64,000 nucleotides of DNA from Parafilimonas sp. GTDB lineage: Bacteria; Bacteroidota; Bacteroidia; Chitinophagales; Chitinophagaceae. A program made the position numbers and the translations under genes. Numbering within the stretch: the first letter of the stretch is position 1; every line of letters begins with the position of its first letter. A model generated the notes under the pieces. That model did no database searches. It saw only the letters and a program-made list of their open reading frames with translations, and was not told the DNA's origin. Positions 1 to 64,000 of this stretch are shown one piece after another. The stretch lies in the NCBI GenBank assembly GCA_017856455.1, contig JAFMEZ010000002.1, positions 24,848 through 88,847 on the forward strand. Direction: 5' to 3'.

Positions 1-2
1 GC

Positions 3-1709
3 GGACAAGATGGCGCAGGGATTGCCAGTGTTAAATTGAACGCAGAGCCTGGATATCCATTCATGCACAGATTGCGCAGTGTTGCGACACAAGCCATTGC
101 AGATATTTTTGCCCAAGTAGGTAAGGAAATCAAAGAGATGGAGCAGTATCAACCTGAAATCAGGAAACACCCAGGATTGATGAAGGGTCACTTGAATTTT
201 ATGGGAGAGTTATTGCTCGGTCATCTCAGATACGGTACGCAAGGCAAAAACAATGCAGAATATTGCCATCCATTCATAAAAAGAGATATCATCCCAGCTA
301 GGAATTTGGCTTTGGCAGGGAACTTCAATTTAGTCAATACCGATGAACTATTTGGATTGGTGAATATCGATCCAGGAGATTTTCAAAAACAAAGTGATTT
401 GGCTGCAATGATGGAAGTGGTTCACCACTTCATTGTTAAAGAAGATGAGTCGAATCCTGGCGCATTGTCAATTTCATCTGTTTTAAAAAAAGCATTTAAG
501 CATTTTGATGGTGGTTATCATGTAAGTGGTTTATTAGGTAATGGCGACTCATTTGTCATTCGCGACCCACATGGTATTCGCCCCTCTTATTATTATATCA
601 ACAATGAAGTGATTGTTGCAGCATCTGAAAGAGCAGCAATCAGAACTTCGTTTCACGTTGGAGAGAATGAAGTAAAAGAGTTGATGCCAGGTCAGGCATT
701 GATTGTATCAAGTGATGGAAGTTATGTTATTGAACAGATTCTGGAGCCAAAAGAAAGAAGAGCATGTAGTTTCGAGAGAATATATTTTTCAAGAGGCAGT
801 GACGAAAAGATTTACAGAGAAAGAATAGGATTAGGATACAGGTTGAGTGACAATGTATTGAAAGCCATCAATAATGATTTAAAGCATGCCATTTTCTCTT
901 TCATTCCCAATACTGCTGAGGTTGCATTCTATGGCTTATTAAAAGGGATGGAAGATTTTCTAAATCAAATTAAGGTCCAACGTATCATGTCTTGGGGCAA
1001 AGATTTTGATGAAGAAAAATTAGCTGAGATGGTGAACCGTAAAATTCGGGTTGAAAAAATTGCTACAAAGGATGTGAAGATGCGCACATTCATCACAGAA
1101 GATGCAAGTAGATCTGAAATGGTTCAACACGTATATGATATTACGTACGGCACTGTTGAGAAAGGGGTAGATACAATAGTTGTGATTGATGATTCAATTG
1201 TTCGCGGTACAACTTTGAAAGAAAGTATTGTAAGAATGCTTTCACGCTTGGAACCAAAGAAAATAATTGTTGTTTCTTCTGCTCCTCAAATTCGTTATCC
1301 AGATTGCTATGGAATTGACATGAGTAAGCTCGGTGATTTTATTGCATTCAAAGCTGCGTTAGAACTACTGAAAGATCATAACAAGACTGATATATTGGAT
1401 ACGGTTTATAAAAAATGTAAAGACCTGCAACGAAATAATCAGTTGCACTCAGAGAATTTAGTCCGTCAGGTCTATGCTCCATTTACACCTCAGGAAATTT
1501 CTGCCAAAATTGCTGAATTGATCACACCGGCTGATGTTAAAATTCAGGTTGAAGTGATTTACCAAACCATTGAGGACTTGCACGATGCTTGTCCAAATAA
1601 TACCGGGGATTGGTATTTCACTGGAAATTATCCAACCCCCGGCGGTAATAGGGTAGTAAACAGGGCCTTCATTAATTATATGGAAGGCCGTGATGTAAGA
1701 GGCTACTGA
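3..1709 (+). CDS. purF: Amidophosphoribosyltransferase-like protein (class II glutamine amidotransferase + PRTase domain), 5' truncated by window edge
   Basis: Frame is open upstream of the listed TTG (GQDGAGIASVKLNAEPGYPF...); PRPP-binding motif VVIDDSIVRGTT; 'DPHGIRPSYY' typical of PurF. Confidence 0.85.
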   Translation, partial: GQDGAGIASVKLNAEPGYPFMHRLRSVATQAIADIFAQVGKEIKEMEQYQPEIRKHPGLMKGHLNFMGELLLGHLRYGTQGKNNAEYCHPFIKRDIIPARNLALAGNFNLVNTDELFGLVNIDPGDFQKQSDLAAMMEVVHHFIVKEDESNPGALSISSVLKKAFKHFDGGYHVSGLLGNGDSFVIRDPHGIRPSYYYINNEVIVAASERAAIRTSFHVGENEVKELMPGQALIVSSDGSYVIEQILEPKERRACSFERIYFSRGSDEKIYRERIGLGYRLSDNVLKAINNDLKHAIFSFIPNTAEVAFYGLLKGMEDFLNQIKVQRIMSWGKDFDEEKLAEMVNRKIRVEKIATKDVKMRTFITEDASRSEMVQHVYDITYGTVEKGVDTIVVIDDSIVRGTTLKESIVRMLSRLEPKKIIVVSSAPQIRYPDCYGIDMSKLGDFIAFKAALELLKDHNKTDILDTVYKKCKDLQRNNQLHSENLVRQVYAPFTPQEISAKIAELITPADVKIQVEVIYQTIEDLHDACPNNTGDWYFTGNYPTPGGNRVVNRAFINYMEGRDVRGY

Positions 1710-1710
1710 T

Positions 1711-3015
1711 TTATTTCAATCCGTATTTATACATGTATCTTTCGTAAAGTTGTTTATGCTTGTCATCCAAGCTCACAATTCTTCCTTGTATCATCACCAA
1801 ACCAATCTTGCTGGTTCTCATATCAAGAATATCACCTTCACTGATAACGACGTTACCATCTTTACCTTTTTCTAGTGAACCTGCTTTATCATCTATGCCT
1901 AAAATTTTAGCGGCATTTAATGTAATTGAACTCAATGCCTGCTCTTTGGTTAATCCATAAGCAGCAGCGGTTCCTGCATTGAATGGAAGATTTTTACCAC
2001 GGTGCTGTCCATCTTCATCATTGATGGCAAACAATACTCCAGCTTTTTGAAGCAATCCAGGTAATGCATATGGAAGATCAACTCCATCATCTGCAAGTGT
2101 AGGAAGTGCATGCATCTGATTTAGAATAACAGGGATATTATTATTTTTTAGCAGTTCAGCAACTTGAAAACTTTCGCTGGCTCCCACCAATACAACATCA
2201 AAATCAAATTCTTTTTTGAAATCTATCGCTGCCAAAATTTCTCTAACAACATCGCAATGAACATATAATTTTTGTTTCTTTTCAAACAGTCCTTTCACTG
2301 CTTCAAATTTCAAGTTTACTTGATCATGTGAAGTTTGTGATAAGTATACTTTAGCTTCTTTGAAGAATGTTTTGATTTTTTCCAACTCTTCTAATCCTCT
2401 TTTAACTGGATCGCCTGCAGGGGCATTTATACCCATGAAAGCTGCATAAGGATTAGGCCTGTTGAATAATGAAGGCATATTTAAGTGGATACCATTGTCT
2501 TTTGCATAGGCTGCATCTTCCCAATTCCATGCATCCAATTGAACTACAGATGAAGATCCACTGATAACGCCTCCTTGAGGTACTACGTTAGCAAGCACAA
2601 CACCATTGGTCTTCAATGTATTGATCACTTTAGAATCAGTGTTATAAGCTACTAATGATTTGATATTAGCATTGATCTCACCAATTTCAACTGCATCTGC
2701 TGTTGCGCGAACACTGTTTACTTCAACCAGTCCAAGATTTGAATTCGATAATATCAGTCCTGGATAAACATGCTTGCCCTTTGCATCAATGATGATGGCA
2801 TTGGCAGATGGGTTGATGCCAGTTCCAACATTTATAATTTTTCCATCATTGATTTCAACTGAGGCATTGCTCAATACTGTTCCATTTCCAACATGAACTG
2901 TTCCGTTTGAAATGAATATTGCTTTATCCTGTTTTTTTGCCGGGTAAACATTCTCCTGAGCAAATCCCAATTGCGAGAGGATAAATGCGATATATAATAA
3001 TGTGTACTTTTTCAT
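1711..3015 (-). CDS. Amidohydrolase-fold secreted protein, metal-binding HxH motif missing
   Basis: Signal peptide MKKYTLLYIAFILSQLGFAQ; amidohydrolase C-terminal pattern 'GTAAAYGLTKEQALSSITLNAAKILGIDDKAGSLEKGKDGNVVI'; start taken at internal ATG (codon 12 of the ORF). Confidence 0.8.
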   Translation of the reverse strand: MKKYTLLYIAFILSQLGFAQENVYPAKKQDKAIFISNGTVHVGNGTVLSNASVEINDGKIINVGTGINPSANAIIIDAKGKHVYPGLILSNSNLGLVEVNSVRATADAVEIGEINANIKSLVAYNTDSKVINTLKTNGVVLANVVPQGGVISGSSSVVQLDAWNWEDAAYAKDNGIHLNMPSLFNRPNPYAAFMGINAPAGDPVKRGLEELEKIKTFFKEAKVYLSQTSHDQVNLKFEAVKGLFEKKQKLYVHCDVVREILAAIDFKKEFDFDVVLVGASESFQVAELLKNNNIPVILNQMHALPTLADDGVDLPYALPGLLQKAGVLFAINDEDGQHRGKNLPFNAGTAAAYGLTKEQALSSITLNAAKILGIDDKAGSLEKGKDGNVVISEGDILDMRTSKIGLVMIQGRIVSLDDKHKQLYERYMYKYGLK

Positions 3016-3034
3016 ATCAATAATTTTATTTGGA

Positions 3035-6000
3035 TTAGTCTTTTTCAATTGTTAAAAATCCATGTGAATGATCATGGTCTCCGCAATTGAGTAGGGTTGA
3101 ATAACTTGGTGTTGCAGGTGCCATTGGATTTCCAGATCTTTTTTCACCCAACATTTTTTGAATGAGGCGATTTCTTTCCGCTGTTAATTCCTTTCTCAAT
3201 TGAACATCTTTTTCTCTGTCGAAGTACACAATACCATCGACGATTGTTTTTTCTGATTTTGCATAAATGCTCAAAGGATGATCACTCCACATAACAAGGT
3301 CGGCATCTTTACCAACTTTGATACTTCCTACTCTGCTGTCTACATGCAACATTTTAGCAGGATTAAGCGTGACCATTTTCAATGCATCTTCTTCTGACAT
3401 GCCACCAAATTTTATGCTTTTTGCTGCTTCCTGATTCAATCTGCGTGCCATTTCAGCATCATCAGAATTGATTGCAACATTCAATCCAACTTTACTCATG
3501 ATGGTTGCATTGTATGGAATTGCATCCAATACTTCCATCTTGTAATTCCACCAATCAGAGAAAGTAGATGCTGCTGCACCATGAGCCTTCATCTTATCAG
3601 CCACTTTATATCCTTCCAAAATATGGGTAAATGTGTTGAATTTAAATCCAAGTGTTTCACCAACCTTTAAGGCTGCATTGATTTCACTTTGCACATAAGA
3701 GTGACAGGTAATGAAACGTTTATTATTGAGTATTTCAACTAGGGCATCCAATTCAAGATCTCTACGAACAACCAGTGTTGGGTCTGCTCCAACCATTGGC
3801 GTTTTAGATTTTGGATTCGGTTTAGCTCCAACAGATGCAGCCCACATTGCTTTTTGATAATCTTTCGCTCTTGTAAAGGCATCCATCAACACCTGTTCTA
3901 CGCCCATTCTTGTATCTGGGAATCTGACATTCCCCATTGGCATTGAAGCACGTTTTACGTTTTCACCCAATGCGAATTTGATGAAAGGATCAGATCCTTC
4001 AAATTTCAATTTATCATCATTGGCACCCCAACGCAATTTGATTAATTGTGTTTGTCCACCTATTGTATTTGCACTACCATGAAGGATATGAGAGGAGGTA
4101 ACACCACCGCTGAGTTGTCTGTAAATATTGATGTCATCAGGATTTAGATTGTCTGCTATCCTCACTTCTGAAGTAACGGATTGTCCGCCTTCATTGATAG
4201 ATGCTGCAGCAATGTGAGAGTGTTCGTCGATGATACCTGCAGTGATATGCTTGCCAGTAGCATCTACTACTTTAGCAGTTGCATCTTGTAGACCTTTACC
4301 TACAGCAGCGATTTTACCGTTTTTAATTAATACATCTCCGTTTTCAATTTTTCCTTCCGCTTCGTTTGTCCAAACCGTAGCATTTTTAAATAGAATTGTT
4401 TCCTGTTTTGGCGATTCGGTCCAACCATACGGAGTGAAAGGGTAGGTTACTGCACCAAGTTTTGAAGCTGGTTTCCTTTTTGTTGTATCGGTTGATATTG
4501 CAGCAAGACTGTTTAAGTTGGCAGTCCAAGTAAATTTATTTCCTTCATTGTCCTCTCCATAACCGTTCCAAACACCACCATTCACCATTCCACTGAGCTT
4601 AATATTATTCGAAGACTTTTTTTCTGCAGGGAAACCAATTTTAACCAGCTTTCCATCGAAACTGAATTTTGTTGCAATGGTATCGTTGCCAATAATATTT
4701 GCAGCTGATGATGATTTAACCTGTAATGAATAACTCTTGGTTCCTTTTTCACCTGATACACTTAAAGTATACGCACCAGCAATTTCATACCACTTTTCAC
4801 TTTTAACTGAATATTTATTTCCTTGAATCCAGTTTTCTATAATGCTAGACTTTTCATTAAACACATTTCCGTTTGTGATAATGAAGTTTGCAATTTTACC
4901 TTGCTCCAAGCTTCCAACCATATCATTTACACCAATCATCTTTGCTGGAGATGTAGTGAGTGCTTCTAATGCTTTTGTCTCACTCAATCCATTGTCGATT
5001 GCTTTTCTGAGGTTAGCTAAAAAAGTGTTTGGGGATCTCAAATCAGCAGTGGTAAAGCTGAAAGTAACAGCAGCTTTCTCGAGGGCAGCTGGATTTGTAG
5101 GTGCCAACTCCCAATGTTTCATATTAGTTAATGAAACAAATCTTGCATCATTTGGGTCTTCAACATCCATTGCCATTGGATAATTTACTGGAACGATTAA
5201 TGATGCACCTGTTGAAACAATTTCCTGAATACGCTGGTACTCATTGCCATTTGTTTTGATGATATACTGAACACCAAACTCATCACCAATTCTGTCTGCT
5301 CTCAAAGCATTCCATTTGTCATTTGCTTCGAAAACCTGTGGCAATGATTGGTTGTTGTTCCAAGCAATTAAACTGAGGTTTACGCCTTCTTTAGCTGCAT
5401 TGTTTTTATACCATTTTGCATCATAATAGGTTTGTCTTAATAAGGAAATACTTCCCATCATAGATGCGGGGTAAGATTGCTGAGACGTTCCTTTGCTGAA
5501 AGAGTAATGTGCAGAAGCTTTTTCTTTGATGATCGCAAAATTTTCTTTTACATTGGCCAAAGAAACAAATGTTCCTGTGCCTCTTGCGATACCATCTTTT
5601 TGATGAGTTAGTACGGAGCCAAAGCCTGCTTCTCTGAGTGCTTTTGCTTTATTATCATCAACAACAAAGATAGCACCGGCATTTACATCAGCTTTGATTG
5701 CTTGATTCCATCCAAATGCACCTTTTGCGTTGGAGTTAAGTTGAACGTTAAGGTATGCATTGCGTCCACCCATCCCTTGTGCTTGTGGTGATGCTATTCC
5801 ATAATCTGCATACAAGTCTATGAAAGAAGGATAGATAAATTTCCCACTACAATCAATGACAATTGCATCAGCAGGTATTGAAACATTTGTGCCTACTGAA
5901 ACAATTTTGTCTTTACGAACCAATAAGGTTGCGTTGTTTAAAATATGTTGTGCGTCTTGAACAATAGTAGCATTTTTAAATGCATACAAAGTTTCTCTTT

Positions 6001-6091
6001 GGTCTGCCACACCATTTACTGGAAATGTGGGTTGCGCAAAGAGAGAAATACTAAAGCATCCTAAAAGGATGACCATGCATAATTTTCTCAT
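3035..6091 (-). CDS. Secreted double-domain amidohydrolase (degenerate N-half, HxH-containing C-half)
   Basis: Signal peptide MRKLCMVILLGCFSISLFAQ; C-half 'GIIDEHSHIAAASINEGG', 'THILEGYKVADKMKAHG', 'AINSDDAEMARRLNQEA'; start taken at internal ATG. Confidence 0.85.
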   Translation of the reverse strand: MRKLCMVILLGCFSISLFAQPTFPVNGVADQRETLYAFKNATIVQDAQHILNNATLLVRKDKIVSVGTNVSIPADAIVIDCSGKFIYPSFIDLYADYGIASPQAQGMGGRNAYLNVQLNSNAKGAFGWNQAIKADVNAGAIFVVDDNKAKALREAGFGSVLTHQKDGIARGTGTFVSLANVKENFAIIKEKASAHYSFSKGTSQQSYPASMMGSISLLRQTYYDAKWYKNNAAKEGVNLSLIAWNNNQSLPQVFEANDKWNALRADRIGDEFGVQYIIKTNGNEYQRIQEIVSTGASLIVPVNYPMAMDVEDPNDARFVSLTNMKHWELAPTNPAALEKAAVTFSFTTADLRSPNTFLANLRKAIDNGLSETKALEALTTSPAKMIGVNDMVGSLEQGKIANFIITNGNVFNEKSSIIENWIQGNKYSVKSEKWYEIAGAYTLSVSGEKGTKSYSLQVKSSSAANIIGNDTIATKFSFDGKLVKIGFPAEKKSSNNIKLSGMVNGGVWNGYGEDNEGNKFTWTANLNSLAAISTDTTKRKPASKLGAVTYPFTPYGWTESPKQETILFKNATVWTNEAEGKIENGDVLIKNGKIAAVGKGLQDATAKVVDATGKHITAGIIDEHSHIAAASINEGGQSVTSEVRIADNLNPDDINIYRQLSGGVTSSHILHGSANTIGGQTQLIKLRWGANDDKLKFEGSDPFIKFALGENVKRASMPMGNVRFPDTRMGVEQVLMDAFTRAKDYQKAMWAASVGAKPNPKSKTPMVGADPTLVVRRDLELDALVEILNNKRFITCHSYVQSEINAALKVGETLGFKFNTFTHILEGYKVADKMKAHGAAASTFSDWWNYKMEVLDAIPYNATIMSKVGLNVAINSDDAEMARRLNQEAAKSIKFGGMSEEDALKMVTLNPAKMLHVDSRVGSIKVGKDADLVMWSDHPLSIYAKSEKTIVDGIVYFDREKDVQLRKELTAERNRLIQKMLGEKRSGNPMAPATPSYSTLLNCGDHDHSHGFLTIEKD

Positions 6092-6144
6092 AGCAAATAA
6101 ATTTCGATTTTTGAAGTTGAACAAGATAATAAAAAAAGCGATGC

Positions 6145-7230
6145 TCAGGCACCGAAATATTGGATGCTAAAATCATCGAGCGACTTTCTGTATCCTTCGA
6201 AATTCATATGGGGTAAAGTGGCATTGTTGTCATGAAAATGCTGAATTCCACTGGCTAAGTCAATATTCTGTTGAACCTGTATGCTGAACCAGCCTAATTT
6301 ATTTAATCGTTTTGCCAGATACTCCTGCTCGGTTTGTCCGGGGGTAGGGACCATGATGGCACTTTTTTGAAGTTTGAGTAAATCCATCACAGTGGAATAT
6401 CCAGTCCTGCATACAACTAACTTTGATTTGAGTATATAGGTGTTAAGGTCTTTTGCTTGCAGGTGATTGATGAATTGAATATTGCTAAGGTCCTCTAATT
6501 TATTTTTATCAGATGGGAGTCCTCTTACACATATAAATTGATGTTTCAGTTTACTCGCCTGCTCTATCAATATATTTTCTAAAATACTTCTTTGCGGTTC
6601 AGGTCCAGATAACAACAAAAGTATAATGTCCTCCTCAGTATGATGCGTGTTTTCCATTCTTGAAATGGGACCAATATATTTAACATTGTTGGGCTGTAAC
6701 TTAGGATGGGAAAGGTTTCCGGCAATATTGGTTTCATTTTCACTATCGGGGACAAAGCATCTGTCAAAGCGTTCTATGAAATGGTATAGAATTTTTTGCA
6801 GCATTCCATCTGCAATTTTTCCTAATCCGCTTATCATTCCGAGTTGATGCGTAATGAATATTGTTTTTGCATGTTTAGTGTATAAACCGTACCTATTATC
6901 ACTGATAACAATATCCCACTGGTAGATTTGAATATTTTTCTTGAGCCATCTATTCTCATGAAATATTGTAAAGGCAATTTTAGGTACTTGAAACAGTATG
7001 CTGGGTATGAATTGCCATCCTTTTTTTGCATAGCTGATGCTGTAGCCTCTTACATGAAGCATAGTAATATTTGGAAATTCTGCTTTCAGTAAACTAGCTG
7101 TCTTACCCTCCCCAGCTAAAGTAATTTGATGCCCCTTGGCAATTAAATAACGGATAATCGGGATACACCTAGTGGCATGCCCCAATCCCCAGTCTAAAGG
7201 AATGATTAAAACTTTGAGTCCCTTTCCCAT
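6145..7230 (-). CDS. Glycosyltransferase, MurG/UDP-GlcNAc-transferase-like (GT-B fold)
   Basis: N-term 'LKVLIIPLDWGLGHATRCIPIIRYLIAKGHQITLAGEG', C-term 'VVCRTGYSTVMDLLKLQKSAIMVPTPGQTEQEYLAKRL'. Confidence 0.8.
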   Translation of the reverse strand: MGKGLKVLIIPLDWGLGHATRCIPIIRYLIAKGHQITLAGEGKTASLLKAEFPNITMLHVRGYSISYAKKGWQFIPSILFQVPKIAFTIFHENRWLKKNIQIYQWDIVISDNRYGLYTKHAKTIFITHQLGMISGLGKIADGMLQKILYHFIERFDRCFVPDSENETNIAGNLSHPKLQPNNVKYIGPISRMENTHHTEEDIILLLLSGPEPQRSILENILIEQASKLKHQFICVRGLPSDKNKLEDLSNIQFINHLQAKDLNTYILKSKLVVCRTGYSTVMDLLKLQKSAIMVPTPGQTEQEYLAKRLNKLGWFSIQVQQNIDLASGIQHFHDNNATLPHMNFEGYRKSLDDFSIQYFGA

Positions 7231-7260
7231 ATTTACCAGAATAGACTATTTTAGTCTTCA

Positions 7261-7392
7261 ATGAAATTACTGCGTATCAGAACAATTATTGGGTTTTTGT
7301 TGTTTTTTAGCTTGTTGCTAACCTCAACTTCATGCAATTTGATTAAAAAAAGCAGCTGTAATTGTCCAAGTAAAAAAGGTTTAATACATTAG
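7261..7392 (+). CDS. Small Cys-rich putative lipoprotein, 43 aa (not in supplied ORF track)
   Basis: Direct translation: MKLLRIRTIIGFLLFFSLLLTSTSCNLIKKSSCNCPSKKGLIH*; lipobox-like STSC; 4 bp before next ORF. Confidence 0.6.
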   Translation: MKLLRIRTIIGFLLFFSLLLTSTSCNLIKKSSCNCPSKKGLIH

Positions 7393-7396
7393 TAAT

Positions 7397-7645
7397 ATGC
7401 CTGCACTCAGAAGAGATTTACTGTTAATGCGTCGGGAGATCAATCCTGATCCTCAGATGATTGAGCGTGAGGTTACGCGTTTAGATTTGCTTTTGCGCAG
7501 GATTGAAAATAATACACAGTTTTATGAGGCTTTTGAATTACTTGATTTAAATCGCTTCAAAATTTTTAGAGATCAGTTGACGCTTACAAAGTCAATGAAG
7601 CGAAATGGATTGAAACCATTCCAGTTTTTGGTAAACCGTAATTAA
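7397..7645 (+). CDS. Hypothetical protein, 82 aa
   Basis: ORF between the small lipoprotein ORF and a strong terminator; charged helical composition. Confidence 0.65.
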   Translation: MPALRRDLLLMRREINPDPQMIEREVTRLDLLLRRIENNTQFYEAFELLDLNRFKIFRDQLTLTKSMKRNGLKPFQFLVNRN

Positions 7646-7657
7646 TCTTTGAAACAT

Positions 7658-7690
7658 AAAAAAGGTGCATCATTTGATGCACCTTTTTAG
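7658..7690. terminator. Bidirectional intrinsic terminator between convergent genes
   Basis: AAAAAGGTGCATCA-tt-TGATGCACCTTTTT, perfect stem flanked by A- and T-tracts. Confidence 0.9.
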
Positions 7691-7693
7691 TTT

Positions 7694-10600
7694 TTATTTT
7701 TCAAAAGGACTCAGCTTGGTGGCTGAAACCTGTTCCTGGTATGCTTTCCAAGCACTCTCTTTGAATGCTTTAACCTTTTTGACTGCATCTTCAATCAATC
7801 TAGCAGCATTCTCTACCAATTTTTTCTCCTGCTCACCTGGCACAATTGGTTTAGAAGAAATTGACATGCTTGCCTGTTGGTATGTATTCATCACTGTAAT
7901 CGTTGGGACTTGTCCGTATCCTTGTTTGGTTTGTGGTTTGCCAGTAATGGATTCACGAAGATTTTTTACTTCATCCTGAATTTTCTTGGTTGATTTTTTC
8001 AGTGAATCAATTTCTTTCCCACTCATCTCTTTGATATATGTTTCAACTTTTTTTGTAGCGTTGTCGGCTTCTGTCAACAAATCCATCGCTTCAACAAGCT
8101 GATCTCCACTTTTCTTTAATTCATTTCTCAAAGCAGCCTGAGCTGTTTTGATATCATTTTTATTTCCAAGTCGAGGATCGTCAAGTAACGTTACATAGGT
8201 TGAGTCAGTATCATTTTTATATTTCAACACAACTTTATAGTTGCCTGGTAAGGCTTGTTGTCCACTTGGCTCATCAGCGCCTGCACCTCCGCCACCTCTT
8301 CTTCCACGTCCACCACCACCTGGTGTTCTAAATCCTTTTTCTTCCATGCCCCAAGTTTTGCGGTTGAAGCCAGAATCAGCAGGCCATTTGAGATTACGCA
8401 CTATTTCGTTTTTGTCATTATATATTTTAACGACAACAGAATCTTTTTTCTTAGCTGTATCAGAGGTTGGTTTGATGTAATAGGAGATGGCTGCACCAGC
8501 TGGTTTATTTGGTGCATCCCAAATTCCCCATGTGCTCCATTCATAACCTGGTGCATTTCTATACGAAGCCTGTACAGCTTGTCCTGCTGGGAAACCTGCA
8601 AAAGATTTGTTCCATTCTCCTTTTGATGAAGCAAGTTTTCGAAGTGGACGAATATCGTCTAATACCCATAAGGCTCTTCCGAAAGTTGCAATGACCAAAT
8701 CTGCCTCACGTTCTTGAATAGTAAGATCATATGTTGATACACTTGGGTATCCGTTTTTCCATTGTTGGAATGTAGATCCATTATCAAGACTCACCCAGAG
8801 TCCTTGTTCGGTACCAGCAAAAATCAAATTGGGTTCTGTAGGATCTTGCAGCACGCACAATGCATATCCAATTGCTTTCTTCTCATCCAACAAACGCGTC
8901 CAAGTTTTTCCATAATCAGTTGTTCTGAAAATATATGGTTTGAAATCTCCTCTTCTGTAATCGTTTGCCACAACAAATGCTTCACCAGCATTATGTCTTG
9001 ATGCTTGAATTTGCGGTACCCATGCGCCAATTGGCAATCCTGGAATTTTCCCTCTGAAGTTTGTCCAGGTTTTACCTCCATCTCTGGTGAGCTGTACATT
9101 TCCATCATCAGTACCAACCCAGATTATATTTTTATCTTTTGAAGAAGGTGCGATGGTTAAAATGGTACAATAGTTTTCAGCACCAGTGATATCGATGGAA
9201 ATTCCACCATTATTTGTTTGGTCAATTTTTGCACTATCGTTTGTAGTCAGATCAGGAGAAATGGTTTCCCATGAGGCACCTTTATTGGTTGATTTGTGTA
9301 AAAACTGACTTCCATAATAAATGGTTGAATTATTGGTTGGATCTTGTGCCATTGCAGCATTCCAGTTGAAACGCAACATTACTTTCTGATCCATTTGTGG
9401 TGGTTTCATATACCAGCTTTCACCAGTTTTGATGTTGTATTTTCCAACAGAACCACCCTGACTCATTGCGTAGATCCAATTTGCATCATCTGGATCAGGC
9501 ATGGCATCGAATCCATCTCCACCCCAAATATTTTCCCAGTAATAATTCTTAATACCTCCACTCATCCATGTATAAGCAGGGCCACGCCATGTTCCATTGT
9601 CTTGCATACCGCCCATTACATGGTAAGGTGTTTCATTATCGACATTGATGTGATAAAATTGTCCAACAGGAAGTTTTTCATCAAAAATCCAAGTCTTCCC
9701 TTTGTCGCGTGTGATGCCTATTCCACCATCGTTTCCATCGATGATGAAATTGGGATTGTTGGGATGGATCCAGAATGCGTGATGATCTGGGTGGATACCA
9801 TTGTAAGGGATGACCACTTCAAAATTCTTTCCAGCGTCTTCACTCTTTGAAATCATTTGATAGATTAACCAAAGTCTGTTTTCATTTTGTGGATCGCATG
9901 CAATTTCTTGGAAATAGAAAGGACGTGTTGATACAAATTCAGGATTGCTATTGACAAGTGTCCAACTTAAACCGCCATCATCTGATTTGTATAATCCGTT
10001 TTTGGTTGCTTCCACCAGTGCATACACACGATTTGGGTTGCTTCTTGAAATGGCCAATCCAATTCTTCCATAATTTCCTTCAGGCAATCCTTCTTTCGCG
10101 CCTAATTTTTTCCAGCTTTTTCCTCCATCAAATGTCATGTATAATCCGCTACCCGGTCCGCCACTGCTGAGGCTCCAAGGCGTTCTGCGGTGTTGCCACA
10201 TCGCAACAAATAATTTGTTTGGATTGGATGGATCCATGATCATATCAGCCACACCTGAAGTATCGTTGGTAAATAAAATTTTATTCCAAGTTTCACCACC
10301 ATCAGTGGTTTTAAAAACACCTCTCTCTGAATGTTCGGCATAAGGATTCCCAATAGCACCAGCATAAACAGTATTTGGATTATTGGGATCGATGATTACT
10401 CGATGAATATTTCTCGTTTTTTCCAGTCCCATTCTCTTCCATGATTTACCACCATCAATGGTTTTATAAATGCCTTCACCCAGGCTGATGGAATTTCTTG
10501 GGTTTCCTTCACCTGTTCCTACCCAAACGGTAGATGGGTTGGATTGTTGGATCGCAATCGATCCAATGTTCAAAATAGGTTGATCTTCAAATACGGCTTC

Positions 10601-10837
10601 CCAGCTTCCACCCGCGTTATGTGTTTTCCAAACACCTCCAGAAGCGGCTCCAATCCAAATGGTATTTGGATCTGCAACAACCGCATCAATGGTGGTGATT
10701 CGTCCGCTCATTCCAGCCGGACCAATATTCCTTGGTTTCCAGTTTTTGAACTGATCAAGGTTGAACTTCTGGGCGAAGGCGCCCATCATGAAAATTGATA
10801 ATACGCTACCTAATAAGAACTTTTTCACGGCTGACAT
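7694..10837 (-). CDS. Secreted BNR/VPS10 (sortilin-like) beta-propeller protein
   Basis: Many 'SxDGGxTW' BNR motifs (KTHNAGGSWEAV, KTIDGGKSWKRM, KTTDGGETWNKI...); signal peptide MSAVKKFLLGSVLSIFMMGAFAQ. Confidence 0.9.
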   Translation of the reverse strand: MSAVKKFLLGSVLSIFMMGAFAQKFNLDQFKNWKPRNIGPAGMSGRITTIDAVVADPNTIWIGAASGGVWKTHNAGGSWEAVFEDQPILNIGSIAIQQSNPSTVWVGTGEGNPRNSISLGEGIYKTIDGGKSWKRMGLEKTRNIHRVIIDPNNPNTVYAGAIGNPYAEHSERGVFKTTDGGETWNKILFTNDTSGVADMIMDPSNPNKLFVAMWQHRRTPWSLSSGGPGSGLYMTFDGGKSWKKLGAKEGLPEGNYGRIGLAISRSNPNRVYALVEATKNGLYKSDDGGLSWTLVNSNPEFVSTRPFYFQEIACDPQNENRLWLIYQMISKSEDAGKNFEVVIPYNGIHPDHHAFWIHPNNPNFIIDGNDGGIGITRDKGKTWIFDEKLPVGQFYHINVDNETPYHVMGGMQDNGTWRGPAYTWMSGGIKNYYWENIWGGDGFDAMPDPDDANWIYAMSQGGSVGKYNIKTGESWYMKPPQMDQKVMLRFNWNAAMAQDPTNNSTIYYGSQFLHKSTNKGASWETISPDLTTNDSAKIDQTNNGGISIDITGAENYCTILTIAPSSKDKNIIWVGTDDGNVQLTRDGGKTWTNFRGKIPGLPIGAWVPQIQASRHNAGEAFVVANDYRRGDFKPYIFRTTDYGKTWTRLLDEKKAIGYALCVLQDPTEPNLIFAGTEQGLWVSLDNGSTFQQWKNGYPSVSTYDLTIQEREADLVIATFGRALWVLDDIRPLRKLASSKGEWNKSFAGFPAGQAVQASYRNAPGYEWSTWGIWDAPNKPAGAAISYYIKPTSDTAKKKDSVVVKIYNDKNEIVRNLKWPADSGFNRKTWGMEEKGFRTPGGGGRGRRGGGGAGADEPSGQQALPGNYKVVLKYKNDTDSTYVTLLDDPRLGNKNDIKTAQAALRNELKKSGDQLVEAMDLLTEADNATKKVETYIKEMSGKEIDSLKKSTKKIQDEVKNLRESITGKPQTKQGYGQVPTITVMNTYQQASMSISSKPIVPGEQEKKLVENAARLIEDAVKKVKAFKESAWKAYQEQVSATKLSPFEK

Positions 10838-10994
10838 GTTAGTTATTTTCCTGAAAATTATGGATTAATACCCTTCAAGGAAAATTTCTTTTACAAGCGG
10901 TGTTATGAATTTTTACTCAGGTATTTTCAAGGAAAATTTTGCTGGAAACAGGAAGTTTTCTAATTTAGTGTTTAAACATCAATTATTTAAAATC

Positions 10995-11579
10995 ATGAAA
11001 AAGACAATTCTCAGCCTCGTTGTTCTTCTATCACTCACAGTTGGAGTGAATGCTCAAACTACATGGAATCTTGATAAGGTTCACTCAAACGTAAAGTTTG
11101 CTGTTTCTCACATGGTAGTTTCTGAAGTAGAAGGAAGTTTTAAAATGTTTGATGGCAACCTCGTTGCATCAAAAGCAGATCTTTCTGATGCAAAAGTTAA
11201 TTTTTCAGTTGACGTAGCTTCAGTGAACACTGACAATGATCGTAGAGATGGTCATTTGAAAAGTGATGATTTTTTCAATGCTGAAAAATTTCCAAAAATG
11301 ACTTTCGTTGGCAAATCAATGAAGCCATTGGGAAACAATAAGTACAAATTGACTGGTGATCTTACCATTCGTGATGTTACAAAAACAGTTGACTTTGATG
11401 TAACCTATGGTGGTCAAATCAATACAGGTCGTGGTATCAAAGCTGGTTTCAAAGCGAAGGCTACTATCGATCGTTTGCAGTTTGGTTTGAAATATGCACC
11501 AGCATTGGAAGCAGGTGGATTAGCAGTTGGTAAAGATGTAGATATTACAGTACTAGTTGAGATGGATCAGGCGAAATAG
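10995..11579 (+). CDS. YceI family periplasmic protein
   Basis: 'TTWNLDKVHSNVKFAVSHMVVSEVEGSF', 'RRDGHLKSDDFFNAEKFPKMTF'; start at MKKTILSLVVLLSL. Confidence 0.92.
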   Translation: MKKTILSLVVLLSLTVGVNAQTTWNLDKVHSNVKFAVSHMVVSEVEGSFKMFDGNLVASKADLSDAKVNFSVDVASVNTDNDRRDGHLKSDDFFNAEKFPKMTFVGKSMKPLGNNKYKLTGDLTIRDVTKTVDFDVTYGGQINTGRGIKAGFKAKATIDRLQFGLKYAPALEAGGLAVGKDVDITVLVEMDQAK

Positions 11580-11584
11580 GAAAA

Positions 11585-11648
11585 GTTGTAAGATGTAAGT
11601 TGTAAGTTATATCGAGTGATAACTTACAACTTATAACCATAACCACTT
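11585..11648. repeat. Heptamer repeat locus 1 (GTTRTAR class), inverted arms forming a hairpin
   Basis: GTTGTAA GATGTAA GTTGTAA GTTATAT at 11585-11612; perfect 15-bp stem TAAGTTGTAAGTTAT (11596-11610) / ATAACTTACAACTTA (11619-11633) with 8-nt loop. Confidence 0.9.
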
Positions 11649-12177
11649 ATTCTGATTTCTTCTCAAATCCCAAGCTCACGCCATTGATACAATATCTTAA
11701 TCCAGTTGGTGGTGGTCCGTCGTTGAATACATGTCCCAAGTGAGCTTTACACCTTCCACATTGCACTTCTGTTCTTCTCATTCCATGTGTATTATCAGGA
11801 GTATAGATGATGCTTTTCTTGTTTACCGGTTCAAAAAAACTTGGCCAACCACATCCACTATCGAACTTGGTATTGCTTTTGAATAAGCTATATCCACAGG
11901 CAGCGCAGTAATAGGTTCCGATTTCAGTTGAAGTTTCAAACGGACTCGTCCAAGGACGTTCAGTTCCTTTTTGTCTGGCTATGTAAAATTGTTCTGGTGT
12001 CAGCACTTTTTTCCATTCTTCTTCACTGATCTCAACTTTATCAGTATTTGTTCTGGAGAAAACCGGACTGTTTTTTTTCTCTTCCATATTATTAGGTTTT
12101 GAAGGCTTCTGTTGTGCGGTACAGGCATTAAAAATCATCAGTGCCGCAGTTGCAAATGTCATGTATTTCATCGCCAA
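11647..12177 (-). CDS. msrB: Peptide-methionine (R)-S-oxide reductase MsrB, lipoprotein form
   Basis: 'YYCAACGYSLFKSNTKFDSGCGWPSFFEPV', 'HLGHVFNDGPPPTGLRYCINGVSLGF'; lipobox IFNAC. Confidence 0.95.
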   Translation of the reverse strand: MAMKYMTFATAALMIFNACTAQQKPSKPNNMEEKKNSPVFSRTNTDKVEISEEEWKKVLTPEQFYIARQKGTERPWTSPFETSTEIGTYYCAACGYSLFKSNTKFDSGCGWPSFFEPVNKKSIIYTPDNTHGMRRTEVQCGRCKAHLGHVFNDGPPPTGLRYCINGVSLGFEKKSE

Positions 12178-12256
12178 AATTTATGCGTAAAACTAACTAT
12201 ATTTACCCTCCTTTATTCACGGGGTCATCCTGTAATTAAACCCAAAACTCACTGAA

Positions 12257-12832
12257 ATGTTCAATTTAATTTTATTTGGTCCTCCTGGAAGTGGGAAAGG
12301 CACACAATCTGAAAAGCTGATTGCAAAATATGGATTGAAGCATTTATCTACAGGAGATATTTTCAGATCTGAAATCTCCAATCAAACTGAGTTGGGCTTA
12401 AAAGCCAAGTCCTATATGGATGCTGGCCAATTGGTGCCAGATGCAGTTACGATTGGAATGGTCGACAAAGTAATCAATGCGAATAAAGGCGTCAATGGAT
12501 TTTTGTTTGATGGATTCCCCAGAACAAAGGCTCAGGCGGAGGCATTGGATGAATTGTTAAAGGGACATGGAACAGAGATAAATGTAGTACTCGCATTGGA
12601 TGTGCCGGAAAATGAGCTGATTCAGCGAATGATTGGTAGAGCAAAAACCTCTGGCCGATCAGATGATGCGGATCCAGAGGTTCAGCAAAAAAGAATTGCA
12701 GTATATCGAAACGAGACATTAGCTGTTGCTGATCATTATAGAACTTTTAATAAAGTTGTGCAGCTGAACGGACTCGGTTCTATTGATGATATTTTTGCTT
12801 CTCTGTGCCAAGAAATTGATTCAAGAAAATAA
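12257..12832 (+). CDS. adk: Adenylate kinase
   Basis: 'LILFGPPGSGKGTQSEKLIAKYGLKHLSTGDIFRSEI', 'FLFDGFPRTKAQAEAL'. Confidence 0.97.
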   Translation: MFNLILFGPPGSGKGTQSEKLIAKYGLKHLSTGDIFRSEISNQTELGLKAKSYMDAGQLVPDAVTIGMVDKVINANKGVNGFLFDGFPRTKAQAEALDELLKGHGTEINVVLALDVPENELIQRMIGRAKTSGRSDDADPEVQQKRIAVYRNETLAVADHYRTFNKVVQLNGLGSIDDIFASLCQEIDSRK

Positions 12833-12833
12833 A

Positions 12834-13466
12834 CTACAGATTATCAAATTCATAGAGCGGGTCCATATGTGTACCTGCTGGCATTTCAAAGATTGGTTTG
12901 ATTAATCCATCATTCAATCCATACACCCATCCGTGCAAATGAGGAGCGTTGTTTTCCTTCCATGATTTTTGGATGATAGATGTTTTTGCCAAATTCATTA
13001 CCTGCTCTTGAACATTCAATTCAATTAGCTTGTTCAATTTATCTTCATCGTTTTGAAAAGAATTTACCTCTTCTTCATGGAAGCGGTATACATCTTTGAT
13101 ATTGCGCAACCACTTGTTGATGATACCAAAGGATTGTTGTGTCATAGCAGCCTTCACTCCTCCACATCCGTAATGGCCGCATACAATGACATGTTTCACT
13201 TTTAATACTTCAACTGCATATTGTAATACCGATAACATATTCAAATCGGTATGTACCACCATGTTGGCAATATTACGATGGATGAAAATTTCACCTGGTC
13301 TGGTACCTGTAATTGAATCTGGTGGCACCCTGCTATCGCTGCATCCAATCCATAAATACTCTGGTGTCTGTGTATTAGAGAGTCGATGAAAGAACTCAGG
13401 ATCCTTTTCGATGGTCGCACTCGCCCAGTTCTTATTGTTTTCTAAAAGTTTTTCGTATGATTTCAT
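12834..13466 (-). CDS. can: Beta-carbonic anhydrase
   Basis: 'LWIGCSDSRVPPDSITGTRPGEIFIHRNIAN', 'HVIVCGHYGCGGVKAAM'. Confidence 0.95.
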   Translation of the reverse strand: MKSYEKLLENNKNWASATIEKDPEFFHRLSNTQTPEYLWIGCSDSRVPPDSITGTRPGEIFIHRNIANMVVHTDLNMLSVLQYAVEVLKVKHVIVCGHYGCGGVKAAMTQQSFGIINKWLRNIKDVYRFHEEEVNSFQNDEDKLNKLIELNVQEQVMNLAKTSIIQKSWKENNAPHLHGWVYGLNDGLIKPIFEMPAGTHMDPLYEFDNL

Positions 13467-13480
13467 TTTAATTTTTTTTA

Positions 13481-15061
13481 TTAATTTTTTTCAGAATGCA
13501 CATGTTGGGCATCTTCCATTTTGTAAGCAGTTTTGAAATTAACAAGTTTTACTTCAATATTTCTATCTTTTGCTCCGTATTGTAAAAAGTCACGCAATAA
13601 TTCCAACACATCAAAATCAATGTAAACGGTATTCCCAGCATCAATCAATACTTTACTTCCCTTTGGAAGATCGTTTAAAGTTTGCTTTATTGCGGCTTTG
13701 TTTAAAAATGATACCTCTTGTGCAAGATCGATGTGTATCGTTTCGCCTTCATGATAATGCTCTTTTCTAAAATTATAGGCAAGCTTCATGTTTCCTTTTA
13801 AAATATAAAAGATACTTACAAGTAAACCTATCCCAACTCCCTTCAATAAATCTGTAAATACAACTGCTATTACTGTAATAACAAATGGGATAAATTGTTG
13901 TAAACCGGATGTCCAAATATGTTTGAAAACTTTTGGACTTGCCAATTTGAATCCAATCATGATAAGGATGGCAGCAAGGCTGGCCATTGGGATTTTATTC
14001 AAGATTCCAGGAATGATGATCACGGCAAGTAAAAGAAATATGCCGTGAAATATAGCCGACATTTTTGATTTTGCTCCAGCGTTGATATTGGCAGTAGTTC
14101 TAACAATTACAGATGTCATAGGGAGTCCGCCAATTAATCCTGAAAGCATATTGCCAATTCCTTGCGCCCTAAGCTCTACATTGGCACTTGAGTATCGTTT
14201 CATCGAATCCATTTTATCTCCGGCTTCTAAACAAAGCAACGTTTCAATGCTTGCAACGATTGCAATGGTTACACCAACGATCCAAACCTGTGGATTAGTG
14301 AAGCCAGAGAAATTAGGTGTTTGAAATTGTCCAATGAAGGATGAAAATGAATCTGCCGTAGGGAGCACTACCAAATGTTCGTTTGCGATTACCCATTCTG
14401 GGTTGACAGCTTTGAATAATTCATTGATCATGATACCAGCAACAACAGCAACCAATGCACCTGGAATAGCTTTTATTTTTTTCAATGCCGGTACTTTATT
14501 GAAAGCAATGATAATGGCAAGTGATACCAGTGTAACGATGATTGCACCTGTATGGGCAAAATTGAAAGCATGTAAAATTTCTGTCCAAAATCCCTGATCT
14601 TCTTTTAGCAATTGATAAGAAAAGAAATCACCTTCATGTTCAAGATCATATCCAATAGCATGGGGAAGCTCTTTCTTAATAATGATGATGCCAATGGCAA
14701 CCAACATACCTTCTATTACACTTGTAGGAAAATAACTGGAAATGCCTCCGGCTTTTGCCAATCCTAATATCAACTGAAAAAGCCCTGCTATCATCACAGC
14801 AACTAAAAAAGTTTCATATCCGAGGTCAGTCACGGCGACTAGAATAATGGCGATAAGTCCTGCAGCAGGACCAGTAACACTTACATTGGAGTTACTGAGG
14901 GATCCTACAACAATACCGCCAATTATACCTGTAATGATTCCAGCGAAGGGTGGTGCACCGCTAGCAACCGCTATTCCAAGGCAGAGTGGCAATGCAACCA
15001 AAAAAACTACCATGCCACTTAGCAAATCTGCACCGAGTGTATTTTGTGCTTTCAAAGTCAT
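13481..15061 (-). CDS. SulP family anion transporter with C-terminal STAS domain
   Basis: 'DLLSGMVVFLVALPLCLGIAVASGAPPFAGIITGIIGG', 'SNVSVTGPAAGL', STAS region near C-term. Confidence 0.93.
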   Translation of the reverse strand: MTLKAQNTLGADLLSGMVVFLVALPLCLGIAVASGAPPFAGIITGIIGGIVVGSLSNSNVSVTGPAAGLIAIILVAVTDLGYETFLVAVMIAGLFQLILGLAKAGGISSYFPTSVIEGMLVAIGIIIIKKELPHAIGYDLEHEGDFFSYQLLKEDQGFWTEILHAFNFAHTGAIIVTLVSLAIIIAFNKVPALKKIKAIPGALVAVVAGIMINELFKAVNPEWVIANEHLVVLPTADSFSSFIGQFQTPNFSGFTNPQVWIVGVTIAIVASIETLLCLEAGDKMDSMKRYSSANVELRAQGIGNMLSGLIGGLPMTSVIVRTTANINAGAKSKMSAIFHGIFLLLAVIIIPGILNKIPMASLAAILIMIGFKLASPKVFKHIWTSGLQQFIPFVITVIAVVFTDLLKGVGIGLLVSIFYILKGNMKLAYNFRKEHYHEGETIHIDLAQEVSFLNKAAIKQTLNDLPKGSKVLIDAGNTVYIDFDVLELLRDFLQYGAKDRNIEVKLVNFKTAYKMEDAQHVHSEKN

Positions 15062-15151
15062 CTTGAAAAGAATTAATATATAATGATTTTAGGACAGCTT
15101 TGTCCAATGGGAAGTAACTCAAGTATGAGTGATCAATTTTTGAAATGAAAT

Positions 15152-15454
15152 TCAGACGAGTGGCGGTCTGGTAGGGGTGTCATCCGACAATCTTGAAGAA
15201 TAGTTTCCATCATTGGATATGGAAGACAAACGGGCAATCTGAAATGATAAAAATAAATGTGCGTGCTTGCTGATAAATAAATCATTCTTTTTGAAGTCTT
15301 CATTTACTTCAGATGATTTATCATCGGCATCGATATCTTGACATATTTCTTCAATCATTTGGTTACCATAAAATATCTTGCCTACTTCTTTTATAGGAAG
15401 TATTTGAAAGGATATGATGGTCAGCAAAAAATAGGCTAAAATTCTCTTTTTCAC
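15152..15454 (-). CDS. Small hypothetical membrane/exported protein, 100 aa
   Basis: N-terminal hydrophobic segment MKKRILAYFLLTIISFQILPIKEVGKIFYGNQM; codirectional with SulP and carbonic anhydrase. Confidence 0.6.
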   Translation of the reverse strand: MKKRILAYFLLTIISFQILPIKEVGKIFYGNQMIEEICQDIDADDKSSEVNEDFKKNDLFISKHAHLFLSFQIARLSSISNDGNYSSRLSDDTPTRPPLV

Positions 15455-15522
15455 AGCGGGCTAATATACAGCATCAATTCCAAAAATTTGGATGATTCAT
15501 GCTCTATTACAAAATATTAACA

Positions 15523-16278
15523 TTAAATATTTAATCCACCACAGGCGCTTAAAACCTGACCTGTTATGTAACTGCTCATATCAGATGCAAGAAATAGGGT
15601 GGTATTGCCAATTTCCTCAGCTGAGCCAAATCTTCCTAATGGAATTTTGGACAAAAAAGATTGTGCTGCTTCGCCTTCCTTCAAATAATGGGTCATATCC
15701 GTTTCAATGAATCCAGGTGCTATTGCATTCACACGAACATTTCTACTACCTAATTCCTGAGCAATTGATTTGGTAAATCCTATGATACCTGCTTTACTGG
15801 CTGCATAACTTGATTGGCCTGCATTTCCACGGATTCCAATAATTGAACTCATATTGATGATCGATCCTTTTTTGGCCTTCATCATTGGACGGATGACTTG
15901 TTTCGTCATATTGAAAACACTCTTAAGGTTCACTTCCATCACTTCATCCCATTGTTCTGGAGTCATACGAAGCAATAAGTTATCTTTTGAAATTCCAGCA
16001 TTGTTGACACATACGTCTACAGTACCAAATTCTTTTACAACATCATTTACAAAAACTTCTGATTCTGCAAAGTTGCCTGCATTGCTTCTCCAAGCTTTTG
16101 CCTTTACACCCATTCCTTCCAATGTTGAAACCAATGCATTTGCTTTTTCTGTACTGCTTTCACTTACATAGGTGAATGCAATGTTAGCTCCGTGCTCTGC
16201 TAATTTAAGGGCAATGGCTTCGCCTATTCCACGTGCAGCACCAGTTACAATAGCCGTTTTATTTTCGAGGAGTTTCAT
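15523..16278 (-). CDS. fabG: 3-oxoacyl-[ACP] reductase, SDR family
   Basis: 'TAIVTGAARGIGEAIALKLAEHGANIAFTY', 'YAASKAGIIGFTKSIAQELGSRNVRVNAIAPGFIETDMT'. Confidence 0.95.
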   Translation of the reverse strand: MKLLENKTAIVTGAARGIGEAIALKLAEHGANIAFTYVSESSTEKANALVSTLEGMGVKAKAWRSNAGNFAESEVFVNDVVKEFGTVDVCVNNAGISKDNLLLRMTPEQWDEVMEVNLKSVFNMTKQVIRPMMKAKKGSIINMSSIIGIRGNAGQSSYAASKAGIIGFTKSIAQELGSRNVRVNAIAPGFIETDMTHYLKEGEAAQSFLSKIPLGRFGSAEEIGNTTLFLASDMSSYITGQVLSACGGLNI

Positions 16279-16392
16279 ATAAGTTATAGGTTATAAGTTG
16301 TAAGTTATAAGTTTGAATTAAGATGTTTGATTCAGTGACAAAGTTAATTAATAATGTAGTTAACTTAAAACCTACAACTTACAACCTACAAC
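16279..16392. repeat. Heptamer repeat locus 2 (GTTRTAR class), two inverted arms with ~48 bp spacer
   Basis: ATAAGTT ATAGGTT ATAAGTT GTAAGTT ATAAGTT (16279-16313) and AACTTAA AACCTAC AACTTAC AACCTAC AAC (16362-16392). Confidence 0.92.
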
Positions 16393-17891
16393 AGATTTAG
16401 TACTTCTTCAATAATCACCCTATCATTAGACAACCTCGGTACTTTATGCTGTCCGCCTAATTTATTTTTATTCTTTAGCCATTTGTTGAATTGTCCCTGT
16501 GGCATTTTTTTTACAATAGGTAATCGCAGTGCAATATCCTTGTGTCTTTTGGCTTCATAATCACTGTTCAGTTTTTTTAATTCCTGATCGAGTATGGTTG
16601 CAAATGCATGCATATCATCTGGCTCTTTCTCAAACTCAATCAACCACTCATGTGCTCCATTTCCCTCATCACTAAAATAAACTGGTCCGGCAGTATAATC
16701 ATTGATGATGGAGTGTGTGAGTTTAGATGTTTCTGAAATGGCTCTTTCAGCATTGTCAATGATCAGTTCCTCTCCAAATGCGTTGATGAATAATTTTAAT
16801 CTTCCGCTTACAATAATTCTATAAGGTTTGATGCTCGTAAATTGAATCGTATCTCCAACCAAGTATCTCCAGAGTCCGCCATTCGTGCTAATTACCGGCG
16901 CATAATGTTGTCCGATTTCTACATCTTTTAATCCAATTGTTCTTGGTGCTGTCTTTCCGTATTCTTCAATGGGCATGAATTCATAAAAAATTCCATGATC
17001 CAAAAAAAGCAACATGCCTTCACTGCCTGGCATATCCTGTGCAGCAAAAAATCCCTCACTTGCATTATACATTTCCAAATATTGTATATCTCCCCCTATG
17101 AGTTTTTTGAATTGTTCACGATAGGGATGAAATGAAACTCCTCCATGCATATAGAGTTCTAGTGATGGCCACAATTCTTTGATGCATGACTTTCCAGTTA
17201 ACTCCAAAAGCCTTTGAAAGAGTACGAGCGTCCAGGTGGGCACACCAGAAATGGAAGTAACATTTTCATGCATAGTCGATTGGGCGAGCATCTCAATTTT
17301 ATTCTCCCATTCATCCAACAATGCAATTTTTAAATCGGGCGTTCTGATCCAGTTGCCCCAAAATGGAGTGTTTTGCATCAGCACTGCGCTTAGATCTCCA
17401 AAGTGTGCTTCCTCATGAAGCGTATTGATATTGTGACTTCCGCCTATTACCAAACCTTTTCCAGTAAGCAGATCAGAATTTGGATGATGGATGTAATACA
17501 ATGACAATATATCCTTTGCTGCTTTATAATGTCCATCAACTAAACTTTCATGGCTGACAGGAATAAATTTACTTTTATCAGAAGTGGTGCCACTGCTTTT
17601 TGCAAACCAATTGATCGGTGTATTCCACAGTACATTTTCTTCACCGGCCATGATTCTTTCAATATATGGCTTCAAGTCATTGTACTCGTGAATAGGAATC
17701 GCTTGCTTGAAATTTTTAGTGCTGAATAGTTTTGAAAAATCATACTTTCTGCCAAACGCTGTATACTGTCCTGCTGTCACCAAATCCTGCAAGACTTCTC
17801 TTTGCGCAGAAATGGGATGGTCTATCCATGCCTCAATTCTCCAAGAGCGTAATCTTGCCAGCGTAGATATGGCAGGACTTAGCAGTTTCAT
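16386..17891 (-). CDS. GH3 auxin-responsive-promoter family protein (acyl-adenylate/amido synthetase-like)
   Basis: 'NWFAKSSGTTSDKSKFIPVS', 'EMYNASEGFFAAQD', 'GGLWRYLVGDTIQFTS' typical of the GH3 fold in Bacteroidota. Confidence 0.88.
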   Translation of the reverse strand: MKLLSPAISTLARLRSWRIEAWIDHPISAQREVLQDLVTAGQYTAFGRKYDFSKLFSTKNFKQAIPIHEYNDLKPYIERIMAGEENVLWNTPINWFAKSSGTTSDKSKFIPVSHESLVDGHYKAAKDILSLYYIHHPNSDLLTGKGLVIGGSHNINTLHEEAHFGDLSAVLMQNTPFWGNWIRTPDLKIALLDEWENKIEMLAQSTMHENVTSISGVPTWTLVLFQRLLELTGKSCIKELWPSLELYMHGGVSFHPYREQFKKLIGGDIQYLEMYNASEGFFAAQDMPGSEGMLLFLDHGIFYEFMPIEEYGKTAPRTIGLKDVEIGQHYAPVISTNGGLWRYLVGDTIQFTSIKPYRIIVSGRLKLFINAFGEELIIDNAERAISETSKLTHSIINDYTAGPVYFSDEGNGAHEWLIEFEKEPDDMHAFATILDQELKKLNSDYEAKRHKDIALRLPIVKKMPQGQFNKWLKNKNKLGGQHKVPRLSNDRVIIEEVLNLL

Positions 17892-17900
17892 ATTGAAAGT

Positions 17901-18683
17901 TTATTGACGATTATTGGTAAAATCTTGTTTTGCCTCTTCGTGCAAATAGTCTTTACGTTTCAATTCAAAATTTCTTCCCAGGTAAAGTCTTCTCACTTGT
18001 TCATCTTCTGCCAACTGTTCAGCACTTCCGTGTTTGAATATTTTTCCTTCAATCAACAAGTATGCACGATCACAAATGGATAATGTTTCATTTACATTGT
18101 GATCAGTAATCAGAATGCCTATGTTTTTATACTTCAATCGAGCCACTACTGTTTGAATATCTTCCACTGCAATGGGATCAACTCCTGCAAATGGTTCATC
18201 CAGTAAAATAAATTTAGGATCAACAGCTAGTGCTCTTGCAATTTCGGTTCTTCTTCTTTCACCACCACTTAAAGAGTCGCCATTATTTTTTCTAACATGC
18301 GATAATCTAAATTCTGTGATCAGTGTTTCTAATTTATCTTTTTGTTCTTGTTTACTCAATTTGGTCATTTCAAGCACTGCTGCAATATTGTCTTCAACAG
18401 AAAGTTTTCTAAAAACAGATGCTTCCTGTGGAAGATAACCGATACCCATTTGCGCACGCTTGTACATTGGGAGCTTGGTGATGTTGACATCATTCAAATA
18501 AACATCTCCTTCATCCGGTTTAATCAATCCTACAACCATATAAAAGGAGGTGGTTTTACCCGCGCCATTCGGACCTAGCAGTCCAACAATTTCTCCTTGT
18601 TTTACTTCAACGGAAACCTGGTTCACAACGGTTCTGTTGCGATATCTTTTAACGAGTTGTTGCGTAGTGATAGTGAGACTCAT
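17901..18683 (-). CDS. lptB: LPS export ABC transporter ATP-binding protein
   Basis: Walker [10 protein letters not shown], signature LSGGERRR, '[13 protein letters not shown]', '[19 protein letters not shown]'. Confidence 0.95.
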
Positions 18684-18722
18684 GCATCACAAATGTATCA
18701 AATTTAAACAGCATATTATCCT

Positions 18723-18730
18723 TACTTTTG
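18723..18730 (+). promoter_or_regulatory. Candidate Bacteroidota -7 promoter box for metF
   Basis: TACTTTTG matches TAnnTTTG, 24 bp upstream of ATG; -33 element not obvious. Confidence 0.45.
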
Positions 18731-18754
18731 CAATCGCACAAAACACCTTAGCGC

Positions 18755-19708
18755 ATGAAGGTTATTGACCACATTAAACAGGCAAAAGACACATTGGTTT
18801 CTTTTGAAGTTCTTCCTCCTCTAAAAGGGAAGAACATCGCATCCTTGTATCAACATTTGGATCCATTAATGGAATTCAAACCTTCATTCATCAATGTTAC
18901 TTATCACAGAAGTGAGCATATTTTTAAGAAGAAACATGATGGCACTTTTGAGAAAGTGGAAGTGAGGAAGCGTCCGGGTACTGTTGGCATTTGTGCAGCG
19001 ATCATGAACCATTATCAAATAGATGCGGTTCCGCATTTAATTTGTGGTGGTTTCACCAAACGTGAAACAGAAGATGCATTGATCGACTTGAATTTCTTGG
19101 GAATTGATAATGTGCTGGTATTGAGAGGGGATGCTACAAAAAATGAAGCGAGTTTTGAACCAGAGCCTAATGGAAACAGGTATGCAATTGATTTGTTGCA
19201 ACAAGTAGGTCGTTTAAACAATGGCATTTATTTAGAAGAAGATATTAGGGAAGGATTCCGTACGAATTTTTGCATGGGCGTTGCTGGTTATCCAGAGAAA
19301 CATTTCGAAGCTCCGAATATGGATACGGATATGCGTTATTTGAAAGCAAAGGTTGATGCTGGTGCTGAATACATTGTAACGCAAATGTTTTTTGACAACG
19401 CTAAATATTTTGAGTTTGTAGATAAGTGCCGTGCAAATGATATTCATATTCCGATCATACCAGGCTTAAAGCCCTTGACAAGTAAAAAACAACTTACTGT
19501 TATACCTAGAATATTTCATGTTGATTTGCCCACTGATTTGATCAATGACATGAACAAATCAAAAACTGATGCTGAAAGTGAACAGGTGGGTATGAATTGG
19601 CTTGTTCATCAATCCCAAGAACTCAAAAAAGCTGGCGTACCTGTTTTACATTATTATACGCTTGGAAAGCCAATGCTCATCCGCGATGCGGTTGCAAAAG
19701 TTTTTTAA
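18755..19708 (+). CDS. metF: Methylenetetrahydrofolate reductase
   Basis: 'VSFEVLPPLKGKN', 'INVTYHRSEH', 'LVLRGDATKNEASFEP', 'YIVTQMFFDNAKYFEFVDKCRA'. Confidence 0.95.
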   Translation: MKVIDHIKQAKDTLVSFEVLPPLKGKNIASLYQHLDPLMEFKPSFINVTYHRSEHIFKKKHDGTFEKVEVRKRPGTVGICAAIMNHYQIDAVPHLICGGFTKRETEDALIDLNFLGIDNVLVLRGDATKNEASFEPEPNGNRYAIDLLQQVGRLNNGIYLEEDIREGFRTNFCMGVAGYPEKHFEAPNMDTDMRYLKAKVDAGAEYIVTQMFFDNAKYFEFVDKCRANDIHIPIIPGLKPLTSKKQLTVIPRIFHVDLPTDLINDMNKSKTDAESEQVGMNWLVHQSQELKKAGVPVLHYYTLGKPMLIRDAVAKVF

Positions 19709-21150
19709 GGAAGTTTTTGTTGTGATTTTTTCTTTGCTTCCATGAATTCATCCATTTGGAGGTAATTCAGTTTTTTTGCGATGATGTTTTTGTTGTTATC
19801 TAACAAATAAGCCATTGGTGTTTGATAGACATCATACAATTGACGAAATCCCGGCTTTCCTGCCTTGTAGATTTTATCTTTCATTTCATCAGTCTGGTAA
19901 ATATGCGTCCAACCAACAAGTTTATTGTCTTTGATGAATTTCAACCAATTCTGTTTTCCACCATCCACCATTACTCCGATCATTTTTATTCCGTTCTTCT
20001 TCCATTTTGCCTGATATATTGAATCCATCTTGGGTACTTCCTCTTTACAGTGTCCGCATGTAGGATCCCAGAAACATATCACTGTAAATGGTGCCTGTAC
20101 TGAACTCAATAAAAATGGACGACCAAGCGTGTCAATCATTTGAAGCTCTGGCGCCTTCAATCCTATGCGATTAGACATCATTGAGTAGCCTCTGTCGTAC
20201 ACAAATTTTTTATACTGCTCATTCATCCATGTATCTGCCTGTCCGGTTAAAAAGTATTTTTCAAACAGATGTACAAAAACAGCATCCTGTCCCATGTACT
20301 TCGGATTGACATACTTGTCTGTCAAACTTGAAAGAAAGAACTTAAACATCTCTTCATTGGGCTTGGATGCCTGTAACATTCTATCTGCATATACGATCAA
20401 TGAATCTGGAATTTGTGGTAAAACCTGATCATAGTATCGATCAAATTTTCCTTGCAATACAGGGGTGCGAATCAGTCTTTCATCTGTAAAACTGATACCG
20501 TCCCAAAAATGGTCCTTATAATAATTGTATGCAAAGACGCTATCATATTTACCTTTCGGATGTTTTGAAGCTGGCGGTACTTCCGGATCTTGCAGAATAT
20601 TAAAAATTGAAGTCAGTAAGCTGTTTGGATATTTCTTCTGCAAATCGACTCTATAATCTTGCATGGATTGACCCAGTACTTTTATTTTATTATTGATGGA
20701 ATCATATCCTGGTTCTCCAGATTTCCCTGTTATACTTTTTCTTAGTTCATTGATGCTGCTTCCAATTGCAAATGACATTTGCTGGTATTGAGTAAAAGTT
20801 GTGTTGTCTAATGAGTTTTCAAATTGCAGCGATTGCAATAAATCACTGGTATCTGCTTTCAGCGAAAATTTCAGGTCCTTGTCAATGATGCATTCCACCC
20901 ATCCATTTTTTTCTGGGAATACAATTAGATAAATACCCCCTTGTAATTTTTTGATCCCAGAGAATACTGCATCACCAGATGGCTCAATTTTTGCAGAATC
21001 AATCAGGTATTGTTTATTACCAAAGTGATAGGCAATGTAAAGATGACCTTTATTGAAAGGTTTGATATTTGCCTTGATCTCATAGGCTGACTGACCGTAT
21101 GAAATAAAATGAATGCTTATGAAAGCAAAGGCCATTAAGAGAATTCTCAT
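19705..21150 (-). CDS. Secreted TlpA/thioredoxin-like protein (N-terminal DUF4369-like region)
   Basis: 'CFWDPTCGHCKEEVPKMDSIYQ' CxxC; signal peptide MRILLMAFAFISIHFISYGQS. Confidence 0.85.
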   Translation of the reverse strand: MRILLMAFAFISIHFISYGQSAYEIKANIKPFNKGHLYIAYHFGNKQYLIDSAKIEPSGDAVFSGIKKLQGGIYLIVFPEKNGWVECIIDKDLKFSLKADTSDLLQSLQFENSLDNTTFTQYQQMSFAIGSSINELRKSITGKSGEPGYDSINNKIKVLGQSMQDYRVDLQKKYPNSLLTSIFNILQDPEVPPASKHPKGKYDSVFAYNYYKDHFWDGISFTDERLIRTPVLQGKFDRYYDQVLPQIPDSLIVYADRMLQASKPNEEMFKFFLSSLTDKYVNPKYMGQDAVFVHLFEKYFLTGQADTWMNEQYKKFVYDRGYSMMSNRIGLKAPELQMIDTLGRPFLLSSVQAPFTVICFWDPTCGHCKEEVPKMDSIYQAKWKKNGIKMIGVMVDGGKQNWLKFIKDNKLVGWTHIYQTDEMKDKIYKAGKPGFRQLYDVYQTPMAYLLDNNKNIIAKKLNYLQMDEFMEAKKKSQQKLP

Positions 21151-21202
21151 GTAGGGGGCTTTCCGCAAAATTATTCAATAACTTTATAAATCAATCTTAA
21201 AT

Positions 21203-22633
21203 ATGAGAAGGAAAAAGGATACGATGATGTTGGAGTTGGAAGTTGTTGGATATGCTGCTGGAGGTAAATCGTTGGCAAAAAAAGATGGAAAAGTAATATT
21301 TATTGAAGGAGCTGTGCCTGGGGATATCGTAGATGTTAGGATAACAAAAAATAAAAAAGATTGGGCTGAAGGTACAGTCAGGAAAATACACCAATTCTCT
21401 AAAGACAGGGTCGTTCCTTTTTGTAAGCATTTTGGCGTTTGTGGGGGATGTAAATGGCAGATGTTGCCATATGAAAAGCAAGCGTTTTATAAACAGTCAG
21501 AAGTAGAGCAACATCTCAAGCGAATTGGGAAAGTTGACATACCAGAGATTCAACCAATTGCATCTGCTAAGGAAACTGTTTTTTATAGGAATAAACTGGA
21601 GTATACGTTCAGCTCCAAAAAATATTTCACTACAGATGAAATAGCTCAATTGAACTTACCTGTTGGAGAAAAAATTGGACTCCCTTCAATTCCTGCCTTG
21701 GGTTTTCATGTTCCAGGTTCGTTTGATAAGGTAATTGATATTGATGAATGTTTCTTACAGCAGGAGCCAAGCAATCAGGTTAGAAATGATCTCAGAAAAT
21801 TTGTGCTTGATAAAGGGTACAGTTTTTATGACATAAGAAATCACATTGGGTTGATGCGAAACCTGATGATAAGGAAATGTACCACAGGAGATTTAATGGT
21901 AAATGTTGTTTTTGGGGAAGATGATCGTGATGCCATTGCAGATGTAATGAAATTTTTAAGAGAGCGTTTTTCAGCAATCACTTCTCTTTATTATACTGTG
22001 AATACAAAATTCAATGACAGTATATTTGATCAGCAGCCCATCTTGTTTAGTGGTAATGCTTATGCGATAGAAAAATTAGGAAAATGGAAATTTAAAATCA
22101 GTCCTAAGTCATTTTTTCAAACCAATACAAAGCAAGCAGAGCGGCTCTATCAGATTACAAAAGATTTTACTGAATTAACGGGCAAAGAAATTGTTTATGA
22201 TTTGTACTGCGGTACAGGTAGTATTGGCATATTTGTTAGTGATCTTGCAAAAAAAATCATAGGCGTTGAGTTGATTGAAGAAGCTATAGCTGATGCTAAA
22301 GAAAATGTTTCCTTGAATCAAATTTCAAATGCATCTTTCTTTGCTGGTGATGTAGCAAATATTTGTACTGATGATTTTTTCCAAATACATGGTCGTCCAG
22401 ATGTCATCATCACAGATCCGCCGCGAGCAGGTATGCATGAAAAATTGATTCATCAGATTTTACACATGCAGGCTCCTACGGTGGTGTATGTGAGCTGTAA
22501 TCCTGCAACACAGGCCAGGGATCTCAACCTATTGTCTGAAAAATATGCGGTTACTGCCATAAAACCAGTTGACATGTTCCCGCATACACATCATATTGAA
22601 AATGTTGTTCAACTCAAGTTGAAGAGAGATTGA
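21203..22633 (+). CDS. rlmD: 23S rRNA (uracil-5-)-methyltransferase, RumA/RlmD type
   Basis: TRAM domain; 'HFGVCGGCKWQMLPYEKQ'; 'VYDLYCGTGSIGIF', 'ITDPPRAGMHEK', 'VYVSCNPATQARDL'. Confidence 0.92.
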   Translation: MRRKKDTMMLELEVVGYAAGGKSLAKKDGKVIFIEGAVPGDIVDVRITKNKKDWAEGTVRKIHQFSKDRVVPFCKHFGVCGGCKWQMLPYEKQAFYKQSEVEQHLKRIGKVDIPEIQPIASAKETVFYRNKLEYTFSSKKYFTTDEIAQLNLPVGEKIGLPSIPALGFHVPGSFDKVIDIDECFLQQEPSNQVRNDLRKFVLDKGYSFYDIRNHIGLMRNLMIRKCTTGDLMVNVVFGEDDRDAIADVMKFLRERFSAITSLYYTVNTKFNDSIFDQQPILFSGNAYAIEKLGKWKFKISPKSFFQTNTKQAERLYQITKDFTELTGKEIVYDLYCGTGSIGIFVSDLAKKIIGVELIEEAIADAKENVSLNQISNASFFAGDVANICTDDFFQIHGRPDVIITDPPRAGMHEKLIHQILHMQAPTVVYVSCNPATQARDLNLLSEKYAVTAIKPVDMFPHTHHIENVVQLKLKRD

Positions 22634-22668
22634 TTCAGGTTTGTTAATTTTACATCATAATTATATAT

Positions 22669-23364
22669 ATGGAATCAGATATAAGGCCAGGCAGGTTTCA
22701 AGTGTTGCCAGTAGTCATTAAAAATCTTCTCATCATCAATGGTCTGGTATGGCTGGCTCAAATAACCATCGGACAAGATCTGATTTCCATCGAAGATTTA
22801 TTTGCGCTTCATCATTTCAGCTCTCAGTATTACCATCCTTGGCAATACATTACCTATATGTTTCTGCATTCATCTGAATCCTTTTTTCATATCCTGTTCA
22901 ATATGTTCGCACTATGGATGTTTGGATCAACGCTGGAGAATTTATGGGGACCCGGAAGGTTCTTGATTTTTTATCTTGTTTGTGGATTGGGAGCAGGTAT
23001 TACACAAGCATTAGCACTCACGTATGACATTGCTCAGTATACCACACTTTTCGATGCAGGAAAAATATCTGCAGAGGAATTCTTTTTAATGTCTAATGTT
23101 CCAACACTTGGTGCATCAGGAGCAGTGATGGGAATATTTGCAGCATTTGCATATACTTTTCCAAATAGTCAAATGATCATCCTTCCCATTCCTTTTCCCA
23201 TCAAAGCAAAATGGGCGTTATTGGGATTAGCAGTTTTGGATCTCTTGGGTGGGATTTCTAGCAGCTCAACAGGTATTGCACACTTCGCACACCTTGGAGG
23301 TGCTGCAGTAGGTATTATCATTGTAATGATTTGGAATAGGAACAATAGAAGACATTTTTATTAA
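22669..23364 (+). CDS. Rhomboid family intramembrane serine protease
   Basis: Catalytic GASG ('PTLGASGAVMGIFAAFAY') and 'AHFAHLGGAAVG'. Confidence 0.92.
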   Translation: MESDIRPGRFQVLPVVIKNLLIINGLVWLAQITIGQDLISIEDLFALHHFSSQYYHPWQYITYMFLHSSESFFHILFNMFALWMFGSTLENLWGPGRFLIFYLVCGLGAGITQALALTYDIAQYTTLFDAGKISAEEFFLMSNVPTLGASGAVMGIFAAFAYTFPNSQMIILPIPFPIKAKWALLGLAVLDLLGGISSSSTGIAHFAHLGGAAVGIIIVMIWNRNNRRHFY

Positions 23365-23365
23365 T

Positions 23366-24271
23366 ATGGCTCCAACTTCAAGATATTATACTCCTTCTAC
23401 AAAATGGGATTCAAGTAATCCTCTGCTGATGTTGATTATTGTTCAGGCAATGTTTTTTGTGGGACTCAATTTTATAAAAAGTATTTATACATTTTCAAGA
23501 TTAGATCCGGAAGCGTTTTACCGAAATATTTATTATTGGTCAGTGCTTTCTGCTGATCATGAAACATTTCTAACAAGACCATGGACATTTTTTACGATGA
23601 TATTTTCTGAAGTGAAACTGATCATGGTTATTGGTAACTTGATTTGGACTTGGACATTTGGTTTTTTAATTCAGGATTTAGTTGGCGGAGAAAAAATATT
23701 TCCTGTTTATATATACAGCAGTTTTTTTGCGGGACTTGCCTTTATTTTGGTCACAAATGTTTTTCAAACTGAATTGGTTTCATATTCTTTTTTCAATGGG
23801 GTAACTGCTGGAATATTGGGATTGGCCAGTGCAGCGACAACCATATCTCCAAAATACCGAATCTTCCCAATGCTTGGAGGCGGGATTCCTTTATGGATCA
23901 TCGCACTCGTCTATGTATTATTAAATGTTAGTACTTCGGGAGGCTATTATTTTATTATTCCACAACTGATTGCACTATTTGTAGGATTTAGCTTTGTGCG
24001 ATTAATGCAAAATGGATATGATGCTGGTTCATGGATGATTTCTTTTTATAGTCAAATCGTGAACTTTCTCTCTCCTAAAAAAAGAAAGGAAAAGCAATCG
24101 AGACATCAATCATTCTATGATACTACTGGTCGTCAACCATTTGTAAAAAAAGCAAATCTAACACAGAAGCGTGTGGATGAGTTATTGGACAAGATTAACC
24201 AATTTGGCTATGATCATCTGACTGAAGAAGAAAAAGATTTTCTAAAGCAGGCAAGTAAAAAAGATCTTTAA
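23366..24271 (+). CDS. Rhomboid-fold protein lacking catalytic Ser/His (putative pseudoprotease) with charged C-terminal tail
   Basis: Rhomboid-like TM pattern but FNGVTAG in place of GxSG and no AHxxG; C-term 'QKRVDELLDKINQFGYDHLTEEEKDFLKQASKKDL'. Confidence 0.85.
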   Translation: MAPTSRYYTPSTKWDSSNPLLMLIIVQAMFFVGLNFIKSIYTFSRLDPEAFYRNIYYWSVLSADHETFLTRPWTFFTMIFSEVKLIMVIGNLIWTWTFGFLIQDLVGGEKIFPVYIYSSFFAGLAFILVTNVFQTELVSYSFFNGVTAGILGLASAATTISPKYRIFPMLGGGIPLWIIALVYVLLNVSTSGGYYFIIPQLIALFVGFSFVRLMQNGYDAGSWMISFYSQIVNFLSPKKRKEKQSRHQSFYDTTGRQPFVKKANLTQKRVDELLDKINQFGYDHLTEEEKDFLKQASKKDL

Positions 24272-24277
24272 GTTTCC

Positions 24278-25423
24278 ATGAAATCGACATCAGCTGGGTT
24301 ATTCAATATCATCATGAAATTTTTCTCATGGATGCTTATTGTATTTATGTTGATTTGTGCCTGTTCGCCATTCATTCATCCCAAGTATTTATGGTTCATT
24401 GGATTTTTAAGTCTCCTCTTCCCTTACATTTTTTTCTTGGTGCTTTTATTTTTAATCTATTGGCTGTTTAAGTTTTCAAGATTTTTTATTTATCCTTTTT
24501 TCGCACTCATACTATCAGCTTATTCTTTACAGTTTAATTTTTCATTTCACCAACCCAACAGTTTTGTAAAAGAAAAAGATAAACAGCATTTAAGGGTCAT
24601 GAGCTGGAATATCAGACATTTTATTCCATATAACGAGAGCAATTTTAAGCCAGTCAATAAGGATCAAATTGAAAAAGTATTTGATGAAGTTCTTTCCAAT
24701 AATCCTGATATTGTTTGCTTTCAGGAGTTTATTTCTCTTCCTAATCTTGGAACACAAAATCCATTTCATCAATTGACTAAGCAATATGGTTATACATATT
24801 TTCAATTTGATGGTGCTGATATTTTTAAATCCAATCAGTATAGCGGTACAGCTATATTTTCAAAATACCCAATCATCAATGAAGGTGTAATTCAATATCC
24901 TGATAAAAATGCTGATAATACAGAAGCGACTGTGTATGCAGATGTTGTGAAAGGGAAGGATACCATAAGGATTTATTCATTTCATTTACAGTCATTTGGT
25001 TTTGGGAATAGAGAGTATAAAATTTTGGGAACAGTTAAAAATGATCATGCTGATGTGCGTGAGTCGAAATACCTGATCAAAAAAATGAAAAACACTTTTG
25101 AAGTTCATGGCTCACAGGCGGATTTTCTTACACAAGTGTTGAAAGAATCGCCTTACCCATATATTTTGGCTGGAGACCTGAATGATGTTCCAGGATCATA
25201 TGCTTATTTGTCGGTCAGAGGCGATCATAAAGATGCTTTTCTGGAAAAAGGGTTTTTTCTAGGATCTACCTTTACAAGTTCATTCTCTTTTTTGCTTAAA
25301 AGCATCCCAACTTTACGTATTGATTATATTTTCCATCCCAACCAATTCAATACCATTCAATACAAAAGAGGTGGGGTAAATATTTCAGACCATTTTTATT
25401 TGCTGGCTGACATCCGTTTGTAG
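24278..25423 (+). CDS. Endonuclease/exonuclease/phosphatase family protein, membrane-anchored
   Basis: N-terminal TM segments; 'LRVMSWNIRHF', 'DIVCFQEF', 'ILAGDLNDVPGSYAY', 'RIDYIFHP', 'ISDHFYLLADI'. Confidence 0.92.
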   Translation: MKSTSAGLFNIIMKFFSWMLIVFMLICACSPFIHPKYLWFIGFLSLLFPYIFFLVLLFLIYWLFKFSRFFIYPFFALILSAYSLQFNFSFHQPNSFVKEKDKQHLRVMSWNIRHFIPYNESNFKPVNKDQIEKVFDEVLSNNPDIVCFQEFISLPNLGTQNPFHQLTKQYGYTYFQFDGADIFKSNQYSGTAIFSKYPIINEGVIQYPDKNADNTEATVYADVVKGKDTIRIYSFHLQSFGFGNREYKILGTVKNDHADVRESKYLIKKMKNTFEVHGSQADFLTQVLKESPYPYILAGDLNDVPGSYAYLSVRGDHKDAFLEKGFFLGSTFTSSFSFLLKSIPTLRIDYIFHPNQFNTIQYKRGGVNISDHFYLLADIRL

Positions 25424-25459
25424 GGTATTGAAGTAGTCTTTCTTCTGCAAATCAATCTA

Positions 25460-25467
25460 TATCTTTG
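25460..25467 (+). promoter_or_regulatory. Candidate -7 promoter box for cysS
   Basis: TATCTTTG matches TAnnTTTG, 17 bp before ATG. Confidence 0.5.
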
Positions 25468-25484
25468 CGGTCAGATTAATCTAT

Positions 25485-26996
25485 ATGTCGACATTGCAAT
25501 TTTATAATTCGCTTACCAGAGAAAAAGAAGCATTCAAATCAATTTTACCAGGTAAAGTTGGCATGTATGTATGTGGACCAACAGTAAGTGGAGAGAGTCA
25601 CCTTGGTCATGCAAGACCTTTCATAACGTTCGACATCGTTTATAGATACCTCAAACATTTGGGTTATCAGGTTAGGTATGTTAGAAATATCACTGATGCT
25701 GGCCATTTCGAAGAAGAAGGAAGGGAGAGTGAAGACAAGATTTCCAAAAAGGCAGTATTGGAAAAAATGGAGCCCATGGAATTGGTTCAGAAGTACACCA
25801 ATCTTTTTCATTGGGCAATGAGGGCATTTAATAATCTTGAACCTAGTATTGAACCCACTGCAACTGGCCATATTGTTGAACAAATTGTGATGATTGAAAA
25901 AATCATTCAGGATGGATATGCTTATGTAGTGAATGGTTCTGTTTATTTTGATGTTGAAAAATATCATAAAGATTTTGGTGCAAAAGGAATGCAATATGGT
26001 ATTCTGAGTGGAAGGGTTTTGGAGGAACAATTGGAAACGACAAGAGAATTGGAGTCGCAGGATGAAAAAAGAAATAAAATTGATTTTGCGCTCTGGAAAA
26101 ATGCTGCTCCCGAACACATCATGCGTTGGCAAAGTCCCTGGGGAATCGGTTTCCCAGGATGGCATATTGAATGTTCTGCGATGAGTACAAAGTATTTAGG
26201 GGAAGAGTTTGATATTCATGGTGGTGGCATGGATTTACAATTCCCTCATCATGAATGTGAAATTGCGCAGAGTGCCGTATGCAATCATAAAATTCCAGCA
26301 AAGTATTGGTTGCACAATAACATGATTACCATCAACGGCAAAAAGATGGGAAAGAGTTACAACAATGTAATCAAGCTTAGTGAGCTCTTTTCAGGGACAC
26401 ATGAAATTTTAACGCAAGGGTATTCACCCATGACTGTTCGTTTCTTCATTCTTCAGACGCATTATAGAAGTACACTTGATTTTAGTAATGAAGCACTGCA
26501 GGCATCAGAAAAAGGACTAAAGAGAATGTGGGAAGCCTTTTCTTATTTGCGAAAAATGTCATTATCTCAAACTGATGCAGATGCAAGCAACATTGAATTA
26601 GAAAATAAAGTAATTGGGATCTTGAATGGTTTGGAGGAAGACATGAATGATGATCTGAACACTGCCAAGGTAATGGCTGGATTATTTGAATTGGTGCCGG
26701 TTATCAATTCTATTAAAGATGGAAAAATTGATCGTAATGCACTTTCCTCAAAGACGCTAGCGCTGATGCAAGGTCAGTTTACCACCTATTTGGTTGATAT
26801 ATTTGGACTAACTGATGAGAGCAAACAAGACGATGATAAATTGACTGCTGTCCTTCAATTGATTGGAGAAATCAGAAAAGATGCTCGCTCCAGAAAAGAT
26901 TTTGCAACATCTGATAAAATCAGGAATCAATTGTTAGCTGCCGGTATACAACTAAAAGACGAAAAGGACGGTGGAATGAGTTGGGAATTGCTTTAA
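25485..26996 (+). CDS. cysS: Cysteinyl-tRNA synthetase
   Basis: 'MYVCGPTVSGESHLGHARPFITFDIVYRYL', 'GWHIECSAMSTKYLGEEFDIHGGGMDLQFPHHECEIAQS', 'KKMGKS'. Confidence 0.97.
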   Translation: MSTLQFYNSLTREKEAFKSILPGKVGMYVCGPTVSGESHLGHARPFITFDIVYRYLKHLGYQVRYVRNITDAGHFEEEGRESEDKISKKAVLEKMEPMELVQKYTNLFHWAMRAFNNLEPSIEPTATGHIVEQIVMIEKIIQDGYAYVVNGSVYFDVEKYHKDFGAKGMQYGILSGRVLEEQLETTRELESQDEKRNKIDFALWKNAAPEHIMRWQSPWGIGFPGWHIECSAMSTKYLGEEFDIHGGGMDLQFPHHECEIAQSAVCNHKIPAKYWLHNNMITINGKKMGKSYNNVIKLSELFSGTHEILTQGYSPMTVRFFILQTHYRSTLDFSNEALQASEKGLKRMWEAFSYLRKMSLSQTDADASNIELENKVIGILNGLEEDMNDDLNTAKVMAGLFELVPVINSIKDGKIDRNALSSKTLALMQGQFTTYLVDIFGLTDESKQDDDKLTAVLQLIGEIRKDARSRKDFATSDKIRNQLLAAGIQLKDEKDGGMSWELL

Positions 26997-29185
26997 TAGC
27001 GTGCCATCCTCATTGCAAGCTCTTTTAGCTTTTCGTGATTTTTTAATCGATCGTTCATTTTTTCAAGCGACTGTTGTGAAATTGACCAGTTCATGGGAAA
27101 ATTATCAATCTCACCCTTTCCATATAAGTTAATAGTATGATATGTTGTATCACCTTTGTACAATTCAAGTAAATATTTATATAATCTTAAGTTGTTAAAA
27201 TCAGTCTGACTTGCATAAGAGCCCATAATAGTCTTTATGGGTGCAGCAAGATCGTTTACCAAAGGATGAGTTTTTCTGATTTTATTTTTATTATCCGCTT
27301 GGTTGCTGATATGAATGACATGAAAGCGAATCTTTTTAAATGCATGATTGGGGTTGATTTTTAATGAATCTGCAATCATATCATTTAAATCAAGAATCAT
27401 TTCATATACAATACCTCCTCCTGAATTATCAAAATAACCTCCATCAACAAAATATTGATCTCTGATTCTGCCTGCTGGACTGAAATAGGGGAATCTGGCG
27501 CCAAGCACAACGGCAGTTGAAAGGTTCATGGATTCATTGCCATTCAATTGTCCGAGTATATCTATTCTTTTTCCAGAGATTTCATTGTCAAATTGGATAT
27601 TGCTAATGAGTCCTGGAGTTCCATCTTGCATCCTAGTTGTGTTGATGGCAACGACCGGATCGAAAGTTTTATTCTTTGAAGATAAAATGGCACTGAGGTC
27701 ATTTTGCATAAATGAACTGATGGAATCAGTTTTATTTGTGTATTCCATCGACTTCTCCAATGCACTTGCCCTGTCGGTTGATTGTAAACCAGGAATAAAT
27801 GGTACAACAAGATCTGGGCCTAATAATCTTGCTAACGGGAAACTTAAAAAATCATTGGATAAATAAGACTGAATTTTGTTAAGCCTGTCTTTAAGTTTTT
27901 CATGCATGCTTCCGTAAAAAACTATATTACCCAAGCTTCCGCCTGATGCACCAGAGAGGCAGAACAGATTCTTGGAGAACTTAGCTTTTGACTTCTCTTC
28001 TAGTTCAGAAAGCACTGAGGCTGTCCAATATGCAGATCTTGAGGCTCCGCCATCTGCCAATACCAGATAAATAGGAAATTCATTTAGATCATTGTTGTAT
28101 AGTTCTTGCTTTCGATTCTCAATCCAATCGATAAATTTTTTACGTAGCAGCGGTCTGCTTTTATAATCAATTGTTTGTTCGGTAGATACAATACGAACGT
28201 TATGCGTTTCAACAAAATATCCAATGATCACCAAAGCTGCTAAAAATATAAAGTGAAAATTGATCTGAAGTTTAATAGACAAGAGCGACAAAATATTTCC
28301 AGCACCAAGAAGTACAGCAAATGAAATCAGGATGATGGGTAGGGGACTTACAAATCTTGCAAATGATATATCGAAAATGATATTAAAATAAATGAAAATT
28401 GCAATCAATGAGAAAAGAACAAACAACAGAAATATATTTTTTTCTGTTTGCATGGTAAGTTCTTTATTCAATTTTTCTTTTGAACTTGTTGGATCAGTAA
28501 ATATCCATGTAATCAGTTTCTTGTATTTATTCTCAGTGGATTGAAGATTAAAGTATGTTGGAAAAATATTTTGTTTGCCTGAACCACTGATCTTTCTTCT
28601 TGTAATGACCAGGTATAAATATCCAGTTTGAAGCATTGGCAAGAAGCTGATATAAGTATTCAGCTTATTAGAATAAGTCATCCACGCTATACTCGCAATA
28701 AAAACAATCCAGACAAAAATTCTGATATTTAATAAGATATTGCGCTTGCTTACATGATTAATTTTTTCAAATGCTTTATGCAGTAATACATAAGCAATCA
28801 GATGAATTACAAATATGATTGAATGTGTGAAAGCATTATCATAAGTAGGTTCTAGCGATATGAGTGAAATGAAGATAACACTGAAACACAGATAACCTAA
28901 GAGCCGGGGTGCATGATATAGCCCCTTTTTTGCAACACTGAAAAGTCTATCATGATTGTATGCAATTAATCTTGAAGTATACCAGGTAATGAGCACCCAA
29001 AAGTGCAGCGTGATAAGAAAAAACAATCCTGTTTGTTTGGACTGGAGTCCTGTTAGAATGATATCTTTTCCCTGAACGAAATCAGTAAAGAAAACATATA
29101 CAATACTGATGAGCAGTATGCTGGGGAAAAACGTTCTGCCAAGTTGGAGAATGATAGCAATCTGTTGCAATAATTTTTTGATCAT
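26993..29185 (-). CDS. Polytopic membrane protein with C-terminal patatin-like phospholipase domain
   Basis: ~330 aa TM-rich N-terminus; GxSxG-type '[10 protein letters not shown]'; '[14 protein letters not shown]' Asp dyad; start chosen at the ATG overlapping the obgE stop. Confidence 0.85.
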
Positions 29186-30186
29186 ATCCCTTCTTGCTGA
29201 TTCAGGTTTTTCCAAAGAAGGTCTTTCAATTGCTGCAGACCAGTATTGGAAACCGAAGAAATAAATACATGGGGGATATTGGATGGAAGTTCTTTTGCAA
29301 TCGCTTGTTTTAGTTCATCATCAAGCATATCACTTTTGCTTATGGCAATGATGAATTTTTTGTCAAGCAGTTCTGGATTATATTGTTCAAGTTCGTTGAG
29401 TAAAATATTCCATTCCTCTTTATGGTCTTTACTGTCTGCAGGGATGAGAAAAAGTAAAACTGGATTCCTTTCAATATGTCGAAGAAATCTATGTCCCAGT
29501 CCTTTTCCTTCCGCAGCTCCTTCTATAATACCAGGCAGGTCTGCGATACAGAATGATCTACCGTCTCGGTACTCTACCATTCCTAGTTGAGGAGTGAGTG
29601 TAGTGAATGCGTAATCTGCAATTTTGGGTTTAGCAGCTGTCATGCTAGAAAGGAGTGTTGATTTTCCAGCATTTGGAAATCCAACAAGTCCCACATCTGC
29701 CAATACTTTTAGTTCCAGAATTTTCCATCCTTCAATTCCTGGTTCACCTGGTTGAGCGTATTCTGGAGCTTGCCTGGTTGCAGTGGCAAAATTTTTATTT
29801 CCCAATCCACCTCTTCCGCCTTTTACCCAAATGAATTCCTGTCCGTCTTCCAGTATTTCAATTTCTTTTTTACCACTTTCCTCATCAACTGCGATCGTTC
29901 CAAGGGGCACTTCGATCACAATATCCTTTCCATCTTTTCCAGTCATATTGTTTTTGTTGCCACCTTGTCCGTTTTCTGCAACAACATTTTTATAATATCT
30001 CAAGTGAAGTAGCGTCCATAGGTTTTTATTTCCCCTTAGGATAATATGTCCACCTCTTCCACCGTCGCCACCATCAGGACCAGCCTGTGGGTTGAACTTT
30101 GTACGCATAAAGTGTTTGCTTCCCGCTCCGCCATGTCCACTTTTACAGAACACCCTTATCTGATCAACAAAATTTGATTTTTCCAT
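29182..30186 (-). CDS. obgE: GTPase Obg/CgtA
   Basis: '[37 protein letters not shown]', '[34 protein letters not shown]'. Confidence 0.97.
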
Positions 30187-30252
30187 TTCTTCGGCAAAGT
30201 TAACTGCATACCACCTTGCCTGCCCTAATTTTCCTAATTTTGTTTCGTTGTT

Positions 30253-30537
30253 ATGAAAATTATCAGGTTTTTCCGGAATAAATATATCCTTGTTTCCATA
30301 TTCTTTATAGTGTGGATGTTATTTTTTGACCATAACAATCTTTTTCTCCATTTGCAGTACAGGAGCGAATTAAATGAGTTGAAGCAGAAGAAAAAGTACT
30401 ATCTAGAGCAGATTGAAAAAACCCGTCAGGATGTAGAGATGATGAAAACAAATCCAGCCTGGAAAGAAAAGGTTGCTCGTGAGCAATATTTGATGAAAAA
30501 GGACAATGAAGATCTATACCTAATCAGGGAAAATTAA
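30253..30537 (+). CDS. Septum formation initiator family protein (FtsB/DivIC-like)
   Basis: Short TM + coiled coil '[56 protein letters not shown]'. Confidence 0.85.
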
Positions 30538-30618
30538 TTCCAATCTTTACACAATAACTGCCTTATTTTTTCGTTTTGATATTGTCTATCCTAGAAGACT
30601 TATTTTAAAATCTTGATT

Positions 30619-30849
30619 ATGAATGAGGTAATGATGAATGAAATGCTGCGGTATTTCTATCATGAGCTCTCTTCAGCTGAATCAATCTCTTACGAGCATT
30701 TTTTAAACGATAATCCCTATTTGATGGAAATATATCAGAGCTATACACAAACACTTGGTAAACTTTCTATCAGCAACTATTCACCATCCCAAGCCACCAT
30801 AGACAACATTCTGCATTATGCGAATGTGGGGGAACTTCCAAATACATAA
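30619..30849 (+). CDS. Hypothetical protein, ~76 aa
   Basis: Intact ORF between divIC and nth on the same strand; start chosen at ATGAATGAGG. Confidence 0.6.
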   Translation: MNEVMMNEMLRYFYHELSSAESISYEHFLNDNPYLMEIYQSYTQTLGKLSISNYSPSQATIDNILHYANVGELPNT

Positions 30850-30883
30850 TTCATTTTCGTTGTAACTTCCTTGCCAATTTATT

Positions 30884-31522
30884 ATGCGGATAAAGGAACG
30901 TTACGCTCACATCATCGATTATTTCAGTAAACATATTCCTGAGGCTGAAACTGAATTGATTTATGATAATCCCTTTCAGTTATTGGTTGCAGTAATTTTA
31001 TCTGCACAGTGTACCGACAAGCGGGTAAATCTGACCACACCAAGGCTCTTTCAGCAGTTTCCTGATCCTGCTTCCCTGGCGGCAACAGATTTTGATACAT
31101 TGTTCCCGCTCATCAGAAGTATTTCCTATCCAAATAACAAGACAAAACACCTGATCGGGATGGCCAATATGCTGCTTGAAAAGTTTGGTGGAGCAGTACC
31201 CATGACGGTGGAGGAATTGGTCTTGTTGCCAGGGGTTGGAAGAAAAACTGCCAACGTGATTACTTCAGTAATTGACAAACAACCCAATATGGCAGTAGAT
31301 ACCCATGTTTTCAGGGTTTCAGCAAGGTTGGGATTGACCAAAAATGCAAAGACACCTCTTGCAGCAGAAAAACAATTGGTCAAACATATTCCAGATGAAT
31401 TGGTTCATAAAGCCCATCACTGGTTGATCCTTCACGGACGCTATACATGCCTTGCGAGGAGTCCAAAATGCAGTCAATGCGGACTCAAAGACCTGTGTAA
31501 CTATAAAGGGGATAAAAAATAG
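30884..31522 (+). CDS. nth: Endonuclease III
   Basis: 'LLVAVILSAQCTDKRVN', 'LPGVGRKTANVI', 'VDTHVFRVSARLGL', Fe-S Cys cluster 'CLARSPKCSQCGLKDLC'. Confidence 0.96.
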   Translation: MRIKERYAHIIDYFSKHIPEAETELIYDNPFQLLVAVILSAQCTDKRVNLTTPRLFQQFPDPASLAATDFDTLFPLIRSISYPNNKTKHLIGMANMLLEKFGGAVPMTVEELVLLPGVGRKTANVITSVIDKQPNMAVDTHVFRVSARLGLTKNAKTPLAAEKQLVKHIPDELVHKAHHWLILHGRYTCLARSPKCSQCGLKDLCNYKGDKK

Positions 31523-31554
31523 TTTTTTCAGTATCTTGAAGCACAAACTTGCAT

Positions 31555-32781
31555 ATGAAATCAAAAATTAACATTCAACTTTCTTTGATGATGTTCATGC
31601 AGTTCTTCGTATGGGGAGCATGGTATGGGCAAATGAGTAAGTACATGACTGATCAATTGCATGCTACTGGTGATCAGGTTGGAAATGCATACGCAGCATT
31701 TTCGATTGCAATGATAGTAGCCCCGTTTTTTGTTGGCATGCTGGCTGACAGATTTTTTCAAGCCCAAAAAGTACTTGGATTTTTAAATCTTGCAGGTGCT
31801 GCCATCTTATTTGTTCTTGTCAATATCAAAGATCCAGATACCTTCTTTTGGGTAATGCTTTTGTATTGCCTGACATTTGCTCCCACCATTGCATTGACGA
31901 GTTCCATCTCCATGCGAAATATGAAAAATCCTGAAAAGGAATTTCCAGCCATTCGCGTATTTGGAACCATTGCCTGGATTGCAGTTGTGAACCTGGTTGG
32001 ATTCATGGGCGTTGGTGGTGAAGTGGTCATATTTCAAATCTCAATGGTATCTGCAGCTTTATTGGCTGTGCTATCTTTTTTCCTTCCAAAGACTCCTCCA
32101 ACCGCAACTGGTCCAACAAGCTTTTCTCAGATCATCGGTAAGGATGCTTTTGTTTTGTTCAAAGACAAATCATTTTTGATTTTCTTTTTCTCTTCGGTAT
32201 TGATTTGTATACCCTTACAGTTTTACTATCAATGGGCAAATCCTTCATTGACTGATGGGTATAAAATGGCATTCCCTACGCTTGATCCTACATCATTCAA
32301 CATTGAAAACAAGATGTCACTCGGACAAGTTTCAGAGGTGTTGTTCATGTTATTGTTGCCATTGGCCTATGCTCGTTTAGGAGTGAAAAAGATTTTAATT
32401 GTTGGATTGGTAGCATGGATCATCAGGTTCACCTTCTTTGGTTATGGTAATCCTGCAGGCAGTGAATGGATGTTGTATGCGGCTATTTTATTGCATGGTG
32501 TTTGTTACGATTTCTTTTTTGTAAGCGGAATGATTTATACTGATGCAAAAGCTGGTGAAAAAATTAAATCACAGGCACAAGGACTCATCTCTTTGGCAAC
32601 ATATGGATTAGGAATGCTCATTGGGTCTATCGTTGCTGGTAAAGTAAAAGATCAGTATACTGCTAATGAGGTAACCAATTGGTTAAATGTTTGGCTCGTA
32701 CCTGCAGGGATTGCTGCAGTTATCTTAGTTTTGTTTTTATTGTTTTTTAAGGATAATACAAGAACAGTTAAAGAATCTTAA
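31555..32781 (+). CDS. MFS transporter, nucleoside permease (NupG/XapB)-like
   Basis: 12-TM pattern; 'MQFFVWGAWYGQMSKYMTDQLHATGDQVGNAYAAFSIAMIVAPFFVGMLADRFF'. Confidence 0.85.
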   Translation: MKSKINIQLSLMMFMQFFVWGAWYGQMSKYMTDQLHATGDQVGNAYAAFSIAMIVAPFFVGMLADRFFQAQKVLGFLNLAGAAILFVLVNIKDPDTFFWVMLLYCLTFAPTIALTSSISMRNMKNPEKEFPAIRVFGTIAWIAVVNLVGFMGVGGEVVIFQISMVSAALLAVLSFFLPKTPPTATGPTSFSQIIGKDAFVLFKDKSFLIFFFSSVLICIPLQFYYQWANPSLTDGYKMAFPTLDPTSFNIENKMSLGQVSEVLFMLLLPLAYARLGVKKILIVGLVAWIIRFTFFGYGNPAGSEWMLYAAILLHGVCYDFFFVSGMIYTDAKAGEKIKSQAQGLISLATYGLGMLIGSIVAGKVKDQYTANEVTNWLNVWLVPAGIAAVILVLFLLFFKDNTRTVKES

Positions 32782-32805
32782 CCCCAAAAAACTAAATTTC
32801 GACAC

Positions 32806-33996
32806 ATGGTGAAAATTGCAATGTTAGGTTCCGGTTTTATCGGAAGATTTTATGCCGATTCTATTCAAGGTCTAAGGAGTAAAGACAGAATTGTATCCAT
32901 TTATTCAAGGAGAGAAGAGCAAGCAAAGAAGTTTGCAGTAGATTATGGTTGTGATCATTATACTACTGTCATGGAAGAATCTATCGCACATCCAGATGTG
33001 AACATGGTTTGTATTTCATTGCCGAATAATCTGCATGAAGAAGCAGTCAATCTTTGTATCAAACACAAAAAAGCTGTCATCACAACGAAACCACTTGGTA
33101 GAAATGCTGTTGAAGCAAAGCGCATGATGGATGCTGTTGAAAAAGCAGGCATATTCAATGGATACTTAGAAGATCTTGTTTACACGCCTAAATTCTTAAA
33201 GGCATATGACAGTGTAAGAAATGGTGCACTAGGAAGAATTCTCTGGGCTAAATCTCGCGAAACACATCCTGGCCCCCATAGTGATTGGTTCTGGGATATC
33301 GAGCAAGCAGGAGGTGGTTGTATTTTGGATTTGGGTTGCCACTGTGTTGAAATCACCAGAAGCTATATTGGTAAGGATATCAAGCCAGTAGAAGTAATGT
33401 GTTGGGCTGATACACAAGTGAAACCAATCGATGCAGAAGATCATGCCATCGGTTTGGTGAAATATGAAAACGGCGCCATTGCTCAGTTTGAAGTGAGCTG
33501 GACATTCAGAGGTGGATTGGATTTGAGGGATGAGGTGATGGGAACAGAGGGAACCATTTGGATCAATGGATTTTTAAGAACTGGATTTGATATGTTCACT
33601 ACCGGAAAGGGTGCTGATTATGTTGCTGAAAAAGCTGAGAGCAATTCAGGTTGGTTGTTTCCGGTTGGAGATGAGCTCAATGAATTGGGATATAATCACA
33701 TGTTTGCAGAAATGTTCACTTGTTTTGAAAAAGGAACAAGTCCAAGAGAAACATTTTATGATGGATATGTTGTAAATGCAGTGTTGGATGCAGCTTACAG
33801 AAGTGCGAAATCAAAGCTCTGGGAACCTGTTAAGTTGGAAGAGTGGAGGGGTAAAGTTGGTGTAACCAAAGACAGCCATCTGATTGAGTTCGATAAAGAT
33901 CATTATCTCGTTAAAGAGGAGATGACTCACTATGGTACTAAAAAGTTGATTTTAAAAGAGAAGACGACAGGTAAAATTGTAGAGCGAATTATTTAA
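32806..33996 (+). CDS. Gfo/Idh/MocA family oxidoreductase
   Basis: 'KIAMLGSGFIGRFYADSIQ', 'VITTKPLGRNAVEAKRM', 'GGGCILDLGCHCVEI'. Confidence 0.92.
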   Translation: MVKIAMLGSGFIGRFYADSIQGLRSKDRIVSIYSRREEQAKKFAVDYGCDHYTTVMEESIAHPDVNMVCISLPNNLHEEAVNLCIKHKKAVITTKPLGRNAVEAKRMMDAVEKAGIFNGYLEDLVYTPKFLKAYDSVRNGALGRILWAKSRETHPGPHSDWFWDIEQAGGGCILDLGCHCVEITRSYIGKDIKPVEVMCWADTQVKPIDAEDHAIGLVKYENGAIAQFEVSWTFRGGLDLRDEVMGTEGTIWINGFLRTGFDMFTTGKGADYVAEKAESNSGWLFPVGDELNELGYNHMFAEMFTCFEKGTSPRETFYDGYVVNAVLDAAYRSAKSKLWEPVKLEEWRGKVGVTKDSHLIEFDKDHYLVKEEMTHYGTKKLILKEKTTGKIVERII

Positions 33997-34006
33997 TAAG
34001 CATCTC

Positions 34007-34055
34007 ACAACTGTCAACCGTCAACTGTTATCTGTTAACAGTTGACGGTTTTTTT
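34007..34055. repeat. Heptamer repeat locus 3 (GTYRACN class), doubling as intrinsic terminator
   Basis: Register GTCAACC GTCAACT GTTATCT GTTAACA GTTGACG GTT; stem AACCGTCAACTGTTA (34016-34030)/TAACAGTTGACGGTT (34036-34050) followed by T7. Confidence 0.92.
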
Positions 34056-35946
34056 ATAAGTATTTTCTGATCTCTTCTACCAATTCTGTTTTCGTTATTG
34101 GTGTTCCTTTGATTTTATTGTAACCTTTTGCATCAACGAAATAGGCGTCTCTAATTATTTTGATTAACTGTCCGTTGTTGATTTCTGGGATCAATACAGT
34201 CTCAAAGTTTGCAAGAATTTTACCTAGATTTTTTGGGAAAGGTCTGAGGTATCTTACATGTGCATGTGAAACGGCATGCCCTTCGTGAATAAGTTCTTGT
34301 ACGGCTGTTTTGATTGAACCAAATGTACTTCCCCAACCGAGTACCAGCACTTTACCTTTTTCAGCACCACTGTCAATTTTTTGCTCTGGGATATAATCTG
34401 CTATTTTATCAACCTTTGCTTGTCTTGTTTTAACCATGTGCTGATGGTTTTCAGGATCATAGCTTACGTTGCCTGTGATATCTTGTTTTTCAATACCGCC
34501 AATTCTGTGTTCTAATCCTTTTGTACCTGGTACAGCCCAAGGTCTAACCAGCTTTTCATCTCGTTTGTATGGAAGGAATTTTTCTTCATCCTCATCCAAT
34601 CCTTGCTTGAAACTTACTTTAATTTCTGGAAGATCTTCAGCTTTCGGAAATTTCCAAGGCTCTGCGCCATTGGCAATATAACCATCGCTTAAATACATCA
34701 CAGGTGTCATGTGTTGCAATGCAATTCGTGTTGCTTCAAATATTGAATCAAAACAATCACTTGGTGTAGATGCAGCAATGACTGGCATTGGACACTCTCC
34801 GTTTCTTCCATAGTATGCTTGCAACAAATCACTTTGTTCTGTTTTGGTTGGAAGCCCAGTTGATGGTCCACCTCTTTGTACATCAATGATCACCAATGGA
34901 ATTTCCAACATCACAGCTAATCCCATTGCTTCTCCTTTCAATGCAATACCCGGACCAGATGTAGTGGTAACACCAAGTGCACCGCCATAGCTTGCACCAA
35001 TTGCGGAGGTGATACCAGCAATCTCATCTTCAGCTTGAAATGTTTTCACACCAAAGTTTTTCATTTTACTCAAGTCGTGTAAAATATCAGATGCAGGTGT
35101 GATAGGGTATGATCCCAAGAAAATTGGGAGTCCGCTTTTTTCTGAAGCGGCAATCAATCCCATGGCCAATGCTTGATTGCCCATGATGGAACGATATGTT
35201 CCAGGCACCATTTTTGCTTTCTCAACTTTGTACCTGGTTGTGAAAGTTTCAGTGGTATCACCGTAATTATATCCTGCTTGCAATGATCTGAGATTTGCGT
35301 TCAGGATTTCATCTTTTTTCCCGAATTTATCTTTCAAGAAATTCAAAGTGCTTTCCATATCACGACTGTACATCCAATAGAGGAATCCAAGTACAAACAT
35401 ATTTTTTGCACGATCTTTTTCTTTGGTGCCCATTTGAATGTCTTTCAATGCCTCACGGGTCATTTTTGTGACATCCATTTTTATGACTTCAAAGCCAGAG
35501 AGGGATTCATCTTCTAATGGATTCACTCCATCCGGGTAATTTGCCAGTCTGAGATTCTTCGCATCAAATCCATCCACATTCGCAATGATCTTACCACCTT
35601 TTTTGATTGCCTTTAAATTTGTTTTTAATGCAGCAGCATTCATTGCCACGAGTACATCACATAGATCTCCGGGAGTGTAGATAGCGTCACTTGAAAACCT
35701 TAATTGATATCCACTTACTCCAGGAAGCGTTCCCTGAGGGGCTCTGATTTCGGCAGGAAAATCAGGGAAAGTTGCAAGATCGATTCCTAACATTGCAGTA
35801 TTGTTGGTAAACTGACTTCCAGTCAGTTGCATTCCGTCGCCGCTGTCACCTGCAAATTTGATGACGATATCGCTCAGTAGCTCTTCTTTCCTTTGTGGCA
35901 TGGTTTTTGTTTGAACTTTAACATGGTCGTACATGAAGGATTTCAT
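34054..35946 (-). CDS. korA: 2-oxoacid:ferredoxin oxidoreductase alpha subunit (fused gamma-alpha; KorA-like)
   Basis: 'DIVIKFAGDSGDGMQLTGSQF', 'FLGSYPITPASDILHDLS', 'GVTTTSGPGIALKGEAMGLAVMLEIPLVIIDVQRGGPSTGLPTKTEQSDL'; true start possibly 35901 (MPQRKEE). Confidence 0.92.
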   Translation of the reverse strand: MKSFMYDHVKVQTKTMPQRKEELLSDIVIKFAGDSGDGMQLTGSQFTNNTAMLGIDLATFPDFPAEIRAPQGTLPGVSGYQLRFSSDAIYTPGDLCDVLVAMNAAALKTNLKAIKKGGKIIANVDGFDAKNLRLANYPDGVNPLEDESLSGFEVIKMDVTKMTREALKDIQMGTKEKDRAKNMFVLGFLYWMYSRDMESTLNFLKDKFGKKDEILNANLRSLQAGYNYGDTTETFTTRYKVEKAKMVPGTYRSIMGNQALAMGLIAASEKSGLPIFLGSYPITPASDILHDLSKMKNFGVKTFQAEDEIAGITSAIGASYGGALGVTTTSGPGIALKGEAMGLAVMLEIPLVIIDVQRGGPSTGLPTKTEQSDLLQAYYGRNGECPMPVIAASTPSDCFDSIFEATRIALQHMTPVMYLSDGYIANGAEPWKFPKAEDLPEIKVSFKQGLDEDEEKFLPYKRDEKLVRPWAVPGTKGLEHRIGGIEKQDITGNVSYDPENHQHMVKTRQAKVDKIADYIPEQKIDSGAEKGKVLVLGWGSTFGSIKTAVQELIHEGHAVSHAHVRYLRPFPKNLGKILANFETVLIPEINNGQLIKIIRDAYFVDAKGYNKIKGTPITKTELVEEIRKYL

Positions 35947-35991
35947 GTACTATTATGAAATTAATTAATTTAGACTACAAAATTACCCAAT

Positions 35992-36750
35992 ATGGCTCTA
36001 TTCAATTCAAGTAATCCGACACTTTCGGAAAAATCATTTGGACGTGTAATCAATATTCCTGGTTCGGGAAGCATGAGTTTTCGTGGGACACTCAATAAGT
36101 TTGGATTTTTGTTTTTAATGGTGATGGCAACTGCATTTTATGTGTGGAATGAGGCATCCGTTGGAAACAGTATACAAGGCTATATGATGGGCGGTGCGAT
36201 AGGTGGATTGGTGCTGGCATTGGTGCTAATGTTTAAGCCAGTTTGGGCTCAATTTCTTGCTCCTGCTTATGCTTTGTTAGAAGGACTGGTTATTGGTTCT
36301 ATCTCAGCATTATATAACAATGCTTTTGCAAAGGTGGCGCCTGGCATCGTTATGCAGGCTGTTATCTTGACCTTTGGAACTGCCATCGCAATGTATCTGT
36401 TGTACTCTTTCAGAATCATTCGTGTAACTGAAAAATTCAGATCAATCATGTTTGCTGCAATTGGTGGCATTGCATTGTTCTATCTTATCACGTTTATTTT
36501 ATCTCTTTTCGGCGTTCATGTTCAAGGATTGCAGGGTGGAAGTATGTTGAGCATTGGTATTTCAATTGCAATTACTGCTATTGCTGCACTAAGTTTATTG
36601 TTGGATTTTGACCGCATTGAGCAAGGTGCTTCTATGGGTGCACCAAAATATATGGAGTGGTATTGTGCATTCGGACTATTGGTAACCATGGTTTGGTTGT
36701 ATGTAGAAATTCTGCGTCTGTTGGGTAATATCTATGGTAGAAAAGAGTAG
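35992..36750 (+). CDS. Bax inhibitor-1/YccA family membrane protein
   Basis: 'MSFRGTLNKFGFLFLMVMATAFYVWNE', multi-TM, 'GAPKYMEWYCAFGLLVTMVWLYVEILRLLG'. Confidence 0.93.
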   Translation: MALFNSSNPTLSEKSFGRVINIPGSGSMSFRGTLNKFGFLFLMVMATAFYVWNEASVGNSIQGYMMGGAIGGLVLALVLMFKPVWAQFLAPAYALLEGLVIGSISALYNNAFAKVAPGIVMQAVILTFGTAIAMYLLYSFRIIRVTEKFRSIMFAAIGGIALFYLITFILSLFGVHVQGLQGGSMLSIGISIAITAIAALSLLLDFDRIEQGASMGAPKYMEWYCAFGLLVTMVWLYVEILRLLGNIYGRKE

Positions 36751-36766
36751 TCTAGTACTGAATGAT

Positions 36767-36803
36767 AAAAAAAATCCCACTCATTTGAGTGGGATTTTTT
36801 TTA
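36767..36803. terminator. Bidirectional intrinsic terminator between convergent genes
   Basis: AAAAAAAATCCCACTCA-tt-TGAGTGGGATTTTTTTT. Confidence 0.93.
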
Positions 36804-36822
36804 TTGTATGATTTGCGTGATA

Positions 36823-37629
36823 TCAATATCCATCACCATCTAACATGTTTCCAATCCCCCCTAAAATACTTCCTTCTTCTTTTCTGTTGAATGTTCCGTA
36901 AGACATGATTCTGCTTGCCAATCTGCTGATGGGAAGTGTTTGAATCCAAATTTTACCAGGACCCCTCAATGTGGCGAAGAATAAACCCTCACCTCCAAAA
37001 ATGGTATTCTTGATTCCTCCAACAAACTCAATATCATAATCTACTGTTTGTGTAAATGCAACCAAACAACCGGTATCAATTTTTAATACTTCACCTGGAG
37101 TCAAATAACGCTCGAATACATGTCCACCTGCATGTACAAAGGCCATACCATCACCTTCTAATTTTTGCATGATGAATCCCTCTCCACCAAAAAGACCAGT
37201 TCCTAGTCTTCTTTGAAACGCAATGCCAACTGAAACTCCTTTTGCTGCACACAAGAAAGAATCTTTCTGACAAATGATTCTGCCCTCTAATTGTTGCAGG
37301 TCTAATGGAATGATTTTACCAGGATAGGGAGAAGCAAAAGAAACTTTTTTCTTGCCTCCAACCATGTTGGTGAATGCTGTCATGAATAAACTTTCGCCAG
37401 TAAGCAATCTCTTACCTGCTGAAAAAAGTTTTCCAAGAACACCTTGGTTTTGGGTGGAACCATCTCCAAAGATGGTTTGCATTTGGATACCCTCATCCAT
37501 CATCATGAAACTACCGGCTTCTGCGATGGCTGTTTCTTGAGGATCCAGTTCTATTTCAACATATTGCATTTCTTCTCCAACAATCTTGTAATCGATTTCG
37601 TGGTTGGAGCGAGTTGTAAAGTTTTCCAT
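36823..37629 (-). CDS. TIGR00266/AIM24 family protein
   Basis: '[35 protein letters not shown]', '[23 protein letters not shown]'. Confidence 0.93.
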
Positions 37630-37649
37630 ATTTTAAATTTATAATTAAA

Positions 37650-37698
37650 GTTAACGGTTGACAGTTGACTGTTAACCGTTAACTGTCAACTGTTATTT
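37650..37698. repeat. Heptamer repeat locus 4 (GTYRACN class), six exact tandem units
   Basis: GTTAACG GTTGACA GTTGACT GTTAACC GTTAACT GTCAACT (37650-37691) then GTTATTT; near-palindrome centred on 37677. Confidence 0.95.
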
Positions 37699-40600
37699 CC
37701 CATTCCATACTGGTTTTCCTTGGATCTTTCTTACGAGGTACATGATACCTGTGAAAATAAAGAAGAATGGTCCAAGTAATCCTAGCAATGAAATCCATTT
37801 GCCTTGATAAAATTTCTGCATTGGTCTTTTCAATCTTTCAGCAATCAAATACATTGCTGGAACGATCAATAAGGTCATGAAGAATGCAAATATCAATCCC
37901 CATATGATAGTAAGTGATAATGGTTTCCAGAATGCAACATTATCGCCACCAAAGAAGATATGTGGATTCAGATCTGTAAATAGTGTTACAAAGTTGATGT
38001 TAAAGCCAACAGCAAGGGGAATCAATGCCAATATTGCTGCAAGTGCTGTTAGCAATACTGGAACGATCCTGGTTTTACCAGCTTCAATAACAGCCTCTCT
38101 TGTTTTCATACCTCTTGCCCTCAGTTCATCTGCAAATTCAATGACAAGAATACCGTTTTTCACAACGATACCAGAAAGTCCAACGATTCCAATACCACTT
38201 GTAACTGCTGCAAAAGTAGAGCGGAAGATTCCGTATCCAAGTAATACTCCTATCAAACTGAACATGATTTCCGATAGTACAATCATTGTTCTGCTATAAG
38301 ATCCAAATTGTAGGATTAAAATCAATAAGATAAAACCAACTGCTATGAACAAGGCATTACTTAAGAAGCCTGCAGTTTCTCTCAATTGTTCTTCTTCACC
38401 TGTTTGTGCAACAGATATTCCTTCAGCTTTTTCATTGAATACATCAATGTATTTTTTAATCTCAGTATTCACGCTTTGAGGAGTATAGCCTTGTGAAGTA
38501 AGTACATTCGAGTAAATGGTGATGACTCTTTTTTGTTCACTTCTTTTGATGCTTCCGTAGGTATTGCTGATATCAGATTTTACCACAGAGCTGATAGGGA
38601 CTTGTTTGATCATTCCTGTAGTAAAATCTCTGTAAGTGATTCTCATATTCAACAACTCAGATAAAGTTTTTCTCTGGGTTGCATCATTTCTTACAGTGAT
38701 CTTATATTCTTCCTCTCCAATTTTTAATTTGGAAATTTCTTTTCCAAATAATGCTGTCCTGATTTCCAATCCCACCTGTGCAGTTGATATTCCCTGCATC
38801 AATGCTCTTTCTCTATCAACGGATAATCCAATTTCTGGATTGTTCAAATCAATATCAATTTTCAATTCTTCAACACCAGGAATATTTTTATCACTCAGAT
38901 AATTTCTAAGTTTAATTGCAGTACTGGTAAGGTCCTCAAAGTTTTCACCAGTCACTTCAATATTAATCGGACTCTTGGTGGGCGGACCATTACTTTCCTG
39001 TGCAACACTGATCTCAGCTGATGGAATACCTTTGATGGTCTGACGAACAGCATCTAGGTATGGTGTGGTTGATTTACCATCTCTTTTTTCAAATGGTACA
39101 AAATTTACCTGTATTCTGCTCAACTCTGGACGAGTACTTCTGTCACCGCTATTTGGATCACTTGCGCCGACTGCAACATTCGCAATAACACTTTCAACCA
39201 ATGGATTTTTCTTTCCATTGTCGATTCCAAGTACTTGATTGATTTTTCTTTCGAGTGATTGCGTAACTGAATCTGTATACTTCACATCTGTTCCAGAAGG
39301 AAGTTTCATATAGACATAAATTGTATTTGGGTCACCTTGTGGGAATAATACAATTGGAACATTTCTCATTCCGAAGAAAAAGAAAGAGAATATAAGTAAG
39401 GCAAAAGTTGCCAGTAACATCTTAACTGGTCTCCATCCCTGGGTCGTCCATCTCAACAATATTTCATACCTGTTCATTAATGCTGGTAGAAGTCTTTGTT
39501 GGAAGAAATTGATGGCATCAGTCAAAACATATGCATTCAGTACCATCAGTAATGCAAAGAATAGAAGCATATTACCGATAAATCTGAATGATGCCTGATC
39601 CCCTCCATAACCTGCTAAATCAAATAACAATCCCATTACTGCCAACAGAAGGAAAAATGGTTTTCTGAAAACAGTTGATTTAGGTTTTTTCTCATGCTCC
39701 TCGTGTGCCATGAAATCCACTGCAAAAACCGGATTCATGATGTATGCAACAATCAAAGATGCTGTTAGTGTAAAGATCAACATCGTAGGCAAATAGATCA
39801 TGAATTTTCCGATGATGCCTGGCCAAAACAATAGAGGAACAAACGGTGCAAGCGTAGTTAGTGTTCCTGCTAATACTGGAACAAACACTTCACCAGCTGC
39901 ATATTTTGCAGCATCTACTGCTGATATCTTTCCTTTACCCTGTGAAAAAATTCTATGTGTATTTTCAATCACTACAATTGCATCATCCACTACAATACCT
40001 AGTCCAAATAATAGTGCGAAGAGTACGATAAAGTTTAAAGTAACGTTTGAACCTACAATAAAGTCTGCTGTTGGCAAGAAAATAAAAGCAAGGAACATGC
40101 TCAGTGGAACAGAAAGTGCCACAAAGAATGAATTGGTTATACCCATGAAAAACATGAGAATGATTAAAACCAGTATGAAGCCAATGATGATTGAATTCAC
40201 CAATTCATCAAATGCTGCTGCAGCTTTTATACTTAAATCACCTGTAATACTTACATTAAGATCCTTGGGAAACTGGTCTTCCTTCATTTCATTTACCAAT
40301 GCATTGATTTTCTCTGATGCATTGATCAGGTTTTCTCCAGAACGCTTGATGATGCTTAGGGTTACTACGTTTTTACCATTTAAGCGTGCATAACTTTCTT
40401 TTTCTTTGACTGTATCAACGATGCTTGCAAAATCTTTAATATAGAAAGGAGCGCCGTAAATATTTTTAACGACCATATTATTCAGATCAAGCGCTGAATT
40501 GAATTGGCCACTTAACCTCAATGCTCTTTTTTGATCACCCACTTGTAAGAGTCCGCCTGATATATCCAGGTTTTCACGTTGAATAGCCTGTTCGATGTCT

Positions 40601-41262
40601 GTAAATCCAATTTTCGCTGCCTCCATTTTGAATCGATCAACGTTGATTTGAATTTCTCTCTCGGGTGCACCGATTAGGTCAACGCGACTGATTTCGCTGA
40701 GTTCTTCAATTTTATCTTTCAGTTGATCTGCAAAATCTCCCAACTTAACTGCATCATAGTCACCACTTACGTTAACCGACATGATAGGGAGTTCTGACAA
40801 TGATAATTCCTGCACAACAGGTTCTTGGGTAAGATCATTGGGGAGGTCTTTTTTTGCCTTATCAACTGCATCCCGCATTTTTTGCAGCGCTACATCAGTC
40901 TTAACAGAAGTACTAAACTCAACGATGATTGCAGAAAAGTCCTGCAGAGAAGTTGATTTAATGCTGTTGATTTTTACGCCTGTGATGCCTTTGAGTTGTT
41001 TTTCAATGGGACGGGTTACAAGACTTTCAATTTCTTTTGGTGAGTTACCAACATAAACAGTTTGTACAAAAATATTTGGGATAACTACATCTGGATACTG
41101 TTCTTTGGGATACGAGAGGAAGAGTCCAATTCCCCACACAGATATGATTAGCGTGAGCAGGTAAACGGCTGTCTTGTTTTTAATTGCCCAATTCGTTGGT
41201 CCAAATGTTTTTGGATTCTGCAACAACTTGAATATGGGATTATTATTTGACAGGTTGTCCAT
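37693..41262 (-). CDS. RND efflux transporter permease (AcrB/HAE1-like)
   Basis: 1189 aa; 'NIFVQTVYVGNSPKEIESLVTRPIEKQLKGITGVKINS', 'LFGLGIVVDDAIVVIENTHRI', 'GIGIVGLSGIVVKNGILVIEFADEL'. Confidence 0.95.
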   Translation of the reverse strand: MDNLSNNNPIFKLLQNPKTFGPTNWAIKNKTAVYLLTLIISVWGIGLFLSYPKEQYPDVVIPNIFVQTVYVGNSPKEIESLVTRPIEKQLKGITGVKINSIKSTSLQDFSAIIVEFSTSVKTDVALQKMRDAVDKAKKDLPNDLTQEPVVQELSLSELPIMSVNVSGDYDAVKLGDFADQLKDKIEELSEISRVDLIGAPEREIQINVDRFKMEAAKIGFTDIEQAIQRENLDISGGLLQVGDQKRALRLSGQFNSALDLNNMVVKNIYGAPFYIKDFASIVDTVKEKESYARLNGKNVVTLSIIKRSGENLINASEKINALVNEMKEDQFPKDLNVSITGDLSIKAAAAFDELVNSIIIGFILVLIILMFFMGITNSFFVALSVPLSMFLAFIFLPTADFIVGSNVTLNFIVLFALLFGLGIVVDDAIVVIENTHRIFSQGKGKISAVDAAKYAAGEVFVPVLAGTLTTLAPFVPLLFWPGIIGKFMIYLPTMLIFTLTASLIVAYIMNPVFAVDFMAHEEHEKKPKSTVFRKPFFLLLAVMGLLFDLAGYGGDQASFRFIGNMLLFFALLMVLNAYVLTDAINFFQQRLLPALMNRYEILLRWTTQGWRPVKMLLATFALLIFSFFFFGMRNVPIVLFPQGDPNTIYVYMKLPSGTDVKYTDSVTQSLERKINQVLGIDNGKKNPLVESVIANVAVGASDPNSGDRSTRPELSRIQVNFVPFEKRDGKSTTPYLDAVRQTIKGIPSAEISVAQESNGPPTKSPINIEVTGENFEDLTSTAIKLRNYLSDKNIPGVEELKIDIDLNNPEIGLSVDRERALMQGISTAQVGLEIRTALFGKEISKLKIGEEEYKITVRNDATQRKTLSELLNMRITYRDFTTGMIKQVPISSVVKSDISNTYGSIKRSEQKRVITIYSNVLTSQGYTPQSVNTEIKKYIDVFNEKAEGISVAQTGEEEQLRETAGFLSNALFIAVGFILLILILQFGSYSRTMIVLSEIMFSLIGVLLGYGIFRSTFAAVTSGIGIVGLSGIVVKNGILVIEFADELRARGMKTREAVIEAGKTRIVPVLLTALAAILALIPLAVGFNINFVTLFTDLNPHIFFGGDNVAFWKPLSLTIIWGLIFAFFMTLLIVPAMYLIAERLKRPMQKFYQGKWISLLGLLGPFFFIFTGIMYLVRKIQGKPVWNGK

Positions 41263-41294
41263 GTTTATAATTTTAAAAATTTCTATTGATTATT

Positions 41295-42440
41295 TTATTT
41301 CGCTGCTGTTGTCAACAATTGACCTTCGTAAATACCCTGAAATCCTTTTGTGATAAGTTTCTCATTGGTATTCAAGCCTGATTTTACCTCAATCAATTCA
41401 TCATAAAATTCACCTATGGTGATTGTCTTCTTGCGAGCAATTAACTTGCCGTTTTCTTCTGACATCACAAATACATATTTTCCTTTTTCATCCGTTTGCA
41501 CAGTTTCTACAGGAACAACTATTGCATTTTTAGCCTGATGGTCAAGCAATTTCACGATAGCCACCTGATTCGGTTTGATATTTGTTTTAGAGGGAAGCTT
41601 GGCTTCAGCCACAAAGCTTCTTGAAGTAATATTAATGGTTTCAGCAATAACACTGATCTGTGAATTGAATGTTTCATTCAGATCTGGAATATTGATGATG
41701 GCAGACATCCCTTTCTTTACTTTGCTGATATAATTTTCTGGAATATCTACAATAGCTTTCAAATTACCTGGGTTAACAATTACAATAGTTGCCATTGGGT
41801 TACCTACGAAAGTTTCTCCCACTTTGATACCAACGCTTTCGATGATTCCACTCACCTCAGCAGTAACTTGAGTCGTGCTGAGTTGTTCTTTTACCAATGC
41901 CAATTGTTTTTCCAAGCTCTCTACATTGTTTTTGGCAGAAAGAAATTGTACTTCTGTGCCGATTCCCTCTTTCCATAAGTTTTCTTGTCTTGAGAAAATA
42001 TTTTTAGCAAATGACAATTGACTTTCTACTTGTTTGATGTTCTGTTGTACGATACCATCTTCCAATTTCATGAGCAGTTGTCCTTTTCTTACTGCATCAC
42101 CTTGTTTTACAAAAATCTGCTTTACCTGTCCGCCCATTCCTCTTGGTGTTACATAAGAAACATTTTCGGTAGACACTTTACCTTGAAGTTCGATATAGTG
42201 ACTGAAATCTTGTGTTGTAAGCATTGTAGTCTCTACAAGTTTTAATTTTTCAGCACCGGTACTTCCTGAAATTTTGTTGATTTCAGTTTGAAGGGCATTG
42301 ATTTTGTTATTGAGCTCATCTCTTTGTTTTGTAAGAGATTCCAAAGTTGATTTTTTGCTTGCCAGATCCTGATTGGCTTCTTTTTTACCACCGCAGGATG
42401 CCAAGAAAGCAAGTGTTACGATTACGAATAGCTTTTTCAT
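41295..42440 (-). CDS. RND efflux periplasmic adaptor (MFP) lipoprotein
   Basis: 'MKKLFVIVTLAFLASCGGKKE'; coiled coil; 'GGQVKQIFVKQGDAVRKGQLLMKLED'. Confidence 0.95.
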   Translation of the reverse strand: MKKLFVIVTLAFLASCGGKKEANQDLASKKSTLESLTKQRDELNNKINALQTEINKISGSTGAEKLKLVETTMLTTQDFSHYIELQGKVSTENVSYVTPRGMGGQVKQIFVKQGDAVRKGQLLMKLEDGIVQQNIKQVESQLSFAKNIFSRQENLWKEGIGTEVQFLSAKNNVESLEKQLALVKEQLSTTQVTAEVSGIIESVGIKVGETFVGNPMATIVIVNPGNLKAIVDIPENYISKVKKGMSAIINIPDLNETFNSQISVIAETINITSRSFVAEAKLPSKTNIKPNQVAIVKLLDHQAKNAIVVPVETVQTDEKGKYVFVMSEENGKLIARKKTITIGEFYDELIEVKSGLNTNEKLITKGFQGIYEGQLLTTAAK

Positions 42441-42458
42441 ATTGATCTATTATATATT

Positions 42459-43859
42459 TTAAAGTTTACCTAGTGCTTTTGTGAAAGAAATTTTTGCATT
42501 AACGGCATCAAACAATGCCTGGAAGTAGTTTGATTGTGCATTTTCTAACTCTGTTTGGGTTTGCAACAATTCAAAACTAGAGCCCAATCCCTGCTCATAT
42601 TTTTTCTTGGTTGTATTGTATACTTTCTCAGCAAGCTGAACATTTCTCTCTTGAACATCTAATGATGAGAGTGCATTCTTGAATTGAGTAGAGGAAGCTT
42701 TGAGCTGAAGATCTATTGCTCTTTGCAGATTTTGAATCGTGTTATCAATTTTTTCAACGTTCATGTTAGCCTGCTTGATGCGTTGATTCTTTTGTCCGCC
42801 ATCAAAAATGGGCACACTCAAATTAATACCAAGAACAGAAGCCTTGAACCATTTTTGATTAAAGTCAAAAAAGTTGAACTCTTGTCTCAATGCGTTTCTG
42901 CTATAACTCCAATAGCTTGCCAACGTTGGGGCAAATGAGAGTTTTTGTCTCTTTAGATCCAAGCCCTGTAAATCTCTTACTACATTGAGCAATTGAATTT
43001 CTTTTCTGTCGGTATAGTTGAAATTTCCAAGTTCGAGGAGTCCTTTTTTCACCAAGTCTTCTGTGAGTACATCTGTCAATTGTAGGCTATCCTTTTGGTC
43101 AATGGAAAGCACAAATTTTAAAGATGCATATCCAATTTCAATCAATCTTTCAATTTGACTTGAGGTGGTGCTCAGATTATTTAACGTTACCTGTGTTTTG
43201 TCAATATCCAATTTTTCTGCAAAGCCATTTTTAAAGAGCTTTTCTTGGTCTTGCTTTAACTTGTCTAATCGCTTGATGCTCTCATCAAGGTAATGCTTTC
43301 TTTTCTCGGCAATTAAAATGCTGTAATAAGCGCGCAATACATTGCTTTTAACAGAATCTTCCATTACACGGATGTTCGCATCAGTGTAATCTACTGCCTT
43401 CTTTCTGGCAGAAATGGCAATGAACAAATCTGGTTGAAAAAGAAGCTGTTGAAATTGAAAGCCTGCAGTCGATTGCCAAGGCACACCAAACTGTGCAGGG
43501 AAAAATTGCGCTGGTCCTGTTGGTTGTGTGATTGTATTTCCACTTCCATCCTTTACTCCATTTTTTGATAAAACGCCATACACAGCTGGAGAGATGAAGT
43601 CTGGCAATAGTGTTACAGGGATACTGAAGAAGTGTTGCATTTGAACACTACCATTTACCTGAGGGGTTGCCTGAGCAATATACTCCTTGTTTTTAGCGAT
43701 TTGAATTTCTTTGTCAAGTCGAAGGTTTTTGAGCTCAGTTGCGTTTTTCAATGCCATTGCCGTTGCTTCTGCTGCCGACAACTTGAATGTTTGCTGGGCT
43801 TGGGTTGATCCCAACAACAATTGAAAAACCACTGCAAATAGTAAACTCACACGTGTCAT
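42459..43859 (-). CDS. TolC family outer membrane efflux protein
   Basis: Signal peptide; 'LSAAEATAMALKNATELKNLRLDKEIQIAKNKEYIAQATPQVNGS'; 'EKVYNTTKKKYEQGLGSSFELLQTQTELENAQSNYFQALFDAVNAKISFTKALGKL'. Confidence 0.95.
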   Translation of the reverse strand: MTRVSLLFAVVFQLLLGSTQAQQTFKLSAAEATAMALKNATELKNLRLDKEIQIAKNKEYIAQATPQVNGSVQMQHFFSIPVTLLPDFISPAVYGVLSKNGVKDGSGNTITQPTGPAQFFPAQFGVPWQSTAGFQFQQLLFQPDLFIAISARKKAVDYTDANIRVMEDSVKSNVLRAYYSILIAEKRKHYLDESIKRLDKLKQDQEKLFKNGFAEKLDIDKTQVTLNNLSTTSSQIERLIEIGYASLKFVLSIDQKDSLQLTDVLTEDLVKKGLLELGNFNYTDRKEIQLLNVVRDLQGLDLKRQKLSFAPTLASYWSYSRNALRQEFNFFDFNQKWFKASVLGINLSVPIFDGGQKNQRIKQANMNVEKIDNTIQNLQRAIDLQLKASSTQFKNALSSLDVQERNVQLAEKVYNTTKKKYEQGLGSSFELLQTQTELENAQSNYFQALFDAVNAKISFTKALGKL

Positions 43860-43862
43860 TTG

Positions 43863-44492
43863 TTATTGATTTATATTGTTATTTTCTTTTCGTTTGTTTT
43901 TATATGATTCGATTAAGTTGAATCCTTTTTCAGTGGCTAAGCCGTATAAAAAATTTTCTATGATGACCAATGAAACTTCAGTAACGTTGAATTTTTCTGT
44001 CGGGAATGCATTCATGTTGAATCCCATCATCAAAGTTTCCAACCTGAATTTTGCCAGGATATTAATTTTAATATCACTTCTGTATAAACCTTCTTCGACT
44101 CCCTTTTTTAAATTATTGGAGATGATTGTTAAGAGGAAATCATTCTGATAAGCATGAAATTTTTGAAAGGAGGAAAAATGATACTTCTGCAAATCAAAAA
44201 TCACAACTGGATTCATGTTTCTTGAATGTTTCACCATCATGTCCATCGTATTGAAAATTTCCTCGATGGCATTGGATGCAGATTCAACTGTTTGACGGGT
44301 TTCTGACTGCATGTTGCAGATCTGTCCCTCCAATACCAGGTCAACCAATTCATCCTTGTCCTGAAAATGTTGGTAGAGTGTCTTCTTGGAAATGCCCAAC
44401 TGTGTAGCAATCTCATCCATCGATACCGACCGGATACCCAATTTTAGAAATAGGGTTCTGGCTTCTTGTATGATTCTTTCTTTGAGCTCCAT
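43863..44492 (-). CDS. TetR/AcrR family transcriptional regulator
   Basis: HTH 'IIQEARTLFLKLGIRSVSMDEIATQLGISKKTLYQHFQDKDELVDLVL'. Confidence 0.95.
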   Translation of the reverse strand: MELKERIIQEARTLFLKLGIRSVSMDEIATQLGISKKTLYQHFQDKDELVDLVLEGQICNMQSETRQTVESASNAIEEIFNTMDMMVKHSRNMNPVVIFDLQKYHFSSFQKFHAYQNDFLLTIISNNLKKGVEEGLYRSDIKINILAKFRLETLMMGFNMNAFPTEKFNVTEVSLVIIENFLYGLATEKGFNLIESYKNKRKENNNINQ

Positions 44493-44515
44493 AATTTTGA
44501 GGGCGCAAAACTACG

Positions 44516-44541
44516 GAAACTATTTTTGTTAATGTAGTTTC
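44516..44541. promoter_or_regulatory. Candidate TetR operator upstream of efflux operon
   Basis: GAAACTA-N12-TAGTTTC inverted repeat 24 bp upstream of tetR ATG. Confidence 0.45.
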
Positions 44542-44690
44542 TATGTTAATCTTTTGTAAATATGCAATTCATCATGTTTTTTGTATTTCAGGCCATTTTT
44601 AGGTAATTATTGGTGTTTTTCGTTCAAATTCGGGTGATTTTACCCCAAAATTGGTCATTTTAGGGTGTATATTTGATAAAATACATTAGG

Positions 44691-45320
44691 ATGAAATCAT
44701 TCACGCCAGGGAGGCTAATTTATTATTTTTTCCAGGGACTCATCATCTTGGCGCCGATAGTGATCACCGCATGGGCAGTGGTTTCTTTGTTCAATTTTGT
44801 GGATGATATTTTGCCAAATGTGTTAAGGGTTTTGGTGCCCGATATGGTGAAGTTAGACGCTCAGGGTAATCCGGCTAAGATACCTGGACTTGGATTTCTT
44901 ACAGTTGTATTGATTGTGTTGATTGTAGGATATTTATCCTCACTATTCTTTATATCAAGACTGGTGAATTTATTTGATACGATTTTGGAGAAAACGCCAG
45001 GTATCAAATTAATCTATACAACCGTAAAAGATTTTCTAGAAGCATTTGCTGGAAACAAAAGAAAATTCAATAAACCTGTACTTGTTGCAGTGGATGATAA
45101 GGAAGTATGGAGGTTGGGATTTATTACCCAAACTGATCTTTCGCAATTCGGATTGATCGACTACTATTGCGTTTATGTTCCACATTCTTATGCATTTTCT
45201 GGAGTTACTTATATGGTCCAGAAGGATCGTATCAAGATATTGAATGATGTCAAATCTGGAGATGCAATGAAGTTTATTGTTTCAGGAGGAGTTACTGATT
45301 TAACAGAAGGTGAAGTTTAG
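44691..45320 (+). CDS. DUF502 family membrane protein
   Basis: 'RLIYYFFQGLIILAPIVITAWAVVSLFNFVDDILPN', 'GLGFLTVVLIVLIVGYLSSLF', 'TTVKDFLEAFAGNKRKFNKPVLV'. Confidence 0.9.
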   Translation: MKSFTPGRLIYYFFQGLIILAPIVITAWAVVSLFNFVDDILPNVLRVLVPDMVKLDAQGNPAKIPGLGFLTVVLIVLIVGYLSSLFFISRLVNLFDTILEKTPGIKLIYTTVKDFLEAFAGNKRKFNKPVLVAVDDKEVWRLGFITQTDLSQFGLIDYYCVYVPHSYAFSGVTYMVQKDRIKILNDVKSGDAMKFIVSGGVTDLTEGEV

Positions 45321-45340
45321 TTTCTTTTCTATAATAGTTG

Positions 45341-46234
45341 ATGTGGATGTTGAGGGGATTGGTCTTGATTGTATTTTTTTATTTCTTGCCGTTAGGTACC
45401 TATAGCTGGGGATTCTTTGCTCATCGGTATATTAATTTTCATGCCGTTTTCTTGCTTCCCCCTGAAATGATTGGGTTTTATAAGCAGCATATTCAATACC
45501 TCACATCACATGCAGTAGATCCCGACAAGCGGAGATATATTCTTCCTGATGAAGCACCACGGCATTATATTGATCTCGATCGTTTCAACCAAAATGGGAA
45601 ATATATTTTACCTACAAAATGGGACGAAGCCGTTGACATGTTTTCAGAAGATTCACTTCAGGCACATGGAATTGTTCCATGGTGGATTCAAATCATACAA
45701 TTCAAACTGACAAAAGCATTCATAGAAAAGAACAAAGATGAAATCCTGAAATATTCTGCAGATATCGGTCACTATATTGGTGATGCACATGTTCCCTTGC
45801 ATGCAAGCAGTAATCATAATGGGCAATTGAGCAATCAAATTGGTATCCATGGTTTTTGGGAAAGCAGGTTGCCAGAATTGTTTGCCGCCAACCAATATGA
45901 TATGTTTATAGACAAAGCCTCCTATCTTAAGCAGCCACTTGAATTTATTTGGAATCGTGTATATCAAAGTGCAGCAGCTGCAGATACAGTTTTGGGTGTT
46001 GAGAAACAACTTTCAATGCATCAAAGCGATCAACAAATCTTTTCTTATGAGAAGAGAAATGGCAAATATGAAAAAGTCTATAGTGTCACCTATGCTTCAA
46101 AATACCATCAGGCTTTGCAGGGGATGGTGGAAAGGCGCATGAGAGATGCTACCCATGCCATTGCCTGTTTCTGGTATACAGCATGGGTTGATGCAGGTCA
46201 GCCTAATCTTTCTGAAATCTCCCACCCAAAATAA
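45341..46234 (+). CDS. Zinc-dependent phospholipase C / S1-P1 nuclease-like secreted protein
   Basis: 'WGFFAHRYINFHAVFLLP', 'ADIGHYIGDAHVPLHASSNHNGQLSNQIGIHGFWESRLPEL' metal ligands. Confidence 0.85.
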   Translation: MWMLRGLVLIVFFYFLPLGTYSWGFFAHRYINFHAVFLLPPEMIGFYKQHIQYLTSHAVDPDKRRYILPDEAPRHYIDLDRFNQNGKYILPTKWDEAVDMFSEDSLQAHGIVPWWIQIIQFKLTKAFIEKNKDEILKYSADIGHYIGDAHVPLHASSNHNGQLSNQIGIHGFWESRLPELFAANQYDMFIDKASYLKQPLEFIWNRVYQSAAAADTVLGVEKQLSMHQSDQQIFSYEKRNGKYEKVYSVTYASKYHQALQGMVERRMRDATHAIACFWYTAWVDAGQPNLSEISHPK

Positions 46235-46278
46235 GTATATTCGCGGCACGTTCGAAAGCCTTACTGGCACTCAATTTT

Positions 46279-47346
46279 ATGATACACAATTTTAATGCTG
46301 GTCCAAGCATACTCCCACAAGTCGTTTTTGAAGAAGCCAGTCAGGCTATCCTCAATTTCAACAACACTGGATTATCAATTTTAGAAATCGGTCATCGTAC
46401 TCCATTATTTGAAGAAGTACTTAATGAAGCTGTTGCACTTGTGAAGGAATTGATGCAATTGGATGATCATAAGGAAGTCCTTTTTTTACATGGGGGAGCA
46501 TCTACACAATTCTTTCAATTGCCCATGAATTATCTATCAAAAGATAAAAGAGCTGCATATCTCGATGCGGGTGTATGGGGCACGAAAGCAATCAAAGAGG
46601 CAAAAAGATTCGGACAAGTAGATGTTGTGGCCAGTTCTAAGGATAAGAATTATGCGTACATACCAAAGGACTATGCAGTTCCGCATGAAGCTGTTTATTT
46701 TCATTATACTACTAACAATACGATTGAGGGAACTCAAATGCATTCGATTCCCAATCTCTCAATGCCACTTGTGGCTGATATGAGCAGTGATATTTTAAGT
46801 CGTGTGATGGATTTTAATCGTTTTGCTTTTATCTATGCTGGAGCACAAAAAAATATTGGCGCTGCTGGTGTGAATCTTGTAGTGATTGATAAAAAATTTC
46901 TAGATAAATCATCTTCTACCATTCCATCTATGATGGATTATAAACAACATGTTTCCAATGGATCGATGTTGAATACTCCACCAGTATTTGCGATTTATGT
47001 TTGTTTATTAACCTTAAGGTGGTTGAAAAAAATTGGTGGCGTATCAGCAATTGAAAAAATTAATCTGGAAAAATCTTCTCTGTTATATAATACTTTGGAG
47101 GCTAATCCGATTTTTCACTTGCCAGTTCCAAAAGAGGACAGGAGTCACATGAATGCAGTTTTCACTATGCCCAATGAAGCGTTGGAGAAGAAATTTAATG
47201 CTGTTTGCGAAGAAGCAAATATGGTGGGCATAAAGGGTCATAGAAGTGTTGGTGGTTTTCGTGTGTCTATGTACAATGCATTACCACTCAGCAGTGTTGA
47301 AGCATTGGTAGCGTTGATCAAAGATTTCTCAAATAAACACGCTTAG
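46279..47346 (+). CDS. serC: 3-phosphoserine/phosphohydroxythreonine transaminase
   Basis: 'HNFNAGPSILPQVVFEEASQAILNFNNTGLSILEIGHRTPLFEEVL', 'IYAGAQKNIGAAGVNLVVI', 'GFRVSMYNALPLSSVEALV'. Confidence 0.96.
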   Translation: MIHNFNAGPSILPQVVFEEASQAILNFNNTGLSILEIGHRTPLFEEVLNEAVALVKELMQLDDHKEVLFLHGGASTQFFQLPMNYLSKDKRAAYLDAGVWGTKAIKEAKRFGQVDVVASSKDKNYAYIPKDYAVPHEAVYFHYTTNNTIEGTQMHSIPNLSMPLVADMSSDILSRVMDFNRFAFIYAGAQKNIGAAGVNLVVIDKKFLDKSSSTIPSMMDYKQHVSNGSMLNTPPVFAIYVCLLTLRWLKKIGGVSAIEKINLEKSSLLYNTLEANPIFHLPVPKEDRSHMNAVFTMPNEALEKKFNAVCEEANMVGIKGHRSVGGFRVSMYNALPLSSVEALVALIKDFSNKHA

Positions 47347-47357
47347 ATTTTTTCAAT

Positions 47358-48584
47358 ATGGCAATCATTTTTCCTTTCAAGGCGGTAAGACCTCAAATCA
47401 ATCTGGCAAAAGAAGTTGCATCACCTCCATATGATGTGCTGTCTAGTGATGAAGCAAGAACACTTGCATCATCTCATCAACATTCATTTTTGCATGTTAC
47501 CAAATCTGAAATCGACATGCCGGTTGATTTGAGTATTTATGATAAATCGGTTTATGAAAAGGCAAAAACGAATTTATCTCAGATGCTTGCTGATGGAGTG
47601 CTAATGACAGAAGAAAAAGCATGTTATTATATATACGAATTGATCATGCATGGAAGGAGTCAGACCGGATTGGTATGTTGTTCTTCTGTTGATGACTATG
47701 AAAATGATGTGATTAAAAAACATGAGTTTACACGTCCGGAAAAAGAACAGGATCGCATCAACCATATCAGCATTACTGGAGCCCAAACAGGAAATGTATT
47801 TCTGGCATACCGTAATCATCAATCCATTGATCAGCTGATCACATCATGGAAAGCCAACCAACAACCTGCATATGATTTTATTGCAGATGATGCCATTACA
47901 CATCGTATTTGGGTTGTAAGTGATGATAAAGTAATTCAAGAAATCACAGCACTTTTTCAGAGGGATATTCCATGCACTTATATTGCAGATGGTCATCACC
48001 GTGCTGCCAGTGCTGCAAAAGTGCGTAAGTCACTTGGTAAGGCAGCAGGACCAGAAGCGGGTAAGTTTTTGACCACCCTGTTTCCGGCCAATGAACTAAA
48101 GATTTTGCCTTACAATAGAGTAGTGAAAGATCTGAATGGGATGAGTGTGGAAGATTTTCTTAGTGCGCTACAAGATGATTTCACGGTATCACATTATGAT
48201 ATCCCAGTTGAACCTTCATCGCTCCATGAGTTTGGAATGTATTTAAATGGATTATGGTATCACCTCACAGCAATTGATGGAACGTATGAAGATGATCCAA
48301 TTGGCGTTTTGGATGTTACCATTCTTTCAAATAATGTTTTGGAAAAACATTTAGGCATCAAAGATCAACGTACAGATAAACGAATTGATTTCGTTGGTGG
48401 AATCAGGGGCTTGGCTGAATTAGAAAGAAGAGTTAACAGCGGTGAAATGAAAGTAGCTTTTAGTTTCTATCCTGTAAGCATAGAACAATTGTTCGACATA
48501 GCCGATAGCGGAAATGTAATGCCTCCTAAAAGCACTTGGTTTGAACCTAAATTAAGAGACGGACTCTTAACGCATTTGATTTAA
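47358..48584 (+). CDS. DUF1015 family protein
   Basis: 'IIFPFKAVRPQINLAKEVASPPYDVLSSDEAR', 'TYIADGHHRAASAAKVRKSLG'. Confidence 0.93.
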   Translation: MAIIFPFKAVRPQINLAKEVASPPYDVLSSDEARTLASSHQHSFLHVTKSEIDMPVDLSIYDKSVYEKAKTNLSQMLADGVLMTEEKACYYIYELIMHGRSQTGLVCCSSVDDYENDVIKKHEFTRPEKEQDRINHISITGAQTGNVFLAYRNHQSIDQLITSWKANQQPAYDFIADDAITHRIWVVSDDKVIQEITALFQRDIPCTYIADGHHRAASAAKVRKSLGKAAGPEAGKFLTTLFPANELKILPYNRVVKDLNGMSVEDFLSALQDDFTVSHYDIPVEPSSLHEFGMYLNGLWYHLTAIDGTYEDDPIGVLDVTILSNNVLEKHLGIKDQRTDKRIDFVGGIRGLAELERRVNSGEMKVAFSFYPVSIEQLFDIADSGNVMPPKSTWFEPKLRDGLLTHLI

Positions 48585-50383
48585 GGCTGCTGATCATCAG
48601 CATAAATGCGTTCTATTGCATCACCGTATTTTTCGGTGATGACCTTCCTTTTCAATTTTAATGTTGGCGTCAATTCACCACCATCAATGGTCCATTCTGA
48701 ATTGAGCAACTCAAATTTCTTTACTTGTTCAATATGATTGAACTGTGGGTTGAATTTTTCTACAATTGATTTGTAGAACTCGATCACCTTAGGATGTTTG
48801 GTCATCTCTTCAATGCTGTTATTGGGAATGCCATTTTTCTCACACCAATTTTTCAAATTCGCAAATGCAGGCACGATCAATGCGCCGGTGAATTTACGCT
48901 CAGGACCAACAACCATCATTTGCTCGATGAAAGGAGATTCCTTCATTTTATTTTCAATCGGTTGAGGAGCAACATATTTTCCACCACTGGTCTTGAAAAT
49001 TTCTTTTTTTCTATCTGTGATTTTTAAAAATCCTCCCTCTACCCAAGCGCCAATATCACCTGAGTGAAACCAATTCTCATTATCAATACATTCCGCAGTT
49101 AGATCAGGTCTCTTGTAATATCCCATCATCACATTGGATCCTCTACAGCATATTTCTCCATCCTCTGCCAATTTTACTTCTACATTTTTTATACCTAGAC
49201 CAACGGTGCCAAAACTTCTACCTTTAGATTCAAACCTGTTGACAGTAATAACAGGAGAGGTTTCTGTAAGTCCATATCCTTCCATCACTACAATCTTTGC
49301 AGCAGTAAAAATTCTAAGCAATCTAACCTGACATGCTGCTGCACCTGTTACAATGGCTTTTACATTTCCACCCAGGGCTTCTCTCCATTTTGAAAAGATG
49401 AGTTTGTTTGCAATCGCCAATTGAACATTATAGAAAACACCTTGATTTTTGTTTAACTCAAATTTATTGGCAACACCTACAGCCCAGAAAAATAAATTCT
49501 TTTTTATTCCTGTAAGCTCTCTTCCCTTTGCCATGATCTTTTCATACACCTTTTCCAATAGTCTTGGTACAGTAGTGAAAAGTGTTGGTTTTACTTCTTT
49601 TAAATTATCACCAACAGTATCAATGCTTTCTGCATAATAAATGGATACACCGATATACATGTAGATATAGCTTACCATTCTTTCAAAAATGTGATTGAGC
49701 GGTAAGAAGCTTAAGCAGCGATCACTTGAGTTGGCAACTGCTGAAACAATTTCTTCTACATTTAATACGTTCTCAACAATATTTTTGTGGCTCAACATTA
49801 CTCCTTTGGGGAATCCTGTCGTTCCTGAAGTATAAAGAATTGTTGCGAGCTCTTCTGGTTTGATGGAATTTTTAATGGACTTCAATTGCTCATGATCATC
49901 ATGTGTTCCATTATGCAACAATTCTTTCCAGTTCAATACACCATCAAGTTGATTGAAGGAGTAAACAGCCTGAACTGAAGGTGTTTTAGCGCGAACGGAT
50001 TGAACTTTATTGTATAACTCCTGGTCACTTACAAAAACAATTTTTATAGATGCATCGTTGAATATAAATTCAAGTTCATTCGGACTGATGGTAGGGTAGA
50101 TGGGTGTGAGCAATGCACCAGTTTGTTGAACTGCAAGATCGAGTGTTAGCCACTCCGGACGGTTATTGCTCAGGATTGCAATTTTATCTCTGCCTTCAAG
50201 TGTACCATCTTGATAACCTACTCCAATATGGAGTAGCCCCATGCTTAAACTATCCACCAATTGTCTTACTTCATTGGTGCTGTATTTTTTCCAAGTACCA
50301 TTTTCCTTGGCAGCAAACATGTCTTCTTTTGGAGAGTGCTCCAATTGGTAGTCTAAAAAGTCGAATAATCTTTTAGGTATCAT
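48581..50383 (-). CDS. Long-chain fatty-acid-CoA ligase (AMP-dependent synthetase)
   Basis: 'ILYTSGTTGFPKGVMLSHKNIVENV', 'MEGYGLTETSPVITVN', 'GWFHSGDIGAW'-like, 'ITDRKKEIFKTSGGKYVAPQPIENKMKESPFIEQ'. Confidence 0.94.
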   Translation of the reverse strand: MIPKRLFDFLDYQLEHSPKEDMFAAKENGTWKKYSTNEVRQLVDSLSMGLLHIGVGYQDGTLEGRDKIAILSNNRPEWLTLDLAVQQTGALLTPIYPTISPNELEFIFNDASIKIVFVSDQELYNKVQSVRAKTPSVQAVYSFNQLDGVLNWKELLHNGTHDDHEQLKSIKNSIKPEELATILYTSGTTGFPKGVMLSHKNIVENVLNVEEIVSAVANSSDRCLSFLPLNHIFERMVSYIYMYIGVSIYYAESIDTVGDNLKEVKPTLFTTVPRLLEKVYEKIMAKGRELTGIKKNLFFWAVGVANKFELNKNQGVFYNVQLAIANKLIFSKWREALGGNVKAIVTGAAACQVRLLRIFTAAKIVVMEGYGLTETSPVITVNRFESKGRSFGTVGLGIKNVEVKLAEDGEICCRGSNVMMGYYKRPDLTAECIDNENWFHSGDIGAWVEGGFLKITDRKKEIFKTSGGKYVAPQPIENKMKESPFIEQMMVVGPERKFTGALIVPAFANLKNWCEKNGIPNNSIEEMTKHPKVIEFYKSIVEKFNPQFNHIEQVKKFELLNSEWTIDGGELTPTLKLKRKVITEKYGDAIERIYADDQQP

Positions 50384-50401
50384 ATGGCTATTGCATTAAA
50401 A

Positions 50402-50526
50402 GTTAACAGTTGACGGTTGCCCGCTAACAATATTTTCTTAATTCAAGATAATTCATTTTGTCTCAAAAAAGACAATTGAAAACTTACAACGGGTAAGCCC
50501 TAACAGTCAATGGTTAACCGTTAACC
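50402..50526. repeat. Heptamer repeat locus 5 (GTYRACN class with GTTRTAR-like remnants), two arms ~69 bp apart
   Basis: GTTAACA GTTGACG GTTGCCC GCTAACA (50402-50429); CCTAACA GTCAATG GTTAACC GTTAACC (50499-50526); AACTTACAAC at 50481-50490. Confidence 0.82.
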
Positions 50527-50547
50527 ATGAATAATGATATGTTTTGT

Positions 50548-52698
50548 TTACCTAACGATCAGCGCAGGCATTTCCTTGTTCAACAAGTTCTTGTAAATGA
50601 ACATGTTGTTTTCATTGGTTGAATGTGAAGATTGATTTCCTCCCCAACCATGTCGACCGCCTGGATATACCATGAATTCAAAATGTTTTTTTGCATCCTG
50701 CAATTTTCTTATCAACTGCAAACTGTTTTGCATGTGCACATTATCATCCATTGTTCCGTGATAAATTCTCAGTAATCCTTTGTAGCTATCTACATATGTC
50801 ATGATAGATCCAGCTGCATAGCCTTGAGGATTTTCTTTTGGAGTGTCCATGAAGCGTTCAGTATAGTGACTATCATACAAATGCCAATCTGTAACACTGC
50901 CGCCTGCTAATCCATGTGTAAAATATCCAGCTCCTTTGGTTAAAGCAAGTGAAGTCATGTAACCTCCGTAACTGAATCCTGAGATACCCACTCTTGTGGA
51001 ATCTGCCCCTTTAGTGCGCAACCATTTTACGATGGTAATCCAGTCCTTCAATTCCCAGTTGCCTAAATTCCTATGCATGTAGTTAACCCCATTCTTTCCA
51101 AAATGTCCACTTGCACGATGATCCATCGCAACTTGGATCAGTCCTTCTTTTGCCCACCATTGATTTAAGGGACTGAACTGCCAGCCATCTCTTACGGTGC
51201 CTGCATTTGGTCCACCATAAATATTAATCATCACAGGGTATTTTTTTGATGGATCGTAATTCAGTGGCCATGTAATTCTTATTGGAAGTTGAAATTTTCC
51301 ATCCTCTGAAGGGATACGAATGATTTCAGTTTTAGCGAGTGAGTAATCATTGAACTCATTTCCTTTGCTATTCCCTAACTCCAATATAATTTTTCCTTTA
51401 TTGTTCACCATTACCAATTGATCAGGTGTTTGGGCATTTGAATACCTCGAGATAAAATATCCTCCTTTGGGTGAAAGGTTAATGTTATGTGTAAAGTCTC
51501 CAAAGCTCAACCTCAATTGATTCTGTCCATTTAAATCAACACGGTAGAAATTATTTTGCGTTGATTCATGTTGTCTGCTGGTGAAGTAAATAATATTTTT
51601 TACTGTGTCAATCCATTCAATAGATGTGCCCCAGTTATTTCCAGTTGTGATTTGATTTTTTAAACTGCCATCCATGTTATGCAAATACAATTGCTCCCAT
51701 CCATCTTTGTCACTCTTTATAATCAAACCTTTGTTCGATGGTAAAAAAGTAATTCTTGATCCCATGTCATCAAGATCAACCCATGTTTTTTGAACTTCTT
51801 TGTAAAATTCTTTTTTGGAACCATCCGTTGTATTTACTGAATAGATGATCAAACTGTCTTGTCCTCTATTCATCCATTGTACCAATAATTTTGATGCATC
51901 GGGAGTCCAATATGGCATTCCAAAGTATTGATCATTTTTCTCATCAAAATCAGCCCAAACCAATGAAGTGCCTATTGTATTTGTTATGCCAACCTTTACA
52001 GCAGGATTTGGATCTCCTGATTTTGGATAACGGGTGTTCTCAACATATCCATGCTGACCAGTTTCGCCAACGATTGGGAAGAGCGGTACGTTGGAGTCAT
52101 CCATGCGCATAAAACAAATGGATTTACTATCCGGACTCCACCAGTATGATTTGTATCTGCTTGGTCTTCCGAGTATTTCTTCAAAATAAACCCAACTGGC
52201 ATAACCATTCAAAATGAGATCATTACCATCTTTTGTGAGTCGGTATTCAGTTCCTGTCGAAAGTTCAATGGTATATAGATCATTCTTTCTTGTGAATGCA
52301 ACCCATTTTTTATCTGGGGATAAGGTAGGATTGATTTCAGGGTCAGATGATCTGGTCAATTGTTTTTCTTCCTTACCATTAACAAGCAAAAACAAATCAT
52401 TGTTTCTTGATTGAACAGTTATTGATTCTACCGATTCTTTTTTCAAAACATCTTTATTCGATGGAATCAATTTCCCCGTTTTGCCATTTACAACAAAATA
52501 ACTGATGGCGGTATCACCATTTTCTCTCCTGCTGATCAGTGCTTGTTCATCATCTAACCATCCTAATACTTGTGGAAGTGATTGAATTAAATTAGGAATT
52601 CTATCACCTCTTAACATTTGATTGTCGGTGAGATTTTTTTTCTGTGCAAATACAATGTTTGCAAATAGCAATGCAACAATGAAGAATTTTACTTTCAT
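50548..52698 (-). CDS. Dipeptidyl peptidase IV-like S9 family peptidase
   Basis: 'VGISGFSYGGYMTSLALTKG' (GxSxGG), 'GTMDDNVHMQNSLQLI', 'GGRHGWGG'. Confidence 0.94.
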   Translation of the reverse strand: MKVKFFIVALLFANIVFAQKKNLTDNQMLRGDRIPNLIQSLPQVLGWLDDEQALISRRENGDTAISYFVVNGKTGKLIPSNKDVLKKESVESITVQSRNNDLFLLVNGKEEKQLTRSSDPEINPTLSPDKKWVAFTRKNDLYTIELSTGTEYRLTKDGNDLILNGYASWVYFEEILGRPSRYKSYWWSPDSKSICFMRMDDSNVPLFPIVGETGQHGYVENTRYPKSGDPNPAVKVGITNTIGTSLVWADFDEKNDQYFGMPYWTPDASKLLVQWMNRGQDSLIIYSVNTTDGSKKEFYKEVQKTWVDLDDMGSRITFLPSNKGLIIKSDKDGWEQLYLHNMDGSLKNQITTGNNWGTSIEWIDTVKNIIYFTSRQHESTQNNFYRVDLNGQNQLRLSFGDFTHNINLSPKGGYFISRYSNAQTPDQLVMVNNKGKIILELGNSKGNEFNDYSLAKTEIIRIPSEDGKFQLPIRITWPLNYDPSKKYPVMINIYGGPNAGTVRDGWQFSPLNQWWAKEGLIQVAMDHRASGHFGKNGVNYMHRNLGNWELKDWITIVKWLRTKGADSTRVGISGFSYGGYMTSLALTKGAGYFTHGLAGGSVTDWHLYDSHYTERFMDTPKENPQGYAAGSIMTYVDSYKGLLRIYHGTMDDNVHMQNSLQLIRKLQDAKKHFEFMVYPGGRHGWGGNQSSHSTNENNMFIYKNLLNKEMPALIVR

Positions 52699-52712
52699 AT
52701 GGATGTTTTAAA

Positions 52713-54176
52713 TCAATCTCTGTAATTCAAGGCAGGTTTTCTGGTTCCTAGTAATGCTTCGTATTTGTAATTACCTTTTTGTTTTACAAATTCATCTTTG
52801 GCTTGTTGGATGAGTGCTGGCTTAGAAAAAAGATCTATAGCAGTCATTGCCATTGTCTTTGCAGCTACATTCATTCCTTTCGTGCCAATCTCAGTACCGC
52901 CACATGCAACAGCTTGCCAGCTATGTGCAGGAGTGCCTGGTGCCCAAGTTGCAGCTCTTAAACCAACAGTTGGAACAGCATAGCTTACATCACCAACATC
53001 AGTTGATCCCCCACCTGCATCTGATTCAATTTTCAATGGTTTGATTTTTTCTGCTTCTTCAACTGAAGGATACTTGAAAGTAAAACTGCTTTGAATTTTT
53101 TCAGCAAATGCTTTTTCTTCAGCTGTATATTTTATTCCCCCAACATTTTCTAGGTTTTTTTGCATCACTTCAGCTAGTGATCTGTTCAACAGCAAATCGT
53201 GTGTTCCGCCAATGATTTCATAATCCATTTTTGTTTCAGTTCCCAATGCTGCTGCTTGGGCTGCATTGACAACTCTGTTAAAAATCTGTTTTACCTGTTC
53301 ACGTTTTGGATGACGTACATAATAATATACCTCTGCAAAATCTGGAACAACATTTGGTGCTTTTCCGCCATTGGTAATCACGTAGTGAATTCTTGTTTCC
53401 TGTGGGATATGTTCTCTCATCAGATTCACCATGTAGTTCATCGATTCAACAGCATCCAATGATGAACGTCCATTTTCCGGTGATCCAGCAGCATGTGCAG
53501 AGAGTCCGTAGAACCTGAATTTCGCAGAACTATTGGCCAATGCGCTTGTCATGGTAACACCATTTTCATTTCCAGGATGCCAGTGAATGACTGCATCGAC
53601 ATTATTAAACAAGCCAGCGCGTACCATGTATACTTTTCCTGAGCCGCCTTCTTCAGCGGGACAGCCATATACTTTGATGGTGCCAGTTAGTTTTTTTTGT
53701 TCTATTAATTTTTTGATTTCTATACCAGCAGCAACCGAAGCAGTTCCAAACAAATGATGCCCGCATCCATGTCCACCTGGTTTCCCTGCAATTCCTTTTT
53801 TCTCTGGCACTGCTTCCTGGGCCAAGCCAGGTAATGCATCAAATTCAGCCAGGATGCCGATTACGGGCTGACCAGATCCGTAAGTTGCAACAAATGCAGT
53901 GGGTATTTCTGCAACGCCAGACTCCACTGTGAAACCTTCTTTTTTCAACGTTTCTTGCAATAACGCGGAACTTTTTACTTCCTTGTATCCCAACTCCGCA
54001 TGCCCCCATATCTGAAGAGCGATATTCTTATACTGTTCATAGCTGTTTTGCAGGTTTTGGACTGCAATTGTTTTTAAACCTTCCTCAGGAGCGGGAACAA
54101 CTTTTTTCTTTTGTGCAATTGCTGAAAAAGAGAGCAGCATCATACATACTGCGGTAATTATACTCGTTGGTTTCAT
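52713..54176 (-). CDS. Secreted M20-type amidohydrolase (AbgB-like)
   Basis: Signal peptide; 'WGHAELGYKEVKSSALLQETLKKEGF', 'GILAEFDALPG', 'GGHGCGHHLFGTASVAAG', 'AEEGGSGKVYMVRAG'. Confidence 0.92.
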   Translation of the reverse strand: MKPTSIITAVCMMLLSFSAIAQKKKVVPAPEEGLKTIAVQNLQNSYEQYKNIALQIWGHAELGYKEVKSSALLQETLKKEGFTVESGVAEIPTAFVATYGSGQPVIGILAEFDALPGLAQEAVPEKKGIAGKPGGHGCGHHLFGTASVAAGIEIKKLIEQKKLTGTIKVYGCPAEEGGSGKVYMVRAGLFNNVDAVIHWHPGNENGVTMTSALANSSAKFRFYGLSAHAAGSPENGRSSLDAVESMNYMVNLMREHIPQETRIHYVITNGGKAPNVVPDFAEVYYYVRHPKREQVKQIFNRVVNAAQAAALGTETKMDYEIIGGTHDLLLNRSLAEVMQKNLENVGGIKYTAEEKAFAEKIQSSFTFKYPSVEEAEKIKPLKIESDAGGGSTDVGDVSYAVPTVGLRAATWAPGTPAHSWQAVACGGTEIGTKGMNVAAKTMAMTAIDLFSKPALIQQAKDEFVKQKGNYKYEALLGTRKPALNYRD

Positions 54177-54273
54177 GCGAAGAATTTTAGGTACACAATT
54201 TAACGGCTAATCCTTACATTTATACATCGACAATTGAATTTTTATCGTCCAGCCTTCATTTAAAACCAATTAT

Positions 54274-56619
54274 ATGGCTCGTTTTTTCTATTCCTTGTTT
54301 TTACTCTTCTGTTTTTCAGCAACATTGGCACAAACTAGAGACACTCAGGGTGCTTTGAGACAGAATGCTTTTAGTATGCACAATATCCTTAGGTCGTCTT
54401 CTCCATATAAAAATTTACAGTGGAGAAATGTTAGTCCAGATATTATTAGCGGCAGATGCACAGAGGTTTTAGGTGTTCCCGGCAATCGCAATATTATATA
54501 TGCTTCTTTTGCTTCAGGGGGATTATGGAAAACTTCCAACGCAGGAGAATCTTGGGATCCTTTGTCTGATCAGATTGGAACATTATCTATTGGTTCATTT
54601 GATGTTGCTCCATCCAATCCCAATATCATTTATGTAGGAACCGGTGAAGCAAATATTTTCAGGGCATCTCTTCCTGGAATGGGAGCGTACAAATCAACTG
54701 ATGGTGGAAAGACTTGGAAACATATTGGTCTTACCAATACGGGCACTATTGCACGCGTTCGCATCCACCCAACCAATCCTGATATTGTTTATGTAGCTGC
54801 TGGAGGAAATGAGTGGAGTTATAATAATGATAGGGGTTTATTTAAAACCACCGATGGTGGAAAAACCTGGAAGAAAATTTTAGGCAATGATGAAAAGACT
54901 GGTGTGATCGATGTTGCAATTGATCCGTCTAATCCAGATAATATACTGGTGTCTACATGGAACCGTATTCGCAGAAGATGGAGTGATCCAGTACCTGAAG
55001 ATGGTGATTATATTTATAAAACAACTGATGGTGGTAATTCCTGGAAGAAAGTAACACAAGGATTGCCTGAAACAAAATTCACTGGAAGAATTGGTTTGAG
55101 TATTTCAAAAAGCAATCCAAATATTGTATACGCTTATGTTGACAATCATACACCAAAGCGCGATCCAAAACCAGGTGAATTGGATCCATATGGAAGACCG
55201 ATTCAAGTGATTCCTTATGGTGTTCAAGTTTATCGCAGTGAGGATAAGGGAGAATCTTGGAAAAAAGTAAGTACAGAAGATGAAAAGCTGGAAAGATTTG
55301 CAGGCACTTATGGTTGGGTATTCGGACAAATTCGTGTGGATCCGAATAATCCTGATGTTGTTTATATCATGGGTGTTCCTATTGCAAAATCTTTGGATGG
55401 AGGAAAAACATTCAATCCTATTCGTCCAAATCAAAAAACCAGTGATCCATTACATAGTGATCATCATGCATTGTGGATTGATCCTACCAATAGCAATTAT
55501 GTAGTGAATGGGAATGATGGTGGTGTGGTGTTGAGTTATGATGGAGGAACAACCTGGAAAAATTTCTTTACAAAAATTCCGACAACACAATTCTACAATG
55601 TTACATATGACATGTCAACGCCATTTAATATTCTTGGATCAGTTCAAGATGAAGGAAGTTTCATGGCAAGCAGCAAAAATACATTCGGTAAAAAGCCTGA
55701 AGGAATCAAACCTTGGCAGGATGCACCTGGCGGGGAAGGAACCATCATTGCGGTTGATCCAAAGGATCCAAATATTGTTTATGCAAGTACTTTTTATGGT
55801 AGGCTGCAAAGAAGTGATTTAAGAATGCCTAGGGTTCCATGGGGCAAAAAAGAAAATCCAGATTCTATTCGATCAAAAGATATTTTTCCCACCAAAGCAG
55901 ACAATGAAGAAGTTCATCGTGGTGAATGGCTTGCTTTTACCATGCTTTCTCCGCATGACAATAAAACCATTTATCATGGATTCCAATATTTATTTGAATC
56001 AAAAGATGGTGGTAATACTTGGAAGAGAATCAGTGAGGACCTTACATACAATGATAAATCAAGAATGGGAAGAACACCATATGCCATCAATCATCAAGCG
56101 ATTACTGCTATCGATGAGTCACCTCTTCAAAAAGGACTCCTTTATGTGGGTACTGACGATGGTAGGGTTTGGGTTAGACAAAATGAATCGGAATCATTCA
56201 AGTTGATCATGAAAAATATTCCGCAAAATGCACACGTATCTAGATTGGTTGCATCAAAGTATAATAAAAACAGAGTATATCTGACTTTGAGCAATAGGAG
56301 AGAGGATGACGACAGGCCATATGTGTATGTTTCAAATGATAATGGAACAACTTGGAAGAGTATTGCTGGAAATCTTCCTGCATCACCTGTAAATGTTATT
56401 CGTGAAGATTTACAAAATCCATCAGTTTTGTACTGTGGAACAGATATGGGTATTTACGTAAGTACCAATGGTGGAACAACATGGAAATCATTACAGTCAA
56501 ATCTTCCATCAACTGTTTCAGTACAAGATCTCTTCATTCATCCACGAGATAAGCAACTTGTTATTGCAACATACGGAAGAGGTGTTTTTGTGATGGAAGA
56601 TATCAGTACAATCAAGTAA
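54274..56619 (+). CDS. Secreted BNR/VPS10 (sortilin-like) beta-propeller protein, paralogue of 7694-10837
   Basis: BNR repeats KTSNAGESWDPL, KSTDGGKTWKHI, KTTDGGKTWKKI; near-identical propeller architecture to the other copy. Confidence 0.9.
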   Translation: MARFFYSLFLLFCFSATLAQTRDTQGALRQNAFSMHNILRSSSPYKNLQWRNVSPDIISGRCTEVLGVPGNRNIIYASFASGGLWKTSNAGESWDPLSDQIGTLSIGSFDVAPSNPNIIYVGTGEANIFRASLPGMGAYKSTDGGKTWKHIGLTNTGTIARVRIHPTNPDIVYVAAGGNEWSYNNDRGLFKTTDGGKTWKKILGNDEKTGVIDVAIDPSNPDNILVSTWNRIRRRWSDPVPEDGDYIYKTTDGGNSWKKVTQGLPETKFTGRIGLSISKSNPNIVYAYVDNHTPKRDPKPGELDPYGRPIQVIPYGVQVYRSEDKGESWKKVSTEDEKLERFAGTYGWVFGQIRVDPNNPDVVYIMGVPIAKSLDGGKTFNPIRPNQKTSDPLHSDHHALWIDPTNSNYVVNGNDGGVVLSYDGGTTWKNFFTKIPTTQFYNVTYDMSTPFNILGSVQDEGSFMASSKNTFGKKPEGIKPWQDAPGGEGTIIAVDPKDPNIVYASTFYGRLQRSDLRMPRVPWGKKENPDSIRSKDIFPTKADNEEVHRGEWLAFTMLSPHDNKTIYHGFQYLFESKDGGNTWKRISEDLTYNDKSRMGRTPYAINHQAITAIDESPLQKGLLYVGTDDGRVWVRQNESESFKLIMKNIPQNAHVSRLVASKYNKNRVYLTLSNRREDDDRPYVYVSNDNGTTWKSIAGNLPASPVNVIREDLQNPSVLYCGTDMGIYVSTNGGTTWKSLQSNLPSTVSVQDLFIHPRDKQLVIATYGRGVFVMEDISTIK

Positions 56620-56620
56620 T

Positions 56621-57442
56621 ATGTATTATCAAGGTAAAACTATATTCATTACTGGTGCTACCCGAGGAATTGGGAAAGCAATTGCTCTAAAGCTTGCAAA
56701 AGAAGGAGCGAATATTATTATTGCAGCAAAATCTGTTGAGGAAAATCCTAAGTTGGGAGGAACAATATATTCTGCAGCAGAAGAAATTGAAAAAGCAGGA
56801 GGTAAAGCTTTGGCAGTGCAATGTGATATTCGCTTTGAAGAGCAAATCATAGCAGCCGTTGAAAAAGGCGTAGAGCAATTTGGCGGCATTGATATTCTAG
56901 TCAACAATGCATCTGCTATTTCACTTACCAATACAGAACAAACCGATGCAAAGAAGTTTGACTTGATGCATGATATCAATGTTAGAGGGACTTTCTTGGT
57001 ATCAAAGCATTGTATACCTTATTTAAAGAAAGGTAAAAATCCGCATATCCTTTTCTTATCTCCTCCACTCAATATGAATCCAAAGTGGTTCGGAAATCAT
57101 GTCGCTTATACCATTAGTAAATACAATATGAGTATGATCATGATGGGGCTTTCAGAGGAGTTGAAGAAATACCAAATTGCTTCTAATGCTTTGTGGCCTA
57201 AGACTACTATTGCTACTGCTGCTGTGCAAAATTTATTAGGCGGACAAGCTTTGATGAATATGAGCAGGACAGCTGATATTATTGCTGATGCTGCCTATTT
57301 CATTTTTCAAAAACATTCTTCTCAGTGTACGGGAAATTTCTTTATTGATGAAAATGTTTTGGCGGCAGAGGGCATTACTGATTTATCGCATTACGCTGTT
57401 ATACCTGGTGCTACTTTGTACAACGATTTGTTTACTGATTGA
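56621..57442 (+). CDS. SDR family NAD(P)-dependent oxidoreductase (HSDL2-like)
   Basis: 'KTIFITGATRGIGKAIALKLAKEGANIIIAAKSVEENPKLGGTIYSAAEEIEKAGGKALAVQCDIR'. Confidence 0.92.
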   Translation: MYYQGKTIFITGATRGIGKAIALKLAKEGANIIIAAKSVEENPKLGGTIYSAAEEIEKAGGKALAVQCDIRFEEQIIAAVEKGVEQFGGIDILVNNASAISLTNTEQTDAKKFDLMHDINVRGTFLVSKHCIPYLKKGKNPHILFLSPPLNMNPKWFGNHVAYTISKYNMSMIMMGLSEELKKYQIASNALWPKTTIATAAVQNLLGGQALMNMSRTADIIADAAYFIFQKHSSQCTGNFFIDENVLAAEGITDLSHYAVIPGATLYNDLFTD

Positions 57443-57968
57443 CCCTGATTTCACTATTGGTAATTTTATAGATCTCAAATGTTTTGAAATCCTGAGGTGC
57501 TGATAGTCCCTCGCCATACATAATCATATCAGGTGTATGTATACGCACAAACTTGTCTGTGAAAAATTTTCCAAGATTTTGATCCCATGTCAGCTCCTGG
57601 CAAAACAATGTGTCGCCTTTGATATTGTATACTTTAACACTATCCTTTAGGTATACTACATTTTTATTTTCATAATAATGTGCTTGCATTGCATCCATTT
57701 TGCTTTCTATGTTTTTTAAAGAGTCATAGAAGTCAACATGCAATGTTTTTGGCAATACGATGCGCGTGGATGAATCCTGGTATCTTAGAAAGACAGGAGC
57801 AATAAGTCTTGCTTTCATTTTTCCCGACTGACTGATGTAGCTTTCAATAGAATCTGCCTGATCTACACCTAGTTTTTTTTGGAAGAATGCATTTACTTTT
57901 TGTTCATCATTTTCGCAGGCCAGCACCAAAGTGGATGACAGCAAAAGCAAAATGATTTTGTTGATCAC
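57432..57968 (-). CDS. lptC: LPS export periplasmic protein LptC
   Basis: Lipobox LVLAC; 'SQSGKMKARLIAPVFLRYQDSSTRIVLPKTLHVDFYDSLKNIESKMDAMQAHYYENKNVVYLKDSVKVYNIKGDTLFCQELTWDQ'. Confidence 0.88.
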   Translation of the reverse strand: MINKIILLLLSSTLVLACENDEQKVNAFFQKKLGVDQADSIESYISQSGKMKARLIAPVFLRYQDSSTRIVLPKTLHVDFYDSLKNIESKMDAMQAHYYENKNVVYLKDSVKVYNIKGDTLFCQELTWDQNLGKFFTDKFVRIHTPDMIMYGEGLSAPQDFKTFEIYKITNSEIRVNQ

Positions 57969-57978
57969 GTTGTGAAGT

Positions 57979-59274
57979 TTATTGATACTTTGGCTTGTTG
58001 AACCAGATATCGCTCAAATTGAGACCAAGAGAAAGCCTGAAAATATTTTCTTTGATTTCATTTGAGTTATTGCCTCTGAAGCAAAGCTCAAATGCAGTAT
58101 TGATCACAGTGTACTGGTTTGTGTATACATTCCTTCTCACAGGAAGTCCAGTTCCAAAACTGAAAGTTTGCTGATTAATGGTATTGTTGTATTTCAGGTT
58201 ATCAGGACCAAAAGAGAAGCCGAATCTATAAGCAACTCTTGACCAATACTTTTCACTCTTATAATTAGGAATGAACTGTCCGCCGATTCTTGCAGTCCAG
58301 GAATTCACCATTTTGTCATTGCTTCCAAAATACCTGTAATCATCCCATTTGGCTGAATTGAATTCAGCTCCAATCATCCATGCATTTTCATGATCAATCA
58401 TAAATCCTGCACCCCAAGATGAAGGATAGATGATGGTACCCTCTTCGTCAACTCCACGGTATACGCTATCAATGGCTTGAATGCCATTTGTTGCAGAGAA
58501 GTTGATCGTTTCTCTCGACAAGGTTTTTGTTGCATTCATTTTGGTTTTGAAATTCGAGAATGCACCAAGTTTAACGGATGTTGTTTTGCTGACATTGAAT
58601 TTGTATTGTATGCCAGCATTGTAGAACATTCCACCGAATCGAGTAGTATCAGTTGAATTAGAAGATTTGTAAGTAATGGAGTCATTGATAAATGAAACCC
58701 TTGAGTTGTATTCTTTGTTGCCGAACATGTAACCAACATTGAATCCAACGGTTAAATTCTTTGTACCAAATCCCATTCCTGTAAATGCCTGATAGGTTCC
58801 TCCATTTCCTACATAGCCATATCGTATGCTGTCGATGGCTGTCCTCGTTCTGATGGTGATATCGTAGTTGATGCGGCTGATGGGTCTTAATCCGATATTC
58901 ATTCCCCAATTATTCTTTTTTGAAAGTGGTAGCCCTAGCTGGAAGTAAGATGGAATGAGATATGAAGAAGTGAAGCTTTTAGGGGGATTTAAGGTGATCA
59001 ACTTTCTGGAACTGTAATCGATTCCAATATCGTATGTAGTGATCTTCAGGTTTGCGTAAGATGCCGGATTTGTAAAATTTACGGATTGAAAATTATAGTA
59101 AGCTGCTGTTAATCCACCCATTGCCCGATTGAGGTTGTTTTGAGCTGGGATTAAATTTCCCAATCCATATCTTGAATAGGGTGAATTTTCCTGTGCCTCT
59201 GTATTGGGAATTAGAAAAATGAATAAAACAAAAAACGCTGAAAAACAATTAGTTATTGGTCTCACTGATCGCAT
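57979..59274 (-). CDS. Putative outer membrane beta-barrel protein between coaX and lptC
   Basis: Signal peptide then 'NSPYSRYGLGNLIPAQNNLNRAMGGLTAAYYNFQSVNFTNPASYANLK', aromatic-rich beta-strand pattern. Confidence 0.8.
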   Translation of the reverse strand: MRSVRPITNCFSAFFVLFIFLIPNTEAQENSPYSRYGLGNLIPAQNNLNRAMGGLTAAYYNFQSVNFTNPASYANLKITTYDIGIDYSSRKLITLNPPKSFTSSYLIPSYFQLGLPLSKKNNWGMNIGLRPISRINYDITIRTRTAIDSIRYGYVGNGGTYQAFTGMGFGTKNLTVGFNVGYMFGNKEYNSRVSFINDSITYKSSNSTDTTRFGGMFYNAGIQYKFNVSKTTSVKLGAFSNFKTKMNATKTLSRETINFSATNGIQAIDSVYRGVDEEGTIIYPSSWGAGFMIDHENAWMIGAEFNSAKWDDYRYFGSNDKMVNSWTARIGGQFIPNYKSEKYWSRVAYRFGFSFGPDNLKYNNTINQQTFSFGTGLPVRRNVYTNQYTVINTAFELCFRGNNSNEIKENIFRLSLGLNLSDIWFNKPKYQ

Positions 59275-59971
59275 ACAATCCTTTAAATAATAAATCGGGG
59301 TCTGCAAATATCTTGTTTTTTAGAAGCCTTTCAAAATAGGTACAATCCCCCCCGGTTAAAACCACGTTAAAGTTCCCATATTTCTCGCTATATGCAGCAA
59401 CAATTCCCTCAATTTCTTTTGCCATCCCCCAAATCACTCCGCTCAAGATATTTGTTTTTGTATCATATCCAATCAGTGGGAAGCTCCATTCTTTTTCTAC
59501 CAGGGGCAAAAGTGCTGTGTAGTCTTTTAATGATTTTAGCCTCATTTCCAATCCTGGTGAAATACTTCCACCAAGAAAAACGCCTGCACTATTGATAAAA
59601 TTATAAGTGATACAACTTCCAAGGCCGATCACCAGATTATTTTTCTTGGGATGAAAATGTACGACAGCTGCTGCTAATGCAAGCCTGTCGGCTCCCATTG
59701 TATCTGGTTTTCCAACTGCCAATGTGAAGTTTAGTTTTGATTGGTGGCCGAGCAGATGGAATGCTGTTGAAGCGGATAAAATTTCTTCTATTTTTTTATC
59801 ATGGTGAATAACCGATGATAAAATCGATTTTTCAGGCTTATAGATGTTGATCAGTTCCTGGATTTGCTCAATCAAGTCGTTGTTGAGGATAGAGGAGTTG
59901 ATCAACTGACCATCTTCAAATAATGCTGCTTTCATTCTTGTGTTGCCAAGATCAACACATAATGTTTTCAT
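59249..59971 (-). CDS. coaX: Type III pantothenate kinase
   Basis: 'MKTLCVDLGNTRMKAALFE', 'DTMGADRLALAAAVVHF', 'GSCITYNFINSAGVFLGGSISPGLEMRLKSLKDYTALLP', 'VVLTGGDC'. Confidence 0.94.
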   Translation of the reverse strand: MKTLCVDLGNTRMKAALFEDGQLINSSILNNDLIEQIQELINIYKPEKSILSSVIHHDKKIEEILSASTAFHLLGHQSKLNFTLAVGKPDTMGADRLALAAAVVHFHPKKNNLVIGLGSCITYNFINSAGVFLGGSISPGLEMRLKSLKDYTALLPLVEKEWSFPLIGYDTKTNILSGVIWGMAKEIEGIVAAYSEKYGNFNVVLTGGDCTYFERLLKNKIFADPDLLFKGLYAISETNN

Positions 59972-60053
59972 CCGCTTTTTTTGCAAAGGTGAGGTAAACT
60001 TATTGAATACCCCTTATAAATTCTGGGCTTATTGCAATAATTTTAGCATTGTG

Positions 60054-60758
60054 ATGGATGCGCAACTATTATTACAATCCCAGCAAGGCGATAAAAAAAG
60101 TATTGCAAGGGTAATCTCTTTGATTGAGAATGAAGCTCAGATTGACATTGTGCCATCTGATCGCCATGTTCCAGTTATCGGGATTACTGGTCCTCCTGGT
60201 GCTGGAAAAAGCACATTGACAGATGCCTTGATTGATGAGTACATTAAAGATGGAAAACGAGTTGCAGTTTTATGTGTGGATCCATCTTCAGTTCTTCATC
60301 AAGGAGCAATTTTAGGTGATCGCATTCGTATGAACAGATGGTTCAATCATGAAAAAGTGTTTATACGTTCACTTTCTAGTCGGGGTTCAATGGGAGGATT
60401 GCATCCTCAAATTGACAAGATTAAAATTTTTTTACAGTCCTGTCCTTTTGACCTGATCTTGATTGAAACGGTGGGAGTGGGACAGTCTGAGATTGAAATC
60501 ATCAAGCATGCCGACAAAACAATTTTGGTATTGGTACCAGAGGCAGGAGACGAAATTCAATTGATGAAATCGGGTATTGTTGAAGTGGCAGATTTATTTG
60601 TTGTAAACAAGTCTGATCGTCCGGGTTCAGATTTTTTTGTGGCACAGCTCAGCAATATGCTAAAATCAAAATCTTCATCAAAAAAAGTATGTGCTACTGT
60701 TGCAACAAAAGGTGATGGAGTTGTTGAATTGAAAAAACTGATTGACGATTTATTATGA
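60054..60758 (+). CDS. MeaB/ArgK-like G3E-family GTPase, short form
   Basis: 'VIGITGPPGAGKSTLTDALIDEY', 'VAVLCVDPSSVLHQGAILGDRIRM', 'ETVGVGQSEIEI', 'VNKSD'; start chosen at MDAQLLLQSQQ. Confidence 0.9.
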   Translation: MDAQLLLQSQQGDKKSIARVISLIENEAQIDIVPSDRHVPVIGITGPPGAGKSTLTDALIDEYIKDGKRVAVLCVDPSSVLHQGAILGDRIRMNRWFNHEKVFIRSLSSRGSMGGLHPQIDKIKIFLQSCPFDLILIETVGVGQSEIEIIKHADKTILVLVPEAGDEIQLMKSGIVEVADLFVVNKSDRPGSDFFVAQLSNMLKSKSSSKKVCATVATKGDGVVELKKLIDDLL

Positions 60759-61687
60759 TGCGAAAAATTTTGCACAAAGTTTTCTATATCCTTTCACTTA
60801 CTCCTTTAAGTATTTTATATCTGCTCAGTGATTTTTTGACTTTTCTGCTGTATCGGGTGTTTAAGTATCGAAGATCAATTGTAATGGAAAACCTCTCTAT
60901 TGTGTTTCCTGAAAAAACGGATGCTGAAAAAGAAAATATTGCAAAAAAATTCTATCAAAATATTGCTGATTCTCTTGTTGAAACATTTAAAATGATCAGC
61001 GCAAGTGAACGGTTGATCGAGCGCATGTTCTTATTTGATCAATCTCTACTGGACTTGTTCAGCGGCACAGATAAAAAAATTCAGATCCATGCAATGCATA
61101 ATTTCAATTGGGAAGTTGTGAATCTTGCAATATCAAGGCATTTTAAAATGCCTTTCTTGGGGGTTTATCAACCACTCAAACAACCCTTCTTTGAGTCACT
61201 TTTTACAAAAATTCGTACACGGTATGGAACCGTATTGATTCCTGCAAATGATTTCAAGAATAATTTTATTCCTTATCAAGATCAGCAATATATTATTGCT
61301 CTTGTTGCAGATCAAAATCCAAAAAAAATTGCAAATGCCTGGTGGGTTGATTTTTTTGGAAGACCAACAGCATTTACAAAAGGTCCTGAAACGGCAGCAA
61401 TGATCAGCAATAACCGAATTGTATTTGGAAATTTTTTTAAAGTGAAAAGGGGAGTTTATTCTTGCACAGTAACATGGGTGACAGATGATCCGGCAAGTTT
61501 AGCGCCAGGTGAATTAACACTCAAATACATTCAATTTTTGGAGAAATGCATACGTGAGCGTCCTGATAATTATTTATGGAGCCACCGCAGGTGGAAGCAT
61601 GAATATAAAGATGAGTTTAGAAACCTCAGGCTTATTTCAAAAGATCAGTTACCATCAGGTTCAGCAATTGCAGCTTCTCAAGGTTGA
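60755..61687 (+). CDS. Lysophospholipid/lipid A acyltransferase (LpxL/HtrB-like)
   Basis: 'RRSIVMENLSIVFPEK', HX4E motif 'HNFNWE', 'ALVADQNPKKIANAWWVDFFGRPTAFTKGPE', 'YLWSHRRWK'. Confidence 0.92.
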   Translation: MMRKILHKVFYILSLTPLSILYLLSDFLTFLLYRVFKYRRSIVMENLSIVFPEKTDAEKENIAKKFYQNIADSLVETFKMISASERLIERMFLFDQSLLDLFSGTDKKIQIHAMHNFNWEVVNLAISRHFKMPFLGVYQPLKQPFFESLFTKIRTRYGTVLIPANDFKNNFIPYQDQQYIIALVADQNPKKIANAWWVDFFGRPTAFTKGPETAAMISNNRIVFGNFFKVKRGVYSCTVTWVTDDPASLAPGELTLKYIQFLEKCIRERPDNYLWSHRRWKHEYKDEFRNLRLISKDQLPSGSAIAASQG

Positions 61688-61997
61688 GGCTGTAATACAT
61701 AAACTTCCCTTCTCTTTTTGTTTTTACGATGCCAGCTCTACGAAGTATGGCAAGATGTTGACTTGCTACAGATTGTTCCATGCGCATTTCAACAAAGATC
61801 TCGGTAACTGTTACCTGCCCTCTTCCATCAATGAATTGTATCATTTCTTGTCTCAATTTATGATTGATGGCTCTAAGTATCAGACCAACTTTTTTAATAT
61901 TGAGATGACTTAAAGATGGTGCAGCAGATTTCAATTGATTGTTTTGTGATGAGGAGACGCTCGACGAAGTGCTCTCTTCTTTTAGAAAGTCAGACAT
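61632..61997 (-). CDS. ArsR-family winged-helix regulator
   Basis: 'NHKLRQEMIQFIDGRGQVTVTEIFVEMRMEQSVASQHLAILRRAGIVKTKREGKFMYYSLN'; no cysteines. Confidence 0.9.
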   Translation of the reverse strand: MSDFLKEESTSSSVSSSQNNQLKSAAPSLSHLNIKKVGLILRAINHKLRQEMIQFIDGRGQVTVTEIFVEMRMEQSVASQHLAILRRAGIVKTKREGKFMYYSLNLEKLQLLNLMVTDLLK

Positions 61998-62044
61998 GGT
62001 TGGTGTTTTGGGTCGGTGGTTAGTTGGTGTTGTACTGCAATTTA

Positions 62045-62725
62045 TTACTTTTTTATAAATAATGAAGGGCTGTAAAATTCTTTTATATAATAGGGTTCAG
62101 CATATGCAAGATCATCAAATATGTCATGTTCATATTTGATCATGGTTAACAGAAGTTGTTCAAGGATTGCACTTTCAAATGCAGGAAAACTTGCATTGGG
62201 ATGTTGATTGATTGATTTCCATTTTTCACTTCCATCTCCTATAAATCCAATTTTGAATGATGACAATGATTCCTCAAAGCTCTTTTCATCTAGAATCATT
62301 GCTGTAGGTTGCATGATACATTTCATAGAAAGATCATACATAGAAGTATACACTTCCATTCGTCTGGCATCTATCATGGGACAAACGATATCAATATCTT
62401 TTGATTTTACTCCCTTTGCCAGCCACTCAAGGGTATTGATGCAGATCAGTGGTTTGTTCAGTGCATAACAAATTCCTTTAGCAGAAGATAATCCAACTCT
62501 GAGTCCAGTGTAAGACCCCGGACCATTGATGACTGAAACTGCGTCAATTTTTTCAAGAGAAAGTTCAAGTGATAAAGAAAGCTTTTTGATGGCAGATTGC
62601 ACAAAGGAAGCATGATCAAGTGGATTATCATTCGATAGATAACCCAATATTTCATCTCCTTTTGAGAATCCTATATAGGCATCCTTTAGTGCAGTGTTGA
62701 TATGTAGTATAACTGGTTGATTCAT
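62045..62725 (-). CDS. tsaB: tRNA threonylcarbamoyladenosine biosynthesis protein TsaB
   Basis: 'ILHINTALKDAYIGFSKG', 'VINGPGSYTGLRVGLSSAKGICYALNKPLICINTLEWLA', 'PMIDARRMEVYTSMYD'. Confidence 0.93.
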   Translation of the reverse strand: MNQPVILHINTALKDAYIGFSKGDEILGYLSNDNPLDHASFVQSAIKKLSLSLELSLEKIDAVSVINGPGSYTGLRVGLSSAKGICYALNKPLICINTLEWLAKGVKSKDIDIVCPMIDARRMEVYTSMYDLSMKCIMQPTAMILDEKSFEESLSSFKIGFIGDGSEKWKSINQHPNASFPAFESAILEQLLLTMIKYEHDIFDDLAYAEPYYIKEFYSPSLFIKK

Positions 62726-62756
62726 CTGATGCAAAAATAGGTTGATCGAAAGCATT

Positions 62757-62764
62757 TATCTTTG
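62757..62764 (+). promoter_or_regulatory. Candidate -7 promoter box for ridA
   Basis: TATCTTTG (TAnnTTTG), 13 bp before ATG. Confidence 0.5.
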
Positions 62765-62777
62765 TACAAAATAAATC

Positions 62778-63158
62778 ATGTCAAAAAAAATTATCAATAC
62801 TTCTCAAGCACCCGCCCCAATCGGTCCGTATAATCAGTCGGTCTTGGCCAATGGATTTTTGTTCATATCCGGACAAATTGCCATCAACCCCGCCACTGGA
62901 AATATCGAAGCCAATACCATTTCAGATGAAACTGAGCAGGTAATGAAAAATTTAGATGCAATTTTAAAAGAAGCAGGTTTGGATTTTTCTCATGTAGTAA
63001 AAACCACCATTTTCTTATCAGACATGGCACACTTTGCAACAGTGAATGAAGTTTATGCAAAATACTTTTCTACTGATCACCCGGCCCGTGAAACTGTTGC
63101 AGTAAAAGGGTTGCCCAAGGCAGTCAATGTAGAAATCAGCATGATTGCTACATCGTAA
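62778..63158 (+). CDS. ridA: RidA family protein
   Basis: 'APAPIGPYNQSVLANGFLFISGQIAINPATG', 'HPARETVAVKGLPKAVNVEISMIA'. Confidence 0.96.
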   Translation: MSKKIINTSQAPAPIGPYNQSVLANGFLFISGQIAINPATGNIEANTISDETEQVMKNLDAILKEAGLDFSHVVKTTIFLSDMAHFATVNEVYAKYFSTDHPARETVAVKGLPKAVNVEISMIATS

Positions 63159-63171
63159 TTCAGATTCCTCT

Positions 63172-63179
63172 TATCTTTG
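63172..63179 (+). promoter_or_regulatory. Candidate -7 promoter box only 4 nt upstream of ORF 63184
   Basis: TATCTTTG (TAnnTTTG) ends at 63179; ATG at 63184. Confidence 0.45.
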
Positions 63180-63183
63180 GTAG

Positions 63184-63753
63184 ATGCGACCTTTTTGGGC
63201 TATAGCATTTTTATTCTTGCACCTCTTTAATTTGGGTGGATATCAGCTCTTGTTCAATCAAGTGGAGTCCGCATCCAATAATAGGTTTGTGGCCAAGATC
63301 GATCAGCGCGCATATGACGAAACAAATCTTTTATCCATCAAAGTTCCCATTCAATTGCCTTACCAACTGGATTGGTCTGATTATGAACGCATTGATGGTG
63401 AAATCGTTTTAGAAGGGGTACATTATAATTATGTAAAAAGGAAATTAGTTAATGATACAATGATTTTTCTTTGTTTACCCAATACTGAAAAAACGAAGAT
63501 TCATCATGCTAGAGAAACTTTTTACTCTTTAGTGAATGACTTGCAAGAAGAAGACGCTAAACAATCATCTTCGCCATTACTTCCTTCTTCAAAACCAATC
63601 AAATTCAATATTTCAGATTTTGATCAAGATGCAAGCCCACTTGCCTTGTCAATTCCAATGACTGAACATCAACTTCATTTTATTGAATCAGTCTCATCTC
63701 TGCATATGGTTTATTTGCCAATAATTGATAAGCCACCTGCATGTATTGCCTAG
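63184..63753 (+). CDS. Hypothetical membrane-anchored/exported protein, 189 aa
   Basis: N-terminal hydrophobic segment MRPFWAIAFLFLHLFNLGGYQLLFNQVES; intact ORF. Confidence 0.75.
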   Translation: MRPFWAIAFLFLHLFNLGGYQLLFNQVESASNNRFVAKIDQRAYDETNLLSIKVPIQLPYQLDWSDYERIDGEIVLEGVHYNYVKRKLVNDTMIFLCLPNTEKTKIHHARETFYSLVNDLQEEDAKQSSSPLLPSSKPIKFNISDFDQDASPLALSIPMTEHQLHFIESVSSLHMVYLPIIDKPPACIA

Positions 63754-63792
63754 TTTAGCTGTTATTACAATTTTTCATTTTCAAAATTTTAT

Positions 63793-64000
63793 ATGAGAAT
63801 TATCCTATCTGCATTGATATGCATATTGGCTATATCGTGCAATACCAAAGTGGAGGACTATCGTTCAACATTTGATGATCCAATACTATATAACAAAACA
63901 GTCAAGCTTTTGAATGATATCGTTTTGGAAAATAATTTTCCTCCCATGATCGCATCTCGCAATTATGCATATGCATCTATTGCTGCATATGAATGCGTCG
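63793..64000 (+). CDS. Putative vanadium-dependent haloperoxidase/PAP2-like lipoprotein, 3' truncated by window edge
   Basis: Translation MRIILSALICILAISCNTKVEDYRSTFDDPILYNKTVKLLNDIVLENNFPPMIASRNYAYASIAAYECV; lipobox AISC. Confidence 0.6.
   Translation, partial: MRIILSALICILAISCNTKVEDYRSTFDDPILYNKTVKLLNDIVLENNFPPMIASRNYAYASIAAYECV

Follow-up and report, generated by a model that had tools for sequence, protein, structure and literature searches.

The locus lies within a 64,000-nucleotide stretch of DNA from Parafilimonas sp. (the window), which comes from an incomplete Chitinophagaceae genome of 1.94 Mb in 102 contigs (89% complete). Downstream of a gene for a TrmA/RumA-type RNA methyltransferase are two rhomboid-family genes, here called R1 and R2, followed by a gene for a protein with N-terminal transmembrane (TM) helices and an endonuclease/exonuclease/phosphatase (EEP) domain (Table 1). 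R1 starts with the ATG at 22669 and ends with the TAA at 23362–23364; R2 starts with the ATG at 23366 and its stop ends at 24271. A single nucleotide thus separates the two rhomboid reading frames, and the coordinates given for them in the earlier note (22669–23364 and 23366–24271) were found to be exact. The gap between R2 and the EEP gene is 6 nt, and R2 is very probably co-expressed with R1. Because the gene order, the spacing, and the loss of catalytic residues described below are repeated identically in two independent MAGs from close relatives (L165 and L166), sequencing error is excluded for R2. A third, unlinked rhomboid gene of the same genome (L002, C80) has also kept a GASG motif and the TM6 His. 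Near the cluster, on the minus strand (26996–29212), the window also encodes a patatin-like phospholipase domain protein with an N-terminal membrane region.

Table 1. Features of the R1-R2-EEP locus and degenerate DUF6576 rhomboid-like loci in other genomes. Positions refer to the window unless another locus is named.
Feature	Position	Strand	Basis
TrmA/RumA-type RNA methyltransferase	21203-22633	+	upstream neighbour of R1
R1, canonical rhomboid intramembrane serine protease (predicted), 231 aa	22669..23364	+	Pfam, alignment, AlphaFold2
R1 nucleophile Ser150 (GASG)	23116..23118	+	sequence, alignment
R1 catalytic His208 (AHFAHLGG)	23290..23292	+	sequence, alignment
R2, rhomboid pseudoprotease with C-terminal DUF6576, 301 aa	23366..24271	+	Pfam, AlphaFold2
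R2 Met87 at oxyanion-His position	23624..23626	+	alignment
R2 Thr147 replacing nucleophilic Ser (GVTA for GxSG)	23804..23806	+	alignment
R2 Gln200 replacing catalytic His	23963..23965	+	alignment
R2 DUF6576 (PF20216) region	24158..24262	+	Pfam, AlphaFold2 secondary structure
EEP, N-terminal TM helices and EEP domain	24278..25423	+	PF03372, conserved adjacency
Degenerate DUF6576 rhomboid-like locus	L134:2091-2945	-
Degenerate DUF6576 rhomboid-like locus	L109:2036-2896	-
Degenerate DUF6576 rhomboid-like locus	L133:2159-3037	+
Degenerate DUF6576 rhomboid-like locus	L111:2181-3014	+

An intact rhomboid beside one without a catalytic dyad

R1 matches the Pfam Rhomboid profile (PF01694) with 105 bits. 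In an alignment of R1, R2, and some 240 other rhomboids (245 in total), its catalytic network reads H-N-S-H, with the HxxxN motif at H74/N78 and with S150 and H208 in the GASG and AHFAHLGG motifs noted earlier. The AlphaFold2 model (pLDDT 88.9) has the six-TM fold and matches E. coli GlpG in a Foldseek search with a TMt of about 0.7. R1 is therefore predicted to be an apparently active rhomboid protease.

R2 scores 30.6 bits against the same Pfam profile, above the cut-off of 22.6, and is therefore a genuine rhomboid relative. Its model (76 homologues, mean pLDDT 85.5, pTM 0.72) has six TM helices, the helices of the L1 loop, and a cytosolic helical hairpin, which bears out the proposal that the membrane pattern has been kept. 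Foldseek placed E. coli GlpG structures at the top for this model, with TMt values of 0.72–0.76 among the best, and R1, folded as a control, returned the same GlpG matches. The catalytic-network positions of R2, on the other hand, read M-N-T-Q (M87, N91, T147, Q200), so that only the Asn is unchanged. The only His residues of R2 (65, 247, and 284) belong to loop L1 or to the cytosolic tail; neither they nor the alignment provide a Ser-His dyad elsewhere in the membrane core, an outcome that had been named in advance as evidence against the loss of the catalytic motifs. From its sequence, R2 cannot be a Ser-His protease, and the picture of an apparently active protease beside a pseudoprotease fits both proteins.

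The charged C-terminal tail noted earlier in R2 is indeed present, but it corresponds to a named Pfam domain, DUF6576 (PF20216; 34.5 bits against a curated cut-off of 27.3), modeled as a cytosolic two-helix hairpin (helices 267–280 and 287–298). Nearly all Bacteroidota genomes surveyed (383 of 396) encode the domain. By eye it resembles SHOCT, homologues of which were too few in the relatives for a profile comparison, and no paper on DUF6576 was found in the open-access literature, to which the search was confined. Stand-alone DUF6576 proteins of 81–84 aa are encoded elsewhere in a family f4 genome (L246:2604-2849).

The EEP protein matches PF03372 with 73.8 bits, and its active-site-type residues are invariant. 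Its profile matches in the PDB range from a putative EEP protein to Angel2, nocturnin, and sphingomyelinase-type and AP-endonuclease-type members, and thus predict no particular substrate.

Distribution of the tandem and of R2

Each of the 149 genomes sampled from the class has an R1 homologue, and 55 of the 61 relatives sampled have an R2 homologue. The order R1-R2-EEP, an old Bacteroidota operon, recurs in Chitinophagales and in numerous further families of both class and phylum. Exceptions to this arrangement include a genome of family f4 (L245:2806-4545) with R1-EEP but no R2, and apparently also one of family f52 (L162), where DUF6576 is absent; R2 is therefore dispensable for R1 in these lineages. 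R1-R2 tandems without a recognized adjacent EEP gene also occur, for example in family f24. A rare break of the operon was seen in family f2 (L114), in which R2 and an intact rhomboid gene are convergent rather than in tandem.

R2 thus belongs to the DUF6576 rhomboids of Bacteroidota, a phylum-wide group that was not apparent from the single locus and whose members, unlike R2 of the window, keep Ser and His in most orders. Solo DUF6576 rhomboids with GASG and His are encoded in many other families, and all 17 additional R2 loci from other families of the class have kept both residues. Among R2 proteins with Ser and His, tandem lineages mostly have GASA (53 of 68) and solo lineages GASG (32 of 37).

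In three families, the complex I gene NuoE (2Fe-2S_thioredx) has as its neighbour a second, more degenerate DUF6576-tailed rhomboid-like protein that lacks Ser and His; in a fourth, such a protein adjoins NuoC and lies 1 nt downstream of an intact rhomboid (loci in Table 1). These proteins may form a further lineage of bacterial pseudo-rhomboids, one with a link to respiratory complex I.

Recurrent loss of catalytic residues in a protein under purifying selection

Ser and/or His is absent from 92 of 204 distinct R2 proteins. Most of these losses fall in Chitinophagaceae, a family of soil- and freshwater-type bacteria, and others were found in families f3, f19, and f44/f54. R1 lies directly upstream in 86 of the 92 cases, five are at a contig edge, and one is a divergent paralogue, so that 86 of the 87 readable cases are in tandem with R1. 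The regular occurrence of R2 without R1, which the earlier note had set against its pairing of the two genes, was therefore not observed for Ser/His-less R2 apart from this paralogue. The R1-R2 spacing in the lost pairs has a median of 39 nt. Conversely, all 38 R2 proteins lacking an immediately upstream R1 keep Ser and His, and the H-N-S-H network is complete in all 153 fully readable R1 partners. We claim no significance for the association between loss and tandem, which is weak at the family level because most losses are in Chitinophagaceae.

When the catalytic columns were left out of the R2 tree, 12 state changes were needed under unordered parsimony (8–13 over 30 FastTree bootstraps) and 20 under irreversible loss (17–29 over the same number of bootstraps); these counts are estimates, since Ser and His can be regained by single substitutions. 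Loss was thus recurrent and not a single event. The residues found instead are N, T, G, A, V, or I at the Ser position and Q, V, N, E, or Y at the His position, as expected for relaxed constraint at these sites. Within the genus of the window, 31 of 33 readable R2 proteins have lost the dyad; in the remaining two, Ser and His are present but the oxyanion His is missing. Of two culturable Chitinophagaceae, Flavihumibacter fluminis (L242) has an R2 that lacks Ser and His, and Niastella yeongjuensis (L192) one in which both are retained.

The rest of the protein has fared differently. Compared with the nearest relative (L165), dN/dS was about 0.05 for R2, 0.02 for R1, and 0.05 for EEP, order-of-magnitude values given that dS was saturated in all comparisons. 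Of 57 columns conserved at 90% or more in intact Chitinophagaceae R2, 53 are kept in the lost group. The only columns below 60% there are H82, S147, D187, and H200, of which S147 and H200 partly define the two groups while H82 and D187 do not. Mean pairwise identity in the lost and intact groups was 0.75 versus 0.72 for the cytosolic TM4-TM5 loop and 0.60 versus 0.62 for DUF6576. With relaxation confined to four of 57 columns and the loop and DUF6576 equally conserved, selection holds nearly everything but the active site. R2 therefore fits the working definition of a pseudoenzyme, with catalytic residues lost and the fold under purifying selection, and the conservation pattern indicates that it is being maintained as a pseudoprotease and is not in decay. 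We regard the pseudoprotease state and its recurrent origin as almost certain. The pattern suggests that, in bacteria, rhomboid proteases are repeatedly converted into partner proteins that do not cut.

A possible adaptor function for R2

The best overall explanation, to which we give an even chance, is that R2 is a maintained pseudoprotease adaptor or receptor that serves R1 and/or FtsH-type degradation. The rhomboid fold recognizes TM helices (PMC6451368), and in R2 it may still bind transmembrane clients or destabilize them locally, with the cytosolic DUF6576 hairpin acting as a docking element that recruits or regulates a partner. Clients would then be presented for cutting to R1, the likeliest cutter, and/or membrane proteins would be passed to FtsH or a similar AAA protease. 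The precedent for the latter is YqgP of Bacillus subtilis, in which the catalytically dead S288A variant hands clients to FtsH and so acts as an adaptor without cutting (PMC7231995). The likely setting would be the quality control of membrane proteins or regulated proteolysis. An adaptor role of some form is somewhat probable, while one exercised specifically in concert with R1 falls a little short of an even chance. We propose that the R2 active site was free to drift because R1 supplies the cleavage. More tentatively, Bacteroidota may possess a two-subunit rhomboid machine in which R1 is always active and R2 has an essential non-catalytic job, its own active site being optional and discarded many times independently.

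It is also conceivable, if unlikely, that R2 works without R1 and, in the manner of a Derlin or YqgP, receives clients for FtsH or a different AAA protease, with the tandem reflecting shared regulation only. The YqgP precedent applies here equally, bacterial rhomboids remove orphan membrane-protein subunits (PMC7232013), and the conserved DUF6576 could serve as the docking module. Moreover, a Flavobacterium psychrophilum rhomboid gene that may be R1, R2, or another rhomboid (THC0290_2103) has an SM4 alternative-sigma promoter and falls in the expression cluster of clpB; the same promoter class holds groESL, lon, dnaK, grpE-dnaJ, and htpG (PMC9723704). Divergent DUF6576 pseudo-rhomboids outside any R1 tandem speak against an R1-specific role. 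By itself, however, an independent receptor leaves unexplained why tandem-type R2 without Ser and His is virtually always beside an intact R1. Inherited synteny could account for this, as the operon is older than the losses and the R1-R2 linkage may merely have been retained. We consider it quite improbable that R2 is instead a scaffold or chaperone for the membrane-anchored EEP protein, with R1 incidental. An EEP gene accompanies 84 of the 92 R2 genes with losses, at a median of 9 nt downstream of R2, and the EEP active-site-type residues are invariant, but R1-EEP survives without R2 in family f4 and apparently f52, and R1-R2 tandems lack a recognized adjacent EEP gene in f24, for instance.

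Two further readings concern the state of R2 itself. Loss of R2 in at least one family (L245) and its faster evolution than R1 (78% versus 94% identity to the nearest relative) might point to a dispensable duplicate heading for loss. This is very improbable: every one of the 33 readable genomes of the window's genus, the 31 dyad-less ones included, has an open, full-length R2, the low dN/dS and the 53 retained columns argue against it, and the EEP protein, apparently an intact enzyme, has changed equally fast (74% identity). Outright pseudogene decay of R2 is ruled out by the conservation pattern and dN/dS. That R2 still cuts, with Thr147 or a different residue as nucleophile, is scarcely credible even though a Thr does sit at the nucleophile position and about half of the lost homologues retain His200, since R2 of the window has Gln in place of the base and no membrane-core His, and the other replacements in the clade (N, G, A, V, I) are mostly unable to act as nucleophiles.

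Comparison with known rhomboid systems

In the open-access literature covered by our search, neither a rhomboid pseudoprotease lineage in bacteria nor the Bacteroidota R1-R2 tandem operon was found to be described. There, rhomboid pseudoproteases are eukaryotic families, and in bacteria a pseudoprotease function is described only for a catalytically competent rhomboid. How those with known roles, the iRhoms and Derlins, arose from proteases is hinted at only by YqgP. In R2, active and inactive versions coexist in close relatives, in the same operon and beside a constant active partner, which makes both the transition from protease to pseudoprotease and the non-catalytic job directly testable in this clade. 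R2 genes of this family that were named rhomboid proteases by homology are probably misnamed.

Among characterized proteins, GlpG and Rhom7 of Enterobacteriaceae are of the same kind as R1, and the orphan subunits they police would be a plausible substrate class; both, however, are active, and a pseudoprotease partner has been described for neither. iRhoms resemble R2 in being pseudoproteases that coexist with active rhomboids, and the R2 model matches their fold weakly. They are defined by seven TM helices, a Pro before the lost Ser, and a large iRhom homology domain (PMC6451368), whereas the R2 model has six TM helices, V146 precedes T147, and neither the Pfam scan nor the AlphaFold2 model contains an iRhom homology domain. 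Derlins, which act in ERAD, share with R2 a rhomboid fold without catalytic residues, but the match of the R2 model to chain 7y4w_W of the human ERAD retro-translocation complex is weak (TMt 0.50, E 0.37), and no DER1 (PF04511) match was found in R2 by Pfam scan up to E = 1. iRhom and Derlin rank far behind GlpG in the Foldseek search, and R2 is bacterial, from a Bacteroidota protease lineage. The analogy drawn earlier with iRhoms and derlins therefore holds for the presumed mode of action and not for membership: R2 would work like them but belongs to neither family. The closest parallel is YqgP, a bacterial rhomboid with an experimentally demonstrated non-catalytic adaptor function that needs an extra cytosolic domain (PMC7231995). 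In YqgP, which has retained the Ser-His dyad, a single protein performs both functions, whereas here they would be split over two genes, with the C-terminal DUF6576 of R2 as the extra domain. If the two-subunit machine is real, it would be a bacterial counterpart of the route that led from rhomboid protease to iRhom and Derlin.
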